The position numbers and the translations under genes were made by a program. From Anaerolineales bacterium (lineage in GTDB: Bacteria > Chloroflexota > Anaerolineae > Anaerolineales > UBA11579): a DNA stretch of 64,000 nucleotides. How positions within the stretch are numbered: the first letter of the stretch is position 1; the number at the start of each line of letters is the position of its first letter. This document shows positions 1-64,000 of the stretch, piece by piece. The notes beneath the pieces were generated by a model. The model worked only from the letters and a program-made list of their open reading frames with translations, was not told the origin of the DNA and made no database searches. The stretch is from the NCBI GenBank assembly GCA_025808555.1, contig CP075526.1, forward strand, positions 1,442,712-1,506,711, given 5' to 3'.

Positions 1-174
1 AGTGATCAGCAGATTGCCCAGGGTCAGAGTGGGCCACAGGTAGCGGTAATCAGGCACGTTCAAGCGCGTAAGCGCAAGTACCAAAACAACCGCCACGAAC
101 ACTACTGCATAGTAGAACCCGTTGCGCATTTGCAGGCGTACATCCGTTTGAATGGTTGGCAAGATGCGCTTCAT
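1..174 (-). CDS. ABC transporter permease, N-terminal fragment (runs off window start)
   Basis: Only the first 58 codons are inside the window. The frame opens with MKRILPTIQTDVRLQMRNGF, then a hydrophobic run (YYAVVFVAVVLVLAL) typical of a first membrane segment, and continues past base 1. Its ATG overlaps the TGA of the upstream ABC ATPase in an ATGA arrangement (171-174), so the two are translationally coupled. The role as the membrane half of an ABC-2 type exporter is inferred from that coupling and the short basic N-terminus before the first helix. The substrate is unknown. Confidence 0.65.
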   Translation of the reverse strand, partial: MKRILPTIQTDVRLQMRNGFYYAVVFVAVVLVLALTRLNVPDYRYLWPTLTLGNLLIT

Positions 175-1025
175 GACAGACCTCGACCGGTCACTTCGAT
201 AAAGATGCCTTCCAATGTTGCTTCGGTCGTGTGCATTGTTTGCACGGTGCCGCTGCGCAACAAGCTGAGGAACTCGGCGTCATCGCCAAGTCCGTCCATC
301 TTGAACTCTTTGGTGGTTGTTTCGCCGCTGCTGCCATGCTCAACCCGAACGTTGGGTGTGCCGTACTTCAATTTCAACGCCCGTGGGGAATCGATCAGTG
401 CAATCTGCCCGTCCACAATGAAAGCTACGCGGTCACATAGCTCATCCGCGATCGTCATGTCATGTGTAGTAAGAAACACAGTTTTTCCCGCTTCACGCTG
501 GGCCAGGATCAGATCCTTCACCCGGCGCGCATTAACTGGGTCCAGGCCAGCAGTGGGCTCGTCCATAAAGAGTAACTCTGGGCTATGGAGCAGTGAACGG
601 GCGATGTTTAAGCGATGGCGCATGCCTTTGGAATACTGCGATGCCAGCATTTGACCATCGTCACCCAGATTCACCAAGCTCAGTAGTTCCTGCGGATCGC
701 GCTTGGCGCCCTCGTACAGAGCGCCAAAATAGCGCAGGTTTTCGAGGCCGCTTAGCTTGAGATACAAATTAGGCACTTCAAAGGCCACGCCAATGCGCTC
801 GTAGAGTTCAGAGCCCCAAGTAGTGATATCGCGGCCAAAAACCGAAACACCACCATTGAAATCGCGCAGCAAGCCTGTGAGGATCTTTTGGGTTGTCGAT
901 TTGCCAGCACCACTTGGGCCCAAGAATCCAAAAATCTCCCCAGGTTTTATCTCGAAACTCAGGCTTTTAACGGCTGGGTCGCTGGCGGCCTTATAGGCAT
1001 AGGTGAGGCTGTTTACGGTAATCAT
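171..1025 (-). CDS. ABC transporter ATP-binding protein
   Basis: A 284-residue ABC ATPase that would power the membrane protein encoded immediately downstream. Walker A is GPSGAGKS near residue 37, the signature is YSKGMRHRLNIA near residue 133, Walker B is LLFMDEPTAGLDP near residue 152, and the switch histidine is in TTHDM near residue 188. The short single-NBD layout with a divergent C-terminal extension is typical of ABC-2 exporters (drug, lipid or polysaccharide export). AGGGAG lies a few bases before the ATG. A GATACAAT box about 35 bases upstream could be its own -10, so it need not depend on the preceding GT20 gene. The substrate cannot be told from sequence. Confidence 0.9.
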   Translation of the reverse strand: MITVNSLTYAYKAASDPAVKSLSFEIKPGEIFGFLGPSGAGKSTTQKILTGLLRDFNGGVSVFGRDITTWGSELYERIGVAFEVPNLYLKLSGLENLRYFGALYEGAKRDPQELLSLVNLGDDGQMLASQYSKGMRHRLNIARSLLHSPELLFMDEPTAGLDPVNARRVKDLILAQREAGKTVFLTTHDMTIADELCDRVAFIVDGQIALIDSPRALKLKYGTPNVRVEHGSSGETTTKEFKMDGLGDDAEFLSLLRSGTVQTMHTTEATLEGIFIEVTGRGLS

Positions 1026-1087
1026 CTTGTCTCCCTGAAGGGGGTTGGATAGGAAGCCAAGATTGTATCATTGTTTCCTTGCGAAGG

Positions 1088-2566
1088 CTAGGGGTTGGGA
1101 GTGCCTTCCATGGCGTTCAGAGCATCCTCCACTTGAGCTGCGAACCATTCGCGCACATCGTTCTTGACGACAGTTTCGCGCAATGCAGCAGCCCGGCGGC
1201 TGCGCTCTTCCAGCGGCATGGTTAGCGCTTGGTGCATGGCCTCGGCCGTGCCGTAGACATCAAAGGGCGAGACCGTGAGTGCATCTTGACCGAGCTCATA
1301 GAAAGCGCCAGCAAATTCGGAGAGTAGCAGCACGCCATTCTCGCGGTTCACGAGCACGCCTTCTTTGGCCACCAGGTTCATCCCATCCGCGATCGGGTTT
1401 ACCAGCAGCACATCATATAGCTGCATCGCCGCAATGGCGCGTTGATAATTGTCACCCACCACGATCCGAACAGGCTCCCAGATTGAATCGCTGTAGTGGG
1501 CGTTGATAAGCCCGGCTTCGGCCATGATCTCGCTTAGATAGTTCTGGTACTGGTCCACTTCCATGCGGGATGGCACCAGCAGCGCCAGCATCTGCACCTT
1601 GCCGCGGTGTTGAGGATACTTGCGCAGCAGTGCGCGATAGGCCTGTAGGCCACGCAAGTTGTTTTTGCTCGGCTCGATCCGGTCCACGCGGAGGATCACG
1701 GCGCGGTCGCCAACCATGTTCAGTAGTTGCGAGCGTTCAAGTCGCGTCACCTGCTCGTCGGCAAGCTGGCGCAGTTTCTCAACATCGATGGAGATGGGAT
1801 ACGAGACTGCCCGCACATCCCGCCCGTCGTACTCCACGGCATCGCGGCGGCCGTGCGCATGCGCGCCAAGATAAAAGCGACAGCACTGCACAAAATTGAA
1901 GGCATCCTTTTCGGTTTGGAAGCCAACCCGGTCTGATTTCAGCAGACTGGTAAGTAACGCATCACGCATCGGTTGGGGCAGAATGCGCCACGCGTCTGGC
2001 CCGGGCCAGGGGATATGGACAAATGGCTGGATTTGCACGCGCTCACCCACCAGCTCACGCAGATAGTGCGGCGTCATGTAGAGATGATAGTCCTGCGGCA
2101 GCACGATCACGGGCCGGTCAGTTTCGCCGATCGACTCGGCGATCGCTTCAGCAAAAAGCTTGTTTACGGGTTCATACCCTTGTTCCCATGCGTTCCAGGT
2201 TTCCTCTGTGATGCTTGGGGCGCGGGGGATATCCCACAGTTGGTGCTGGATGAACCACAGCAGCGGGTTGGCGATTTCGTTGTAATACCCCTCGTAATCT
2301 TCCAGCCGCGGTTCCACCAGTTTGAGGTCGATCCCCTCCACGGTCTGCGCTTTGCCGTTGTGACTTTGCGACCACAAGCGGTCGTCTTCGCTCATGGCCG
2401 ATGCCACCCAAAGCACTTCGTGCCGCTCGGCCAGCGCCCCGAGCGCGGTCACCAGGCCGCCGGCGCCGCGCTCCACCGAGAAGCGGTTACCCTGCTTGTG
2501 GAATGAGAATGGCCCGCGGTTGGAAGCGATAATGATCAGAGCCTTTTTTTCTGCTGCAGAATCCAT
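1088..2566 (-). CDS. GT20-family glycosyltransferase (trehalose-6-phosphate synthase-like)
   Basis: 492 residues, the usual length of bacterial trehalose-6-phosphate synthases, which join a nucleotide-activated glucose to a sugar phosphate in the cytosol. Family marks are an N-terminal SNRGP and GGLVTAL pair, HIPWPGPDAWRILP near residue 184, and DGMNLVAKEG near residue 393. The donor-binding segment reads RVDRIEPSKNNLRG instead of the OtsA form RLDYSKG. That longer form is, to my knowledge, seen in GT20 relatives of the VldE/ValL type, so the acceptor may not be glucose-6-phosphate. No trehalose phosphatase is nearby. The ATG directly abuts the tsaD stop codon with no spacer, so the two are probably co-translated. 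Confidence 0.8.
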   Translation of the reverse strand: MDSAAEKKALIIIASNRGPFSFHKQGNRFSVERGAGGLVTALGALAERHEVLWVASAMSEDDRLWSQSHNGKAQTVEGIDLKLVEPRLEDYEGYYNEIANPLLWFIQHQLWDIPRAPSITEETWNAWEQGYEPVNKLFAEAIAESIGETDRPVIVLPQDYHLYMTPHYLRELVGERVQIQPFVHIPWPGPDAWRILPQPMRDALLTSLLKSDRVGFQTEKDAFNFVQCCRFYLGAHAHGRRDAVEYDGRDVRAVSYPISIDVEKLRQLADEQVTRLERSQLLNMVGDRAVILRVDRIEPSKNNLRGLQAYRALLRKYPQHRGKVQMLALLVPSRMEVDQYQNYLSEIMAEAGLINAHYSDSIWEPVRIVVGDNYQRAIAAMQLYDVLLVNPIADGMNLVAKEGVLVNRENGVLLLSEFAGAFYELGQDALTVSPFDVYGTAEAMHQALTMPLEERSRRAAALRETVVKNDVREWFAAQVEDALNAMEGTPNP

Positions 2567-3613
<1,047 letters not shown>

Positions 3614-3619
3614 AAAACT

Positions 3620-3625
3620 ATTATA
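3620..3625 (-). promoter_or_regulatory. -10 box of tsaD, leaderless layout
   Basis: On the minus strand TATAAT is followed by AGTTTT and then the tsaD ATG at 3613. Transcription would begin at or within a base of the start codon. No Shine-Dalgarno sequence is present in between. Confidence 0.6.
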
Positions 3626-3645
3626 TAGGCGCGGCTTGCGGGATG

Positions 3646-4392
3646 TTATGAGTTTCTGGGGATAGTCGTGTTAACGGGTTGATAACGGCCACGCGCCCTG
3701 TTGTACAGGATCGAGAGGATGTCACGCAGCATGGCGAAACCATCTTTCAGAACGTTCAAGCCAGCTTCTTCCCAAATTCGCAGTTGTACTGGCAGTTTTT
3801 TGATTCGATAACTGCGAAGCAGGGCAATGTAAAGCAGTTCTACATCAAGGGCAAAGCGATTGATGCGGCTGACTGTGAATAGGTCTTCTGCCACGTCAGC
3901 GCGGAAGGCTTTAATCCCACATTGTGTGTCGAATTTGCTTCCGAGAAAGAACTGGCCTGCAATTAACGAGAATACCCGGCTGCCAAGTTGCCTATGGAGG
4001 GGGATATCTTTGAAATAGTCCGATTCCGGGAGTGTGCGATCGCCAATTGCAATGTCGAAACCATGATGAGCGATCTGTTCATAAAATTGTGCAAGACTGC
4101 TCAACGCATAGGGAATATCTGCATCGGTAAATAAGCGCACATCCCCAGTGGCTGCTAACATCCCTGCCCGCACGGCGGCACCTTTACCAGCATTGGCAGG
4201 CAGGGCAATGTATTCGACCTTGAATTTCTCAGCGATTAGTCTGGTCGCACCTGCGTCATTGCTGCCATCGTCTACAACCAGCACTTCGCACTGCAAGGGC
4301 AGGCTTGCCAGGTGCGTGAGAAGTGCAGGCAGGTGCTTTTCCAGCAGGGATGCTGCATTGTAGGCGGGCAAGATAAGGCTTAGCTGCGGCAT
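3646..4392 (-). CDS. GT2 glycosyltransferase, dolichyl-phosphate glucosyl/mannosyltransferase-like
   Basis: A 248-residue GT-A enzyme of the DPM1/ALG5 kind, expected to load a sugar onto a polyprenyl phosphate at the membrane. It starts SLILPAYNAA, has VLVVDDGSNDAG near residue 40, NAGKGAAVRAGM near residue 67, and the metal-binding TDADIPY near residue 90. A QCGIKAFR segment near residue 162 is also typical. I prefer ATG 4392, because the open frame upstream of it begins only with a TTG inside the divergent gene. Base composition is visibly more AT-rich than in the neighbouring tsaD. It is divergent from the polytopic membrane protein at 4456, and the two may act on the same lipid-linked sugar. 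Confidence 0.85.
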   Translation of the reverse strand: MPQLSLILPAYNAASLLEKHLPALLTHLASLPLQCEVLVVDDGSNDAGATRLIAEKFKVEYIALPANAGKGAAVRAGMLAATGDVRLFTDADIPYALSSLAQFYEQIAHHGFDIAIGDRTLPESDYFKDIPLHRQLGSRVFSLIAGQFFLGSKFDTQCGIKAFRADVAEDLFTVSRINRFALDVELLYIALLRSYRIKKLPVQLRIWEEAGLNVLKDGFAMLRDILSILYNRARGRYQPVNTTIPRNS

Positions 4393-4416
4393 GATTCTAG
4401 GGGCTGTTGCCACGGC

Positions 4417-4424
4417 ATTATAAT
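4417..4424. promoter_or_regulatory. Overlapping divergent -10 boxes (ATTATAAT)
   Basis: ATTATAAT reads as TATAAT on both strands: plus 4419-4424 and minus 4422-4417. It sits between the divergent GT2 gene (start 4392) and the membrane-protein gene (start 4438 or 4456). One symmetric element could therefore serve both directions. Confidence 0.45.
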
Positions 4425-4455
4425 GGCCTGAGTTCCTGTGTATCGGGATCACCAC

Positions 4456-6648
4456 ATGACCCAAAAACTCAAAATAGATCCAATCCAGCCGTTACATACC
4501 TTGTTCCAGGCGCTCCCTGGAATTTTAGTTTGGCTCTGCATCCTCGGCTATTTACTGGGAGGGCTGAGTTGGTCCGGTCCTGTGTTGCTGGTTGTCCTCT
4601 CGCTGGGAAGTCTATTGGCTGGCGCACTCAGCGTTCGCTTTTTAGGGCAACTGAATTGGCAAACATTTATTCAGCCATTCATCAACGCAACTGGAAGCAC
4701 GTTTCTCTTGAGTGGGTTCCTTTTACTCCTTTTGATTGAACTCTCCTCGTTTTTACCGCCATTGGTGTACCCCGCAAACCATTCACTTGCCTTGTGTAGG
4801 ATAGATAACCCAACTGACCAGGTTCGTACACCTTTTCTTATTCATGCAATAGAGTATGAAGACGGCCTAATGGTGCCTCTACTGGAGATCAAGGGTGATC
4901 AACCCTGGAATCTGGTTGACGGAGGTCTGATAACACAGGGGGCAGAGGCCTGTGCCCGATTTAGCGGCTTTTTTCAAGGCGGGCTTGTTGTGTACCTGCG
5001 GGAAGGCCCAGGTGCTGGTGTAGCTCAGATTGAATGGGACGGCGATACTCAGCTCATTGATCTGAACTCCAGCGATGAAGCTGTCCGAAAAGTTGTCTTG
5101 TCCGGCGAGCACCCTGTATCAACAACTTCATTTCGAGCAGGTCTGGGCATTGCCTTTCGTGTGGCTTTGGTTTCCACTCTTGTCGCAGCTGCCTTTGGCT
5201 TGGCTGTGGCCTTTAATAGCCACCGGTGGGCCACAGGCCCTTTGGGCAGCGATAATCTCTGGCTGGCCCTGGGGTTTTTGGCTTTGGTTGGTCTGTTAGC
5301 TAGTGGGATCTTAGGGCAGAGCTCTGCTTTGATCGGCGATGATTTTTGCTATTCTGGCGTGGCCCTAAATTCCGGTATCTTAGACGGCACGCGCCAGTTC
5401 TATACTGGCGTTAATGGCCGGTTGCTTGGAAATTTTGTTGGAGTGCTCAGTGGCTACTTGTTCCCGTACGCACAGCCATCCTATGCGATCCTAGTGATAT
5501 TGGCGCTATGGGTGGCTAGTCTAGTGCCGCTCCTTACTCGCCTCTTGCATTGGCTGACCGGGAAGAGACTTTCAGCCATCGCCTGGTCATTGGCGGCTGC
5601 ACTAGTTTTAGTGACGCTCATCAACACTCCAGATATCTATCAGTCCCTTTTTTGGCGCTCAGGGCGCCAGCCCCTTGTCTTTCCGCTCATGATCTGGCCT
5701 TTGGTGCTGGCGCTATTGTCGAATCTTTCGGGGTCCAAACGAGGAGCGGTGGTGGGCTGGAAGTGGCTCGGGTTATCATTTCTGGCACTCGCGGCAGGAG
5801 CTTTTCACGAAGTTTATGCCGCCGCACAGGTTGCCATGCTATTCGTCAGCATGGTTGTCTTAGTGATTTTCGATCGATCATTGCCTAGTAAGCGCACGCC
5901 ACTACTGCAAGGTTTGTTTTGGGCGTTGCTAGGCGCACTTGCTGGCATGCTAGTGCATTTGCTTGCTCCTGGCACCGCAGAGCGCAGCTCAGTCTTAGGT
6001 TCTAATTTTGAGCCGCTCAGGATCCTGTATGGCGCTTTGTACGATACCAACGTCTTTCTATTTGCTGAGAATCTAAACATACTCATGATTGGCGCAGTAT
6101 TGCTTGGAGCAACGCTTGTTATCCGTTCCTCGCAGCCTGGCCGCTTTTACAGCAAACACAATAGCGTGGCCTGGCTGGCTTTACCGGTCGTGCTCTACAC
6201 TGCCGTCTTGGCGTCGTTTGCGGTGGGCCATTATGGAATAAGCCAGACAATGCCCGAGCGCACACAGATCATCCCTGCTTTCATGACTAGTCTGAGCGCA
6301 TTGGTCTGGGGAATGTTGGGGGGAGCTGAGTTCTTGCGTAAGGGACAAAGGGTCAGTAAGAAAACACTTCAAGCAGTTCAACTGGGCATACTTTGCGTCT
6401 TTGGAGTTGCATTTGTGTTCCATGGATATACCATGACGACCAGGCAAGAAGAATTCGATCATTATCGAAGAGCAGTCAATGTAATGGTCAGCTCCATCGA
6501 GGCAGCCCGTCTTGCTGGGGCGCCGCATGTCGTAGTCTCTGCGCTGCCTGATAACCTTTTCGGTGTCGAAAATCCAGGGGCTGAACAACGAAACTTTGTG
6601 AATATTTGCGTTGACCAGTTGTTTGGTATTAACGTTGGCTTCAACTAA
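4456..6648 (+). CDS. Large polytopic membrane protein, possible GT-C-type glycosyltransferase
   Basis: About 730 residues. Three hydrophobic helices (first 100 residues) precede a roughly 110-residue soluble segment containing LREGPGAGVAQIEWDGDTQL, then a long series of hydrophobic helices. After one of them comes GDDFCYSG near residue 295; an acidic pair in an extracytoplasmic loop is the usual catalytic signature of GT-C enzymes, which use polyprenyl-phosphate sugars. That reading is an inference supported by the divergent DPM/ALG5-like gene. It resembles DUF6056-type proteins, which I recall but cannot verify. An in-frame GTG at 4438 is an alternative start. Codon use is more AT-rich than the genome background around it. 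Confidence 0.6.
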   Translation: MTQKLKIDPIQPLHTLFQALPGILVWLCILGYLLGGLSWSGPVLLVVLSLGSLLAGALSVRFLGQLNWQTFIQPFINATGSTFLLSGFLLLLLIELSSFLPPLVYPANHSLALCRIDNPTDQVRTPFLIHAIEYEDGLMVPLLEIKGDQPWNLVDGGLITQGAEACARFSGFFQGGLVVYLREGPGAGVAQIEWDGDTQLIDLNSSDEAVRKVVLSGEHPVSTTSFRAGLGIAFRVALVSTLVAAAFGLAVAFNSHRWATGPLGSDNLWLALGFLALVGLLASGILGQSSALIGDDFCYSGVALNSGILDGTRQFYTGVNGRLLGNFVGVLSGYLFPYAQPSYAILVILALWVASLVPLLTRLLHWLTGKRLSAIAWSLAAALVLVTLINTPDIYQSLFWRSGRQPLVFPLMIWPLVLALLSNLSGSKRGAVVGWKWLGLSFLALAAGAFHEVYAAAQVAMLFVSMVVLVIFDRSLPSKRTPLLQGLFWALLGALAGMLVHLLAPGTAERSSVLGSNFEPLRILYGALYDTNVFLFAENLNILMIGAVLLGATLVIRSSQPGRFYSKHNSVAWLALPVVLYTAVLASFAVGHYGISQTMPERTQIIPAFMTSLSALVWGMLGGAEFLRKGQRVSKKTLQAVQLGILCVFGVAFVFHGYTMTTRQEEFDHYRRAVNVMVSSIEAARLAGAPHVVVSALPDNLFGVENPGAEQRNFVNICVDQLFGINVGFN

Positions 6649-6671
6649 CCCACTCGACTATCGCGCTCCTG

Positions 6672-9560
<2,889 letters not shown>

Positions 9561-9982
9561 TGCTGTTCCTTCTGGCGCGCTGGAAATTGCAAGCACGCAT
9601 TGTAGCACAGATGTTTTAGTTGGCTTTTCAGGCTTAAACCCAAACCGCACCCGTGCGGGTGCGGCTTGGAAAGAGAGGAGAGGAGATCTCGCTATAGGCA
9701 TAGTGTGCCGCGTGCGCATAAGTGCAAAATGAAACAAACATGAGGTATGGATAAGTGCGCTGCTGCGCAGCGCGAGAGTTGCACCTATGGTGCAACTCTA
9801 TGCGGTCTGCTGGGTCATTGTTCGCCAGCCACCCACCACAAGATGTTGTTTGTTTTATCGGTGGGGGTGGGGTGTGCAACTGAAAAGATATCTGCAGGTG
9901 GCGGTTGGATTGCATCTCTATCCCCTTGGAGATGCACAAGGATATCTAAATACTGGAAAGCTGCAAGCAGGTGACCGAAAAG
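9561..9982. other. 422-base non-coding stretch with four hairpins
   Basis: No convincing coding frame. Inverted repeats seen by eye: 9645-9664 (9-bp arms, CCGCACCCG, tight loop); 9757-9773 (GCGCTGC/GCAGCGC, 3-base loop); 9776-9798 (perfect 10-bp arms GAGTTGCACC/GGTGCAACTC, 3-base loop); and 9886-9947, where outer AGATATC/GATATCT encloses inner TGCATCTC/GAGATGCA. The first may end or regulate uvrA-side transcripts. The rest could be a structured RNA or repeat remnants. It matches no RNA family I recognise. Confidence 0.5.
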
Positions 9983-10606
9983 TTAAGCGGATTGACAGGC
10001 GGCCAGGATATCGGCTTCGCTGATGGGGCCGGGGCGCAGGATGCGAGGCGGGTTGGCGAGGGTGTCCACTACGGTGGAGGGGACGGCGCCGGGCGTTGTG
10101 CCGCCATCAAGCACCAGGTCAATACGGCCCTCGAGCTGGGCCAATACGTCCTGGGCCGCCAGCGCATCCGGCTGGCCGGACAGATTGGCCGAGGTGACGG
10201 CCAGCGGGCCGCTGGCCGTCAGCAGTTGCTGTGCCAGCGGGTGGTCTGGCACGCGTACGCCCACCGTATCCGTCTGCGAGAGGGCGCGGGGTAGGCTGGG
10301 CAGGCGCGGCACCACCAGGGTGAGCGCGCCAGGCCAGAAACGCTCGCCCAGCCGCAGGGCGGCGGGGCTGGCGCCCTGCGCTACCAGCGGCAACTGCTCT
10401 GCGCCGGCCAGCAGCACGGCGATGGACTTTGTGTGCTCACGGCCCTTGACTTCATACAGCCGCTCAATTGCATCCGCATCCGTCAGTAGGGCGGCGATGC
10501 CGTAGACGGTATCGGTAGGCATGGCCACAATGCCGCCGCGCTGCAGCAAGTCTACGGCGCGGGCGATAGCATCCGGTGCGCTGGCGAGCAGCACTTGCGT
10601 GCTCAC
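9983..10606 (-). CDS. tsaC: L-threonylcarbamoyladenylate synthase (TsaC/Sua5 family)
   Basis: Makes threonylcarbamoyl-AMP from threonine, bicarbonate and ATP, the substrate of TsaD. It is 207 residues long, a YrdC domain without the C-terminal Sua5 domain. GGIVAMPTDTVYGIAALLTD near residue 25 is the family's KxR/T-D-T-V-Y-G nucleotide-binding region, followed by LYEVKGREHTKSIAVLL. SGPLAVTSANLSGQ and VLDGG later in the chain are also diagnostic. It starts at GTG, overlapping the prmC stop as GTGA (10603-10606), so it is coupled to prmC. Confidence 0.93.
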   Translation of the reverse strand: MSTQVLLASAPDAIARAVDLLQRGGIVAMPTDTVYGIAALLTDADAIERLYEVKGREHTKSIAVLLAGAEQLPLVAQGASPAALRLGERFWPGALTLVVPRLPSLPRALSQTDTVGVRVPDHPLAQQLLTASGPLAVTSANLSGQPDALAAQDVLAQLEGRIDLVLDGGTTPGAVPSTVVDTLANPPRILRPGPISEADILAACQSA

Positions 10607-11457
10607 GCGGCCTCCAGCTCGACGCGCAGCAGGCGCGGGCGGCCGGTCAGATCTGGAAGCACCTCAACCCTGGCGCGGGGCCATTGGGCCTGCGCCAGGG
10701 CTTGCACCGGTTCCTCAAGCTCCGGGTCGATCTCTTCAAGGAAGAGGCCGCCCGCTTTCAGCAGGCGGCCGGCCTGCTCAACCAATACGCGGATGAGATC
10801 CAGCCCGTCGAAGCCGCCGTCCAGTGCGAGCAGCGGCTCCCAAGCGGCCACAGCCAGGCCGGGCACACGCGCGCTGGGGATGTAGGGCAGATTGGCGGTG
10901 ATTAGGTCGAGCGGCGCCGTAATGCCTGCGAGTAAGTTGCCCTCGCTTAGGGCTATGCGCTCGCTCAGGCCGTGCTTGTGCACGTTGGCCTGCGCTACCG
11001 CCAGCGCATCGGGCGAAATGTCGACGGCGTGGAAGTGCACATCGGCCACATTGGCGGCGATGGCGACTGGGATGATGCCGGAGCCGGTGCCGACATCCGC
11101 GGCAGCTCGCCGCTGCGTGTGCACACGTAGCCAGGCGATGGCTTCTTCGACCAGCAGCTCGGTTTCCGGGCGGGGTATGAGGACAAACGGACTAACCTGA
11201 AAGGTTAGTCCGTAAAATTCCCACTCGCCGAGCAGATACGGCAGCGGCTCGCCACCAGCGAGGCGCTGCAGGCCGGTTTGCCAGTCGGCCTGTTGTTGCT
11301 CGCTGAGCGGATGTTCGCCGTGGGCCAGCAGCCAGGTGCGCTCGGCGCCTAGCACGCGGGCCAGCCACACCTCAGAGTCAAGCCGGGCGGTCTCGCTGAC
11401 TGGCGCCAGCGTATTGATAGATTCTTGCAGGGCTTCGGATACGGTCAGAGTTGCCAT
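10603..11457 (-). CDS. prmC: Peptide chain release factor N5-glutamine methyltransferase PrmC
   Basis: Methylates the GGQ glutamine of RF1, whose gene prfA lies just upstream on the same strand. 284 residues. The N-terminal helical domain contains DSEVWLARVLG, and a PYLLGEWEFYGLTFQV substrate-docking segment follows. SAM-binding AADVGTGSGIIPVAIA is near residue 125. The catalytic motif, normally NPPY, is NLPY here (TANLPYIPS); Asn, second Pro and Tyr are kept. ATG 11457 is preferred over a start 15 codons further upstream, which would lie inside an intergenic repeat. GTGA overlap couples it to tsaC. Confidence 0.92.
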   Translation of the reverse strand: MATLTVSEALQESINTLAPVSETARLDSEVWLARVLGAERTWLLAHGEHPLSEQQQADWQTGLQRLAGGEPLPYLLGEWEFYGLTFQVSPFVLIPRPETELLVEEAIAWLRVHTQRRAAADVGTGSGIIPVAIAANVADVHFHAVDISPDALAVAQANVHKHGLSERIALSEGNLLAGITAPLDLITANLPYIPSARVPGLAVAAWEPLLALDGGFDGLDLIRVLVEQAGRLLKAGGLFLEEIDPELEEPVQALAQAQWPRARVEVLPDLTGRPRLLRVELEAA

Positions 11458-11483
11458 ACGAAACCAAGAATTACCGCAGATGT

Positions 11484-11504
11484 GCGTGAGGCGTTGCCTC
11501 ACGC
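11484..11504. repeat. Perfect hairpin, 9-bp arms, between prfA and prmC
   Basis: GCGTGAGGC, loop GTT, then GCCTCACGC. It lies directly beside the 17-bp inverted repeat at 11508-11554 and may be part of the same element. There is no T-run after it on the minus strand, so it is not a clear terminator. Confidence 0.7.
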
Positions 11505-11507
11505 CAC

Positions 11508-11554
11508 AGATAAACGCAGATGAAGACTTTATCTGTGTTCATCTGCGTTTATCT
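11508..11554. repeat. Dispersed CACAGATAAAC-type inverted repeat, copy 1
   Basis: Perfect 17-bp arms at 11508-11524 (AGATAAACGCAGATGAA) and 11538-11554, with a 13-base loop. A related element lies at 60508-60586. The two share the words CCACAGATAAAC, CAGATGAA and ATCTGTGTTCATCTG. It sits in the 105-base spacer between prfA and prmC. Confidence 0.8.
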
Positions 11555-11562
11555 GCGTCAGA

Positions 11563-12627
11563 TTATCCCATCCCCGCTGCGGCCAGGCGGTCGGCCTCGT
11601 CCTGGGTGGCGAGTTCGTTGAAGAGCTCGTCCAGGTCGCCATCCATCAGCGCCGGCAGGTTGTGCGAGGTGAAGCCGATGCGGTGGTCGCTGACGCGGGA
11701 TTGCGGATAGTTATAAGTGCGGATCTTCTCAGAGCGCTCGCCGCTGCCTACCTGTGAACGGCGAGTGGCTTCCTGCTCGGAGCGGCGTTTCTCCTCTTCC
11801 AATTCGTAGAGGCGGGCGCGTAAGATGGCCATGGCGCGCAGGCGGTTCTGCAACTGCGAGCGCTCGTCTTGACACTGCACTACGATGCCGGTGGGCAGGT
11901 GGGTGAGGCGCACGGCAGTGGAGTTCTTCTGCACGTTCTGGCCGCCAGCGCCGGCCGAGCGGTACACATCCATCTTGATGTCGGTGTCGGGGATCTTGAT
12001 CTCGACCTCGTCCACTTCCGCCAACACGGCTACGGTGGCGGTGCTGGTGTGGATGCGGCCTTGGGCCTCGGTGGCCGGCACGCGCTGGACGCGGTGCACA
12101 CCCGACTCATGCTTGAGGCGCGAGAAGGCGCCCTTGGCCTTGAGCAGGAAGGTGACTTCCTTATAACCGCCTACGCCAGTGGCGCTGGTGCTAAGCAGCT
12201 CCTGCTTCCAGCCCTGGCGCTCGGCGAAGCGGGTGTACATGCGGTACAGGTCGGCGGCGAAGATGCCCGCCTCGTCACCTCCGGCCCCGGCACGGATCTC
12301 GACGATCACATTGCGCTTGTCGCGCGGGTCGGTGGGCAGCAGCAGACTCTTGAGCTCGTTCTCCAGGCGGGGCACCTGTTCATCGAGCTCGGCCAGCTCT
12401 ATCTCGGCCAGTTCGGCCAGTTCGGCGTCTTTGCCGTAGGCCATCTCTTTGGCCTCGGCCTGGCGCTTAAGGGCGTTGCGGTAGGCGCGGGCCTTCTCCA
12501 CGATCTCTTGCAGGTCTGAGCGCTCTTTGGAAAGCTCGGCCACGCGCTGATAGTTGCCAGCGTCCTGGGTGAGCTCTTTCTCTATCTCGTCGTAGCGGGC
12601 TTCAATGCCCGCAATTTTGTCCAACAT
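11563..12627 (-). CDS. prfA: Peptide chain release factor 1
   Basis: RF1 reads UAA and UAG and triggers peptidyl-tRNA hydrolysis. 354 residues, standard length. The catalytic loop SAGAGGQNVQKNSTAVRL is near residue 225. EIRAGAGGDEAGIFAADLYRMY (domain 2 start) is near residue 110. The codon-reading region contains RIHTSTATVAVL. The gene leads the prfA-prmC-tsaC group, pairing RF1 with its own methylase. A GTATACT box lies about 40 bases upstream of the ATG. Confidence 0.96.
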   Translation of the reverse strand: MLDKIAGIEARYDEIEKELTQDAGNYQRVAELSKERSDLQEIVEKARAYRNALKRQAEAKEMAYGKDAELAELAEIELAELDEQVPRLENELKSLLLPTDPRDKRNVIVEIRAGAGGDEAGIFAADLYRMYTRFAERQGWKQELLSTSATGVGGYKEVTFLLKAKGAFSRLKHESGVHRVQRVPATEAQGRIHTSTATVAVLAEVDEVEIKIPDTDIKMDVYRSAGAGGQNVQKNSTAVRLTHLPTGIVVQCQDERSQLQNRLRAMAILRARLYELEEEKRRSEQEATRRSQVGSGERSEKIRTYNYPQSRVSDHRIGFTSHNLPALMDGDLDELFNELATQDEADRLAAAGMG

Positions 12628-12843
12628 GGTTGTTTCGGTTCCTCAGTTTCAAAATCAGCCGCATGAGTATACGCCATCTGCGCCAAAGTTTTAATAATCA
12701 TCATGTTCCTGGACGAGGGGCGGGGTGATCTGCCCGCGGTCGCTAAGGTATTTGGATCATGGCCCCCTCGCAATGGGCGAGAGGATACACGCTTTTGGGA
12801 AAGCTACAAGCCACTGGGGGTGTATGTCAAGCGCATGGACAGG

Positions 12844-15405
12844 CTAGATGATGCGCACTTGCGAGCCGCGCGGGCCTTTTTCCACCTCGATGCGCGAAGG
12901 GAAGGCGTCTTTGAGCGATTCGACATGGGTGATGACCAGGATCTTGGCGAAGTCTTCCTTGACGAGGTTGATGACCTCGACCAGGCGCTGGCGGCCCATC
13001 TCGTCCTGGCTGGCAAAGCCTTCGTCGATCACCAGGGTTTGCAGGCGGGCACCGGCACGCTGGGCCAGCACCTCGGAGAGGGCCAGGCGGATGGCGAAGT
13101 TGATGCGGAAGGCCTCGCCGCCGGAAAACATTTCATATTCACGCAGGCCGGCGCTATCGCGGATCTGGATCTCGAGCGTTTCGCGCTTGTCTTCGCGGCG
13201 GCGGTCTTTGTAATCCTGCTGGGTGACGAAGGTCAGGCTCATCTCGCCGTTGCTGAGCCGCTCCAGCACTTCGTTGGCTTTGGCCTGGATCTGGGGCAGG
13301 GCTTGCTCAATGAGCATGGCGGGCACGCCGTCTTTGCCGAAGGCGCGCTCCAGCGCATCGAACTGGCTTGCCTGCCCGGCCAGGGTCTCACGGCTGGCTT
13401 CCAGCTCCTGCTGGCGCTGGCGTAGCGTGTCGAGCACGGCCACGCGCTGCTGGGCCTGGCCCAGCTCCATGCGCATGCCGTTCTCCTGCTCCTGCAGGGT
13501 CAGCATCTCGCGCTCGGCGGCCTGCAGGTCGGGCAGGCCCTGGCGGGCAGCGTCCACGGCGGATTGGGCGGTATCGGCCAGCTCCTGCTGCTTGGCCACT
13601 TCCTGCTGTTGGTCGCTGATCTGCGTTTGCAGCTCGTTGATCTCACGTTCGACCGGTTTGGATGCGCCGCGAGCGGCTTCCAGCGTGCGCAGCTCGGTCT
13701 CTGCAAGGCTGGCTTCCAGCTCCTCTTTACGCACGCGGTCGTGCTCCGCCGCGTCGTAGCCGGTGGCCTTGAGCTCCGCGTCCACCGCGGCCAGTTCGGC
13801 GCGCGCATCAGGGGCGAAGCTGTCTTCGCTGAGGGTGCGCTCCAGTTCGGCCAGGCGAGCGGCTTTGGATTCCCACTCGGCCTCAAGTTTCATCAGGTCG
13901 GCGAGGGTGAGGCGGGCCTGGTCCTCCAGACGGGTCTTCTCGCGGGCTTCCTGGTCAGCTTCGCGTGCGGCGGTAAGGCTAGCCAGTTTCTTCTCGATCT
14001 TCTTTTCCTGAGCTTCCAACTCGGCGCGGTTCTTGCGCCAAAGGTCGCCCATTTGCTTGCCCTCTTTTTTGAGCGAGTCGGAGGCTTGCGTGCGGTGCTC
14101 CTCGGTGAGCGCCTGGCCGCAGGTGGGGCAGAAGGCGCCTGTGGCAGTTTCGATGAGGTCAAGGCGTTTTTTGAGCTCCTGCATTTGGTCAGCCAGCAGC
14201 TTGTTCTCTGAGGCCGCCTTTGTTTGGGCGGCCTGCTCGTGTTTCAGCTCAGTCTCAAGCTCGGGTAGCTTGGCTACTTTGACGTTGAGGGTCTTGATCT
14301 GCGCGGTGAGCGTGCTGAGCTGTTTCTCGTACTCGGCGCGCTGGGTGCTGGCGGTCTGCACGCGGGCCTGCTCGGCCTGCAGGGCGCTGAGCTCGGTTTG
14401 CAGGCGGGCGCGCTCGGCCTCGATCTTGGTCAGCGGGGCGGAGCGCTTTTTTTCCTGGGCGTTGAAGCGGATGGCGATCTCATCCCATTTACGCAGCTCA
14501 ACTCGCAGCTTCTCAAGTTTGGCGAAGGCTTTTTCAATTTCCTTGGCGCGGGCCAGCAGGGCCTGGTTCTGGGCATGCTCAGCTTGGCGCTGTTCAAGGC
14601 GCTGCTGCAGGGTGGTGAGCTGGGTCTGGGCGCGCTGCAGGCTGGCCTGCTGGCTGGCGGCGGCTTTGACCAGCGTATCCACATTGGCGGCCAGGATGCG
14701 CATTTGCTGCACGGTGGCCTCTTGGGCGCTGCGCTTGCCGGCCATGCTTGCCAGGCCGTCTTGCAACTCTTGCAGGCGAGCCTTGCGCTGCTGTTCCTCG
14801 CCCAGCTCGTTGGCCACTTCCTGCAGGCGGCCCTGCAACTCGGCCATCTGGGATTCGACCCGCTTGCGGCGCTCGGCGGCGGCCAGGCGGTACTCCTCCC
14901 AGACTTCTAGTCCTAGAATATTGCCGAGGATCTTCTTGCGCTCGGTGGGGCGCTGTTGAGTGAACTGGTCGGCCTTGTCTTGTAAAAAGAACGAAGCGTT
15001 GACGAAGGTTTCGTAATCGAGGCGCAGGGTTTCGCGGATGCGCTTGTCGGTCTCGCGCACGCTGCGCTCGGTGAGCGGCTTCCACTGGCCATCGCTGTTG
15101 CGGATCTGGAACTCAAGCTGGGTGGTCTTGTCACGCGGCAGCAGGCGCTGGACGCGGTAGACGTTGCCCTCGTACTCAAACGTAAGCGCCACTTCGGCGG
15201 CCTGCACCTCCGGGTGCAGGTTGATGATGGCGTCGCCGCGGGTGCGCGCCTCGCCGAACAGGGCGTAGGTCAAGCCATCCAGCAGGCTGGATTTGCCTGC
15301 GCCGTTGGCGCCGGAGATGGCGGCCACGTTGAAGCGCGTGAAATCCACCTCGACAGGGTCTCGATACGAAAGAAAGCCGGAGAGCACAAGCTTGATGGGG
15401 ATCAT
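12844..15405 (-). CDS. sbcC: SbcC/Rad50-type SMC-like exonuclease ATPase
   Basis: The ATPase of the SbcCD (Mre11-Rad50-like) complex that processes hairpins and broken ends. 853 residues: Walker A SGANGAGKSS at residues 31-40, Q-loop region FFLQDKADQFTQQRP, two long Gln/Glu/Ala-rich coiled-coil arms, and a zinc hook CPTCG at residues 426-430. The C-terminal lobe has signature MFSGGEAFRINFAIRLALSE and Walker B LVIDEGFASQDEMG. ATG 15405 (MIPIKLVLSGF) is preferred over an upstream start. SbcD is not adjacent, which is unusual because sbcD normally precedes sbcC. The 216 bases between its stop and prfA hold only a weak hairpin. Confidence 0.88.
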   Translation of the reverse strand: MIPIKLVLSGFLSYRDPVEVDFTRFNVAAISGANGAGKSSLLDGLTYALFGEARTRGDAIINLHPEVQAAEVALTFEYEGNVYRVQRLLPRDKTTQLEFQIRNSDGQWKPLTERSVRETDKRIRETLRLDYETFVNASFFLQDKADQFTQQRPTERKKILGNILGLEVWEEYRLAAAERRKRVESQMAELQGRLQEVANELGEEQQRKARLQELQDGLASMAGKRSAQEATVQQMRILAANVDTLVKAAASQQASLQRAQTQLTTLQQRLEQRQAEHAQNQALLARAKEIEKAFAKLEKLRVELRKWDEIAIRFNAQEKKRSAPLTKIEAERARLQTELSALQAEQARVQTASTQRAEYEKQLSTLTAQIKTLNVKVAKLPELETELKHEQAAQTKAASENKLLADQMQELKKRLDLIETATGAFCPTCGQALTEEHRTQASDSLKKEGKQMGDLWRKNRAELEAQEKKIEKKLASLTAAREADQEAREKTRLEDQARLTLADLMKLEAEWESKAARLAELERTLSEDSFAPDARAELAAVDAELKATGYDAAEHDRVRKEELEASLAETELRTLEAARGASKPVEREINELQTQISDQQQEVAKQQELADTAQSAVDAARQGLPDLQAAEREMLTLQEQENGMRMELGQAQQRVAVLDTLRQRQQELEASRETLAGQASQFDALERAFGKDGVPAMLIEQALPQIQAKANEVLERLSNGEMSLTFVTQQDYKDRRREDKRETLEIQIRDSAGLREYEMFSGGEAFRINFAIRLALSEVLAQRAGARLQTLVIDEGFASQDEMGRQRLVEVINLVKEDFAKILVITHVESLKDAFPSRIEVEKGPRGSQVRII

Positions 15406-15439
15406 TGGCGCAGGGGATTCTAACTTGTAACGCCTCAAC

Positions 15440-15445
15440 TATAAT
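15440..15445 (+). promoter_or_regulatory. Candidate -10 box for the OsmC gene
   Basis: TATAAT about 45 bases before the OsmC ATG at 15490. That gene has a good GGAGGA ribosome-binding site, so it is a conventional leadered transcript. Confidence 0.4.
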
Positions 15446-15489
15446 CATCTTGCTGTTGTTTCAGGCAAACTCAACACTCTGGAGGAAGC

Positions 15490-15909
15490 ATGCAAGTGGC
15501 ATTGGATTGGAAGAAGGGCTTGAATTTCCGCGGCAAAGGATTGAGCAGCGGCTTCTCAGTGGATGTGGATGCCGATTCGTCAGTGGGTGGTACGGAGGAA
15601 GGCCTGCGCCCGATGGAGCTGGTGGCGCTGGGGCTGGGGGCGTGTACCGGGATGGATGTGATCTCTATCCTGCAGAAGAAGCGCCAGGATGTGAAGGCGC
15701 TGCAGGTGAAGGTGACGACCCAGGCCGCCAAGGAGCATCCCAAGGTGTGGACGCACGTGCTGATCGAGTTCTTGATCACCGGCAATGACATTGAAGAGGC
15801 GGCGGTGGAGCGGGCGATCCAGCTGTCTTATGACAAATATTGCCCGGCACAGAACATGATCAAGATGGCGGTACAGATCGATACCGATTACGAGATCATT
15901 GCTCTTTAA
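15490..15909 (+). CDS. OsmC/Ohr family protein
   Basis: 139 residues, a typical OsmC-like thiol peroxidase-fold subunit that would act in the cytosol on organic hydroperoxides. RPMELVALGLGACTGMDVISIL holds the first family cysteine (Cys near residue 54), and SYDKYCPAQNMI holds the second (near residue 121). The YhfA-like subgroup has this arrangement. GGAGGA sits six bases before the ATG. It is monocistronic, divergent from sbcC. Confidence 0.9.
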   Translation: MQVALDWKKGLNFRGKGLSSGFSVDVDADSSVGGTEEGLRPMELVALGLGACTGMDVISILQKKRQDVKALQVKVTTQAAKEHPKVWTHVLIEFLITGNDIEEAAVERAIQLSYDKYCPAQNMIKMAVQIDTDYEIIAL

Positions 15910-15952
15910 TGTATGGAGTCATTCCAAATACTTCGCGCAGTGTTTAACTCCG

Positions 15953-16015
15953 CGAGGAATCCTTAGGTCAAATGCAAAAATAGGCACGACTTTTCTTGAC
16001 CTAAAGGATTCCTCG
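15953..16015. repeat. Long inverted repeat downstream of the OsmC gene
   Basis: Arms 15953-15971 and 15996-16015 match over about 19 bases apart from one extra A (CGAGGAATCCTTAGGTCAA against its near-complement), around a 24-base loop. The GAGGAATCCTT word recurs at about 51010-51020. It may terminate the OsmC transcript or be a dispersed palindromic element. Confidence 0.65.
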
Positions 16016-16049
16016 GCTGTGGTGATCTGCGTATGGGAAGAGTTCATTA

Positions 16050-16078
16050 CGCCGCCTCGGAATGACGGCGGCGAGGAT
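16050..16078. repeat. 29-base direct repeat, copy 1
   Basis: Begins CGCCGCCTCGGAATGA and ends GCGAGGAT. A second copy at 16453-16481 differs at two positions. The pair brackets the small frame at 16116-16412. Confidence 0.7.
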
Positions 16079-16115
16079 CTGGCCGAATGACACAATGCTT
16101 CTGTATACTTTGGAG

Positions 16116-16412
16116 GTGGGCACAAAAGTGGCAAAGGGCTGGAGACTTGACCCCAAGGAAGTGGGGTTAGGGACTGCAGGGTTGAGTTCGGGGAAGCGCA
16201 AGAAGGCTACTCGCGCTTCCAGGGTAGTTGAAAAGCGCGGTATGACAGTAACGCTCACCCATATGCCCACGGGTTTGGAGGTGAGCGGTGAAATTCCTAG
16301 CGGCCACTATTCTCGAAAGCAAATGCAGCAGGAGGTTGCAACAATGTATTCTCGGCTCTTTGTAGAGTTGGAGAAGCTGGTTGCGAAAACGTTCAGAATC
16401 CCCGGCCGTTGA
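16116..16412 (+). CDS. Small hypothetical protein with an RF-like LTHxPTG segment
   Basis: A frame that may begin at GTG 16116, six bases after TATACT (16104-16109), or at ATG 16095 or ATG 16242. From 16242 the product reads MTVTLTHMPTGLEVSG, then a helical stretch ending LEKLVAKTFRIPGR. The phrase V-x-LTH-x-PTG-x-x-V resembles the segment after the GGQ loop of class I release factors, but no GGQ is present. I do not recognise a family. The regular charged helix and the clean stop suggest real coding, at least for the last 56 residues; the N-terminal half looks less protein-like. It lies between two copies of a 29-base repeat. Confidence 0.4.
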   Translation: MGTKVAKGWRLDPKEVGLGTAGLSSGKRKKATRASRVVEKRGMTVTLTHMPTGLEVSGEIPSGHYSRKQMQQEVATMYSRLFVELEKLVAKTFRIPGR

Positions 16413-16452
16413 CGGTAACGTATCCCACCCTGCGATTTGCATATCGGATGAA

Positions 16453-16481
16453 CGCCGCCTCGGAATGAGGGCAGCGAGGAT
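16453..16481. repeat. 29-base direct repeat, copy 2
   Basis: 27 of 29 bases match the copy at 16050-16078. It lies just beyond the stop codon of the M23 lipoprotein gene that ends at 16516 on the minus strand. Confidence 0.7.
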
Positions 16482-16515
16482 GCTTCGCTGCGCTTGGGAT
16501 GCACAGAGAGGCGAG

Positions 16516-18075
16516 CTAGTCCTCTGACTCTTCGGTGGGAATGATCTCGGGCGTGGGGAAGGAAACCACCGGAGCGCGCGAGATGATGCTGCTGGCCGCG
16601 TCCGAAAAGGTGGATGCGCGGATGATGTGACCGAGACGCTCCAGCGTCCCGCTGTAGGCCAGGTTGCCTTCGACCGGAGTCCAGCCCTCCATCGTGAAGG
16701 GCAGAGCACCGGCCGCCTCGACCCATTCGCCGTTGTACTTGCGGGCGATGTGCACGTGAGTGCCGGTGGATGATCCGCCCTCACACGAGGGGTGGCCGAG
16801 CGGCCAGCCCGCCAGCACACGTTGCCCGGCCTGGACACGGCCTGTCTCCGCCAAATGTAAATAGAAGAGCACCCAGCCGGTGCGTTCGTCACCGTCCTGA
16901 TCCAAATCCAAAACAACCGTACCAACATCCGTACGCACCACCAGGCCATCTGCCATGGCTGTGGCCCAGGATGTGCTGTTGAAACAGCCCTGAGTCTCGC
17001 TGCCTGGGGCAAAGTCCAGCGCGGCCCACGGGCGGCCGGTGCCCCAACCCGTATGCGGGCCGCCGGTGTGCGACCACAACTCGCCGGGCGGCATGGGCAG
17101 ACGCAGTTCCGGCTGCAGCAGGCTGCCGGGGATATGGGCCACATCCGCCTGCCAAGGGTCGCCGAATAGGGTGGCGTAAGTGCGGGCAAAGCCTTCCGGC
17201 CCAATGGAGGCGTTGAAATTGGCCATGGGCTCATTGGCGTTGAAGAACATTTGCAGGCTCACACTGGCGGCGTTCTGCCAGGGGTCGGGCCGGTAGATGG
17301 TGCCATCCGGGCGGTCAAATTCGATGAGATTTCCGTTGCGCCACAGGTAATAGCCATTGTTGAGCGTATTGGCCGCCCACACCAACTGCAAATAGACGCC
17401 GCGGTGGAAGGGATGCTCGTAGCCCATGACGTACGGGCCGATGGCATCGTCCAGCACCGGCTGGGTCAGCGCGCCCGACTGGTGCTCCAGCAAGGCCAGC
17501 AGCAGGCGCGGGCTGACGCTGAAGTTCTGGGCTACAAGATCTACCAAGCCGGCACCGGTGCGGCGCTGGCCAGCGGCGTATTCGCGGTAGTTCCGGAGCC
17601 AGCCGGGCTGCGAGTCGACGAAAGCCTGGGTGTCAAAGTCGATCTGGGCCGGCCCGTTGATGAACAGGCTGTCTGGCAGGATCTGGTATTGCGAGCCCCA
17701 ATAGGCGCGGTAGTAGATGGGGATGCGCATGGGGAAGCCCGCCGGCAGCGTAGTGGCCGTATCGGGGATGATGGGGTTGGCGGCGCGGATCTCGCGGATG
17801 GTGGTGTTGAAGCGCGCCGCCAGGGCGATGAGGTTGTCGCCGTTCTGGGCCGTGTAGTCCACCAGCGTGCCGGCGTCGTACAGCGGGCGAGTGGGCAGCG
17901 GGGTCGAGGTCACTACCGGCTCGGACGTCGTCTCGGCGTCTGCCGTGGCAGCTTGGGCGCTGGGCTGCGTTGTGGCGGTCGGCGCTGCCGCACTGACACA
18001 GCCGGCCAGCAGCAGGCTGGCCGCCAGCACTACGCACAGCTTGCGGCCGGGGGAGGGAAGACTAATAGGGATCAT
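16516..18075 (-). CDS. LysM/M23-like lipoprotein, paralogue 3
   Basis: 519 residues. A lipoprotein signal ends in LLLAGC near residue 27, followed by a Thr/Ala/Pro-rich linker. A LysM domain (VDYTAQNGDNLIALAARFNT) starts near residue 68, then comes a middle helical domain (SPRLLLALLEHQSG) and a C-terminal M23-like peptidase domain with GGPHTGW...LDFAPG and THVHIA. The H...D and HxH sets are the zinc ligands of LytM enzymes, so cell-wall hydrolysis at the outer face of the membrane is likely. The ATG lies inside the end of the preceding paralogue (14-base overlap). Last of three tandem copies. Confidence 0.85.
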   Translation of the reverse strand: MIPISLPSPGRKLCVVLAASLLLAGCVSAAAPTATTQPSAQAATADAETTSEPVVTSTPLPTRPLYDAGTLVDYTAQNGDNLIALAARFNTTIREIRAANPIIPDTATTLPAGFPMRIPIYYRAYWGSQYQILPDSLFINGPAQIDFDTQAFVDSQPGWLRNYREYAAGQRRTGAGLVDLVAQNFSVSPRLLLALLEHQSGALTQPVLDDAIGPYVMGYEHPFHRGVYLQLVWAANTLNNGYYLWRNGNLIEFDRPDGTIYRPDPWQNAASVSLQMFFNANEPMANFNASIGPEGFARTYATLFGDPWQADVAHIPGSLLQPELRLPMPPGELWSHTGGPHTGWGTGRPWAALDFAPGSETQGCFNSTSWATAMADGLVVRTDVGTVVLDLDQDGDERTGWVLFYLHLAETGRVQAGQRVLAGWPLGHPSCEGGSSTGTHVHIARKYNGEWVEAAGALPFTMEGWTPVEGNLAYSGTLERLGHIIRASTFSDAASSIISRAPVVSFPTPEIIPTEESED

Positions 18076-19612
18076 CGCTGCTGATGGTGATGATGCTTTC
18101 GCGGCCGCTGCAGGTGCAGGCCACCACAGTGCGCTCGCCGCGCACCAGGTTGCCGAGATAAGCGTCTGCACCGTATTGCACGGTCCAGCCGCTGAGCACA
18201 AAGGGCAGCGCCCCGCCGCCGCCGATCCACTCGCCGTTGTATTTGCGCGCCAGGTGCAAGTGGGTGGCGGTGGCGGTGCCGCCCTCGCAGGAGGGGTGGC
18301 CGAGGCGGTCGCCGCGGTCAAGCCAGGTGCCTACGCTGGGCGTGTTGTCGCCGATGACGTGCAGGTAGAGCACCACCCAGCCGGTTTGCTCGTTGCCGTC
18401 GCCATCCATATCCACCACGATCACGCCCGGGCTGGTGCGTACCACCAGACCTGGCGCAGCGGCGGTGACCCAATGCGTGGAGGCCACGCAGCCGGGCAGC
18501 ACGCTGCTGGGCGCAAAGTCGAGCGCGGCCCACGAGCCCTCGCGCTCCCAGGCGCCGTGCGGGCCGGCGGTGAAATACCACACCTGGCGGTCGAGGAAGG
18601 GCAGGCTGAGGGCCGGCTGCGAGAGCGCCGGCGGGAACAGCGGTTCAGTTTGGGCGGCGCGCACCCACGGGTCAGGGAACATGGATGCATGCGTGAAGGC
18701 GAAGCCGGTGGTGCGGTGCATGATCTCGGCCCAGTCTTCGTAGGTGTACAGCTGGGCGAAGAAATATTGGATCGCCACGGTACCGGCGTTGAGGTCAGGC
18801 GCGATGCGCATGCGGATGCCATCGCGGAAGGTGAGCTCGGTCAGGCGACCCTCGCGCCAGCCGTAGTAGCCGGTAGAGAGCTGCTTGGCGGCCCAGGTGA
18901 GCTGCTGGTACAGGCCGTGCGCCTGTGGCAGCCGGTAGCCGATGGGGTACTCGACCGCGCTGGTGGTGGTGGGCTCGCCCAGTACCCAGTTGCTCTGGTA
19001 CTGCAGGATGGAGAGCAGCAGGCGCGGGTTGAGCGAATTCTCCACCGCCACGCGCTGCACCACGCCGGCCCCGCTGTACCAGGCCGAGGGCAGGTACTCG
19101 CGGTACGTGGCGATGTAGCCGCCGAAGGGGTTGGCGTAGCCATCCGGGTCGAAGCCGATGGCGGACGGCGAGTAGATGACCTCACTGTCCGGCACCAGCT
19201 TCTCGTTGGGCGTGGTGAGGCCCACGGCATGCGGGATGGTAAAGACCTGGCCGGGGTTGATCAGCCCCGGCGGGATGTCCTGCGGCGAAGCAATCTGGCT
19301 AGCATCCACACCGAAGCGGGCGGCCAGCGTATCCAATGTGTCGCCCGACTGGGCGGTGTAGATGAAAGGCGGCGCAGGCGTGGCTGACTCCTGCGGAGTG
19401 GCGCTGGGCATGGCCAGCGAGGTAGGTGTGATGGTGGGCAGCTCAGTGGGGGTGGCCGAGGGCACGAAGGCGCTGGCCGTGGCGCTCAGCTCGGCCTGGG
19501 CAGCCTGCGTGCCCTGCATGCTCTGCGGGGTGATGTAGCTGCTGCTGCATACGGTGGTCACAAGAGCCACCACCAGGCTGCAAGCGATGAGTCGGTAGGA
19601 ACGGGGGGTCAT
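18062..19612 (-). CDS. LysM/M23-like lipoprotein, paralogue 2
   Basis: 516 residues, same layout as its neighbours: hydrophobic leader ending VTTVC (a weak lipobox), Thr/Pro-rich linker, LysM (YTAQSGDTLDTLAARFGV, near residue 85), helical middle domain with NPRLLLSILQYQSN, and a C-terminal M23-type domain with AGPHGAWE...LDFAPS and ATHLHLARKYN. Zinc ligands are kept. It starts at ATG 19612, overlapping the stop of paralogue 1 as ATGA, and the 3' end overlaps paralogue 3 by 14 bases, so all three are probably translated from one message. Confidence 0.85.
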   Translation of the reverse strand: MTPRSYRLIACSLVVALVTTVCSSSYITPQSMQGTQAAQAELSATASAFVPSATPTELPTITPTSLAMPSATPQESATPAPPFIYTAQSGDTLDTLAARFGVDASQIASPQDIPPGLINPGQVFTIPHAVGLTTPNEKLVPDSEVIYSPSAIGFDPDGYANPFGGYIATYREYLPSAWYSGAGVVQRVAVENSLNPRLLLSILQYQSNWVLGEPTTTSAVEYPIGYRLPQAHGLYQQLTWAAKQLSTGYYGWREGRLTELTFRDGIRMRIAPDLNAGTVAIQYFFAQLYTYEDWAEIMHRTTGFAFTHASMFPDPWVRAAQTEPLFPPALSQPALSLPFLDRQVWYFTAGPHGAWEREGSWAALDFAPSSVLPGCVASTHWVTAAAPGLVVRTSPGVIVVDMDGDGNEQTGWVVLYLHVIGDNTPSVGTWLDRGDRLGHPSCEGGTATATHLHLARKYNGEWIGGGGALPFVLSGWTVQYGADAYLGNLVRGERTVVACTCSGRESIITISSDDPY

Positions 19613-21153
19613 GGTTGGCGCTGCACCATATTGGCGGGGAAGCGGCATTCGCAGGCATCCACGCGTACGCCATCGCGCACCAGGCTGCCGTCATACAGAA
19701 TGCCGTTGCTCACGGAGACCCAGCCATCCATCACGAAAGGCAGGTCGCCGGCGGCAGGGATCCACACGCCATTATAGCGACGGGCGATATGCAAGTGTGT
19801 GGCGGTCGCCACGCCGCCCTCGCACGAGGCATGACCGATGCGCTCGCCGGCGCGCAGATAGGCGCCAGCCTGCACGCGCTGGCTGGCGGCGACATGCATG
19901 TATAGCACCGTCCAGCCGGTCTGCTCGTAGCCGTCGCCGTCCAGGTCCTGCACCACGGCGCCGTTGTCGGCGCGCACGACCAGGCCGTCGGCGGCGGCCA
20001 CAACCCATTCAGGGCTGGGGTTGCAGCCATACAGCTCGGCGCCGGGGGCAAAATCGAGCGAAGCCCAGGCCGAGCCGTTGCCCCAGCCGCCGTGCGGGCC
20101 GCCGGAGAAGACCCACGGCACGCGCGGCTCAAAGGGCAGCTGCAGCGCCGGCTGGCTGATGCCGGCCGGCGCCAGCGGCTCGATGGCGTAATCGAACGGA
20201 TAGCCGAACAGGCGCGTGTAGGTTTGGACAAAGCCCTGCTCGCTGACCGCGCTGCGCCATTGGCTCTCGCTGAGCATGAGGCCTAGCAGGCGCTGCACGC
20301 CGGCGGTGCCAGCATTGATGGTGGGGTTGGGCGGGATGGCGATGCCATCCGTGGTGTTCCAGGCGGCAGCCAGGCCGGCCCGCCAGTCGTAGAACCCCTT
20401 GTTGAGATTGTCAGCCGCCCAGGAGAGCTGGCTGTATAAACCCGTGCGCCAGCTGTCCTGCTTGCCCATCGGGTAGGTGAGCGTGCTGCTGGCCGGGTTC
20501 GGATTGGTGAGCCAGCCACTGTAGTACTCCAGCAGGGCCAGCAGCAATTTTGGATTGACCGAATATTCGGTGGCGACGCGCTGCAGGATGGCCGCGCCAC
20601 TGAGGAACTGCTGGTCCACCTGCTCCTGATGCTGGCGCAGGTAGCCGGGCTGGTTGTTGATGAAGTCCTGCACGTTGAAGGCGATGGCATACGGGCCATT
20701 GACCAGCTCGGAATCAGGGATGATCTTGAAATTCGGCCCCATGTTGGTGAGCTGCTGGGGCGGCACGTTGATGACCTGGCCCACGTTGAGCGCGTTGGGA
20801 TTGGGAATGTTGTTGGCGGCCAGCAGCTGCTGCAGGGTCACGCCCAGGCGTTCGGCGATGGCGTTGAGCGAATCGCCGGGTTGCACGGTGTAGATGCTGC
20901 TATCCGTGCGCAGCGCCAGCTGGGCGTGCGGTGCGTCTGGCGTGGGCGTGAGGATCGGCGTGTTCGGGTCACGCGTAGGCGGCAGGGTCGGCGCGGGGGC
21001 GGCGGCGCCTTGCGGCGTGGCTTGCGCCACGGCCGCGGTGGGCACGGCGCCCTGCACGCTGACACCCTGGCCCGGGCCCAGGGTGGTGGTGGGGAAGTTG
21101 CACGCCAGCGAGGCCAGCAGCAGGATTAATAATGAAAAGAAGATGTTTCGCAT
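19609..21153 (-). CDS. LysM/M23-like lipoprotein, paralogue 1 (first of three)
   Basis: 514 residues. The signal MRNIFFSLLILLLASLAC has a clear lipobox. A Pro/Thr linker, LysM (YTVQPGDSLNAIAERLGVT), helical domain with NPKLLLALLEYYSG, and an M23-like C-terminal domain (GGPHGGWG...LDFAPG; ATHLHIARRYN) follow. LysM binds glycan strands and M23 enzymes cut peptide cross-links, so a wall-remodelling role is inferred. An intervening DLDGDGYEQTGW stretch is shared by all three copies and looks like an acidic, possibly metal-binding, insertion. The gene follows the gyrA terminator by about 50 bases. Confidence 0.87.
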   Translation of the reverse strand: MRNIFFSLLILLLASLACNFPTTTLGPGQGVSVQGAVPTAAVAQATPQGAAAPAPTLPPTRDPNTPILTPTPDAPHAQLALRTDSSIYTVQPGDSLNAIAERLGVTLQQLLAANNIPNPNALNVGQVINVPPQQLTNMGPNFKIIPDSELVNGPYAIAFNVQDFINNQPGYLRQHQEQVDQQFLSGAAILQRVATEYSVNPKLLLALLEYYSGWLTNPNPASSTLTYPMGKQDSWRTGLYSQLSWAADNLNKGFYDWRAGLAAAWNTTDGIAIPPNPTINAGTAGVQRLLGLMLSESQWRSAVSEQGFVQTYTRLFGYPFDYAIEPLAPAGISQPALQLPFEPRVPWVFSGGPHGGWGNGSAWASLDFAPGAELYGCNPSPEWVVAAADGLVVRADNGAVVQDLDGDGYEQTGWTVLYMHVAASQRVQAGAYLRAGERIGHASCEGGVATATHLHIARRYNGVWIPAAGDLPFVMDGWVSVSNGILYDGSLVRDGVRVDACECRFPANMVQRQP

Positions 21154-21200
21154 GGGTGGACAACAGGCGTCAGGGTACATGTGGGTTATACAGAGGTTGC

Positions 21201-21253
21201 AAAAAATAGGCCACCTGTTTTACTGCGCAAACGCAGCTACAGGTGGCCTATTT
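21201..21253 (-). terminator. Rho-independent terminator of gyrA
   Basis: Perfect 13-bp arms (AATAGGCCACCTG and its complement, 21205-21217 and 21240-21252) with a nested CTGCG/CGCAG hairpin in the loop. On the minus strand they are followed by a run of six T. It lies 18 bases beyond the gyrA stop. Confidence 0.9.
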
Positions 21254-21270
21254 AGTTTCTTCTTATCTAG

Positions 21271-23928
21271 TTATTTCTTTTTTGTTTTCTTCTTCGCAGC
21301 AGCGTTCTTCGCTGCAGATTTCTTCGCCGCAGTCTTTTTCGCAGGCTTGGCCTTGGCCTTTGTCTTGGCGGCCGCTTTTGCAGGCGCAGACTTGGCTTTG
21401 GGCTGCTTGGCCGGCGCCTCAGGCTGCTGGCTGGCAGCTGGAGCAGCGGCCGCCGCGGCTTCGGCTGCCTCGCTGGCTACCGCGGCAATGTTGGTGACCG
21501 GGATGCGCGCCAGAGTGGCAATGGTGTCTTCTTTGCCCACCTGCATAATGCGCACGCCGCGCGTGGCGCGGCTGGCTTCACGGATCGCGTTGACCGCAGT
21601 GCGCAGCACCACACCGGCCGAGGAGATGATGGTGACCTCATCTTCCTTCTGCACCACGCGGGCGGCGGCGATCGGGCCTATGTCTTTGAAGGCCTTGATG
21701 TCGGTGGTCAGTACGCCGCTGGTGCCGCGGCCTTTGGCCGGATACTGGGTCAGCGGCGTGCGCTTGCCGTAGCCGTAGGTGCTGATCACCAGCAGGTCGC
21801 CATTCGGCTCCACCACTTCCATGCTGGCCAGCTGGTCGTCAGCCTTCATCTTGATGGCGCGCAGGCCGCCGGCCTGGCGGCCCATGGGGCGCACCTTGTC
21901 CACGGCGAAGCGCAGCGCCTGGCCGTTGCGTGAGACAAGGATGATGTGATCTTTGGCGCCTACCAGGCCAGCCCAGCCCAGTTGGTCATCCTTCTCAAGA
22001 TTGATGCAAATGAGGCCGGAGGGGCGCACGGCTTCGAACTCGCTCAGCGCCATGCGCTTGATCTTGCCGTCACGCGTGGCCATGATGCAAAACTCTACCG
22101 CCTGGAAGTTGGGCACCGCCACCGCGGCGGTGATGGTTTCAGTCTGGCTGACGTTGAGGATGTTCACGATCGGCGTGCCGCGGGCGGTGCGGTCCGCCTC
22201 GGGGATGCGATAGGCCTTCTCCGAATACACTTTGCCGCGGTTCGAGAAGAACAGGATCGTATCCAGCGTGCGGGCCGGCACCAGCAGCACTACCTCGTCT
22301 TCGTTCTTGGTGGCGTGGCCCTTGACGCCGGAGCCGCCGCGCCCCTGGGCGCGGAAGGCTTTGGCGGCTACGCGCTTGACGTAACCCTGGCTGGTGATGC
22401 TCACCAAGGTGGCCTCATCCGCCACCAGGCTCTCTTCGCTTACGTCGCCCTTGCCCTCGCCGTCCACCGCGGTGCGACGCTCGTCTCCGTAGGCGGTGGC
22501 CAGCTCGCCCAGGTCATCTTTGATCAGGCCCAGGATCTTCTTGGGGGATTTGAGCAGGTCCTTCAGATAGGCAATCCGCTCTTTGATCTGCTTGTATTCG
22601 TCTTCGATCTTCTGGCGCTCAAGGGCGGCAAGGCGGCGCAACTGCATATCCAGAATGGCTTGAGCCTGCTTGTCGGAGAGCTTGAAGCGCTCCATCAATT
22701 TCTCTTTGGCAACATCGGCATCCTTAGATTTGCGGATGGTGTTGATGATGTCGTCAAGGTTGGCCAGGGCGGTCAGCAAGCCTTCCAAAATGTGGGCACG
22801 CGCCTGGGCCTTCTCCAGCTCGTACTTGCTGCGGCGGGTAATGACTTCCTGACGATGGTCGAGGAAGATCTGCAAAGCGCGCTTGAGCGAGAGCAGGCGC
22901 GGCTCGCCATCCACCAGGGCCAGGATCTGGGCCGCAAAGCTGGATTGCAACGGGGTGTACTTGTACAGGCGGTTGAGCACCATCTTGGGTTGCGCGCCGG
23001 CCTTCAGCTCCAGCACGATGCTCAGACCTTCGCGGTCTGACTCGTCGCGCATGTCGGCAATGCCTTCTAGGCGGCCTTCGCGCACAAGTTCGGCAATGCG
23101 CTCGATCAGGTTGGTCATGTTGACCTGGTAGGGGATGGCGCTGACCACGATGCGCATGCGCCCGCGGCGGCCTTCTTCGATACGCGCTTTGGCGCGTACG
23201 ATCAGCTGGCCCTTGCCCTTGCTGTACAGGTCGCGGATGCCCTCTTCGCCCACGATGATGGCGCCGGTGGGGAAGTCTGGCCCCTTGACGAACTTGCGCA
23301 GGTCCTCGGTGGTGATGTCATCCAGGTTGTCGTAGCGGTCGATCATGTATTGCAGGGCGCCCACCAGCTCGCCCAGGTTATGGGGCGGGATGTTGGTGGC
23401 CATGCCCACGGCAATACCGGAGGAGCCGTTGAGCAGCAGATTGGGCAGGCGGGCCGGTAACACGACCGGCTCCTTGAGCGAACTGTCGAAGTTATCGGTG
23501 AAATCTACAGTGTCTTTGTCAATATCGGCCAGCAGCTCTTCGGCCATGGGGTGCAGGCGCGCCTCGGTATAGCGCATGGCCGCCGGCGGGTCGCCGCCGA
23601 TGGAGCCGAAGTTGCCCTGGCCGCTGACGAGCATATAGCGCAGGGAGAAATCCTGCGCCATACGGGCCATGGCGTCGTAGACGGCATCATCACTGTGGGG
23701 GTGGTACTTGCCCAGTACCTCACCTACGATACGGGCGGATTTCTTGAACGATCCGGTGGCGCGGATACCCATATCCAGCATGGCGTACAAAATGCGCCGG
23801 TGCACAGGTTTCAGGCCGTCACGCGCATCAGGCAGGGCGCGTGAAACGATCACGCTCATGGCGTAATCGAGGTACGCCGAGCGCATTTGTGCGCCAATAT
23901 CTACAGGCTGGATGGAGCTTTTCGCCAT
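21271..23928 (-). CDS. gyrA: DNA gyrase subunit A with a Lys/Ala-rich C-terminal tail
   Basis: The cleavage-religation subunit of gyrase. 885 residues. The active tyrosine is Tyr120 in [10 protein letters not shown], within the standard breakage domain, and the C-terminal beta-pinwheel repeats contain a degenerate GyrA box (QGRGGSG rather than QRRGGKG). The last ~69 residues (21271-21480) are an Ala-rich then Lys-rich low-complexity tail ending KKKTKKK, resembling histone H1-type tails and not part of standard gyrase. AAAGG precedes ATG 23928. gyrB is not in the window. A strong terminator follows. Confidence 0.96.
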
Positions 23929-24066
23929 AAAAACCTTTCAATCTCGTTTGTTGCGGGAGTTTGTTGTTCAGAATATGGTCAGAGACTTAATTATACCGTT
24001 AGGCCTTGTGCGGTTCTTCTTTACAGACTTGGCAATTTTGTAAACAGCCTGGGAGAGATGTACTGC

Positions 24067-24096
24067 TTGTGCTGGCAACGAGGTCTTATGTATACT
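24067..24096 (+). promoter_or_regulatory. Candidate promoter of the two-kinase operon
   Basis: TTGTGC (24067-24072), 18-base spacer, TATACT (24091-24096), about 70 bases before the first kinase start. Confidence 0.4.
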
Positions 24097-24166
24097 TTTT
24101 TGCAAGGAATGTTCGTCATTCTTCCACCAAACCCTTTCGTTTTCGTCAGTAGATAGCGCAGGCGGC

Positions 24167-25207
24167 TTGAACAAAGTGATACCCACAATATCCCGCACGG
24201 GGCCACTTTCACCAGAGGTTTTGGTGCCGCGCCTGGGCGACAGCCTGGTCGAAAAAGGCCTGTTGACCCAGGCCCAACTGCAGCAGGCCCTGGCCTACCA
24301 GAAAGAGCGGCGTGGCGAGGGCGAGCGTGTGCTGCTTGGCCAGGCCCTGGTGGACCTGGGGCTGATCGACCGCCAGAAGCTGGACGCGGCGGTGACCGAG
24401 CAGATCGCCCAGCTGCAGGAAGCCCTGCACCAGAGCAACCTACTGCTGGAGCAGCGCGTGCAGGAACGCACGGCCGAGCTGCAGGAAGCGCTGAACAAGC
24501 TGACCGAGCTCAACCGCATGAAGAATGACTTCATCTCCAATGTGTCGCACGAGCTGCGGACCCCGCTGGCGCACATGGTGGGCTATATTGACCTGCTTTC
24601 GGCTGAGGCGCTGGGCACGGTGACCGATGATCAACGCTCGGCCTTGGGCGTGCTGGAGAAATCGTACAAGCGGCTGGCCAGCTTGATCGATAACCTGCTA
24701 TTCCTCTCGTTCGATACCGCTGAGACCCTGCATCTGGAGCCTAGGCCGGTGGATCTGGTGACCCTGTTCGGGCAGGTGATCGATCAGTACCAGGCGCGCG
24801 CCAGCAATGAGAACATCAGCCTGACCCAGGATGTGCCCCCCAGCCTGCCGCTGGCCCAGGCCGACATCAACCGACTGGAGTGGGCGCTGGGCCAGCTGGT
24901 GGACAATGCCCTCAAGTTCAATTCGCGGGATGGCCGCGTACATATCAACGCCCGCCAGGAAGGCTCGCGCATCGAAGTGGCCGTGGCCGACACCGGCATT
25001 GGCATCCCTGCGGACAAGCTGCAGGAGATCTTTGAGCCCTTCCACCAGCTGGATAGCTCCAGCACCCGCCGGCATGCCGGCACCGGCATTGGCCTTACGC
25101 TGGCCCGGCGCATCATCGAGGGGCATGGGGCCAGGCTGCTGGTGGAATCACTGCCGGGCAAGGGTTCGCGCTTTTCGTTCAGTCTACCGGTGTCGGCAGC
25201 AGCATGA
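24167..25207 (+). CDS. Soluble sensor histidine kinase with MshEN-like N-terminal domain
   Basis: 346 residues with no membrane segment. Residues 22-85 (LGDSLVEKGLLTQAQLQQAL...LGQALVDLGLI) look like the MshEN/GspE-N domain, which in some proteins binds c-di-GMP. A coiled-coil linker leads to a HisKA domain with His128 in VSHELRTP, then an ATPase domain with N247 in LVDNALKF, DTGIGI at 275-280 and GTGIGL near 305. It starts at TTG 24167, or GTG 24176. The stop overlaps the next kinase as ATGA. Cytosolic sensing, perhaps of a nucleotide, is inferred. Confidence 0.88.
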   Translation: MNKVIPTISRTGPLSPEVLVPRLGDSLVEKGLLTQAQLQQALAYQKERRGEGERVLLGQALVDLGLIDRQKLDAAVTEQIAQLQEALHQSNLLLEQRVQERTAELQEALNKLTELNRMKNDFISNVSHELRTPLAHMVGYIDLLSAEALGTVTDDQRSALGVLEKSYKRLASLIDNLLFLSFDTAETLHLEPRPVDLVTLFGQVIDQYQARASNENISLTQDVPPSLPLAQADINRLEWALGQLVDNALKFNSRDGRVHINARQEGSRIEVAVADTGIGIPADKLQEIFEPFHQLDSSSTRRHAGTGIGLTLARRIIEGHGARLLVESLPGKGSRFSFSLPVSAAA

Positions 25208-26445
25208 GCGAGCCGCCGCGCAACACGCTGCCTTTAAATGAATTGCAGGCCGTGTATGCCATCAGCCGCGTCGTAACCGAGACGCTGGATGTGGATAAGG
25301 CGCTGGCTGAGATCGTGCGTCTTTCCCGCCCGGTGTTCATCTTTGATAACGCCGTGTTGTACCTGGCTAGCGAAAGCGGCGCCCTGGAGCCGGCCTTCGC
25401 CCGCGCCATCGGCCGCGGGCGATCCTCTGAGGCTGACTCGGCCTGGGGCGAGGCGGCCGGGTTCGCCGCCTTCCGCGAGGCTCAGACCGTGGTCACCCAG
25501 CCGGAGCCTGACCCGGGCGCCGACCGCCTCGAGCAGCGCTCCTTCCTTGGCTTGCCGCTGCTGGCGGGCGGCAGCGCCATCGGGGCGCTGGTGTTCGTGC
25601 GCTTTGGCGGGCCTACCTTCACCAAGGCCCAGATCAACCTGGCGCAGTACATTGCGGCCCACGTCACCCAGGTGCTGGAGCATCGTCGCCTGGTGGAGCG
25701 CATCGGCAGCCTGGAGGCTGAGCGTCGTTTGAGCCAACTGCAGTCAGACTTCATTGCCACCGTATCGCATGAGCTTAAGACCCCGCTGGGCTTCATCAAG
25801 GGCTACTCCACCACGCTGCTCCGGCCAGACGCCAGCTGGAAGCTGGAAGACCAGAAAGAGTTCCTGACCATCATTGACGAGGAAGCTGACCGCCTGGTGG
25901 AATTGGTGGACAACCTGCTTGACTCCTCACGGCTGCAGAACGGCAGCCTGGATATAGACATTCGCCCAGTCGATCTGGCGGCGGTCATCGAAGAGAACAT
26001 CGAGCGCCTGCGCGTGCGCTTCCCGGCGCTGGACATTCGCTGGGCGCCGCCCAGCGAAGACAGCACCGTGGAAGCCGATGCGCGCCGGCTGGGCCAGGTG
26101 TTGGAGAACCTGGCCAGCAACGTCGCCAAATACGCCGTCAATGGCCCGCTGCAGATCGGCTTGCAACTGAGTGACGATGAGGCCACCTTGACCGTTAGTG
26201 ACAGCGGGCCAGGTATTCCGCCGCAACACCGCGAGCAGGTGTTCGAACGCTTTTATCGTTTGCCTGCCAGCAAAGAGCTGGCGCGCGGCAGCGGTTTAGG
26301 GTTATATATATGTAAGCAGATCGTTCTTGCGCATGGGGGCGAGATCAGCCTGGTTAAGACAAAGGGCAGGGGAGCTGAATTCATCATTCGCTTGCCGCGG
26401 CATACGCGCGTACCGCTGGCTGAGCACAAAGAGGGTACAAAATGA
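25204..26445 (+). CDS. GAF-domain sensor histidine kinase
   Basis: 413 residues, also without membrane segments. Residues about 15-160 form a GAF-type sensory domain (FIFDNAVLYLASESGALEPA...LGLPLLAGGSAIGALVFV). HisKA has His189 in VSHELKTPLGFIKG, and the HATPase region has LENLASNVAKYA, DSGPGIPP and GSGLGLYICKQIV. ATGA overlap at both ends (25204-25207 and 26442-26445) ties it to the preceding kinase and the following regulator. It may be the direct phosphodonor of that regulator. Confidence 0.92.
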   Translation: MSEPPRNTLPLNELQAVYAISRVVTETLDVDKALAEIVRLSRPVFIFDNAVLYLASESGALEPAFARAIGRGRSSEADSAWGEAAGFAAFREAQTVVTQPEPDPGADRLEQRSFLGLPLLAGGSAIGALVFVRFGGPTFTKAQINLAQYIAAHVTQVLEHRRLVERIGSLEAERRLSQLQSDFIATVSHELKTPLGFIKGYSTTLLRPDASWKLEDQKEFLTIIDEEADRLVELVDNLLDSSRLQNGSLDIDIRPVDLAAVIEENIERLRVRFPALDIRWAPPSEDSTVEADARRLGQVLENLASNVAKYAVNGPLQIGLQLSDDEATLTVSDSGPGIPPQHREQVFERFYRLPASKELARGSGLGLYICKQIVLAHGGEISLVKTKGRGAEFIIRLPRHTRVPLAEHKEGTK

Positions 26446-27125
26446 ATGAGCGCATACTAATTGTTGACGACGAGCCACGCTTTGTTCGCCTGATCGAGGC
26501 CAACCTGCAAACGGAGGGCTATCAGGTGCTCAAGGCTTCCAACGGCAGGCAGGCGGTGGAGGAAAGCGCCGCGCACAAGCCGGACATGGTGCTGTTGGAC
26601 GTCATGATGCCGGAGATGGATGGCTTCCAGGCTTGCGCCCGTATCCGTGAATTCTCCAACGTGCCCATCATCATGCTGACTGCCAAGGGCGATGAGGACC
26701 AGCGCATCAAGGGGCTGAACCTGGGGGCTGACGATTACATCGTCAAGCCGTTCTCGGCCGGCGAAATGCTGGCGCGGGTGCGCTCGGTGCTGCGCCGCGC
26801 CAAGACCGCCTCGCAAGAGGCGGGCGAGACGGTCTTCACCCGTGGCAACCTGCAAATTGACTTTGCGCGGGCTGAAGTGCGCCTGGAGGGCGAGCTGGTC
26901 TCGCTCTCGGCCACCGAGTACCGCCTACTGCTCCAGTTTGCCCATGCTGCCGGGCGCATTTTGACCGCTGAGGATCTGTTGCGCAACGTGTGGGGCGAGG
27001 AGTACAGCGAAGAGAAAGAGATCCTGTGGGTCAGCATCTCGCGGCTGCGCCAAAAGCTGGAGAAGGACCCCAAACAGCCAGAAATGATCGTTACCCACTC
27101 TGGTGCAGGGTACTCAATGCCCTAG
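26442..27125 (+). CDS. OmpR/PhoB-family response regulator
   Basis: 227 residues: receiver domain with acidic pocket VDDEP, phosphoacceptor Asp53 in LLDVMMPEMDGF, and Lys102 in VKPF, then a winged-helix DNA-binding domain (LSATEYRLLLQFAHAAGRIL...WVSISRLRQKLE). It ends a three-gene overlapping operon with two histidine kinases. Targets are unknown; autoregulation of the operon is possible. Confidence 0.95.
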   Translation: MNERILIVDDEPRFVRLIEANLQTEGYQVLKASNGRQAVEESAAHKPDMVLLDVMMPEMDGFQACARIREFSNVPIIMLTAKGDEDQRIKGLNLGADDYIVKPFSAGEMLARVRSVLRRAKTASQEAGETVFTRGNLQIDFARAEVRLEGELVSLSATEYRLLLQFAHAAGRILTAEDLLRNVWGEEYSEEKEILWVSISRLRQKLEKDPKQPEMIVTHSGAGYSMP

Positions 27126-27159
27126 ACGTATTGATATTTGCATAGGAGATCGCTGACCC

Positions 27160-27432
27160 ATGTTGCCATCCAGTGAGCGGGGCTTTAGGCCACACATCAG
27201 CACGCTGCAATTCCCGGTCATTATTCAGACCCAGCACAACCGCATCCGCGGCCACTTGCATGCCCGCGAGAATGAGCGCATCAAGGATGCGCTCAACGCC
27301 ACCGAGCCGTTCATCGCCCTGACCCACGTACGCATCTATGACATCAACGGCGAGCGCGAACTGAGCGCCAGCGACTTTCTGGCCCTCAACCGCACCAGCA
27401 TCATCTGGGTCATCGAAGACCGCGGCGGCTAA
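27160..27432 (+). CDS. Small conserved hypothetical protein (DUF6812-like)
   Basis: 90 residues. The core reads HNRIRGHLHARENERIKDAL, then FIALTHVRIYDINGERELSA and DFLALNRTSIIWVIED, a compact alpha/beta pattern. I recall similar short proteins in Anaerolineae, but no function. AGGAGAT precedes the ATG by nine bases. It lies 34 bases after the response regulator and so may share its message. Confidence 0.7.
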   Translation: MLPSSERGFRPHISTLQFPVIIQTQHNRIRGHLHARENERIKDALNATEPFIALTHVRIYDINGERELSASDFLALNRTSIIWVIEDRGG

Positions 27433-27524
27433 CCACTCTCACAGGCGGCTAACGCCCCAGGTACCAAAACGCCCGCAGCGGCTAAAGCGCCACCGCAGGC
27501 CGCTGAACGCTGCCGCAGGCAGCG

Positions 27525-27530
27525 TATAAT
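27525..27530 (+). promoter_or_regulatory. -10 box of the XRE regulator gene, leaderless layout
   Basis: TATAAT six bases before ATG 27537, with no Shine-Dalgarno sequence between them. A CGCTGC/GCAGCG hairpin directly abuts the -10 box upstream and may be an operator. Confidence 0.6.
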
Positions 27531-27536
27531 GCCGTT

Positions 27537-28214
27537 ATGAGTCAGGACCAGGCCATTCAGCTGCGCTCCAAGATCATCGGCGTGCTGCTGCGCGATGCAC
27601 GGCTGGCCGCCGGCAAGTCCCTCAAACAGGTCGCCGATGTCATCGGCCTCTCGAGCGGCACGCTGAGCGCTGTCGAGCGCGGCGCCAACTCGCTCTCCCT
27701 GCCGGAGCTTGAGCTGCTCGCCTTCTACCTGCGCATCCCCATCGATCATTTCTGGAACGAAGACATCGTCTCGCAAGACGTCTCGCCCGCTGACACCATG
27801 CAGGCTGAGAGCCTGCTGGCGTTGCGCCACCGCACGGTGGCGGCGCTGCTGCGCCAGGGGCGCAACCAGAAGAACCTGAGCCAGAAAGAGCTGTCCGACC
27901 GCACCAACATCTCGCCCAGCCGCATCCGCCGCTACGAGAGCGGCGAGACGCCCGTGCCGCTGCCCGAGCTGGAGGTGCTGGCCGCAACGCTGGGCTATCC
28001 ACTTGACAACTTCACCGATAGCAGCGGGCCGGTGGGCCAGTGGATCACTCAGACCAAGGCGTCAGCCCAGTTCGATGAGTTGCCGCGCGATATGCAGGAA
28101 TTCCTCTCCAACCCAGACAACCGCTACTATGTCGAGTTGGCCCAGCGCTTGAGCGATATTCCCGTCGAGCGTTTGCGCGCCCTTGTCGACACGATCAACA
28201 ACATCGTGAACTGA
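27537..28214 (+). CDS. XRE-family regulator with two helix-turn-helix domains
   Basis: 225 residues with two Cro/C1-type HTH domains: residues about 12-62 (LLRDARLAAGKSLKQVADVI) and about 100-155 (LLRQGRNQKNLSQKELSDRT). Each is followed by a matching LPELELLAFYL / LPELEVLAATL helix, so the second looks like a duplication of the first. A 70-residue C-terminal helical tail follows. It would bind two half-sites as a monomer or dimer. No sensor domain is seen. The start codon directly follows a -10 box. Confidence 0.88.
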   Translation: MSQDQAIQLRSKIIGVLLRDARLAAGKSLKQVADVIGLSSGTLSAVERGANSLSLPELELLAFYLRIPIDHFWNEDIVSQDVSPADTMQAESLLALRHRTVAALLRQGRNQKNLSQKELSDRTNISPSRIRRYESGETPVPLPELEVLAATLGYPLDNFTDSSGPVGQWITQTKASAQFDELPRDMQEFLSNPDNRYYVELAQRLSDIPVERLRALVDTINNIVN

Positions 28215-28391
28215 TCTCTTCTTACAATTCTGTAAGCCCTAAGACCTCTAGTCACCACCTATACTGACCTTGCACTCCTGTTAGCAAGGGTGAAAAGATA
28301 ATGGCGATTGTTGTTCCTGGTGATATTGACAGTTCGCGCCCAAGCAGTATATTTGCGCGCTTGCATAAATCCATAAACACTGGGGGATGAT

Positions 28392-30776
28392 ATGGCGGGG
28401 TCTACGACTGGTTCACTGCCATCAATTGAGGGGAATGACCGTAGTTCAATCCGACTATTGCTTGTAGAAGACAACCCGGGCGACGCGCGCCTGATCAAGG
28501 AAATGCTCAAAGACGTTTCCAATATGGAATTGCGCATTGAGCATGCCGCAACGCTAAAAGATGGCTTGCAATATCTGGGCGACCCTGAGCTGCCGTTGGA
28601 TGCAGTGTTGCTGGACCTGGGCCTGCCTGACAGCCAGGGCTTTGACACGTTCACCAAGGTGCAGGAGCTGGCCCAGGCCTTCACGGTGATCATTCTCAGT
28701 GGGCTCAACGATGTGGACATGGCCCTGCATGCCGTGCGCAACGGCGCGCAAGACTATCTGGTCAAAGGCCAGATCAGCGGAGAGCTCCTGCTGCGCTCCA
28801 TTCGCCATGCCATTGAGCGGGATGAGGCTGACCGGTTGCTGCGTGAAAGCCGGGAACGTTACCAAAGCCTGGTGGACATGATGCCTGACGCCATCATGGT
28901 GCACCAGAATGGGCTGGTTGCGTTCGCCAATCCGGCCGCGGTCAAACTGCTGGGGGTAAGCACTCCTGACGCGTTGGTGGGTACGCCCATGATCGATCTT
29001 GTGCATTCGGAGTTCAAGGAGATCGTGGCTGAGCGAATTCGTTCGGCCGAGGCTGGCCAAAGCCAGTCTGTGCTGGAGCAGAAGTTTGTGCGCAGCGATG
29101 GCAGCGTGATTGACGTCGAAGTGACCGGCTGCCCCTTCACCTTCGAGGATCAGCCAGCCACCCAGATTATCTTCCGCGATATTACCGAGCGCAAGCAACG
29201 CGAGCGTGAGATCGAGGCGGTGGCTGCAGTCAGCAGCAGCCTGCGCCTGGCGCGCAGTGTCGATGACATTCTTCCTATTATTTTGGCGCAGGCGATTGCC
29301 TCTGTCAGCGCCAATTCAGCCACTATCACGCTGGTACAACCCGAAACGGGCGACCACCTGATTGTCTTGGGGCAGGCGGATTATCCGCTGCCCGTAGGCC
29401 AGGTCATTCCCGCCGGAAAGGGGCTCACCAGCCGGGTGGTGGAAACTGCTCAACCATACTTGAATAACAATTTAAAGACTAAGCCAGACGATGAGATGAT
29501 CAAGTTCCCGGAGATCCGGCGCACCAACGCGTTGGTCATCGTGCCGATCACAGCCGAAGATCGCGTGATCGGCACGCTGGGACTAGGGCGCGAGTTGCTG
29601 ATCGAGCAAAACGATATCCGCGTGTTGAGCGCCATTTGTGATATCGGTGGGGCGGCCATCCACCGCGCCAGCCTGTACGAGCAGACCGAGCGCCGCCTGC
29701 AGCACCTGCGCAGTCTGCGCGAAATTGACAACACCATCGCCACCAGCCTGGATCTCAAACTCACGCTGGATATGATCTTGAGCCAGGGCATTGCCGAGCT
29801 GCGCGTGGACGCCGCTTCGATTCTTCTGCTGGATGCGGAGCAGCTGCTCAGCTTTGCCGCCGGGCTGGGGTTCAGGACCGATCGGATTGAGCAGGCGCGC
29901 ATCAAGTTCGGCGATGGTCTGGCCGGCAAGGCCGCCAAAGAACGCACCATCGTGGAGGCGGCCGATCTGCGGGCTGACCCGCAACGCCTCAACTGGTCCG
30001 CGCTGGCCCAGGCCGAAGGTTTCCTCAGCTATTACGCCGCGCCGCTGATCGCCAAGGGTCGCGTCATCGGCGTGCTGGAAACATTCCACCGCAGTGTGGA
30101 GCCGCGCGATGCCGAGTGGAAGGATTTTCTGCTCACCCTGGCAGGCCAGGCTGCCATTGCCATCGATAACGCAGCATTGTTCAACGACCTGCAGACCTCC
30201 AATGAAAGCCTGCGTGAAGCCTACGAGCGCACGATCGAGGGCTGGGCGCATGCCCTGGCGCTGCGTGATATGGAGACGATCGAGCACAGCCGCCGCGTCA
30301 CGGAAATGACGGTGCGGCTGGCTCAAGCCTTGGGCGTGGCCGAAGAGCAGCTGGAGCATGTGCGCCGCGGCGCACTGCTGCATGACATCGGCAAGATGGC
30401 TGTGCCCGATCATATTCTGGGCAAGGCTGGCCCACTGGACGATGAAGAATGGGAGATCATGCGCCGCCACCCGGTGTACGCCCGCGATATGCTCACCGCC
30501 ATCAACTTCTTGTATCCTGCGCTGCCCATCCCGCTCTATCACCATGAAAAATGGGATGGCAGTGGCTACCCCGAAGGCTTGCAAGGCCGTCATATTCCGC
30601 TGGAGGCGCGCATCTTTGCCATCATTGATGTGTGGGACGCCCTCACCTCCAACCGTCCGTATCGCGATGCCTGGCCTGAGGAGAAAGTGGTCCAGCACCT
30701 CCGAGAGCAGGCCGGTAAGCACTTTGACCCAGCCATTCTGGATGCTTTTTTTACCCACATCCTTAAGCGCAGCTAA
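28392..30776 (+). CDS. REC-PAS-GAF-GAF-HD-GYP protein, probable c-di-GMP phosphodiesterase
   Basis: 794 residues. A receiver domain (VEDNPG, Asp75 in LLDLGLPD) is followed by PAS (residues about 155-275), two GAF domains (about 285-435 and 450-605) and an HD-GYP domain. The catalytic HD is at 664 in HDIGKMAVPD, and HHEKWDGSGYPEGLQG starts at 717, so all metal and GYP residues are kept and c-di-GMP hydrolysis is likely. No GGDEF protein is in the window. The 177 bases upstream hold a TATACT box (28260-28265) and a small CTTACA/TGTAAG hairpin. Confidence 0.93.
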   Translation: MAGSTTGSLPSIEGNDRSSIRLLLVEDNPGDARLIKEMLKDVSNMELRIEHAATLKDGLQYLGDPELPLDAVLLDLGLPDSQGFDTFTKVQELAQAFTVIILSGLNDVDMALHAVRNGAQDYLVKGQISGELLLRSIRHAIERDEADRLLRESRERYQSLVDMMPDAIMVHQNGLVAFANPAAVKLLGVSTPDALVGTPMIDLVHSEFKEIVAERIRSAEAGQSQSVLEQKFVRSDGSVIDVEVTGCPFTFEDQPATQIIFRDITERKQREREIEAVAAVSSSLRLARSVDDILPIILAQAIASVSANSATITLVQPETGDHLIVLGQADYPLPVGQVIPAGKGLTSRVVETAQPYLNNNLKTKPDDEMIKFPEIRRTNALVIVPITAEDRVIGTLGLGRELLIEQNDIRVLSAICDIGGAAIHRASLYEQTERRLQHLRSLREIDNTIATSLDLKLTLDMILSQGIAELRVDAASILLLDAEQLLSFAAGLGFRTDRIEQARIKFGDGLAGKAAKERTIVEAADLRADPQRLNWSALAQAEGFLSYYAAPLIAKGRVIGVLETFHRSVEPRDAEWKDFLLTLAGQAAIAIDNAALFNDLQTSNESLREAYERTIEGWAHALALRDMETIEHSRRVTEMTVRLAQALGVAEEQLEHVRRGALLHDIGKMAVPDHILGKAGPLDDEEWEIMRRHPVYARDMLTAINFLYPALPIPLYHHEKWDGSGYPEGLQGRHIPLEARIFAIIDVWDALTSNRPYRDAWPEEKVVQHLREQAGKHFDPAILDAFFTHILKRS

Positions 30777-30805
30777 GCCGACGCGGGCATTGCGAGCCGT
30801 CTATG

Positions 30806-30811
30806 TATAAT
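30806..30811 (+). promoter_or_regulatory. -10 box of the GNAT gene, leaderless layout
   Basis: TATAAT, then seven bases (GGGGTTG), then ATG 30819. The first in-frame ATG (30810) overlaps the -10 box itself and would lie upstream of the transcript start, which favours 30819 as the true start. Confidence 0.55.
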
Positions 30812-30818
30812 GGGGTTG

Positions 30819-31679
30819 ATGGCTCCCGCCGTCTTTTCCCTTCGTTCTGCAACTGAAGAAGATCGCAGCCGGTTAGCCAACCTGCTGCATTTTGAGACAT
30901 ATGTACACCGCCATCTGGATTGGCGGCGTCCTCTCGATTGGCTCGGCCATTCCCCTTTTTTGATCGCCGAGAACGGCGGCCGCCTGGCCGCCGCCCTGGC
31001 CTGCCCACAAGACCCTCCCGGGCTGGCCTGGATCCGCCTGTTTGCCGCCATGACCCGGGTGGACATTAACGCCGCCTGGAACACACTGTGGACGCAAGCG
31101 CGCCAGGAACTGGCGCAAGCCGGCGCCGAGCAGGCCGCAGCCATCCCGCTCAATGATTGGTTCGTGCAGCTTCTGACAAGCTCGGGATTTGCGCACATCC
31201 AGAACGTGGTCGTGCTGGATTGGGCCGTGGGCCAGGCAATCCTGCCTTCCAACCCGCAGCTGCAGATCCGTCCCATGCAGGCGGAGGACTTGCCCGCGGT
31301 CTATGAAGTGGACAAGGCCGCCTTCATGCCCCTGTGGCAGAACCCACTCGCCGCCCTGCAGCACGCCTACCAGCAGGCCGGCTTTGCCACCGTGGTGGAG
31401 CATGAAGCCCGCATCGTTGCCTACCAGATCAGCACACACAGCGCCCAGGGCTTGCACCTGGCGCGCCTGGCTACGCACCCGGGCATGCAGGGGCGCGGGC
31501 TGGCAGCGGCCCTGGCCACCGATCTGCAGCGCTACGCCCAAATCCGCAAGGAAGCCCGCTTGAGCGTCAACACACAAGATAACAATATGCCGTCACTGGC
31601 TTTGTACAAGAAGCTGGGTTTCGAATTTACCTCGGAGCGCTTTCCGGTGTACCAGTACATGTTTGGCGCATCAGATTAA
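30819..31679 (+). CDS. GNAT-family N-acetyltransferase
   Basis: 286 residues with two GNAT-like halves. The C-terminal half is complete: LQIRPMQAEDLPAVYEVDKA opens it, and LHLARLATHPGMQGRGLAAAL is the acetyl-CoA binding motif A (R/Q-x-x-G-x-G/A). VNTQDNNMPSLALYKKLGFE is motif B. The N-terminal half resembles a degenerate copy. The substrate is unknown. Start chosen by the adjacent -10 box. Confidence 0.85.
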   Translation: MAPAVFSLRSATEEDRSRLANLLHFETYVHRHLDWRRPLDWLGHSPFLIAENGGRLAAALACPQDPPGLAWIRLFAAMTRVDINAAWNTLWTQARQELAQAGAEQAAAIPLNDWFVQLLTSSGFAHIQNVVVLDWAVGQAILPSNPQLQIRPMQAEDLPAVYEVDKAAFMPLWQNPLAALQHAYQQAGFATVVEHEARIVAYQISTHSAQGLHLARLATHPGMQGRGLAAALATDLQRYAQIRKEARLSVNTQDNNMPSLALYKKLGFEFTSERFPVYQYMFGASD

Positions 31680-31770
31680 TTCAAAGTAAAAGGCGTGCCG
31701 TCTGTGAAAGGCGGTACGAATCTCTGCTACACTGAACTTACCCTTACCCTGTGTTTTGGAGGAACGAAAG

Positions 31771-32463
31771 ATGGACAGAAGTGCCCGCCAAGCCCGCTTG
31801 GAACGCCGCCGCGGCGCCGAACGCCGTGGCCAGATGAAGTGGGTTCTTTACATCGGCATTGTAGCCGTGGTGATCGCCGGCATGCTGATCTACGCCAGCC
31901 GCGTGCGCAGCGCCCCCGAACGCACCTATCTGCAGCCCAATGGCCTCAGCCTGGGCGACCCCAATGCCCCGGTGCAAATGGTTGAATACGCAGACTTTCA
32001 GTGCCCGCACTGTTACAACGTATACCTGGGCGCTGAAGATGAACTGATCGAGACCTATATCGACACCGGCCTGGTGCACTTCACCTACCGCCCGGTCGGC
32101 TTCCTCGGCCCCGAGTCGGACTCCTCGGCCGCAGCCGCCTTCTGCGCGGCTGAGCAGAATCAATTCTGGCCTTATCACGACACATTGTTCGCCAACTTCT
32201 CGCACAGCAACGCTGGCGGCTATTCCCAGAGCCGCCTGGTATCCATGGCGGATAGCGTGGGCATGGATGTGGCCGCTTTTGAGCAGTGCATGAATGATGG
32301 TACCGGCATGGCCGGCATGCAAGCCGCAGTCAACGAAGCGCGTGCCAATGGTGTGAATGGCACGCCCGCCTTCATCATCAATGGCACCCTGCTGGGCGGC
32401 TCACAAACCTTTGAGCAGCTTTCAGTGGCCATTGACGCCGCGCTGGCCGCTTCCGGCAACTAG
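31771..32463 (+). CDS. Membrane-anchored DsbA-like thiol oxidoreductase
   Basis: 230 residues. A basic N-terminus is followed by one membrane anchor (WVLYIGIVAVVIAGMLIYA, residues about 23-41), then an extracytoplasmic thioredoxin fold of the DsbA/BdbD type. The active site is CPHC in YADFQCPHCYNVYLGAE near residue 77, and the cis-proline is in NGTPAFIING. It should form disulfides in exported proteins. GGAGGA sits seven bases before ATG 31771. A terminator follows. Confidence 0.9.
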   Translation: MDRSARQARLERRRGAERRGQMKWVLYIGIVAVVIAGMLIYASRVRSAPERTYLQPNGLSLGDPNAPVQMVEYADFQCPHCYNVYLGAEDELIETYIDTGLVHFTYRPVGFLGPESDSSAAAAFCAAEQNQFWPYHDTLFANFSHSNAGGYSQSRLVSMADSVGMDVAAFEQCMNDGTGMAGMQAAVNEARANGVNGTPAFIINGTLLGGSQTFEQLSVAIDAALAASGN

Positions 32464-32482
32464 CGCAAGCTTCTGGAAAATC

Positions 32483-32511
32483 AAAGAGCGCCCGTCAGGC
32501 GCTCTTTTTAT
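32483..32511. terminator. Bidirectional terminator between convergent genes
   Basis: AAAGAGCGCC, loop CGTCA, GGCGCTCTTT, with T-rich sequence on both strands. It separates the DsbA-like gene (plus) from the DUF554 gene (minus). Confidence 0.85.
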
Positions 32512-32525
32512 TTATCAGCAAATGG

Positions 32526-33242
32526 TCATGGAGCTGTGCTCAGGCCCAGCGCGGTCATGATCGCCACGATCAGCGGGGCGATCAGCAGGGCAGGCAGAAA
32601 GTTGCCCACGCGGATCTTCTTGATCTCCAGCAGGCTGCTGACCGCCACGCCCAGCAGCAGGATGCCGCCCACCGCGCTCATCTCGGTGATCATCGCGTCT
32701 GAAAGCAGGGTTTGCGCCTGCTGGGCCAGCAGGCTGATGCCGCCCTGGTAGAAAAGGACGACCAGGGCGGAGAACAGCACGCCGATCCCCAATGTGGAAG
32801 CGAACACAATACTGGCGAAGCCATCCAGCACGGCTTTGATCGCCAGCAGCTCGTAATTGCCTGACAGGCCGTCTTGAATGGAGCCGAGGATCGCCATCGG
32901 CCCGATGCAAAACACCAGCGAAGCGGTAAGGAAGCCGCGCACGAACATGGCGCTGCCGCCCTCGGCGTTGGCGGCGAAGCGTTGCTGCAGCCAGGCGCCA
33001 AAATTCTCCAGGCGGTCTTCCAGCGCCAGCAGCTCGCCCAACACGCCGCCCACCAGCAGGCTGACCAGCACCAGGATCACATTTTCGCTCTCCAGCGAGA
33101 GGCGCGCCCCGATCGAGAGCGTGAACAGGCCCAGGCCGGCTACGATGGTCTGGCTCATTCGCTCCGGAAAGCGCGCCCCAAAGAACAGGCCCAGCGTGCC
33201 GCCGATGAGCACCGTGACAATATTGATAATCGTTCCGAGCAT
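32526..33242 (-). CDS. DUF554 family membrane protein
   Basis: 238 residues with about seven hydrophobic helices. The opening MLGTIINIVTVLIGGTLGLFF and the glycine-rich LVGGVLGELLALEDRLE are characteristic of DUF554 (YdfK/YqgA-like) inner-membrane proteins, whose transported substrate is not established. The frame stays open far upstream, but ATG 33242 is the family start and lies six bases after a minus-strand TATAAT (33254-33249), another leaderless layout. A 21-bp palindrome separates it from the divergent comEA-like gene. Confidence 0.85.
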   Translation of the reverse strand: MLGTIINIVTVLIGGTLGLFFGARFPERMSQTIVAGLGLFTLSIGARLSLESENVILVLVSLLVGGVLGELLALEDRLENFGAWLQQRFAANAEGGSAMFVRGFLTASLVFCIGPMAILGSIQDGLSGNYELLAIKAVLDGFASIVFASTLGIGVLFSALVVLFYQGGISLLAQQAQTLLSDAMITEMSAVGGILLLGVAVSSLLEIKKIRVGNFLPALLIAPLIVAIMTALGLSTAP

Positions 33243-33248
33243 CGGGGC

Positions 33249-33254
33249 ATTATA
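33249..33254 (-). promoter_or_regulatory. -10 box of the DUF554 gene, leaderless layout
   Basis: Minus-strand TATAAT, then GCCCCG, then ATG 33242. Confidence 0.6.
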
Positions 33255-33275
33255 CGCTGGGGCATGCTTCACCCA

Positions 33276-33321
33276 ACAGCTAATCGTAAGGTCAGCGACG
33301 GCTGACCTTACGATTAGCTGT
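33276..33321. repeat. Perfect 21-bp inverted repeat between divergent genes
   Basis: Arms 33276-33296 and 33301-33321 (inner part TAATCGTAAGGTCAGC and its complement) with loop GACG. The right arm ends two bases before the TATAAT (33323-33328) of the comEA-like gene, and the left arm is 22 bases from the DUF554 -10 box. It could be an operator for both genes or an inserted palindromic element. Confidence 0.85.
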
Positions 33322-33322
33322 A

Positions 33323-33328
33323 TATAAT
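33323..33328 (+). promoter_or_regulatory. -10 box of the comEA-like gene, leaderless layout
   Basis: TATAAT, eight bases (CCCCGCAA), then ATG 33337. Confidence 0.55.
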
Positions 33329-33336
33329 CCCCGCAA

Positions 33337-33747
33337 ATGGCAAAGCCCAAGACCCCGCGCACCGTTTCGCCCGCCTGGTGGGTGCTGTATGGCCTGCTGT
33401 GCGGCCTGGGGGTCACCGGCTTGCTGCTGTTCCTTACCACCCCGCCGCGCGGCACAGCCATCCCGCTGCAGACCGAGGGCGGGCAATATGCCATGCTGAT
33501 CCCGATCACATCCGCCACGCGTACACCCTTGCCCACCGCCGGCCCGCTGTTGGTCAACATCAACACCGCCAGCCTGCAGGAGCTTGAGCTGCTGCCCAAC
33601 ATTGGCCCCAGCACCGCCCAGGCCATCGTGGCCTATCGTGAACGCCACGGCGCGTTTAATGCGCTGGATGAATTGCTGAACGTGCCGGGCATTGGCCCCA
33701 AGACCTTTGAAGGCCTGCAGGGCTTTATCATCCTTGAAGACGAATGA
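33337..33747 (+). CDS. ComEA-like helix-hairpin-helix DNA-binding protein
   Basis: 136 residues. A single membrane anchor (WVLYGLLCGLGVTGLLLFL, residues about 11-30) is followed by a Thr/Pro linker and a C-terminal pair of HhH motifs: INTASLQELELLPNIGPSTA and FNALDELLNVPGIGPKTFEG. ComEA proteins of this build bind incoming DNA at the outer face of the membrane in competence. No comEC is nearby, so uptake is an inference. The ATGA overlap with thrC (33744-33747) is an odd pairing. Confidence 0.85.
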   Translation: MAKPKTPRTVSPAWWVLYGLLCGLGVTGLLLFLTTPPRGTAIPLQTEGGQYAMLIPITSATRTPLPTAGPLLVNINTASLQELELLPNIGPSTAQAIVAYRERHGAFNALDELLNVPGIGPKTFEGLQGFIILEDE

Positions 33748-34796
33748 AAATCCCGCTGCTGGAGCGCTACCGTGCGCTCATCGACCTGCCGGCGCACACT
33801 CGCAGCATCAGCCTGTATGAAGGCGATACGCCGCTCATTCCCGTGCCGCGCCTGGCCCAGCAGCTGGGCGGCGGCTTTGATCTATATGTGAAATACGAAG
33901 GACTCAACCCCACCGGCTCGTTCAAAGACCGCGGCATGACCGCCGCCGTGGGCGAGGCGGCCGGCCGCGGCGTGCAGACCGTCATCTGCGCCTCCACCGG
34001 CAACACTGCCGCCAGCGCCGCGGCCTACGCCGCCCGCGCCGGCCTGCGTGCCTTTGTGCTCATTCCGCAGGGCAAGGTGGCGGCTGGCAAGCTGGCCGGC
34101 GCGCTGGCTTACGGGGCGCGCGTATTGCAGATCAAAGGCTCGTTTGACGACGCGCTGAGCTTGGTGGTCGAAGCCAGCCAGCGCACGCCGGTAGCGCTGG
34201 TGAACTCGCTCAACCCGCACCGCTTGCAAGGGCAGAAGACCGCCGCGTTCGAGATCATCGAAGAGCTTGGCCGCGCTCCGGACTGGCTGTGTTTGCCGGT
34301 TGGCAACGCCGGCAACATCACCTCGTACTGGATGGGCTTCACGCAGTATCACACCCTGCACAACAGCGGCTTGCCCGCCCTGCTGGGCGTCCAAGCCGCC
34401 GGCGCTGCCCCGCTGGTGCTCGGCCACGCCGTCGAGCAGCCCGATACGGTGGCTACCGCCATCCGCATCGGCAAACCGGCCCGCGGCGAGCAGGCGCTGG
34501 CCGCCGCTCAGGAGTCCGGCGGGTGCATCGTCGCCGCCAGCGACGATGCCATTCTGGCCATGCAGCGCCAGCTGGCGGGCGAGGGCATCTGGGTCGAACC
34601 GGCTTCCGCGGCCGGTTTGGCCGGCCTGGCCGCCGAAGTGGCGGCTGGCCGCCTGGACCTGCGCGGCAAGACTGTCGTGGCGGTCTGCACAGGCCACGGC
34701 CTGAAGGATGCCGATATCGTTGCCAGCCAATTCACGGCGCCGCGCCCAGTGGTCGCCAACTTGGAAGCCTTGGTGCGCGAATTGGGCCAGGCATGA
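33744..34796 (+). CDS. thrC: Threonine synthase
   Basis: PLP enzyme converting O-phosphohomoserine to threonine. 350 residues, the short class. The PLP lysine is in NPTGSFKDRGM near residue 59, the phosphate-binding loop is in CASTGNTAASAAAYAARAG, and LPVGNAGNITSYWMGF is typical. It overlaps comEA and thrB by ATGA at both ends. With thrB it gives the last two steps of threonine synthesis; homoserine dehydrogenase is elsewhere. Confidence 0.95.
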   Translation: MKIPLLERYRALIDLPAHTRSISLYEGDTPLIPVPRLAQQLGGGFDLYVKYEGLNPTGSFKDRGMTAAVGEAAGRGVQTVICASTGNTAASAAAYAARAGLRAFVLIPQGKVAAGKLAGALAYGARVLQIKGSFDDALSLVVEASQRTPVALVNSLNPHRLQGQKTAAFEIIEELGRAPDWLCLPVGNAGNITSYWMGFTQYHTLHNSGLPALLGVQAAGAAPLVLGHAVEQPDTVATAIRIGKPARGEQALAAAQESGGCIVAASDDAILAMQRQLAGEGIWVEPASAAGLAGLAAEVAAGRLDLRGKTVVAVCTGHGLKDADIVASQFTAPRPVVANLEALVRELGQA

Positions 34797-35695
34797 AAGT
34801 CCGCGTAAGCGCCCCCGCCAGCACCGCCAACATCGGCCCGGCCTTCGATTGCCTGGCGCTGGCGTTGGACCTGTGGAACGAGGCCGAGTTCGAACTGGGC
34901 GGGCAGGGCTTGCATATCCATGTGGAAGGCGAGGGCGCCGAGCGCCTGCCGCGCCACGAGCGCAACCTCGTCTACCGCGCCGTGGCGCGTGTATATGAAG
35001 AAGTGAGCCAGCCCGCACCGACGCACATTCGCATCCGCTGCCACAACAACATCCCGCTCGGTTCCGGCCTCGGCTCCAGCGCCGCCGCCAGCCTGGCGGG
35101 GCTGCTGGGCGCCAATGCCCTGCTGGGCAACCCGCTCAAGCCAGAATTAGTAATGCGTCTCGGCGCCGAGCTGGAGGGCCACGCCGACAACCTGGCCGCC
35201 GCCCTGTACGGCGGCCTGGTGCTGGTCAAGCACACCGAGTGGCGCACCACCGCGCAAGCGCTGGAGTGCGCTGCGTGGCAGGCCGTGTACGTGTTGCCGG
35301 CCCAGCGCCTCAGCACTCGCGCCGCCCGCGCCGCGCTGCCCAAGAAGGTCAGCCTGGCTGACGCCGTGTTCAACATGGGTAACGCCCTGGCCGTGCGCGA
35401 GGCGCTGCGCACTGGCAGCTTGCCCGCCCTGGCCGAGGCCATGCAGGACCGCTTACACCAGCCGTACCGCTTGCCACTGCTGCCCGGCGCAGCGGATGCA
35501 CTCGCCGCTGCCCAGCGGGCGGGAGCCGCCGCTGGGCTCTCCGGCGCCGGGCCGGGGCTTATCGCCTTCGTCGAACCCGGCCGTGAGCAGGTCGTGCTGG
35601 CGGCCATGCTGGCCGCCTTGCAGGCGCACCAGCTGGCTGCGCGGCACTTTTTGCTGCGCAGCAGCACGCAAGGGGCGCAGGTCAGCGCGGCGTAG
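34793..35695 (+). CDS. thrB: Homoserine kinase
   Basis: 300-residue GHMP kinase that phosphorylates homoserine for ThrC. VRVSAPASTANIGPAFDCLA is the N-terminal family motif. The ATP-binding glycine loop is PLGSGLGSSAAASLAG near residue 84, and AGLSGAGPGLIAF near residue 250 is motif 3. Start ATG 34793 overlaps the thrC TGA; the frame is open far upstream but only antisense to nothing known. Confidence 0.95.
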   Translation: MKVRVSAPASTANIGPAFDCLALALDLWNEAEFELGGQGLHIHVEGEGAERLPRHERNLVYRAVARVYEEVSQPAPTHIRIRCHNNIPLGSGLGSSAAASLAGLLGANALLGNPLKPELVMRLGAELEGHADNLAAALYGGLVLVKHTEWRTTAQALECAAWQAVYVLPAQRLSTRAARAALPKKVSLADAVFNMGNALAVREALRTGSLPALAEAMQDRLHQPYRLPLLPGAADALAAAQRAGAAAGLSGAGPGLIAFVEPGREQVVLAAMLAALQAHQLAARHFLLRSSTQGAQVSAA

Positions 35696-35738
35696 CTCGC
35701 TGCGGCCTCGGGGGTGTATGATTCTGCCCAGAGGTGCC

Positions 35739-37250
35739 ATGACCCAAATCATCGAATGCGTCCCCAATTTCTCTGAAGGCCGCCGCCCTGAAGTCGTCGA
35801 GCAGATCCTCGCAGCCATCCGCTCGGTGGATGGCATCGTATTGCTTGATCAAAGCTCCGACGCCGACCATAACCGCAGTGTCATCACCTTCGTCGGCAAC
35901 GCCGCCGCGGTGGAGGAAGCCGCCTATCTGGGCATCGCAAAGGCGGCCGAGCTGATCGATATGGATCAGCATTCCGGTGAACACCCGCGCATGGGTGCCA
36001 CCGATGTGGTGCCGTTCATCCCTATCGCCGGCGCCAGCATGGAAGACTGCGTGCAGATCGCCAACCGCCTCGGCAAGCGCGTCGGCGAGTTGGGCATCCC
36101 CGTCTATTTATATGAAGATGCCGCCACCAAAGAGAGCCGCCGCAACCTGGAAGACGTGCGCCGCGGCCAATACGAAGGCATCCGTGAAGCCATCCAGACC
36201 AAAAAGTCGCGCAAGCCAGACTATGGCCCCGCCAGGCTCGGCCGCGCTGGCGCCACCGCCATCGGGGCGCGGGCGCCGCTGATCGCCTACAACGTCTATT
36301 TGAACACCGGCGATGTGCGTGTGGCGCAGGAGGTGGGCAAGGCCGTGCGCCACTCCTCCGGCGGGCTGCGCTTTGTGAAGGGCGCCGGCTTCCTGGTGGA
36401 TGGTAAGGCGCAGGTCTCGATGAACCTGACCAACTTCCGCAAGACGCCCCTGGCGCGCGTGATGGACATGATCCGCTACGAGGCCGCCCGCTACGGCGCC
36501 CAGATCGAGCGTAGCGAGCTGGTCGGCCTGATCCCGCAGGAAGCGTTGGATGACGCCGCCGCCTGGTACCTACAACTGCACGACTTTGACCGCCAGCAAA
36601 TTCTGGAACGCCGCATCCAGAGCACCTCCCAACCGGCCGAAAGTTCCTTCCTGGATGCGGTCGCCTCTGCCGAACCGGCCCCTGGCGGCGGCTCAGCGGC
36701 TGCCCACGCCGGCGCGCTGGCGGCCGCCCTCGTGGCCATGGTGGCGCGCCTTACCATCGGCAAGAAGAAATACTCCGCGGTGCAGGGCGAGATGAACAGC
36801 CTGCTCGAGCAGGCTGAGAGTTTGCGTAAAGAATTCACCGTGGCGGTGGAGCAAGACGCGGCCGCCTTTCACGCCGTGATGGCCGCCATGAAGCTGCCCA
36901 AAGAGCCGGAGGCCAAGGCCGCCGAGCGCAGCGCGGCCATTGAAGCCGCCACGCTTGAGGCTACTCGCCTGCCGCTCACTGTGGCTGTCATGGCGGTGCG
37001 CGCCCTGCAGCTTGCGCGGCAAGCCGCCGAGCTTGGCAATACCAACGCCCTCAGCGACGCCGGCACTGCCGCCGCGCTGGCCAAGGCCAGTTTGCAGGGC
37101 GCCGCGCTCAATGTGCGCATCAATGCCGCGGCGCTGCCAGGCAACGCCCAGGCCGACGCCTATTTGCAAGAGCTGCACAGTTTGCAAGCGCAGGCGGCAG
37201 AATTGGAAGCCCAGGCCCAGCAGCATGTTGCCGCCCGCGGCGGTTTTTAG
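35739..37250 (+). CDS. Fused glutamate formiminotransferase / formimino-THF cyclodeaminase
   Basis: 503 residues. The N-terminal half (about 1-300; IIECVPNFSEGRRPEVVEQI, SGEHPRMGATDVVPFIP, VSMNLTNF) is a formiminotransferase. The C-terminal half (about 310-503; FLDAVASAEPAPGGGSAAAH, GNTNALSDAGTAAALAKAS) is a cyclodeaminase. Together they pass the formimino group of formiminoglutamate to folate and release ammonia, as in the animal fused enzyme. No histidine-degradation genes are nearby, so another one-carbon role is possible. GAGGTG precedes ATG 35739. It follows thrB by 43 bases. Confidence 0.92.
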   Translation: MTQIIECVPNFSEGRRPEVVEQILAAIRSVDGIVLLDQSSDADHNRSVITFVGNAAAVEEAAYLGIAKAAELIDMDQHSGEHPRMGATDVVPFIPIAGASMEDCVQIANRLGKRVGELGIPVYLYEDAATKESRRNLEDVRRGQYEGIREAIQTKKSRKPDYGPARLGRAGATAIGARAPLIAYNVYLNTGDVRVAQEVGKAVRHSSGGLRFVKGAGFLVDGKAQVSMNLTNFRKTPLARVMDMIRYEAARYGAQIERSELVGLIPQEALDDAAAWYLQLHDFDRQQILERRIQSTSQPAESSFLDAVASAEPAPGGGSAAAHAGALAAALVAMVARLTIGKKKYSAVQGEMNSLLEQAESLRKEFTVAVEQDAAAFHAVMAAMKLPKEPEAKAAERSAAIEAATLEATRLPLTVAVMAVRALQLARQAAELGNTNALSDAGTAAALAKASLQGAALNVRINAAALPGNAQADAYLQELHSLQAQAAELEAQAQQHVAARGGF

Positions 37251-37276
37251 CAGTGCCTGCTTCGGAGCAAACGTCT

Positions 37277-38941
37277 ATGCGCCTTACCCACACATCTTTG
37301 CAACGCAGCCTGTTGCTTCTGTTGGCCGCCAGCCTGCTGCTGGCGGGCTGCAACCTGCCCACTGGGGTTGCGCCGACTTCAGGCGGCGCAGCCCCCAGCA
37401 TGACTCCCTTCCAGCCAGACTTTTCGCCAGACCCCACCGCTGAGCCTGACCCGCTGTGGTATCTGGCCCCCGGGCTGCCCGAAGCCTTTGTCGCGGAGCT
37501 GGCTCTGCCTGACGGTGCTCTGGTTACTGAGGATGCGGCCGCCGCGGACTACAGCATTACCGTAGGCGGGGAGGGCGCGCCGCTGGCGCAGTGGGTCTAT
37601 GCGTTGGTCGCTCCGTTCCCCACCATTGCCGAAGAAGTCTCCTCCGCAGACCTGCAGGCCGCATGGGCTGGCCGCAGCGCCGGCCCGTTCGCCGGCGAGC
37701 CGCTGCTGCTGAGCCAGAGCACCTTGGCCGCGTTCAGCGCCGCCTGGGGCGAGCCGGCCGCCGGCGCGGTGCAAGTATTGCCCGCTACCGAGCTGCTCGA
37801 CGCGGCCTGGGCCAGGCAGCCCAGCTGGGCGCTGGTGCCCTTTGAGGAGTTGGCGCCGCGCTGGAAGGTGCTGGCCGTGGACGGCCAGGCGCCGATATGG
37901 AAAAGCTTCGACATCGCCGGTTACGCCCTTACCCTGCCCATCACCATCAGCAGCGCCGCCGAGCTGGTGACCGCGCCCCCCAGCAACCGCGAGGCCGATA
38001 AGCTCACCACGGTGCTGCTGACCGGCGTGACCGCCCTGGTGCGCGCCACTGCGTGGGAGATGGAGCGCAAGGGCATCACCTACCCGGCCGAGGACGTCGG
38101 CGATGTGATGCGTGAAGCTGACATTGCCCATATCAGCAACGAGGTGCCGTTCGCCGAGAATTGCCCGCCGCCTGACCCCAGCCAGCGCACGCTGGTCTTC
38201 TGCAGTGATGCCGCCTATATCGAGCTGCTGGATGAGCTCGGCACCGATGTGGTCGAGCTGACCGGTGACCACTTCAACGATTGGACCCGCGCCGCTATGG
38301 AATACACGCTGGAGCAATACCGTCAGCGCGGCTGGCCCTATTACGGTGGCGGTATTGACCTCAATGAAGCCATGCAACCCCTGCGCATGGAAAACAACGG
38401 CAACCGCATCGCCTTCATCGGCTGCAACGGCAAGGGCGGCGGCTACGCCTCGGCCACCGACAGCTATCCCGGCACCTGGGCCTGCAATTACGACTACATG
38501 GAAAGCACCATTCGCCAGCTGGTAGATGAGGGCTATATCGTCATCGCCACCTTCCAGCACAACGAGGTCTACCAGTACAAGCCCTCCGATACGCTGGTGC
38601 GCGATTTTGGCCGCGTGGCCGCCGCCGGCGCCAGCATCGTCAGCGGCAGCCAGGCCCACCAGCCGCATGGCGTAGAGTTTTACAACCCTGGCTCGTTAAT
38701 TACCTACGGCCTGGGCAACATGTTCTTCGACCAGATCATTTTTGGCTACGACACATCCCACGGCATGATGGTGCGCCACGTGATATACGATAATCAGTAC
38801 ATCAGCGCCGAGCTGCTGCCCTTTGTTTTCGTGGACTATGCTAAGCCGCGCTGGCTCAGCGCAGAAGAGCGCGCTGAGTTCCTGAACATCATCTTCAACA
38901 ATAGTCTGTGGGGGCCGCGGCCGGCTGAAGATGGTTCGTAA
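37277..38941 (+). CDS. CapA-like lipoprotein
   Basis: 554 residues. A lipoprotein signal (LLLLLAASLLLAGC) and Pro/Thr linker are followed by an N-terminal region of about 190 residues (substrate-binding-protein-like, no firm match), then a CapA/PgsA metallophosphatase-like domain. The latter has GDVMREADIAHISNEVPF near residue 275, TGDHFNDW near residue 330, and FQHNEVYQY and GSQAHQPHGVEFYNPGSLI. These Asp/Asn/His sets are the metal ligands of the family, known for polyglutamate capsule synthesis, though most homologues are uncharacterised. GGAG precedes ATG 37277. An upstream GTG at 37253 is less likely. Confidence 0.82.
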   Translation: MRLTHTSLQRSLLLLLAASLLLAGCNLPTGVAPTSGGAAPSMTPFQPDFSPDPTAEPDPLWYLAPGLPEAFVAELALPDGALVTEDAAAADYSITVGGEGAPLAQWVYALVAPFPTIAEEVSSADLQAAWAGRSAGPFAGEPLLLSQSTLAAFSAAWGEPAAGAVQVLPATELLDAAWARQPSWALVPFEELAPRWKVLAVDGQAPIWKSFDIAGYALTLPITISSAAELVTAPPSNREADKLTTVLLTGVTALVRATAWEMERKGITYPAEDVGDVMREADIAHISNEVPFAENCPPPDPSQRTLVFCSDAAYIELLDELGTDVVELTGDHFNDWTRAAMEYTLEQYRQRGWPYYGGGIDLNEAMQPLRMENNGNRIAFIGCNGKGGGYASATDSYPGTWACNYDYMESTIRQLVDEGYIVIATFQHNEVYQYKPSDTLVRDFGRVAAAGASIVSGSQAHQPHGVEFYNPGSLITYGLGNMFFDQIIFGYDTSHGMMVRHVIYDNQYISAELLPFVFVDYAKPRWLSAEERAEFLNIIFNNSLWGPRPAEDGS

Positions 38942-38982
38942 AATGTAAAGTAATAACTATCAGGGTTGCTAAGAAGATGCTT

Positions 38983-39030
38983 CGTCTTTGCGAGGCGTAG
39001 GCTTGCCTGCGCCGAAGCAATCCCCAAGCC
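38983..39030. repeat. Dispersed GCGAGG...GCAATCCCC element, copy 1
   Basis: Contains TCTTTGCGAGGCGTAGGC and GAAGCAATCCCCAA around a 9-bp hairpin with one G-T pair (38994-39013). Related words occur in the larger inverted repeat at 39649-39782. The two copies flank dcd. Confidence 0.65.
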
Positions 39031-39061
39031 GATATGAAATTTGCAATCTTAGGAGAGAAAG

Positions 39062-39616
39062 ATGGGACTGAAACCTGACCACTGGATCGAGAAGATGGCC
39101 CGCGAGAAGGGCATGATCGAGCCGTACGAGCCCGCCCAGGTGCGCCAGGGCGTCATTTCCTACGGCGTGTCATCCTACGGCTACGACATTCGCGTCGCCG
39201 ATGAGTTCAAGATCTTCACCAACGTCCACTCCGCCGTGGTGGATCCTAAGAACTTCGACGAAAAATCGATGGTGGATTTCAGGGGCGATGTCTGCATCGT
39301 GCCGCCCAACTCTTTCGCCCTGGCGCGCACGGTGGAGTACTTCCGCATCCCGCGCAACGTCCTCACCATCTGCCTGGGAAAAAGCACCTATGCCCGCTGC
39401 GGCATCATCGTCAACGTCACCCCCTTCGAGCCGGAGTGGGAAGGCTTCGTAACACTGGAGATCTCGAACACCACGCCGCTGCCCGCCAAGATCTACGCCA
39501 ACGAGGGTCTCGCCCAGGTGCTCTTCTTCGAAGCCGATGAAGAATGCCGCGTCTCGTATGCGGACAAGAAGGGCAAGTACCAGAAGCAGCAAAGTATCGT
39601 CCTGCCAAAGCTGTAG
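39062..39616 (+). CDS. dcd: dCTP deaminase
   Basis: 184 residues, the usual size. It converts dCTP to dUTP for dTMP synthesis. [13 protein letters not shown] near residue 38, [20 protein letters not shown] and [23 protein letters not shown] match the trimeric dCTPase family; the last holds the catalytic Glu. AGGAGA is six bases before the ATG. Flanked by repeats on both sides. Confidence 0.95.
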
Positions 39617-39648
39617 ATAGCTGTTAGCGGTCCTTGTATCTCACTGAC

Positions 39649-39782
39649 TGTCTTTGCGAGCGATATGCTGCGCAGCAGCATGAGCGAAACATCGAAGATT
39701 GCACAATCCCCAAGCGAGTTTGCATAGCAAGTTGGGGATTGCTTCGCTTGCGCAGCTTTGCTGCGCATCGCTCGCAAAGACA
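39649..39782. repeat. 134-base nested inverted repeat (MITE/REP-like), copy 2
   Basis: Outer arms are perfect over 16 bases: TGTCTTTGCGAGCGAT at 39649-39664 and its complement at 39767-39782. Inside are GCTGCGCAGCAGC and CGCAGCTTTGCTGCGC blocks, and a CAATCCCCAA...TTGGGGATTG pair. No coding capacity. It resembles copy 1 at 38983-39030. Confidence 0.8.
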
Positions 39783-39991
39783 CTTGTGCCTAATTCGTGT
39801 CGCCCTGAGCGCAGCGAAGGGCATTTATGGAGTTTGGGGATGAATAGTCTCTACTGAATATAGGACGATTGGTCACTCCGAACGAGCCGTAGCCTCAAGA
39901 CTGCTGGCGCCGCGCCAGCGTAAGATCCCTGCTGGTATGTCTTCCGCGCCTGACCATACGTAGGGGCGCAGCATGCTGCGCCGATCTAAAC

Positions 39992-40021
39992 AAAAAATCC
40001 CACCATGCGGTGGGATTTTAT
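39992..40021 (-). terminator. Terminator downstream of the birA operon
   Basis: AAAATCCCACC, loop ATGC, GGTGGGATTTT. On the minus strand it is followed by a run of T and lies about 22 bases beyond the stop of the small membrane protein. Confidence 0.85.
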
Positions 40022-40042
40022 TTGCCTAGCTATGCGCGCCGC

Positions 40043-40261
40043 TCACCCCAACGGAATAGCGATCGAGCCCGTGATCAGCAGGCAGAACGCGCCAATGATC
40101 AGCACCATGAAAAAGAACATCACCGAGATCACAAAACGCTGCAGGGGCGTCATGCCCAAAAAGCCCGTCTCGTCATCCTCGGTCTGGATCAAAGTCGGGG
40201 TTTCCTGAATTTCGTTCAAGAAACTTTCCGTATCGTCTTCTCGCAGAAAATCGTCCAGCAT
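40043..40261 (-). CDS. Small single-helix membrane protein, unknown function
   Basis: 72 residues. An acidic N-terminus (LDDFLREDDTESFLNEI) is followed by one membrane helix, FVISVMFFFMVLIIGAFCLL, near the C-terminus. AGGAGA lies three bases before the ATG, and a terminator follows, so it is probably a real gene. It lies 24 bases after birA and shares its message. No function recognised. Confidence 0.7.
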   Translation of the reverse strand: MLDDFLREDDTESFLNEIQETPTLIQTEDDETGFLGMTPLQRFVISVMFFFMVLIIGAFCLLITGSIAIPLG

Positions 40262-40285
40262 AAGTCTCCTGTGCTTCAGTCTAGC

Positions 40286-41089
40286 TTAATTGCCCGGCCT
40301 GTCAACCAAGGGCCGCAGCTGCACCTGCCCGGCTGGGTACGTGCGCTCTGCACCGTCCACCACCAGGCGCAGGCTGCCGTCCGCTGCCAGGCCGGCCAGA
40401 ATACCCGTCACCGGCTCCGGCCCGCTGTGCAGTTGCACCGGCTGGTTCCGGTACGCCAGGCGCTGCTCCCAGGCTTGCAGGAACTCCGCCTGCGGCATGC
40501 GCGGCAGCCAAGTCAGCAGGCTCTCCAGCACTGCTCGCAGCAGGCCCGCGGCGGCCACAGGCCGGCCGGCGGCCTGCTCCACGCTGGTGGCCGGGAAGCG
40601 CAGTTGGCTGGCATCCGGTACAGACTCGGCTGCAACATTGATGCCAATTCCCAGGATCACTGCTTGCAGCTGACTGCCGGCCCAGTGGGCCTCGGGCAGC
40701 ACCCCGCACAGCTTTTTGCCATCCGCCAGCACGTCGTTGGGCCACTTGATCTCGGCCTTGATGCCTAGCCCTCCCAGCGCCTCGCTCACCGCCAGCGCTC
40801 CCAGGCCGGATACCCGGCCCAGCTGGCTGGCCTGAAAGCCGGCGGGCGGCGGCAACAGCAGGCTAAAGGCCAGGGCGCTGCCCGGCGGGGTATGCCAGCT
40901 GCGCCCATCCCGCCCGCGGCCCTGGGTCTGCTCGTCGGCGGCGGCCAGGCATACGCCCGCCGCCCCCTCGGCCGCCCAGGCCGCCACTACGTCATTGGTC
41001 GAGCCTATGCTTTCATAAAACTCGGCCCGCGCTAGTGGCCGCGCCAGCGGCAAGCCGCTGACCACCTCCTTAAATTCCGTCTTGTTCAT
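40286..41089 (-). CDS. birA: Biotin--[acetyl-CoA-carboxylase] ligase
   Basis: Attaches biotin to carrier proteins via biotinyl-AMP. 267 residues, without the N-terminal winged helix of E. coli BirA, so it cannot be a repressor of that type. YESIGSTNDVVAAW near residue 25, the GRGRDGRSWHTPPG biotin loop near residue 57, and KWPNDVLADGKKLCGVL with the catalytic lysine are all present. The C-terminal small domain is kept. TAGAAT seven bases before the ATG (minus strand 41102-41097) suggests a leaderless message, though the match is weaker than others. Confidence 0.93.
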   Translation of the reverse strand: MNKTEFKEVVSGLPLARPLARAEFYESIGSTNDVVAAWAAEGAAGVCLAAADEQTQGRGRDGRSWHTPPGSALAFSLLLPPPAGFQASQLGRVSGLGALAVSEALGGLGIKAEIKWPNDVLADGKKLCGVLPEAHWAGSQLQAVILGIGINVAAESVPDASQLRFPATSVEQAAGRPVAAAGLLRAVLESLLTWLPRMPQAEFLQAWEQRLAYRNQPVQLHSGPEPVTGILAGLAADGSLRLVVDGAERTYPAGQVQLRPLVDRPGN

Positions 41090-41141
41090 TGTAAGTATTC
41101 TATATCAAGGCATTGCTCTGGACTCTGGCCCAGGCCGCTGG

Positions 41142-41292
41142 TATACTTGCTTTTGCGCTCGCTTTCGCGGGCGCTTGCGCTGCGTAGCAGCGCACATCTC
41201 ACACGCTTACCTGACTTGGCGGTGCGTGCCCTCACAGAGGGTCACCGCCAGGGATGACGGAAGCGGACGTATAACGCAAAGGAGTTTTACCT
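41142..41292 (+). promoter_or_regulatory. Structured leader of rpsB
   Basis: TATACT at 41142-41147, then an untranslated leader of about 140 bases. It contains a compound hairpin at 41218-41249: outer GGCGGTG/CACCGCC and inner CCCTC/GAGGG. AAGGAG precedes the ATG. Bacterial S2 leaders are commonly autoregulated by S2; whether this one is remains inference. Confidence 0.5.
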
Positions 41293-42333
41293 ATGGCCCC
41301 CATTGATATGAAGGCCCTTCTCGAAGCGGGCGTGCACTTCGGGCACCGCACCCAGAAATGGGACCCGCGCATGAAGCCGTACATCTTCACCGAACGTAAC
41401 GGCATCCACATCATTGACCTGCAGCAAACCGTAAAAGCGCTGGAAGAAGCCTACAAGCTGGTGCGCGAAGCCGTCGCCGACGGCAAGAGCGTGCTCTTCG
41501 TTGGTACCAAGCGCCAGGCCGTGGAAACCATTGAGGCCGAGGCGCAGCGCGCCGGCATGCCCTACGTCACCGTGCGCTGGCTGGGTGGCATGCTCACCAA
41601 CTGGAGCACCATGCGCCAGCGCGTGAGCGAGCTCGAAGGCCTGGAGCGCATGGCCCAGCAGGCCCCCGCCGAGGGCGAGAGCAGCAAGCTCAAGCTCACC
41701 AAGCGTGAAATGCTCACCAACTCCCGCAAGGCCGAGAAACTGCAAGAGCGCTTTGGCGGTATCCGCAACATGAACCGCGTGCCTGACCTGTTGTTTGTAG
41801 TTGATGTCAACCGCGAAGAGACCGCCGTGCGCGAGGCCAATATCCTCGGCATTCCCGTTGTGGGCCTCGTGGACACCAACTGCAACCCCGGCGTGATTGA
41901 CTACGTCATCCCTTCCAATGATGATGCCATCCGCGCCATCAAGCTTATGGTGTCCTATATGGCTGACGCCGCGCTGGAAGGCCGCTCCCTGCGCCAGGAC
42001 AAGCAGGAAATCGAAACCGCCAAGGTGGAGACCAAGACGGCTGCCCCGCGCCGCCGCGCCGAAGATGGCCCGGTGGAAGAGCTGACCGACGAGGCTCTGC
42101 TCGGCCAGGCCACCCTGGCCAAGGTGGCTGAAGAGCAGGCCAAGGAAACCGCTGAGGCGGCTGCCAAGGCTGCCAAAGATGCTGAAAAAGCTGCAGCAGC
42201 AACTGACCCGGCCGCTGCCGCTGCCAAACCTGCCGCCAAGAAGCCTGCCGGCGCTCCCGCCGCCAAGACTCGCAAACCGAAACTGAAGAAGTCTGACCTG
42301 CAAGGGACAGGCGAGGAAGAAGTAACCGAATAA
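41293..42333 (+). CDS. rpsB: 30S ribosomal protein S2 with long C-terminal extension
   Basis: 346 residues, about 90-100 more than usual. Residues 1-235 are standard S2 ([65 protein letters not shown]). The extra tail from about residue 240 ([14 protein letters not shown], then Ala/Lys/Glu and Ala/Pro/Lys repeats, ending EEEVTE) is low complexity and probably disordered or coiled. It overlaps tsf by one base (TAATG at 42331-42335). Confidence 0.95.
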
Positions 42334-42929
42334 TGGAAATCACGACTGAACTGATCAAAGAGCTGCGTCAGGCCACCGGTGCTGGCATCCTGGATTGCCG
42401 CGCCGCCCTCGAAGAAGCCAAGGGTGACTTCGACAAAGCGGTGGATGTCCTGCGCCAGAAGGGCCTCTCCAAGGCCGCCAAGCGTGCCGACCGCGAAGTG
42501 CTCAACGGCGCGGTCGAGCTCTACTCCCACGGCGATGGCCGCGTAGGCGTCATGGTGGAAGTCAACTGCGAGACGGACTTCGTTGCCCGCTCGGAGGCCT
42601 TCCGCAACCTGGCCCACGAGATCGCCCTGCAAATTGCCGCCAGCAGCCCGCAATGGCTCACTGAGGAAGAAGTCGATCCGGCCGCCATCGAGCGCGAGAA
42701 GCAGGTGGCCCTCAACACCGCCAAGGAAGCCGGCAAACCCGAAGCCTCCTGGGACAAGATCGCCGAAGGCCGCGTTCAGAAGTTTCTGGATGAGAACGTG
42801 CTGCTGCGCCAGGGTTACATCCGTGACGACAGCAAGACCATCAAAGACATGATCAGCGAAGGCGTCGTCGCCACCGGCGAGAACATCGTCGTGCGCCGTT
42901 TCGCCCGCTGGGAGCTGGGCGGCAAGTGA
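42333..42929 (+). CDS. tsf: Elongation factor Ts
   Basis: Recycles EF-Tu by expelling GDP. 198 residues, the short single-dimerisation-domain form. N-terminal ELRQATGAGILDCRAALEEA is the UBA-like EF-Tu contact, and VEVNCETDFVARSEAF is the core TDFV motif. One-base overlap with rpsB. A terminator follows at 43017-43046. Confidence 0.96.
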   Translation: MEITTELIKELRQATGAGILDCRAALEEAKGDFDKAVDVLRQKGLSKAAKRADREVLNGAVELYSHGDGRVGVMVEVNCETDFVARSEAFRNLAHEIALQIAASSPQWLTEEEVDPAAIEREKQVALNTAKEAGKPEASWDKIAEGRVQKFLDENVLLRQGYIRDDSKTIKDMISEGVVATGENIVVRRFARWELGGK

Positions 42930-43016
42930 CCCAACGCCCGTCAAGCGCCTTGATGAGAATGACCAAAGCGGTCCCCGCCGCAGCAGGTGATTCTCATAAT
43001 CGGGAACAATGACAAG

Positions 43017-43046
43017 AAAACGGCCAACGGTGTGTTGGCCGTTTTT
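43017..43046 (+). terminator. Terminator after tsf
   Basis: AAAACGGCCAAC, loop GGTGT, GTTGGCCGTTTTT. Another imperfect hairpin (ATGAGAATGACC/GGTGATTCTCAT, 42953-42997) precedes it. Confidence 0.85.
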
Positions 43047-43055
43047 GTAGAATGA

Positions 43056-43793
<738 letters not shown>

Positions 43794-43813
43794 CCGGTGA
43801 CAGGCAAGCCGGC

Positions 43814-44242
43814 ATGCGGATCTGGTCGCTGCACCCGCAGCACCTGGATGCCAAGGGGCTGACCGCGCTGTGGCGCGAAACCCTGCTGGCACAGCGCGTG
43901 CTGCAGGGGCGCACGCGAGGCTATACCCAGCACCCGCAACTGCTGCGCTTCAAAGCCTGCGCTGACCCGCAGGCCGCCATCGCCACCTATCTGGCCGCTG
44001 TGCATGCCGAAGCCCAGGCGCGCGGCTACAACTTCAACGCCGCTCTCATCGCTGCCCCGCGCACCGATGAGCGTTTGGCGGTCAGCGAGGGCCAGCTGGC
44101 CTATGAGTGGCAGCACCTGCTCGCTAAGCTGCAGCAGCGGGCGCCTGACGTACATGCACAGCAAGCCGCCCTGGCCGCGCCGCAGCCGCACCCCATGTTC
44201 TACGTGCAGCCCGGCCCCATCGCTGAGTGGGAGCGGCCGTAG
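43814..44242 (+). CDS. Pyrimidine dimer DNA glycosylase / endonuclease V family protein
   Basis: 142 residues. The opening MRIWSLHPQHLDAKGLTALW, then RETLLAQRVLQGRTRGYTQH and QLLRF, matches the bacterial Pyr_excise family (T4 endonuclease V relatives), which nick at UV dimers. The N-terminal amine after Met removal would act as the nucleophile. It is 20 bases after pyrH and 88 before frr, an unusual place inside a translation and lipid-synthesis cluster. Function is by family resemblance only. Confidence 0.75.
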   Translation: MRIWSLHPQHLDAKGLTALWRETLLAQRVLQGRTRGYTQHPQLLRFKACADPQAAIATYLAAVHAEAQARGYNFNAALIAAPRTDERLAVSEGQLAYEWQHLLAKLQQRAPDVHAQQAALAAPQPHPMFYVQPGPIAEWERP

Positions 44243-44330
44243 GCGCTGTCAATGGGCAAAAGTGCCTCAGTGGTAAAATGCCCTCATTCGTCTTTCCCGC
44301 TGGCTTTCCCGGCGGCTTCAGGAGGCTTTC

Positions 44331-44888
44331 GTGATCGCAGACATGCTCAAAGAGACCAAAGAGCGCATGCAAGGCGCTATTTCATCGCTCAAGGAAGATC
44401 TTTCGGCTATCCGTACCGGCCGTGCCACCCCCGCATTGGTCGAGAAGCTGATGGTGGAGTATTACGGGCAGCCCACACCGCTGATCCAGCTCGCCTCCAT
44501 CAGCGTGCCTGAGCCGCGCCAGTTGCTGATCAAGCCCTTCGACCCGGGTAGCATCAAGGATATCGAGAAAGCCGTGCAAACCTCTGACCTGGGCCTGAAC
44601 CCCAACTCAGACGGTAAAGTGGTGCGCCTGAACCTGCCTCCCCTCACCGAAGATCGCCGCCGCGAGCTGGTGAAGGTGGTCAACAGCCGCCTGGAAGAAG
44701 CCAACGTGGCCGTCCGCAACATTCGCCGGGATGTCATCAAAGACATGCGCGAGTACAAAGATGAGAAGCTGATCTCAGAGGATGAGCTCAAGCGCGGCGA
44801 AGATGACGTACAGAAGCTGACCGACGGGACCACCGGCGAGATCGAGAGCATGGGCAAGCAAAAAGAAAAAGAAGTGATGGAGATCTAG
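44331..44888 (+). CDS. frr: Ribosome recycling factor
   Basis: 185 residues, the standard size. It splits post-termination ribosomes with EF-G. LKEDLSAIRTGRATPALVEKL, IKPFDPGSIKDIEKAVQTSDLGLNP and VRNIRRDVIKDMR are family marks. AGGAGG lies five bases before the GTG start; an ATG four codons on is less well placed. Confidence 0.96.
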   Translation: MIADMLKETKERMQGAISSLKEDLSAIRTGRATPALVEKLMVEYYGQPTPLIQLASISVPEPRQLLIKPFDPGSIKDIEKAVQTSDLGLNPNSDGKVVRLNLPPLTEDRRRELVKVVNSRLEEANVAVRNIRRDVIKDMREYKDEKLISEDELKRGEDDVQKLTDGTTGEIESMGKQKEKEVMEI

Positions 44889-44890
44889 TC

Positions 44891-45637
44891 TTGGCACACA
44901 GGGCTGAGCCCGCTGCCGAGCTGAACGGGCGCGTTCCCCAACATATCGCCATCATCATGGATGGCAACGGCCGCTGGGCGAAGGCCCGCGGCCTGCCGCG
45001 CCTGGCCGGCCACCGCGCTGGCACCGAGAATCTGCGCAACATCATCCGCGCCTGCGTCGAGTTCGGCGTCAAGTACCTCACCATCTATGCCTTTTCAACC
45101 GAGAACTGGGGCCGCCCAGAGGAAGAGGTCAGCGGCCTGATGGGCATCTTTGATGAGGTGTTCGAGCGTGAGCTGGCCGAACTGCACAAGCAGGGGGCGC
45201 GGCTCAATCACATTGGCAATCTGGCGCAAGTGCGCCCCTCGCTGCGTGAGAAAGTGCTCAAGGGTATGGAGCTCACCAAGGGCAATGACAAACTGGTGCT
45301 CAACGTAGCCTTCAACTACGGTGGGCGGGATGAGTTGGTGCAAGCGGTCAAAGCCATTCTGCGGGATGGTGTAAAGGCGGATGACATCAACGAGGAAACC
45401 CTCTCGCGCTACATGTTCACTGCCGGCATCCCAGACCCTGATCTGGTCATCCGCACCTCGGGCGAGCAGCGCACCAGTAATTTTTTGATCTGGCAGGCCG
45501 CCTATGCGGAATGGGTCTTCCCGCAGACGTACTGGCCAGACTTTGGGCGGGATGAACTATTGAAGGCCATTCAGGATTTTGGCCACCGTGAACGCCGCTT
45601 TGGCGGCCTGGTGAATGAGGAAGACAATGGCGGGTAA
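44891..45637 (+). CDS. uppS: Isoprenyl transferase (undecaprenyl diphosphate synthase)
   Basis: Extends farnesyl diphosphate to the C55 carrier for wall synthesis. 248 residues. IAIIMDGNGRWAKARGLPRLAGHRAG near residue 20 holds the catalytic Asp and IPP-binding residues, and YAFSTENWGRPEEEV and DLVIRTSGEQRTSNFLIWQ are typical. It starts at TTG 44891, two bases after the frr stop. Overlaps cdsA by 11 bases. Confidence 0.95.
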   Translation: MAHRAEPAAELNGRVPQHIAIIMDGNGRWAKARGLPRLAGHRAGTENLRNIIRACVEFGVKYLTIYAFSTENWGRPEEEVSGLMGIFDEVFERELAELHKQGARLNHIGNLAQVRPSLREKVLKGMELTKGNDKLVLNVAFNYGGRDELVQAVKAILRDGVKADDINEETLSRYMFTAGIPDPDLVIRTSGEQRTSNFLIWQAAYAEWVFPQTYWPDFGRDELLKAIQDFGHRERRFGGLVNEEDNGG

Positions 45638-46439
45638 ACGCATCTTGGTGGCGCTGATCGGTCTGCCGATCGGTATTGCCATTTTCATGGCCGGCGGCGG
45701 GCTGTTTGCCGTCGCCTTCGCCATTATTCTTGGCTTGGCCGCCTGGGAGTATGCCGGGCTGTTTGCCAGCGGAGGCGCTCAACCGGCGCGCTGGCTGGTA
45801 GTGGCCGGGGCGGCTGGCCTGTTCCTGGCTGCTTATCTGCAAGCGCGCACAGACCTGTTGCTGGCGGCATTGGCCATGCTGGCGCTGGTGGTGCACCTGG
45901 TGCAATACGAACGGGGGCGCGAGCAGGCGGGTACCGACTTTGCCATAACCCTGAGCGGCATCTTCTATATCGGCGTGCTGGGCATGTACTTTGCCCACAT
46001 GCGCAACTTACAGCACGGCGAGTGGTGGCTGCTGCTGACGCTGCTTGCCGTGTGGCTGGCCGACACCGCCGCCTACGCCATCGGCACACCGCTGGGCAGG
46101 CACAAGATGAGCCCGCGCCTGAGCCCCAAGAAAAGCTGGGAAGGCTACGCCGCCGGCGTGGTATTCGCCACACTGGGCGCACCGCTGTTCGGTCTGTTGC
46201 TGGCGCGGCTGGGCATGCCGGCTCATCCGATGTTTGCGCTGGGCAACCTGGCCATTCTCGGCTTCGCCGTCGGCGCGCTGACCACCTTGGGCGACTTGGG
46301 CGAGAGCATGATCAAGCGCCAAATGAAGGTGAAGGATGCCAGCCAGATCCTGCCCGGGCACGGCGGCATCTTTGACCGCATCGATTCGTGGTTGTGGGCG
46401 CTGCCCATCGGCTATTTCCTCGTCACCCTCGTTTTCTAA
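45627..46439 (+). CDS. cdsA: Phosphatidate cytidylyltransferase
   Basis: Makes CDP-diacylglycerol for phospholipids at the membrane. 270 residues with about eight helices. The family signature near the end is complete: SPKKSWEGYAAGVVFA, then GDLGESMIKRQMKVKDAS and ILPGHGGIFDRIDSWLWALP. ATG 45627 follows GAGGAAGACA; an ATG four codons earlier is possible. The frr-uppS-cdsA order is a classic conserved one. Confidence 0.95.
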   Translation: MAGKRILVALIGLPIGIAIFMAGGGLFAVAFAIILGLAAWEYAGLFASGGAQPARWLVVAGAAGLFLAAYLQARTDLLLAALAMLALVVHLVQYERGREQAGTDFAITLSGIFYIGVLGMYFAHMRNLQHGEWWLLLTLLAVWLADTAAYAIGTPLGRHKMSPRLSPKKSWEGYAAGVVFATLGAPLFGLLLARLGMPAHPMFALGNLAILGFAVGALTTLGDLGESMIKRQMKVKDASQILPGHGGIFDRIDSWLWALPIGYFLVTLVF

Positions 46440-46448
46440 GGAGTACGT

Positions 46449-47435
46449 TTGAACGACCTCTCTCCCTCCCGTAACCTGGCTCTTGAACTTGTGCGTGTGA
46501 CGGAGGCGGCCGCGCTGTCTGCGGCGCGCTTCATGGGCCGCGGCGACAAGCCCGCCGGCGACCAGGCCGCCGTGGACGGCATGCGCCTGGTGCTCAACAG
46601 CATCGAGATGAACGGGGTGGTGATCATTGGCGAGGGCGAGAAGGACCGGGCGCCTATGCTGTACAACGGGGAGCATGTCGGTTTTGGCGGCGAGCCGGAA
46701 GTGGATATTGCCGTCGACCCGATCGATGGCACGCGCCCGCTGGCCGAGGGCCGCCTGAACTCGATCGCCACTGTGGCGGTGGCGCCGCGCGGCACCATGT
46801 TCGACCCCGGGCCGTTCGTGTATATGAACAAGATCGCGGTTGGCCCGGCGGCCAAAGGCGCGATCAACGTGGAGCGCAGCATCAAAGACAACCTGGATGC
46901 CATCGCCAAAGCCAGCGGCAAGCGTATTCAGGATCTGGCGGTGATCATGCTTGACCGGCCGCGCCATGAGGAGCTCAAGGCCGAGGTGCGCCGCTGTGGA
47001 GCGCGCATCCGCATGATCGATGACGGCGATGTGGCCGCCGCCCTGATGACCGCCATGCCGGATGCCGGCATTGACGTGCTGCTGGGCATCGGCGGCACGC
47101 CTGAGGGCGTGCTGGCGGCCTGCGCCCTGCGCGCCATGGGCGGCGAGATCCAGGGCAAGCTGTACGCCCGCAACGAGGACGAGCTACGCCGCGGCCGCGA
47201 GATGGGCTACGACTTTGACAAGATCCTGACCATGGATGATCTCGTCTCGTCTGAGGATGTCTTCTTTGCCGCCACCGGCATCACGGATGGCGAGCTGCTC
47301 GACGGGGTCAAGTATTCGGCCACTGGCGCCCGCACGCATAGCCTGGTGGTGCGCGGCACCACCGGCACGGTGCGGCAGATCATTGCCAACCACAGCTTTG
47401 AAAAGCTGGAGAAGATCAGCCCCATCGACTATTAG
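46449..47435 (+). CDS. glpX: Class II fructose-1,6-bisphosphatase
   Basis: 328 residues. GlpX-type FBPase, a gluconeogenic enzyme. VVIIGEGEKDRAPML near residue 58, VDIAVDPIDGTRPLAEGRLN near residue 83 (metal site), IDVLLGIGGTPEGVLAACAL near residue 200. TTG start with AAGGAG five bases upstream. It lies nine bases after cdsA and is followed by acs 25 bases on, linking acetate use to gluconeogenesis. Confidence 0.94.
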   Translation: MNDLSPSRNLALELVRVTEAAALSAARFMGRGDKPAGDQAAVDGMRLVLNSIEMNGVVIIGEGEKDRAPMLYNGEHVGFGGEPEVDIAVDPIDGTRPLAEGRLNSIATVAVAPRGTMFDPGPFVYMNKIAVGPAAKGAINVERSIKDNLDAIAKASGKRIQDLAVIMLDRPRHEELKAEVRRCGARIRMIDDGDVAAALMTAMPDAGIDVLLGIGGTPEGVLAACALRAMGGEIQGKLYARNEDELRRGREMGYDFDKILTMDDLVSSEDVFFAATGITDGELLDGVKYSATGARTHSLVVRGTTGTVRQIIANHSFEKLEKISPIDY

Positions 47436-47460
47436 CTGGCTGAAACGCACTGGAGCAGGC

Positions 47461-49392
47461 ATGGCCAAAAAGAGCCCCGCACGCAAGAAAACTGAGACGC
47501 CCAAGGCCAGTTTGCGCGGCGTGGCCTACCGGCCCACGCCGGATGTTGTTGCCCAGGCTAATCTCAAAAATTGGGAGAGCATGGCGCGCAAAGCCAACCG
47601 CGACCTGGAAGGGTTCTGGGAAGCTGAGGCGCGCGAGCTCGAATGGTACAAGCCCTGGAAGAAAGTACTGGATGGCTCCAAGGCGCCGTTTTACAAGTGG
47701 TTCACGGGTTCGCGCGTCAACATTGTGCACAACGCCGTAGATCGCCATCTCCACACCCATCGTAAGAACAAACTGGCCCTGATATGGGAAAGCGAAGACG
47801 GCAAAGAAGAGCACAGCTATTCTTACTACAAGCTGAGCCGCGAGGTTTCGCGCATGGCCAGCATCATCAAGTCCATGGGTGTGCACAAGGGCGACCGGGT
47901 CACGATCTACATGGGACGCATTCCCGAAGCGGTATTCGCCATGCTGGCCTGCGCCAAGATCGGCGCGGTGCATTCGGTGGTGTTCGGCGGCTTCTCGGTG
48001 GACGCGCTGCAAAGCCGCATTGAAGACAGCCAGTCCAAGCTGCTGATCACCTGTGATGGCAGCTACCAGAACGGCAAACGCATTGAGCTCAAGCAGATCG
48101 CCGACGCCGCCCTGCAGCGCAGCCCCAGCGTGCAGAATGTGCTGGTGGTGCAGCGCACCGCGCACGAGGTCAACATGCAGCCGGAGCGCGACCACTGGTA
48201 TCACGAGTTGCTCGAGACGCCAGTGGCCCAAGAGCGCTTCCCGACCGAGCCGATGGACGCCGAAGACCCGCTGTTCATCCTGTATACCTCCGGCTCCACC
48301 GGTCGGCCGAAGGCGATCGTGCATACCCACGGCGGCTACATGGTGGGCACCTACACCACGCTCAAGTATGTGTTCGACATCAAGGAAGAGGATCGCTACT
48401 GGTGCGCGGCAGATCCAGGCTGGATCACGGGCCACTCCTACATTGTGTATGGGCCGCTGCTCAATGGGGCTACCAGTTTTCTGTACGAAGGCGGGCCGGC
48501 GTTCCCCAACCCGGGCCGCTGGTGGCAGCTTATCGAACGCTATGGCATCACCATCCTCTACACCGCGCCCACCGCCATCCGTGGCCTGATGCGCTTTGGT
48601 GACGACTGGCCGAAGCAGTACGACCTCTCCAGCTTGCGGTTGCTGGGCTCGGTAGGTGAGCCGATCAATCCGGAGGCGTGGCGCTGGTACTTCAACGTGG
48701 TGGGCAAGAAACGCTGCCCGATCATGGACACCTGGTGGCAGACCGAGACCGGCATGTTCATGATCACGCCGACGCCGGTGGTGCCGCTCAAGCCGGGCTC
48801 GGGCGCCAAACCGTTCTTCGGCCAGGTGGCCGAAATTCTGGACGAGGCGGGCAAGCCGGTGAAGGATGGCGAGGAAGGCTACCTGGTGCTGACGCGGCCG
48901 TGGCCGGCCATGCTGCGCGGCATCTATGGCGACCCGGAGCGCTATGTCAAGCAATATTGGAGCACATACCCTGGCAAGTACATGACCGGCGATTCGGCGC
49001 GACGCGATAAGGATGGTTATTACTGGATCATTGGCCGGGTGGACGATGTCATCAAGGTCTCCGGCCACCGCCTCGGCACCGCCGAGGTCGAGTCGGCCCT
49101 GATCACGCACCCCGCCGTCGCCGAATCGGCCGCCATCGGCCTGCCGCATGACCTGAAAGGGCAGGGCATCCACTGCTTTGTTGTGCTGCGCCAGGACGCG
49201 GTGGCCAGCGACGTGCTGGCTGAAGAATTGCGCCAGCATGTAGCCCAGCACATGGGCGCCATTGCCCGGCCCGAGGATGTGCGCTTTACCGACAAGCTCC
49301 CCAAGACCCGCTCCGGCAAGATCATGCGCCGCGTGCTGAAAGCACGGGCGCAAGGCTTGCCCGAAGGCGATCTGAGCACGCTAGAAGACTAG
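47461..49392 (+). CDS. acs: Acetyl-CoA synthetase (AMP-forming)
   Basis: 643 residues, the usual length. It makes acetyl-CoA from acetate and ATP. The N-terminal ACAS_N region is followed by AMP-binding loop LYTSGSTGRPKAIVHTHGG near residue 277, and MDTWWQTETGMFM near residue 420. The hinge is near DVIKVSGHRLGTAEVES (residue 535), and PKTRSGKIMRRVL near residue 622 holds the lysine that is acetylated in regulation. A related propionyl substrate cannot be excluded. Confidence 0.93.
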   Translation: MAKKSPARKKTETPKASLRGVAYRPTPDVVAQANLKNWESMARKANRDLEGFWEAEARELEWYKPWKKVLDGSKAPFYKWFTGSRVNIVHNAVDRHLHTHRKNKLALIWESEDGKEEHSYSYYKLSREVSRMASIIKSMGVHKGDRVTIYMGRIPEAVFAMLACAKIGAVHSVVFGGFSVDALQSRIEDSQSKLLITCDGSYQNGKRIELKQIADAALQRSPSVQNVLVVQRTAHEVNMQPERDHWYHELLETPVAQERFPTEPMDAEDPLFILYTSGSTGRPKAIVHTHGGYMVGTYTTLKYVFDIKEEDRYWCAADPGWITGHSYIVYGPLLNGATSFLYEGGPAFPNPGRWWQLIERYGITILYTAPTAIRGLMRFGDDWPKQYDLSSLRLLGSVGEPINPEAWRWYFNVVGKKRCPIMDTWWQTETGMFMITPTPVVPLKPGSGAKPFFGQVAEILDEAGKPVKDGEEGYLVLTRPWPAMLRGIYGDPERYVKQYWSTYPGKYMTGDSARRDKDGYYWIIGRVDDVIKVSGHRLGTAEVESALITHPAVAESAAIGLPHDLKGQGIHCFVVLRQDAVASDVLAEELRQHVAQHMGAIARPEDVRFTDKLPKTRSGKIMRRVLKARAQGLPEGDLSTLED

Positions 49393-49414
49393 TTTTGGCG
49401 CGCCCAGACCCAAA

Positions 49415-49443
49415 TTGACACTGGGATAGGGCGATGGTATAGT
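49415..49443 (+). promoter_or_regulatory. Consensus promoter of metK
   Basis: TTGACA (49415-49420), exactly 17 bases, TATAGT (49438-49443). The SAM-I aptamer starts about 50 bases downstream. Confidence 0.85.
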
Positions 49444-49492
49444 CTCGCCCGACAACTGAATATTGCCCAGCGTGCCAAATCGGCATGCATTT

Positions 49493-49643
49493 CATCCAGA
49501 GAGGTTGAGGGAATCGGCCCGTTGAAACCTCGGCAACCCCCGTTTACGGAAGGTGCCAATTCCGACAGAAAAGTTCTGGAAGATGAGAGGGAGCAAGCCT
49601 GTGATTTGCCCTTCTCTGCTGTCTTAAGGGCAAATTTTTGTTT
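49493..49643 (+). ncRNA. SAM-I (S-box) riboswitch
   Basis: Aptamer from about 49493 to 49600: CATCCAGAGAGGTTGAGGGA, then CGGCCCGTTGAAACCTCGGCAA, then AAGGTGCCAATTCC, the conserved S-box core in order. It ends in a terminator (49604-49643) directly before metK. High SAM should therefore stop transcription of SAM synthetase, a direct feedback loop. Confidence 0.95.
49604..49643 (+). terminator. Riboswitch expression-platform terminator
   Basis: ATTTGCCCTT (49604-49613) pairs with AAGGGCAAAT (49626-49635) and is followed by TTTTGTTT. Confidence 0.85.
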
Positions 49644-49660
49644 AACGGAGGCTTGTTGTT

Positions 49661-50872
<1,212 letters not shown>

Positions 50873-50944
50873 AGTTCGCTTCGCGAACCCTTTGGCCTTG
50901 CTGCTCAGCTTTGCGGAGCGACGCAACGCCAGCCTGATAGACAA

Positions 50945-50976
50945 AAAGAGAGCGGTGCATATGCACCGCTCTTTTG
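50945..50976 (+). terminator. Terminator after metK
   Basis: AAAAGAGAGCGGTGCAT pairs with ATGCACCGCTCTTTT apart from a two-base bulge. Confidence 0.8.
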
Positions 50977-50980
50977 TAAT

Positions 50981-51022
50981 TCCCGTCATTCCGAACGAGC
51001 TTGCGAGTGAGGAATCCTTGGG
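50981..51022. repeat. Dispersed CATTCCGAACGAG...GAGGAATCCTT element
   Basis: Contains TCATTCCGAACGAGCTTGCG and GAGTGAGGAATCCTTGGG. GAGGAATCCTT is shared with the inverted repeat at 15953-16015. No coding capacity. Confidence 0.55.
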
Positions 51023-51090
51023 ACAAGAAGTTCAAGTCAATTCTGAAGGCGCCTTTTTTAAGCTGACCGTTGATAGCTGAAAGCTACCAG

Positions 51091-51414
51091 CTATATATGC
51101 GGCTCGACCTTGCCTTGGATCTTGTCCTTCGGCTGGTAGCCGGTCATGCGCTCCACGATCTTGCCGTTTTTGAACAGCATCGTGGTGGGTACGCTAAGCA
51201 CCTGATAATCCTGGGTAAGCTGGGCGGCCTCATCTACATCCAACTTGACTACGCTGATGCTGTCGCCCCATTCGCCGGCCAGTTCTTCGAGCACGGGTTC
51301 CAGGATGCGGCAGGGTTGGCACCATACCGCACCAAATTCCACCAAAACGGGCTTCTCGGCTTGCAGCACTTCGCCTTCAAAACTCTGGCTGTCGATCGCT
51401 TTCAGGGTGCTCAT
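51091..51414 (-). CDS. trxA: Thioredoxin
   Basis: 107 residues, a classic thioredoxin that reduces cytosolic disulfides. The active site is WCQPC in LVEFGAVWCQPCRILEPVL near residue 32 (Gln replaces the usual Gly), and the cis-proline is in SVPTTMLF. GGAGAG is right before the ATG at 51414. The frame is open further upstream but runs through the tRNA on the other strand. Confidence 0.93.
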   Translation of the reverse strand: MSTLKAIDSQSFEGEVLQAEKPVLVEFGAVWCQPCRILEPVLEELAGEWGDSISVVKLDVDEAAQLTQDYQVLSVPTTMLFKNGKIVERMTGYQPKDKIQGKVEPHI

Positions 51415-51536
51415 GGCTCTCCGTGGGGTAGTGGGCCACGCGGCGCGCGGGGATGGAATACTAGCAAGCGCCCGCGGGCCTGTCAAGCACAGGCAGCTAC
51501 AGGCGTCCCTGTGCGCATGATAAAATTGCCTCTTAC

Positions 51537-51608
51537 GGACGCGTAGCTCAATGGCAGAGCAGTGGCCTTTTAAGCCAACGGTTGCAGGTTCGACTCCTGT
51601 CGCGTCCA
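51537..51608 (+). tRNA. tRNA-Lys (anticodon TTT)
   Basis: Full cloverleaf by eye: acceptor GGACGCG/CGCGTCC, D-stem GCTC/GAGC, anticodon stem GTGGC/GCCAA with loop CTTTTAA (anticodon TTT), and T-stem GCAGG/CCTGT with loop TTCGACT. The first anticodon-stem pair is a G-A mismatch. CCA is not encoded. The lysine anticodon UUU reads AAA and AAG, a substrate of t6A37 modification by TsaD. Confidence 0.95.
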
Positions 51609-51611
51609 TGT

Positions 51612-51645
51612 AAAAAGACCGCAGCAATTGCTGCGGTCTTTTTTG
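51612..51645 (+). terminator. Terminator after tRNA-Lys
   Basis: AAAAAGACCGCAGC, loop AATT, GCTGCGGTCTTTTTT. The following 250 bases to 51898 hold no gene, only a TATAAT (51862-51867) that serves the SDR gene. Confidence 0.9.
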
Positions 51646-51898
51646 TTTCACGCAACCAGCGAAACGATCAACGCGGCTGGCACTACAAAGATCGAGTAAA
51701 TATGCACCAAAACCCAGTCCAATCAGGGCAAGCAGCAAAGAATAATTTTTTATTGATACGCATAGGTTTGCCTTCGTGCCGGTATGATGCGCGGCCACTG
51801 GGCGCAGCTCTAGCGCAGCGGTGTAGCGGCATCTTCAAAAGAGATTGGAAACTTTGGCGCATATAATTCCGCACAGCTTTGACAGCGATGGAGACGTG

Positions 51899-52885
51899 AT
51901 GACGAACCTGGTAACCGGCGGTACTGGATTTATTGGCGGGCATATTGTGGAGCAGCTGCTGGCGGATGGCCAGCCCGTGCGCGTGCTGGCCCGGCGCAGC
52001 AGCACGATCGGCGAACACCTGAAAGGCGCTGAGATCGTCTACGGCGATGTGCTCGACAAGGACTCGCTGACCCAGGCCATGCAAGGCGTACACACGCTGT
52101 ACCACGCTGCCGCCCAGTTCGACACATGGACGGCCGACCCGCAGTTGATGCTGGAGACGGCCAACCAGGGTACCTGCAACGTGCTCGACGCCGCCCTGGC
52201 CGCCGGCGTGCGCAAGGTGCTGCACACCAGCTCCGGGGCCGTGTTTGGCTTGCCGCGCAATCAAACGGTGACGGAGGCCAGCGCGGCTGGCCCACTGCCG
52301 GATGTGTACTATCGTTCCAAGCAAGAATCTGAAGATCTGGCCCGCAGCTATATCGCCAAAGGGCTCGACATCGTGTTCCTTAACCCATCCAATGTATACG
52401 GCCCGCGTGACACCAAGCCGCTGGGCCGCTCGATCGTAGCTCTGCTCAATGGCACGTTGCCCTCGGCGTGGCATGCCACTTTCGCCATCGTATATGTGGT
52501 GGATGTCGCCCGGGCGCATATTCTCGCCGCCAAGAAGGCAGCCGCCGGTGAGCGCTTCATCCTGGCTGAGCAGAACATTGGCTACAAAGAGTTCTTCGGC
52601 CAGGTGGTGGCGCTGAGCGGTGGCAAGCTGCCGCCGTTTCTGCCCGGGCCTATGATTCATGCCACCGCCATCCTGATGGAAGGGCTCTCTCGGCTGACGG
52701 GCAAGCTACCGCTGGTTTCAGTGATGCAATACAAGTCGGGCACGCAGGGCACATTGTTCGACGGCAGCAAGGCCCAGCGTGAGCTGGGGCTCGCGTATAC
52801 GCCGCTGCAAGAGGCGTTGCGCACCACGCTGGCCTGGTATTGGCAGCACGGCGATTTGAAGCGCAAGCCAACCTTTCTCGACTAG
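51899..52885 (+). CDS. NAD-dependent epimerase/dehydratase (extended SDR)
   Basis: 328 residues. The Rossmann motif is TGGTGFIGGHIVEQL at residue 6, with catalytic YYRSK near residue 140 and a sugar-epimerase-like C-terminal half (NPSNVYGPRD, EALRTTLAWY). It resembles dihydroflavonol-reductase-like and HpnA-type SDRs; the substrate is unknown. GGAGACGTG precedes ATG 51899. TATAAT lies 31 bases upstream. Confidence 0.85.
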   Translation: MTNLVTGGTGFIGGHIVEQLLADGQPVRVLARRSSTIGEHLKGAEIVYGDVLDKDSLTQAMQGVHTLYHAAAQFDTWTADPQLMLETANQGTCNVLDAALAAGVRKVLHTSSGAVFGLPRNQTVTEASAAGPLPDVYYRSKQESEDLARSYIAKGLDIVFLNPSNVYGPRDTKPLGRSIVALLNGTLPSAWHATFAIVYVVDVARAHILAAKKAAAGERFILAEQNIGYKEFFGQVVALSGGKLPPFLPGPMIHATAILMEGLSRLTGKLPLVSVMQYKSGTQGTLFDGSKAQRELGLAYTPLQEALRTTLAWYWQHGDLKRKPTFLD

Positions 52886-52888
52886 CGG

Positions 52889-53950
52889 TTAGGGCTGCGC
52901 GTCCTTCACATACAGGTCAAAAAATTCAACCGAGCGGCGAATGGCCGCAGGGAAATAGTTGACGATGTTGTGGTCATCGCCATCGTAAATAAAGAGCTCG
53001 GCGATCTGGCCTGCGGCGCGGGCCTGCTCTGCCACCTGGTAGGACATCAACACCGGCACGGTGGCGTCGCTGGTGCCGTGGTGTAACTGCAGCGGGCCGG
53101 AGAGCTCGGCAAGGTAGCTGTTGGCCGAGATCGACGCCCAGAATTCAGGGTTAGAGGTGGGCGGGCCGTAATTCTCCAGCAGGCTGCGCGTGCCAAAGCG
53201 CGGGCGGCCGTTGATATCCACCATGTCTGCATAGGCGGAGATGACTCCCGCCCAGATGACCCCTGCCTTGATGTCCGCATCTACCACCATGGCGCGCAGG
53301 GTGATGTAGCCGCCCATCGAATGGCCCCACATGCCAATACGGTTCGGGTCAGCGTCCGGGTAGGCTTTCAGCGCCGCGGTGGCGTTGAGCACATCAATGA
53401 CGTAGTCGGGATTGCCGTAGGCGCCGCGGGCCACGCCCTCCGAGCGGTCATGGCCGCGGTAGTCAGGACGGAAGACGATGTAGTCGGCCCGCGAAAAGCG
53501 CTCCATGTAGGCTAGGTAACGCTCGGTGGTGCGGTAGACCGCCGGTGCGATATAGCCGTGATTGAAGATGACCACCGGCCAGCCGCTTTCGGGCTTCTCG
53601 CCAAAGGGGATGGTCAGCAGGCCGTAGAGCTTAAGCCCATCCGAACTATACGATGCGATGTAACGTGAATAGTTGCCGCCATTTTCAAGCGTTTCTTCGA
53701 TGATGAGCTCCGAGGCCGGGTATTGGCGCTGGCGCAGGTATTCGATGCTGAGCGGGTGGGGCGGGACCGGTGTGGCGGTGGGAGTAAGGGTTGGCGTGGG
53801 GGTGACGCTGGACGTCAAGGTCGCCGTCGCCGTGACCAGCGCGATCTGCGGGCCGGGCAGGCTGGCCGGGTTGCCCGCCAGCGGGAAGTTGCACGCCGTC
53901 AGCGCAAGACACAGCAGCACAAACGCCCGGCTACCCAGCCACGCTCTCAT
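52889..53950 (-). CDS. Alpha/beta-hydrolase lipoprotein
   Basis: 353 residues. A lipoprotein signal ends LALTAC near residue 20, then a Thr/Pro linker (TPTPTLTPTATP) and a prolyl-oligopeptidase-like hydrolase: FNHGYIAP oxyanion region, GMWGHSMGG nucleophile elbow near residue 225, a late Asp, and HHGTSDATVPV with a histidine in the expected catalytic range (DGDDHNI). Secreted esterase or peptidase activity is inferred. TACACT lies seven bases before ATG 53950. Convergent with the SDR gene, three bases apart. Confidence 0.85.
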   Translation of the reverse strand: MRAWLGSRAFVLLCLALTACNFPLAGNPASLPGPQIALVTATATLTSSVTPTPTLTPTATPVPPHPLSIEYLRQRQYPASELIIEETLENGGNYSRYIASYSSDGLKLYGLLTIPFGEKPESGWPVVIFNHGYIAPAVYRTTERYLAYMERFSRADYIVFRPDYRGHDRSEGVARGAYGNPDYVIDVLNATAALKAYPDADPNRIGMWGHSMGGYITLRAMVVDADIKAGVIWAGVISAYADMVDINGRPRFGTRSLLENYGPPTSNPEFWASISANSYLAELSGPLQLHHGTSDATVPVLMSYQVAEQARAAGQIAELFIYDGDDHNIVNYFPAAIRRSVEFFDLYVKDAQP

Positions 53951-54242
53951 GGGAAAAAGTGTACCCAAGCCCATCGCCCCTGGGCTACCCCCGGCGACAC
54001 TCATCAGAAGACCACTTCCTTGACATGTACTGCGGTTTCTCCTGATCTGCTCCAGGTTCTGCTACATTCCAAGGCTTGGGGGTCAAAATGAGTATCCGTC
54101 ACCAATGCGGCTGCGCAGGTCGCTACCATGCGCTCCTTGTCAGCTTGCCAGAATGCCAAAAAGTTTTAACCAATCCGTCGGGAAGTTAAAAGTGCAAACT
54201 TTACGGGGGAAAGTATTAACCCCAGGTGCAAACTTTGGCGCC
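53951..54242. other. 292-base non-coding gap
   Basis: No gene seen. The 11-base word GTGCAAACTTT occurs twice (54192-54202 and 54226-54236), separated by a G-run and TTAACCCC. No other structure stands out. Confidence 0.5.
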
Positions 54243-54893
54243 CTATGCGGCAGCGGCGTGCAGCTCTCGCCAGATCTGGTCCAGCGCCTGGCGGAAGGCC
54301 TCGGCGCCTTGGGCGCCCGAGGCAGCATACTTGTTGTCGAAGACAAAGAAGGGCACGCCATGAATGCCATATTGGGCCGCCTGGTCAATATCGGCCTGTA
54401 CTTCGGCGGTGTAGGCGTCCGACTCCAGCGCGGCGCGGGCCGCCACAGGGTCCAGCCCCACTTCGCCGGCCAGCTGCACCAGCGTGTCAATGTCGGCGGT
54501 GTTGAGCCCGTCGGTGAAATAGGCCTTGAACAAGCGCGCCAGCATGGCCTCCTGCTTGTCGTTGGCCGCAGCAAAGTGCACCAGGCGGTGCGCGTGCAGA
54601 GAGTTGACCAGCTTGGCGTCCTGGTGGTTCATGCTGAGGCCCAGGCCGGCAAACATTTGCGCCACCTGCTGGTTCATTTGGTCAGCCTGCGCTTCGCTGA
54701 TGCCGCGCTTGGCCGCCAGCATGGCGTTGATGCTTTGCTTCGGTTTAAACGGAGTGGTGGGGTCAAGCTGAAAGCTGTGATGCACGATCTGCACTTGGTC
54801 TTTGTGCTCAAACGCATCCAACGCCTGGTTGAGTTGGGTTGTGCCCGCATAGCAGAATGGGCAGGCAATGTCGCTCCAGATATCGATCTTCAT
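54243..54893 (-). CDS. FrnE-like DsbA family oxidoreductase
   Basis: 216 residues, cytosolic (no signal). MKIDIWSDIACPFCYAG gives a CPFC thioredoxin-type active site near residue 11, and GIHGVPFFVFDNKYAASGAQ near residue 180 holds the cis-proline. The layout matches 2-hydroxychromene-2-carboxylate isomerase/FrnE proteins. ATG 54893 is favoured because TATAAT (54905-54900) is six bases upstream, another leaderless layout. Confidence 0.9.
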   Translation of the reverse strand: MKIDIWSDIACPFCYAGTTQLNQALDAFEHKDQVQIVHHSFQLDPTTPFKPKQSINAMLAAKRGISEAQADQMNQQVAQMFAGLGLSMNHQDAKLVNSLHAHRLVHFAAANDKQEAMLARLFKAYFTDGLNTADIDTLVQLAGEVGLDPVAARAALESDAYTAEVQADIDQAAQYGIHGVPFFVFDNKYAASGAQGAEAFRQALDQIWRELHAAAA

Positions 54894-54899
54894 ATTCGG

Positions 54900-54905
54900 A
54901 TTATA
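54900..54905 (-). promoter_or_regulatory. -10 box of the FrnE-like gene, leaderless layout
   Basis: Minus-strand TATAAT, then CCGAAT, then ATG 54893. Confidence 0.6.
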
Positions 54906-55131
54906 TCGGCGCGGCGGTGAGATGTATGTGTTTTGTTGATTTGGCCGTGAAAACAATACAGTATCCCCTGTGCCTGTCCCTGGCACATATCAGATATGTA
55001 AGAGCTAGTGCTTTTTGGCTGGTTAATCGATTGCAAGTCGCCTACGCAGCAAGATGATCACGTTCACGCACTTGGCGGTTAGAATACTTACGTCAAACGA
55101 GGTGCAAATTGCTAGGAGGAACGCAAATTCT

Positions 55132-56217
55132 ATGAATCGTCATGACCTGCTTCTGTTGCAACAAATGCGAGGGTACCCAGCAGTTACTGTAACTCTCCCA
55201 GTCCACCGCACCTCTCCTGAGAACAAGCAAGACCGTATTCGTCTCAAGAATCTGCTTAATAAGCTTGCTGAACGGCTGTCTACCGAGTTCTCTCAACGAG
55301 AAGTCGAACCTTTGCTGCAGCGCCTGAGTGCGCTCAGCGACGAGATCAATTTTAACAATACTCTTGACGGCCTGGTCCTGTTTGCAAATCATGATTTTGG
55401 GCGCGCCGTTCATTTACCTTTCACGCTGAAAGAGCGTGTAGTAGTTGATGAAACTTTTTTCACGCGAGATGTGGTCTTCGCCATGAACCGCACGTCACGC
55501 TATTGGGTTTTAGTGCTTAGTGAACAACCTACGCGCTTGTATCAGGGCGTGAAGCAAGACCTTGTGGAGGTTCTGGAAGAGGGTTTTCCGCTAGCGCATA
55601 CGGGACCGGGTGGCGAGACGTCTGTAGCCGGCGGATATGGGGTACGCGTCTCGGTCGTTCGAGATGAGAACCATCGTAAGTTCTTCCGGCAGGTTGATGA
55701 TGCGCTTAAGACTTTCATGAGAGATGACCCGCTGCCTCTGGCCGTGGTAGGCGTGGACCGCTACTTGGCCTTCTTCAACGAAGTGAGCCAGCATACCAAT
55801 GCGGTTGTGGCGCAGCTGGCTGGAAGCCATGATGAGACCAGCCCGCACGAATTGGCGAAGCTGGTTTGGCCCCTGGTCAAAGAGAGCTTGGCAAACCAAC
55901 GTCTGCAGATTTTTGATGATTTGGAGAAGGCTATAGGCCAGCGCAAGGTAGTTTCTACGATTGAAGAGGTTTGGCGTGAGGCCCTTGATGGCCGCGGCCA
56001 CGTCTTAGTTGTTGAAGAGGATTTTCATTATCCGGCGCGGGTGGATCAAACCGGCCGCCATTTACATAGTGCGGATGATATGGGGGCGCCTGGAGTTATT
56101 GATGACGCCGTGGATGATGTGATTGAAATGGTGCTGCTTAAGCAAGGGCAGGTGGTCTTTGTGGAAAAAGACACCTTGTCTGTGCACCGGGGCATAGCTA
56201 TGATTTTGCGCTACTAA
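55132..56217 (+). CDS. baeRF-family protein (bacterial archaeo-eukaryotic release-factor-like)
   Basis: 361 residues. VTVTLPVHRTSPENKQDRIR opens it, followed by LDGLVLFANHDFGRAVHLPF and VFAMNRTSRYWVLVLSEQPTRLYQG, and a C-terminal segment with VDDVIEMVLLKQGQVVFVEK. This matches my memory of the baeRF (eRF1-like) families, whose members share the domain 2-3 architecture of eRF1 and whose roles in bacteria are unestablished. AGGAGGA lies 11 bases before ATG 55132. The gene is more AT-rich than its neighbours. It is monocistronic. Confidence 0.7.
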   Translation: MNRHDLLLLQQMRGYPAVTVTLPVHRTSPENKQDRIRLKNLLNKLAERLSTEFSQREVEPLLQRLSALSDEINFNNTLDGLVLFANHDFGRAVHLPFTLKERVVVDETFFTRDVVFAMNRTSRYWVLVLSEQPTRLYQGVKQDLVEVLEEGFPLAHTGPGGETSVAGGYGVRVSVVRDENHRKFFRQVDDALKTFMRDDPLPLAVVGVDRYLAFFNEVSQHTNAVVAQLAGSHDETSPHELAKLVWPLVKESLANQRLQIFDDLEKAIGQRKVVSTIEEVWREALDGRGHVLVVEEDFHYPARVDQTGRHLHSADDMGAPGVIDDAVDDVIEMVLLKQGQVVFVEKDTLSVHRGIAMILRY

Positions 56218-56265
56218 AAATAGAAACTAAAAAAGTGTCAGCGCACGGGGCCGACCCACGAGTGC

Positions 56266-57315
56266 TTAGGGGGAGAAGTTTAGCCAAGCATCGTAGACTG
56301 GGCGTTTTTCGCCATCGGCATCGCGCAGGGAGATGCTGCCAAAAAGTTGCACTTCCAGGCTGTCTGGCAATGCGTTGATTGGATTGATGAACAGCCAGTT
56401 CAGGATGCGGATCTCAGCGCAACTAGTGATGCGCGCCAGCGCTTCGACATAGCGCACTTGCACCTGTGGGCTGGCCTCCCACGGCGTTTGCAGTCCCAGT
56501 GTATCGGCCGGCCAGCCGGTCTCCGTGACGGCGATGGGCGTGGCGCCCGTGCGCTGCAGCAAGGGGGCCAGATAGCCATCCGGGATCTCTGCGGGCGTCG
56601 ACGCGCTGAACCACGGGTAGAGCGTGATTCCGAGGATATCTACCTTGGTCATGTCGTGGGCGTCCAGCGCGCCCCAGTGCGGTTCGCTCCAACCGTTGAG
56701 CACGCCAAGCCCGGCCATGCGCTCATACTGAAAAATGGGGCCGACCTGCGTACCGGGCGACGCAGCCTTGATGGCGTCATAAGCCTGGTTGTAGACCTCG
56801 ATCCAGCGTAAATAATCCTTCGGCTGAGCGATGAAGTAGTCATCACTCTCATTGCCCAGGAAGATGTACGGCGGCTGGTGCTGGGTAGCGAAGCCCGCCA
56901 GCATCTCAATGAACAAGGAGCGTGCGCCTGGGTTGCTCCAGTTGTTGGTTGGGTCAGAGGGCAAGTCCAAGTGCAGCTGCGCGTTGCTGCTGCGCCAGCC
57001 GAAGACGATGATGGGCGTGAAGCCGTATTGCGCCGCGGCCAGCATAAGGCCGGCAGCCGCCTGCGGCGGCTGGCCGCTGCTGTCGATCGAATCACGCCAG
57101 GCGCCGTTGAACATGACTGCGCCGTTGGGCAGGCTGGCGACTTCTTCGAGGAATTGTGGGTACTGGCTGAAATCAGCTGGGAAGCCAAGCGGCGAGATGC
57201 CGTAGCCTTTAAGCACAGCGCTGCCCGCCGGAGTGGCGGGCAGCGTGGCAGGTGAGGGAGGCTGTGCGCAGGCGGTGAATAGGGTTGCAATTACAAGCCA
57301 GGCCCAGCGTTTCAT
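56266..57315 (-). CDS. GH-A-clan-like glycoside hydrolase lipoprotein
   Basis: 349 residues. A short lipoprotein signal (WLVIATLFTAC) is followed by a TIM-barrel-like chain. FLGNESDDYFI near residue 170 supplies a candidate acid/base Glu after Asn, and AVTETGWPAD near residue 272 a candidate nucleophile Glu. This NE...E pairing is typical of clan GH-A. The exact family (GH53- or GH5-like) and substrate are not clear. It starts eight bases after the acyl-CoA dehydrogenase stop, an odd operon partner. Confidence 0.72.
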   Translation of the reverse strand: MKRWAWLVIATLFTACAQPPSPATLPATPAGSAVLKGYGISPLGFPADFSQYPQFLEEVASLPNGAVMFNGAWRDSIDSSGQPPQAAAGLMLAAAQYGFTPIIVFGWRSSNAQLHLDLPSDPTNNWSNPGARSLFIEMLAGFATQHQPPYIFLGNESDDYFIAQPKDYLRWIEVYNQAYDAIKAASPGTQVGPIFQYERMAGLGVLNGWSEPHWGALDAHDMTKVDILGITLYPWFSASTPAEIPDGYLAPLLQRTGATPIAVTETGWPADTLGLQTPWEASPQVQVRYVEALARITSCAEIRILNWLFINPINALPDSLEVQLFGSISLRDADGEKRPVYDAWLNFSP

Positions 57316-57322
57316 TGGCTGC

Positions 57323-58489
57323 CTAGCGCAGACCGGTTTCCATGCGGGCGATGACCATGCGTTGGATCTCGCTGGTGCCTTCATAGATCTCGGTGATCTT
57401 GGCGTCACGGAAGTAGCGCTCGACCGGCAGTTCTTTGCTGTAGCCCATCCCGCCGTGGATCTGCACGGCGTGGTGGGCGCAGAACATGGCCGTTTCGGAG
57501 GCGAACAGCTTGGCCATCGAAGCTTCCAGCGTGTAGCGCCCGCCGCTTTCTTTGCTGTGTTCCTTTGCGAGGGCGGCATTGTGGATCAGGCCGCGGGCCG
57601 CCTCGATACGGGTCTTCATGTCGGCGATCTTGAAACTGGTGCCCTGGAACTCGCCGATCTTGGCGCCGAAAGCTTCGCGCTCGCGCACATAGGCCACACT
57701 GGCCTCGTAGGCGGCTTCGGCGATGCCCAGCGCCTGGGCGGCGATACCGATGCGGCCGGCATCCAGCACGGTCATGGCGATCTTGAAGCCGTCGCCCTCT
57801 TTGCCCAGCAGGCTGCTGGCAGGTGCACGGTAGTTATCGAAGACGATCTCGCTGGTGGCCGAGGCGCGGATGCCGAGCTTGGGCTCAGCTTTGCCACGCG
57901 TGAAACCGGGCTGGTCTGTATCCACCAGAAAGGCGCTGATGCCTTTGGCGCCCTTATCGGGATCGGTCATGGTGAAGAGCAGAATGTAATCGGCCACCGG
58001 GGCGCTGGTGACCCAACTCTTGCGGCCATTGATGACGTAGTGGTCGCCGTCTTTGACGGCGCGGCTGCGCATGGTGGCCGCATCCGAGCCGGACATGGGC
58101 TCGGTGAGCGAATAGGCGCCGATTTTCTCGCCGGTGGCTACGCCGCGCACATATTTCTGCTTTTGCTCCTCGGTGCCGAACTTCATGATGCCGTGGCAGA
58201 ACAAGGAGTTGTTGACCGACATCACCGTGCCGTGGGCGGCATCTGCCTTGCAGATCTCCTCCAGCGCCAGCACATAGGCCAGGGTGTCCATGCCCGCGCC
58301 GCCATAATCCTCCGGCACTTCGATGCCCATGAAGCCCATCTGGCCCATCTTGCGGATGGTGGCCAGCGGGAACTCGCCGCTTTCGTCGTGCTCAGCGGCA
58401 ATAGGCACGATCTCTTTCTGGGCAAAGTCACGGGCTGCTTGACGCAGCATCTCGTGCTCTTCGGTGATGTAGCTGGGGGAAACGGCCAT
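57323..58489 (-). CDS. Acyl-CoA dehydrogenase
   Basis: 388 residues, the usual size. FAD-linked first step of beta-oxidation or branched-chain acid degradation. YSLTEPMSGSDAATMRSRAV near residue 130 is the FAD contact, and IHGGMGYSKELPVERYFRDA and ITEIYEGTSEIQRMVIAR near the end hold the catalytic base region (IYEGTSEIQR, Glu). TATAAT about 45 bases upstream and GGAGG before the ATG. Divergent from gatC. Confidence 0.94.
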   Translation of the reverse strand: MAVSPSYITEEHEMLRQAARDFAQKEIVPIAAEHDESGEFPLATIRKMGQMGFMGIEVPEDYGGAGMDTLAYVLALEEICKADAAHGTVMSVNNSLFCHGIMKFGTEEQKQKYVRGVATGEKIGAYSLTEPMSGSDAATMRSRAVKDGDHYVINGRKSWVTSAPVADYILLFTMTDPDKGAKGISAFLVDTDQPGFTRGKAEPKLGIRASATSEIVFDNYRAPASSLLGKEGDGFKIAMTVLDAGRIGIAAQALGIAEAAYEASVAYVREREAFGAKIGEFQGTSFKIADMKTRIEAARGLIHNAALAKEHSKESGGRYTLEASMAKLFASETAMFCAHHAVQIHGGMGYSKELPVERYFRDAKITEIYEGTSEIQRMVIARMETGLR

Positions 58490-58590
58490 GCGGGGGAGCC
58501 TCCGTAGGGTGTTAAAAGTTGGAGCTAGGGTGATTATAGCATCGCGAGGTGGCCGAACCTCGGATGGTATACTGCCCGCGGAGCGCTTAA

Positions 58591-58911
58591 ATGTCCGAAC
58601 AAATCTCCCCTGAACTCTTTGATCATCTTGTAGAGCTGGCTGCGCTTGAGCTGACGGCGGAAGAAGCCGAATATTTGCGCGACCAGCTCAACAAGCAGCT
58701 CAAATCCATCGAGGAATTGGCCGCCATCCCCATCCCTGAGGGAACGCCGCCCGCCGCGCATGGCGTGCCCTTCCCGCCGGATGTGCGTGTCCCGCCGCGC
58801 AAGGACGGGGCAGCGCTGGCGCCGGAGGCAGCTGACATCAAGACCGGCGCCCCGCAGACCAGCGAGGACTATTTTGTGGTGCCGGGCATTCCGCACGAGG
58901 AGTTGGATTGA
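58591..58911 (+). CDS. gatC: Asp/Glu-tRNA amidotransferase subunit C
   Basis: 106 residues. Small clamp subunit of the GatCAB enzyme that amidates Glu-tRNA(Gln) or Asp-tRNA(Asn). LVELAALELTAEEAEYLRDQ at residue 11 and the Pro-rich middle are typical. TATACT is about 18 bases before the ATG, with GGAG in between. Couples to gatA. Confidence 0.93.
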   Translation: MSEQISPELFDHLVELAALELTAEEAEYLRDQLNKQLKSIEELAAIPIPEGTPPAAHGVPFPPDVRVPPRKDGAALAPEAADIKTGAPQTSEDYFVVPGIPHEELD

Positions 58912-58913
58912 GC

Positions 58914-60497
58914 ATGCACCTGGCTGACCTATCAGCCCACCAACTTGCTGAGCTGATCCGTAAGAAGGAGATCTCGGCCGTGGAAGCGACTGAAGCGGCG
59001 CTGGAGCGCATCCGCGCCGTCGACGGCGAACCCGGTCGCCTGGATGGCCCGCGGGGTGATGTGGAGAAGGTGCATGCCTTCATCACCGTGAGCGAAGAGC
59101 AGGCACGCACCCAGGCCAAAGCTGTAGATGAGCGCCTTGCCAAGGGCGAAGTGCCGGGGCCGCTGGCCGGCGTACCCTATACGGTCAAGGATATTTTCGC
59201 GGTCAAGGACGTGCTCAGCACGGCCGCCTCGCGCATTCTTTCGAACTTTGTGGCCCCGTACACTGCGACCCCGGTTGAGCGCATGAACGCCGCCGGAGCG
59301 GTGATGCTCGGCAAGGTCAATCTTGACGAATTCACATATGGCTCGTCCAACGAGTCGTCCGCATACCAACCCGCCCCGCGCAACCCGTGGGACCCGACCC
59401 GCGTACCCGGCGGAAGCAGCGGCGGCAGCGCCGCCGCGGTGGCGGCCGGCGAGGGCGCGCTGTCGCTCGGCACGGATACGGCTGGCTCCATCCGCCAACC
59501 CGCCGCATTCTGTGGCGTGGTGGGCATGAAGCCTACCTATGGGCGTGTCTCGCGCTATGGGCTGATCGCGTTCGGCTCCTCGTTGGATTGCCCTGGCCCG
59601 GTGGCGCGCACCGTGCGCGATACGGCCATGATGATGAACGTCATCGCCGGGCCGGATAAGCACGATAGCACCGCGGCGGCCACGCCCGTGGCGGACTACA
59701 CAGCCGCGCTGGAAGAAGGCGTCAAGGGCATGCGCATCGGCCTCTCGTCGGATTATGACAAGATCACCTTTTTCAATCACGAGACGGGCGAGATGGACAG
59801 CCAGCCGCTGCCAAAGGAGATCGCCGATGCGGTGCTGCGGGCGGCCGACAAGCTTTCGGACGCCGGAGCGCGCATCGTGGAAGGTGTGCCTATGCCGCAC
59901 ACCCGCTACGGCATCCCCGCCTATTTTGTGATCTCGCGTGTGGAAGCGGCTTCCAATCTGCATCGTTTCGATGGCGTCAAGTACGGCCACCGCACCGCGC
60001 TCAAGCCAAAAGATCTACGTGACCTGTACCGCAAGACGCGCGCCGAGGGGTTTGGCCCGCAGCCCAAACTGCGTATTTTGATGGGCATGTATGTGAGCGC
60101 GGCACAATACAGTGAGCAGTATTACCATCGCGCCCTGCAAGTGCGCTCGCTCATTCGCGGCGATTTTGACGCCGCGTTCGACGGCAACGGCGCCCACAAG
60201 CTGGACGCGCTGCTGACCGCCACCACGCCCACGCCAGCTTTCCCGGTGGGCGATATCTACGGCGACTCGGTGCTGATGCAGTATGCCGACCAGCTGACCG
60301 TGCCGGCCAACCACGCCGGCGTACCGGCGATCTCGCTGCCGGCGGGGCTCAGCAGTGAGCGTCTGCCGCTGGGCGTGCAACTTATCGGGCCGGATTTCTC
60401 GGAGGCGACGCTGCTGCGCACCGCGCGGGCCTTTGAGGCAGCCACGGAAGGCGAGGCCTGGCGGGCTGAGCGGCCAGCGGTGCTAGCGGGAGTGTAG
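58914..60497 (+). CDS. gatA: Asp/Glu-tRNA amidotransferase subunit A
   Basis: 527 residues, slightly long. Amidase signature enzyme. The catalytic Lys is in YTVKDIF near residue 90, and VPGGSSGGSAAAVAAGEGAL and LGTDTAGSIRQPAAFCG hold the Ser-Ser-Lys triad partners. I used ATG 58914; a TTG at 58908 overlaps the gatC stop as TTGA and is equally possible. gatB is not in the window. A repeat element follows. Confidence 0.95.
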   Translation: MHLADLSAHQLAELIRKKEISAVEATEAALERIRAVDGEPGRLDGPRGDVEKVHAFITVSEEQARTQAKAVDERLAKGEVPGPLAGVPYTVKDIFAVKDVLSTAASRILSNFVAPYTATPVERMNAAGAVMLGKVNLDEFTYGSSNESSAYQPAPRNPWDPTRVPGGSSGGSAAAVAAGEGALSLGTDTAGSIRQPAAFCGVVGMKPTYGRVSRYGLIAFGSSLDCPGPVARTVRDTAMMMNVIAGPDKHDSTAAATPVADYTAALEEGVKGMRIGLSSDYDKITFFNHETGEMDSQPLPKEIADAVLRAADKLSDAGARIVEGVPMPHTRYGIPAYFVISRVEAASNLHRFDGVKYGHRTALKPKDLRDLYRKTRAEGFGPQPKLRILMGMYVSAAQYSEQYYHRALQVRSLIRGDFDAAFDGNGAHKLDALLTATTPTPAFPVGDIYGDSVLMQYADQLTVPANHAGVPAISLPAGLSSERLPLGVQLIGPDFSEATLLRTARAFEAATEGEAWRAERPAVLAGV

Positions 60498-60507
60498 GGC
60501 AAGATTT

Positions 60508-60586
60508 CCACAGATAAACACAGATGAACGCAGAGAAACTGCAAGACAGAAGACTTTTATCAGTCTCTATCTGTGTTCATCTGTGG
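60508..60586. repeat. Dispersed CACAGATAAAC-type inverted repeat, copy 2
   Basis: Arms 60508-60525 (CCACAGATAAACACAGAT) and 60569-60586 match at 17 of 18 positions around a 43-base loop. Shares its core words with the element at 11508-11554. Confidence 0.8.
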
Positions 60587-60596
60587 ATAAAAAAAT

Positions 60597-61277
60597 ATGA
60601 GCGCCAAATCACAAGCCATCATCAAGCAACTTAGAGCCTTGGGGACGGACAAGAACCTGGCAGGGATGGCGCGCTTTGGGATTGCGACCGACAAAGCCTT
60701 CGGCGTGCCGCATCCGGCGCTACACGCCATCGCCAAGCAGCACCGCAAGGACCATTCGCTGGCGCTGGAGCTGTGGGCTAGCGGCTACCACGAGGCGCGC
60801 CTGCTGGCCGCGTTTGTGGACGACCCCAAGCAGGTCACCAAAGCTCAGATGGATGCCTGGGTGCGTGATTTTCATTCATGGGATATTTGCGACACGGTGA
60901 CCGGGCATCTGTTTGAGCCCACGCCGTATGCGTTCGACAAGGCGTATCAATGGACGCGCGCCAAACGCGAATTTGTGCGCCGCGCCGGCCTGGCGATGAT
61001 GGCCTGGCTGGCGGTGCACCGCAAGCGCGAGCCGGAGGAAACCTTCCTGGGCTTTTTCCCGGCCATCGAGGCGGTGGCTGACGATGAGCGTAATTTTGTG
61101 AAGAAGGCCAGCAGTTGGGCGCTGCGCCAGTTGGGCAAGCGCAGCAAGTTTCTCAACAAGCACGCCGTTGCGTCAGCCAAGCGGTTAGGCACGCTGGATA
61201 GCAAAGCAGCGCGCTGGGTGGCGGCGGATGTGCTGCGCGAGATCAACAGCGAGAAAGTGCAAGCGCGCTTGTCCTAG
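60597..61277 (+). CDS. DNA alkylation repair protein (AlkD-like HEAT family)
   Basis: 226 residues of helical repeats. [54 protein letters not shown] and [18 protein letters not shown] fit the AlkD/DNA-alkylation-repair family, which flips or excises alkylated bases. [11 protein letters not shown] is the key Asp-containing helix. It begins right after the repeat element, so the repeat may carry its promoter. Function is by family. Confidence 0.85.
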
Positions 61278-61314
61278 CGCGCTGTCCTGCGTCGCGCCCA
61301 AACCCTCGCTCAGT

Positions 61315-61320
61315 TATACT
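61315..61320 (+). promoter_or_regulatory. -10-like box close to the lepA start
   Basis: TATACT, nine bases, then ATG 61330. A short or absent leader is implied; the spacing is at the outer limit for a leaderless start. Confidence 0.4.
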
Positions 61321-61329
61321 TTGCGCTCT

Positions 61330-63132
61330 ATGCAACATATCCGTAATTTTTGCATCATTGCCCATATTGATCATGGCAAGTCCACCCTGGCAGACCGGCT
61401 GCTCCAGCTGACCGGTACGGTATCTGCGCGCGACATGCAGGCCCAGGTGCTGGACAGCATGGATCTGGAGCGCGAAAAAGGCGTCACCATCAAGGCCTCG
61501 GCGGTGCGCATGCAGTACAAGGCCAAGGACGGCCAGGAGTACGAGCTCCACCTGATCGATACGCCGGGCCACGTGGACTTTGGCTACGAGGTCAGCCGGG
61601 CGCTGGAAGCCTGCGAAGGCGCGGTATTGATCGTGGATGCCAGCCAGGGCGTGCAAGCGCAGACCCTGGCGAACCTGTACCTGGCGCTGGGCTCGGATTT
61701 GGAAATCATCCCGGTCATTAACAAGATCGATATGCCCGCGGCTGACCCTGAGCGCGTGACGGCGGAGATCGTGGAACTGCTGGGCGTGCCTGCCGAAGAA
61801 GTGCTGCAAATTTCGGCCAAATCTGGCTTGAACATTGAAGCGGTGCTGGAGGCAGTGGTGCAGCGCGTACCGCCGCCGAAGGGCAATCCAGAATCACCGC
61901 TGCGCGCACTGATCTTTGATTCGCACTATGACACCTATAAGGGTGTTGTGGCCTATGTGCGTGTGGTGGACGGTAAGGTGCAGGGCGACGAAACCCTGCG
62001 GCTGATGGCCACCGGCGCCGAGTTTAAACCGATCGAAGTGGGCAGCTTCACGCCGCGGCTGACGGCAGGCGCCAGCCTGAACACTGGCGAAGTAGGCTAT
62101 GTAGCCACCGGCTTCAAGTCCGTCTCGGAGTGCCGCGTGGGCGACACACTCACCAGCAAAGCGGAGCCGGCCATCGAGGCGCTGCCAGGCTACCGCCAGG
62201 TCAAGTCGATGGTGTTCGCTGGCATTTACCCTGTAGAGGGTGATGACTATCAGGAACTCAAAGAGGCGTTGGAGAAGCTGCAACTCAACGATGCTTCGCT
62301 GGTGTATGAGCCTGAAACCTCGCAAGCGCTCAACTTCGGCTTTCGCTGCGGCTTTCTGGGCATGTTTCACATGGAGATTGTGCAGGAGCGCCTGGAGCGT
62401 GAGTACGATCTCGACATCATCGTCACGGCGCCCTCCGTGGCGTATGAGGTGGTGCTGCAATCTGGCGAGACCCTGCGGATCGACTCGCCGGCAGAGCTGC
62501 CTAACGAAGGCGAAATTGCTGAAGTGCGGGAACCTTGGATGGACATCCAGATCTTTACGCCTACCGCCTACTATGGCCCGGTGATGGAGATGGTCAAGCG
62601 CCGCCGCGGCATCTTCACCGGGCAGGACCATCAGGGCAAGGATCGCGTCCAGCTCAACTTTGAGATCCCGCTAGCCGAGATCATTATTGACTTCTTTGAC
62701 CAGCTCAAGTCGGTCACCCGCGGCTATGCCTCATTGGACTACCAGTTCAAGGAGTACCGCGCCGATAAGCTGGTCAAGCTGGAAATTCATGTGAACTACG
62801 AACCGGTAGATGCATTCACCACCATCGTGCACAAAGACTCCGCTTTCCATAAGGGCCAGGCGGTGATCACCAAGTTGAAGGATTTGATCCCGCGCCAAAT
62901 GTTCGTGGTGCCCATCCAGGCCGTCTCGCAGGGCCGCGTGATCTCACGCGCCAACGTGCAGGCCATGCGTAAAGACGTGCTGGCTAAGTGTTATGGCGGC
63001 GATATTACGCGCAAGCGTAAGCTACTGGAAAAGCAAAAGAAGGGTAAGAAGCGCATGAAGATGGTGGGCAGCGTGGAGATTCCGCAAGAAGCCTTCCTGG
63101 CGGTGTTGCGCTTGAGCGATGACAAAAACTGA
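61330..63132 (+). CDS. lepA: Elongation factor 4 (LepA)
   Basis: 600 residues, standard. Ribosomal GTPase that back-translocates stalled ribosomes. G1 is [11 protein letters not shown]2-G3 region has DTPGHVD, and NKIDMPAAD is G4. The C-terminal unique domain ([20 protein letters not shown]) separates it from EF-G. The stop overlaps the next gene by 14 bases. Confidence 0.97.
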
Positions 63133-64000
63133 GCGGGCAGGTTCTTCTGTATTGTTGCGGCTGTTGCCGGGGCTGCTGGTAACGGCCGCGGCCGTGGCTG
63201 GCCTGTTCTATTTCATTGATATTGATCAACTGGGGCCGGCCATCCGCATTGCTGATTTCACCTGGTTCCCGCTGGTGATCGGGATCTTTCTGGGCACGCT
63301 CACAACGCGTACCATGGCGTGGCGCACTATTCTGCAGGAGCGGGCCTCGTTCAAGGATTGCTTTCTGGTGCTCAACCAGGCGTATTTGCTCAACAATGTG
63401 CTGCCGTTCCGGCTGGGGGAACTGGGGCGGGCGTTGCTGATCAGCAACCGCGCCAAGATGGGCTTCTGGGAAGCGCTATCCACCGTGGTGGTGGAGCGCG
63501 TTTTTGACCTGGGGCTGGCGGCGGCCATGTTGCTGTTCACGCTGCCGCTGGTGGTTGGGGCTGATTGGGCTCGTACGGCGGCCTATGTGTCGCTGGGGCT
63601 GGTGGTGGTTGGCTTCGCCGTGTTGTTCTGGATGGCGAGCAATCCCAAACTGGTGCCAGCGCTGATCGAGCGTTTGACGGGCCGCTGGCCTAAATTGCGT
63701 GAATGGCTGGTGGATAAAGCGGGTTCATTCACGCAGGGGTTGTCTGCCCTGCGAGACGGAAAACGCTTCCTGCGCGTGCTTTTCTGGATGGTAATGACCT
63801 GGCTTACCAATGTAGGCTGGTACTTTGTGCTGATGCGCGCCTTCTTCCCCATGGCGCAGTGGTTGTGGGGCTTTTTCAGCGTTGCGGTCTCCTCATTGGG
63901 TGTGGCGTTGCCCTCGTCGCCTGGATATATTGGCGTCTTTGAGGGCGTGCTGGTAGGCGCGCTCAGCTTCTTCAATGCAGACCCGGCGATAGCGCTGGCC
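63119..64000 (+). CDS. Flippase-like membrane protein, partial (runs off window end)
   Basis: At least 294 codons, starting at ATG 63119 inside lepA. The many helices and the motifs [20 protein letters not shown] near residue 83 and [16 protein letters not shown] near residue 262 match the UPF0104/lysylphosphatidylglycerol-synthase transmembrane (flippase-like) family. These often move or modify lipids or glycolipids. The C-terminus lies outside the window. Translational coupling with lepA is likely. Confidence 0.85.

Follow-up and report, generated by a model that had tools for sequence, protein, structure and literature searches.

Three tandem genes of an Anaerolineales genome most probably encode specialised, membrane-tethered peptidoglycan endopeptidases, which carry a probably non-catalytic lysozyme-like module and stem from an ancient triplication retained to the present. 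New here is the association of an M23A peptidase with a companion domain of the Chloroflexota, fixed as a trio throughout the order. The genes are hereafter called A, B and C, and lie in the window, the whole stretch of 64,000 nucleotides analyzed, as follows:

19609..21153, minus strand: gene A (copy 1), 514 aa, LysM, lysozyme-like middle domain and M23A peptidase; putative lipoprotein (SLAC box).
18062..19612, minus strand: gene B (copy 2), 516 aa, architecture as in A; non-canonical lipobox TTVC; 4-nt overlap with A (ATGA).
16516..18075, minus strand: gene C (copy 3), 519 aa, architecture as in A; canonical lipobox LAGC; 14-nt overlap with B.
21204..21253, minus strand: intrinsic terminator behind gyrA and immediately ahead of gene A; the RNA folds at -34.6 kcal/mol (z -7.6), and a U run comes next.

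The locus had been described in the first-pass annotation as a tandem array of three overlapping paralogues, and lengths, overlaps and coordinates all proved exact. The proteins are 41-43% identical in pairwise comparisons, and each is made up, in the same order, by a hydrophobic signal, a Pro/Thr-rich linker, LysM, the helical middle domain and M23. The trio is no chance feature, since each copy is kept as an orthogroup of its own across Anaerolineales. The view of the paralogues as wall hydrolases is supported; their catalytic residues are intact, and they form a compact unit behind the gyrA terminator.

The strong intrinsic terminator found between gyrA and gene A makes the array a transcription unit of its own. 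Less than 60 nt are left between terminator and gene A for promoter and leader, and a sigma-70 promoter scan found no promoter. The gyrA-like neighbour is not conserved, being matched in 5 of 80 loci analyzed in relatives, and directly upstream in locus L001 only; an OsmC gene resides downstream in 36 of the 80. The gene neighbourhood was rejected as a functional clue, gyrA being rare and OsmC having no wall-related meaning. Other features of the window are a SAM riboswitch (49489-49589, plus strand, 86.7 bits) upstream of the ORF 49661-50872, a set of histidine kinase, second kinase-like ORF and response regulator with 4-nt overlaps (24167-27125, plus strand), and a 736-aa protein matching DUF6056 between tsaD and uvrA (4438-6648, plus strand).

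Gene overlaps of 4 and 14 nt could denote proteins co-translated in fixed stoichiometry, as in a hetero-trimer, or used in sequence. At most 150 nt separate neighbouring open frames in 65 of the 74 loci with at least three copies, and the array is an independent transcription unit, as this hypothesis would predict. We consider it rather unlikely nonetheless, because some relatives keep the genes apart, a sign that coupled translation is not strictly needed. About 1.5 kb separate B from C in G360 and G307, both of the host's genus, with opposite-strand genes interposed in G360; the arrays are interrupted by 1.5 kb in L002 and by 1.05 kb in L003; the A genes of G028 and G248 are found on the other strand, 6-9 kb away; and some genomes keep two copies only. 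The same data speak against the sequential or strictly stoichiometric use suggested by the first-pass annotation. The genes interposed in G360 (L219:3643-5023, minus strand) are two lipoprotein-like ORFs of 320 and 131 aa.

Copy number and gene order, which the first-pass annotation had proposed to compare, are both conserved in relatives. The family is present in all 201 Anaerolineales genomes sampled, 188 of which hold at least three copies and 13 two. In a class-wide sample, three copies were found in 9/9 genomes of Anaerolineales. Among 66 genomes of other Anaerolineae orders giving a strong match, 62 have one copy, four have two (in at least two of these the genes are probably split), and none has three. 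At least three copies, all on one strand, are found in 74 of the 80 loci fetched. A tree of 243 proteins shows three supported groups, which correspond to copies 1, 2 and 3 by position in the array; a fourth copy (B'), present now and then, arose by duplication of B. Supports in a careful rooted tree are 91/92 for A, 98/88 for B plus B', and 78/99 for C. According to a quick tree the single copy of the other orders would be the ortholog of A, an assignment which was dropped, as the careful rooted tree leaves the basal placement open. Most simply read, the data indicate a single triplication in the ancestor of Anaerolineales, followed by long retention and some later losses. A genus with two copies only, one of which lacks a recognisable LysM, is represented by L216 and L217 (genomes G451 and G417).

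The LysM domains of the three proteins are the following:

20761..20892, minus strand: LysM of A, residues 88-131, PF01476 E 2.5e-16; VIA Z 9 to LysM structures.
19232..19360, minus strand: LysM of B, residues 85-127, PF01476 E 1.1e-7.
17719..17856, minus strand: LysM of C, residues 74-119, PF01476 E 4e-6.

All three are above the PF01476 cut-off of 20.9 bits, scoring 59.8 (A), 32.1 (B) and 27.1 (C) bits. Conservation of the domain varies among the groups, the LysM of C being far more conserved (0.69) than those of A (0.47) and B (0.51). These differences bear on the hypothesis that the copies are redundant and held for dosage, without specialisation. In line with it, architecture and catalytic residues are the same across A, B and C, and the groups differ by few fixed positions. 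Yet three orthogroups have been retained order-wide, in a fixed order and without gene conversion, and besides the uneven conservation of LysM, group-specific residues mark position 214 (alanine in C, tryptophan in A and B) and position 320 (phenylalanine in A, tryptophan in B and C). Redundancy for dosage thus seems distinctly unlikely, and we favour specialised copies.

The region between LysM and M23 is occupied by the middle domain:

20188..20736, minus strand: middle domain of A (residues 140-322); LLLALLEYYSG contains E209, and Y stands where transglycosylases have glutamate.
18581..19210, minus strand: middle domain of B, to the M23 junction; Q209 and Q211, neither acidic.
17077..17694, minus strand: middle domain of C, to the M23 junction; E209 and Q211.

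The LLLALLE-type motif noted earlier as conserved in the three proteins needs correction for B, which reads LLLSILQ. Searches of the middle domain against Pfam and NCBIfam gave nothing above cut-off, one member hitting Glucosaminidase at E 0.035, and a sequence profile search against PDB gave no match up to E 5. An AF2 model of the middle domain of A alone has a pLDDT of 93.4. Foldseek matches of this model in PDB are all below significance (best E 0.21, probability 0.57, TM 0.37), the leading ones belonging nearly all to the lysozyme superfamily (AtlE, LytB, g-type lysozymes, MltF, MltC, MltE). VIA superimposed the domain on LytB with a Z of 8.3, a value in the range where chance is possible, at 3.6 A over 130 residues. 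In a viral structure library, a glucosaminidase, a putative endolysin and a transglycosylase rank first. A viral origin was considered and rejected, no relative being found in viral contigs. On the grounds of these weak fold matches, the middle domain is provisionally placed in the lysozyme superfamily (GH23/GH73). A match to a known catalytic family, the result set in advance as refuting the first-pass interpretation, was thus seen at the level of weak fold similarity only.

Profile comparison by hhalign was made with SLT alone, because GH73 was searched for in relatives and none was found. In this independent comparison, the middle domain aligned to the SLT proteins of the hosts (P 2e-4, covering the first core helix), and the SLT catalytic glutamate falls at residue 211. 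Residue 211 is mostly Q, R or Y; Glu is found in 25/78 B and in no A or C sequence. As the transglycosylase glutamate position is not conserved, the domain is probably a non-catalytic pseudo-lysozyme.

The alternative is that the proteins are bifunctional, the middle domain being an active glycosidase which works via E209, a new branch of the lysozyme superfamily, so that both glycan and peptide would be cut. Of 243 aligned copies, 235 have E or D at residue 209, as do more distant Chloroflexota proteins, a conservation which could mean a catalytic role and speaks, as do fold scores that are below significance or may reflect chance, against the preferred reading of endopeptidases with a non-catalytic lysozyme-like module. 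The lysozyme-like fold matches point in the same direction as E209, and gp13 of phage phi29 is among the Foldseek hits. Residue 209, however, lies two positions ahead of the SLT glutamate in the helix, and should face elsewhere; the SLT position, mostly Q, R or Y in the family, is taken by other residues in the distant proteins; copy B of the window, which has Q at 209, L001 and L002 lack any acid at 209-211; and no Pfam glycosidase exceeds the cut-off. We hold bifunctional enzymes to be improbable.

The phage enzyme offers a known parallel in domain order. Phi29 gp13 is a phage tail enzyme with lysozyme and M23 domains. It resembles A, B and C in having a lysozyme-fold domain ahead of M23 (3csq); in contrast, the three proteins lack the conserved transglycosylase glutamate, and feature in addition LysM and a membrane anchor.

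Elsewhere in Chloroflexota, the middle domain was detected in 67 of 301 genomes sampled. In 20/20 of the more distant Chloroflexota proteins annotated it is directly followed by M23, mostly M23B accompanied by Golvesin_C, Laminin_G_3 or Ig-like domains; two carry an M23A-like domain. Proteins of the L139 and L222 type, with Golvesin_C or Laminin_G_3, share with the trio the same middle domain directly before M23, and differ from it because they are canonical M23B, lack LysM and end in C-terminal lectin-like or Ig-like domains. Since the domain never occurs without M23 in the sample, it is probably a partner that positions or regulates the peptidase. An open frame of 2320 aa with the middle domain, M23 and repeated beta-domains was found in the trio-bearing genome G072 (L150:3644-9004, plus strand). 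A bolder view, which we regard as having a small chance of being correct, is that the middle domain is a new, Chloroflexota-restricted branch of the lysozyme superfamily, either cutting glycan via E209 or acting as a glycan-sensing switch of M23. If so, the Anaerolineales trio would consist of three peptidases that are dual-action or glycan-gated, and whose roles are fixed and cannot be interchanged.

The peptidase domains, and a loop inserted in the domain of A, map as follows:

19639..20157, minus strand: M23A domain of A; H354, D367, H420, H453, H455; C377 and C444.
18104..18646, minus strand: M23A domain of B; ligands intact.
16600..17142, minus strand: M23A domain of C; ligands intact.
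19924..19947, minus strand: DxDGDG loop, inserted in A at residues 403-410 (DLDGDGYE) and lacking in the solved M23A structures; putatively a Ca2+ loop.

The Pfam M23 cut-off (28.7 bits) is passed by A only, B and C falling short at 15.2 and 26.3 bits. Alignment nevertheless confirmed the H...D and HxH ligands, recognised at first reading, in all three. Of 243 family members, 239 keep the zinc ligands together with both catalytic histidines. The set H354/D367/H420/H453/H455 is complete in 81/81 A, 76/78 B, 70/72 C and 6/6 B' sequences, and H354 and D367, with 12 residues between them in copy A, are invariant in 243/243; as the patterns that retrieved the 80 loci were drawn from columns of the query alignment within M23, these figures are slightly biased, most in copy A. 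The two incomplete C rows are alignment gaps at ligand positions. HxH reads RxP in copy 2 of L041, of the copy B type, the sole case in 243 with both histidines replaced. In L148 (533-2116, plus strand), from another Anaerolineae order (G128), the first M23 ligands are lost, GPASPRG replacing GPHxxW, and this homologue is possibly a non-catalytic derivative.

The peptidase belongs to subfamily M23A, the LasA/beta-lytic type. A review of the M23 family (PMC9662197) describes the H(x)12D spacing as that of LasA and sets it against M23B. The best matches in an M23 profile search were pseudoalterin (E 2.5e-12), beta-lytic protease (1.3e-9) and LasA (3.2e-9), and the same three proteins are the best fold matches of an AlphaFold model of the domain (pLDDT 91.6). 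VIA Z was 20.1 for LasA, 19.7 and 19.0 for the other two M23A structures, and 12.9 for the best M23B. LasA (3it5), pseudoalterin (6ik4) and beta-lytic protease (8af1) share with the trio H(x)12D, HxH and the M23A fold, the catalytic His about 30 residues before HxH, and the cEGGxSTGxHxH region with its conserved Cys. Wherever they are aligned, C377 and C444 do not vary, and a disulphide between them is probable. Further variation concerns the DLDGDG-type insertion already described for the three proteins, which is indeed present as DLDGDG in A, DMDGDG in B and DLDQDG in C, and distinguishes them from the three solved M23A structures. Each of its three Asp is 93-100% conserved in A, B and C, and the loop looks like a Ca2+ loop.

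Kinship to LasA and beta-lytic protease, listed under bacterial virulence and as bacteriolytic, respectively (PMC9662197), raises the question of whether A, B and C are secreted weapons against other bacteria. The M23A subfamily and the two conserved cysteines are shared; unlike those proteins, however, the peptidase here is preceded by LysM and by a lysozyme-like domain, the signal is that of a membrane anchor rather than of a secreted protein, and near-universal presence in the order fits housekeeping, making bacteriolytic weapons very unlikely.

Proteins of the NlpD, DipM and MepM type are lipoproteins or periplasmic proteins in which LysM precedes M23, as in A, B and C. They are M23B (LytM) proteins, in contrast to the M23A trio with its extra lysozyme-like domain in between, and the NCBIfam models for DipM, NlpD and MepM gave scores far below cut-offs. 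Non-catalytic LytM-type regulators of amidases, in the style of EnvC or NlpD, are hence hardly credible, the LysM plus M23 plan common to NlpD and DipM being offset by zinc ligands that have not been lost.

A lipobox had been assigned to all three proteins by the first-pass annotation. By the criterion [LVI][ASTVI][GAS]C at the end of the signal peptide, C alone (LAGC) conforms strictly, A having SLAC and B TTVC, with V at -1. Strict lipoboxes were found among homologues in 51/77 A, 46/78 B and 64/72 C sequences. TTVC of copy B corresponds to TAVC in the close relative L001, and the case for B as a lipoprotein is weak. Gene A is 90% identical at the closest named locus, also from an Anaerolineales MAG. 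The host genome (2.24 Mb) encodes five transpeptidase-domain proteins, two SLT proteins, LspA and further M23 proteins; from the transpeptidases, the SLT proteins and LspA, a peptidoglycan wall and lipoprotein processing are to be expected. In Litorilinea, another member of the Chloroflexota, a peptidoglycan layer in multilayered filaments is supported by a recent study (PMC13319060). A literature search for proteins of the A, B or C type, and for wall or bridge chemistry in Anaerolineales, found nothing specific.

According to the reading that we prefer, specialised endopeptidases, each protein would be exported and tethered outside the cytoplasmic membrane, as a lipoprotein or by a signal anchor. 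LysM would bind the glycan of peptidoglycan. The middle domain, a lysozyme fold which lost or never had the transglycosylase glutamate, may hold or check the strand, working as a non-catalytic glycan-binding or positioning module for M23, and the M23A zinc domain would cleave peptide cross-links. A, B and C may be specialised by site, timing or bond, serving wall growth or cell separation, and the three versions would have diverged enough to be retained separately over the age of the order.

Anaerolineales are filamentous bacteria common in sludge and sediment. The presence of an order-wide trio, as opposed to a single gene in sister orders, makes A, B and C strong candidates for a core growth or division tool of Anaerolineales, and the trio a candidate marker of the order. 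The middle domain linked to M23 recurs in Chloroflexota, and has no Pfam family.

Follow-up and report, generated by a model that had tools for sequence, protein, structure and literature searches.

What is a long, perfect palindrome doing between two divergent genes; is it an operator that both genes share, a repeat that has been inserted there, or the trace of something else? The question is raised by the genome of an Anaerolineales bacterium (contig CP075526.1), in which we analysed a stretch of 64,000 nucleotides, referred to here as the window. Positions in the window are given without a prefix. A sequence-only reading of these letters had put forward the first two answers.

The palindrome and its odds

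The palindrome has a total of 46 bases. Its 21-nt left arm (33276..33296, plus strand) and 21-nt right arm (33301..33321, plus strand) pair at 21 of 21 positions (100% complementary) across the 4-nt loop GACG (33297..33300), exactly as the sequence-only reading had described. It is real and lies far beyond chance; by our own arithmetic, the expectation for such a palindrome in 64 kb is about 2e-7. A census of perfect hairpins (arm of at least 12, loop of at most 12) over 464 kb of the host genome, i.e. the window and 20 stretches of 20 kb, returned 68, among which this palindrome has the longest perfect arms, whereas first-order Markov resampling of this 464 kb, done 10 times, yielded 0–2 hairpins per resample, with a longest arm of 14. 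Most of the 68 look terminator-like by eye, with an A-rich start and a T-rich end. The host genome does not stand out for having long perfect hairpins, since a 400-kb sample of the congener G007 holds 84 perfect hairpins, five of which have arms longer than those described here. Folded as single-stranded DNA, the 94-nt spacer that contains the palindrome reaches −34 kcal/mol (z −9.74), a value equalled by none of 200 shuffles.

Two divergent, putatively leaderless promoters

The spacer (33243–33336) separates a minus-strand gene for a DUF554 protein (32526..33242; 238 aa, PF04474) from a plus-strand gene for a ComEA-like helix-hairpin-helix protein (33337..33747; 136 aa, PF12836); a PALP-family enzyme gene comes after the latter. 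Each gene has a predicted −10 box, TATAAT, close to its start. The box of the ComEA-like gene (33323..33328, plus strand) has its first T 14 nt from the ATG, and that of the DUF554 gene (33249..33254, minus strand) lies 12 nt before the ATG. The sequence-only reading had correctly placed the right arm just before the comEA-side box, although the gap is one base (33322) and not two, and it had rightly put the palindrome near the DUF554 promoter, the −10 box of which is 21 nt from the left arm. Scanning of 33100–33500 found no sigma-70-type promoter with both hexamers, so the promoter reading draws on the −10 boxes by themselves.

These boxes recur across the genus. On the comEA side, TATAAT stands 12–15 nt before the ATG in all 10 genus loci (by eye), and on the DUF554 side it stands 12–13 nt before the ATG in nine of 10, the exception being G004; of the other loci, 19 had a start that could be aligned and one did not, and none of the 19 has a TANNNT starting 12–13 nt before the ATG. 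In other words, the genus mostly has back-to-back −10 boxes 12–15 nt from the starts of the DUF554 and ComEA-like genes (loci L003–L011 and L021). With boxes this close to the start codons, both genes are predicted to give leaderless transcripts. In either direction of transcription the palindrome comes before the −10 box and would be missing from both predicted leaderless mRNAs, and a role as an RNA hairpin or terminator is for that reason unlikely. An intrinsic terminator was in any case rejected, for the genes are divergent and the scan of 33100–33500 did not report this hairpin.

The locus in related genomes

A DUF554 match was found in 43 of the 61 genomes searched (host included), among them nine of 10 congeners, and each of those nine keeps the divergent DUF554/ComEA-like pair. 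None of the nine has the palindrome in the spacer. Against the 94 nt of the host, their spacers measure 46 (G007), 46 (G008), 23 (G006), 54 (G001), 61 (G002), 84 (G004) and 33 nt (each of G003, G009 and G010), where the lengths for G006 and G004 have been corrected by 3 nt, by eye, for a mis-set start codon. The closest-matching spacers, those of G007 and G008, align with the host on both sides, at GGGGCATTATACGCTGG...CTTCAC and at TATAAT, and leave the palindrome as a gap (by eye); the automatic alignment agrees on this gap for G007 and is untidy for G008 and G001. The net gain is about 46–48 nt, varying with the alignment. Because congeners have the same gene pair without it, the palindrome is a lineage-specific insertion of about 46–48 nt between the two −10 boxes, as far as the compared sequences tell, and the word "inserted" in the sequence-only reading was well chosen. 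The host species is represented by one genome, and a tree of three proteins from eight genomes does not fix its sister (support 0.308); protein identity to the host is 86% for G006, 85% for G007 and 83% for G008.

The relatives also indicate what the insertion may have altered. The two −10 boxes stand 68 nt apart in the host; only 8 nt separate them in G003, G009 and G010, and in G006 they overlap, so that in these four congeners the divergent promoters must overlap. Overlapping divergent leaderless promoters are thus predicted for the genus.

Copy number and rival explanations

The palindrome is single copy. The arm 20-mer, searched at up to 3 mismatches in the 2.24-Mb host genome, matches twice, at the two arms of this site, and at up to 2 mismatches a search of 400 genomes from the order, with all ten congeners included, found it in the host alone. 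An 18-mer core of the arm had no exact match in genome_contigs, nor had the arm 20-mer one in viral contigs, these being collections that may omit the host genome or very near ones. Relaxing the query to a 15-mer at up to 3 mismatches gave 39 places compared with 24 for a reversed-pattern control, and nowhere besides this site did the 15-mer match with fewer than 2 mismatches. The sequence-only reading had suggested such a search, in which dispersed copies would point to a mobile repeat and conservation upstream of this gene pair to an operator; the arm is neither dispersed nor conserved there, and the term "repeat" finds no support, as neither the host genome nor the searched set of 400 from the order holds a second copy.

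Could the palindrome nonetheless be a remnant or minimal mobile element, such as a MITE, a REP or the ends of an IS brought together? Its standing as an insertion relative to congeners favours this, as does the presence of other palindromic repeats in the genus, e.g. GTAG-ended ones, but the palindrome is single copy across the host genome, the 400 genomes of the order and genome_contigs, its flanks agree over 1 nt only, which means no target duplication beyond one base, and searches with the 94-nt spacer found nothing in phages and, in plasmids, only matches at E values of 0.8 and above. We consider this origin improbable. Among its variants, an IS or MITE remnant with a target-site duplication is contradicted by the flanks, which leaves elements that make no duplication as candidates; a phage or plasmid source was rejected on the lack of phage matches and the chance quality of the plasmid ones; and a dispersed repeat of the REP kind was rejected, as only the two arms of this site match. 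The REP tag was sought as well. Neither GTAG nor CGTC stands at an end of the palindrome, which is flanked by CACCCA and ATATAA, and although the loop GACG reads CGTC on the opposite strand, the tag of a REP belongs at the end. An artefact of assembly or library preparation, i.e. an adapter or a fold-back read, might be suspected from the perfection of the arms and because the named relatives of the genus were assembled from metagenomes. Such an artefact is very improbable indeed: the single-contig genome has the sequence just once; genome_contigs, in which an adapter would turn up repeatedly, lacks the arm core; and the host genome has many other perfect hairpins.

Regulatory readings have location and symmetry on their side. 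A newly acquired operator, the arms of which would be bound by a dimeric or tetrameric regulator controlling both genes, would fit the perfect symmetry and the location in a promoter region that the divergent genes share, and its inner core, AGGTCAGC-N5-GCTGACCT, occurs once more in the host genome and in none of 23 other genomes searched. However, this second site (in L154) lies close to the 3' end of a reading frame, within it (by eye), and not at a promoter, and was taken as a coincidence rather than as a related operator; no regulator was found among the four neighbouring proteins scanned; and the 42 paired bases are about twice the length of a usual operator. The palindrome is absent upstream of the same gene pair in nine of nine congeners, which argues against a conserved operator and leaves unsupported the shared operator of the sequence-only reading, for which absence from near relatives that keep the gene order had been named as the refuting observation; for an operator of recent date, we judge the case unlikely. 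A metal-dependent (DtxR-like) box, which TAAGGT in the arm may resemble, was set aside; TAAGGTCAGC occurs three times in the host genome, and two of these are the palindrome itself. Less likely again is a torsion element, in which divergent transcription would underwind the spacer and the palindrome would extrude as a cruciform, buffering supercoils or insulating the promoters. As DNA, the 21-bp arms and their 4-nt loop form a very stable fold, the location between two divergent promoters is apt, and we count in its favour that E. coli promoter regions are enriched in inverted repeats, as stated in the part of PMC6060812 drawn on here, but the lack of conservation means that the locus does not require the palindrome. 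The stronger version, in which a new regulatory part, recently fixed in this species, would extrude as a cruciform during firing of both leaderless promoters and thereby couple the DUF554 gene to the ComEA-like gene or insulate the two, strikes us as quite improbable. A mechanical role of some kind, by promoter spacing or cruciform extrusion, is possible.

A proposed fold-back origin

We think it probable that the palindrome is a young, single-copy insertion, nearly neutral and confined to this species' genome, and that it presumably arose by fold-back or template switching. During replication, a template switch would copy a short stretch back as its own reverse complement (fold-back synthesis), perhaps accompanied or preceded by a small insertion; the product would be retained because it is nearly neutral. 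Its likely effect would be mechanical, in that promoters that overlap in relatives would be pushed apart and new sequence would stand just before the comEA −10 box in place of the old. Template switching has been proposed as a one-step route to long perfect stems, according to the portion of PMC8794818 consulted. No precursor for the first arm was found, since the arms are no closer to the spacers of the nine relatives than shuffled arms are (107–365 of 500 shuffled arms score equally well across the nine comparisons), and one-step insertion of a ready-made hairpin is a possible alternative.

Has this genome made palindromes elsewhere? Three sites, drawn from the longest non-terminator hairpins in reading frames, were compared with relatives. 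At L033:14058-14091, within a 251-aa reading frame, the host has a 34-nt perfect palindrome where G006, G007, G008 and G002 have non-palindromic sequence of equal length and G001 is 3 nt shorter. The equal lengths imply that a perfect palindrome arose in the host genome without insertion of a mobile element, and this palindrome, absent from five congeners, is a candidate template-switch replacement that lends indirect support to a fold-back origin in the spacer; against G008, its left arm matches at 11 of 17 positions and its right arm at 8 of 17 (by eye), the left being only slightly closer, which counts against the analogy. The coding palindrome at L052:5868-5897 is not private to the host, as G001 has a closely similar sequence. 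At L036:9861-9891, 14-nt arms are perfect in the host, G006 and G008 despite differing arm sequences, and have mismatches in G007 and G001.

Meaning and relation to known elements

We regard the palindrome as a commonplace recent mutation whose location makes it informative. It illustrates how extended, perfect symmetry can arise between promoters in a sequence that is neither a mobile repeat nor a conserved operator, and so warns against calling operators from symmetry alone. Additionally, the nine empty sites offer a natural before-and-after comparison for the effect of a palindrome on two overlapping divergent promoters.

Other elements were seen along the way. The window holds a CACAGATGAACGCAGA-like repeat as inverted copies (11507–11555 and 60507–60587) and a SAM riboswitch (49489–49589, 86.7 bits). 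GTAG-ended palindromes, GTAGGGGCG...CGCCCCTAC, recur in the genus (L037:5045-5073 and, in G007, L056:17534, L059:16920, L060:8695 and L061:19392). They resemble the GTAG-tagged REPs of PMC3733652, which, in the section of that paper used here, are reported in Chloroflexi; those of the host genome have sequences other than that of the palindrome.

How, then, does the palindrome compare with known systems? With the GTAG/CGTC-tagged REP elements, as portrayed in the same section of PMC3733652, it shares the character of short palindromic DNA between genes, but it is single copy, has no end tag and has longer perfect arms. With intrinsic terminators it shares a stable hairpin, as do most of the other perfect hairpins sampled (by eye), but it has no T run and lies upstream of both predicted promoters. 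With template-switch (quasipalindrome-type) hairpins, to the extent that the consulted portion of PMC8794818 describes them, it is compatible through its perfect reverse-complement repeat, short loop and absence from relatives, which would fit such an event; it differs in that the relatives hold no arm precursor and in that it occupies a promoter spacer, outside the predicted RNA.
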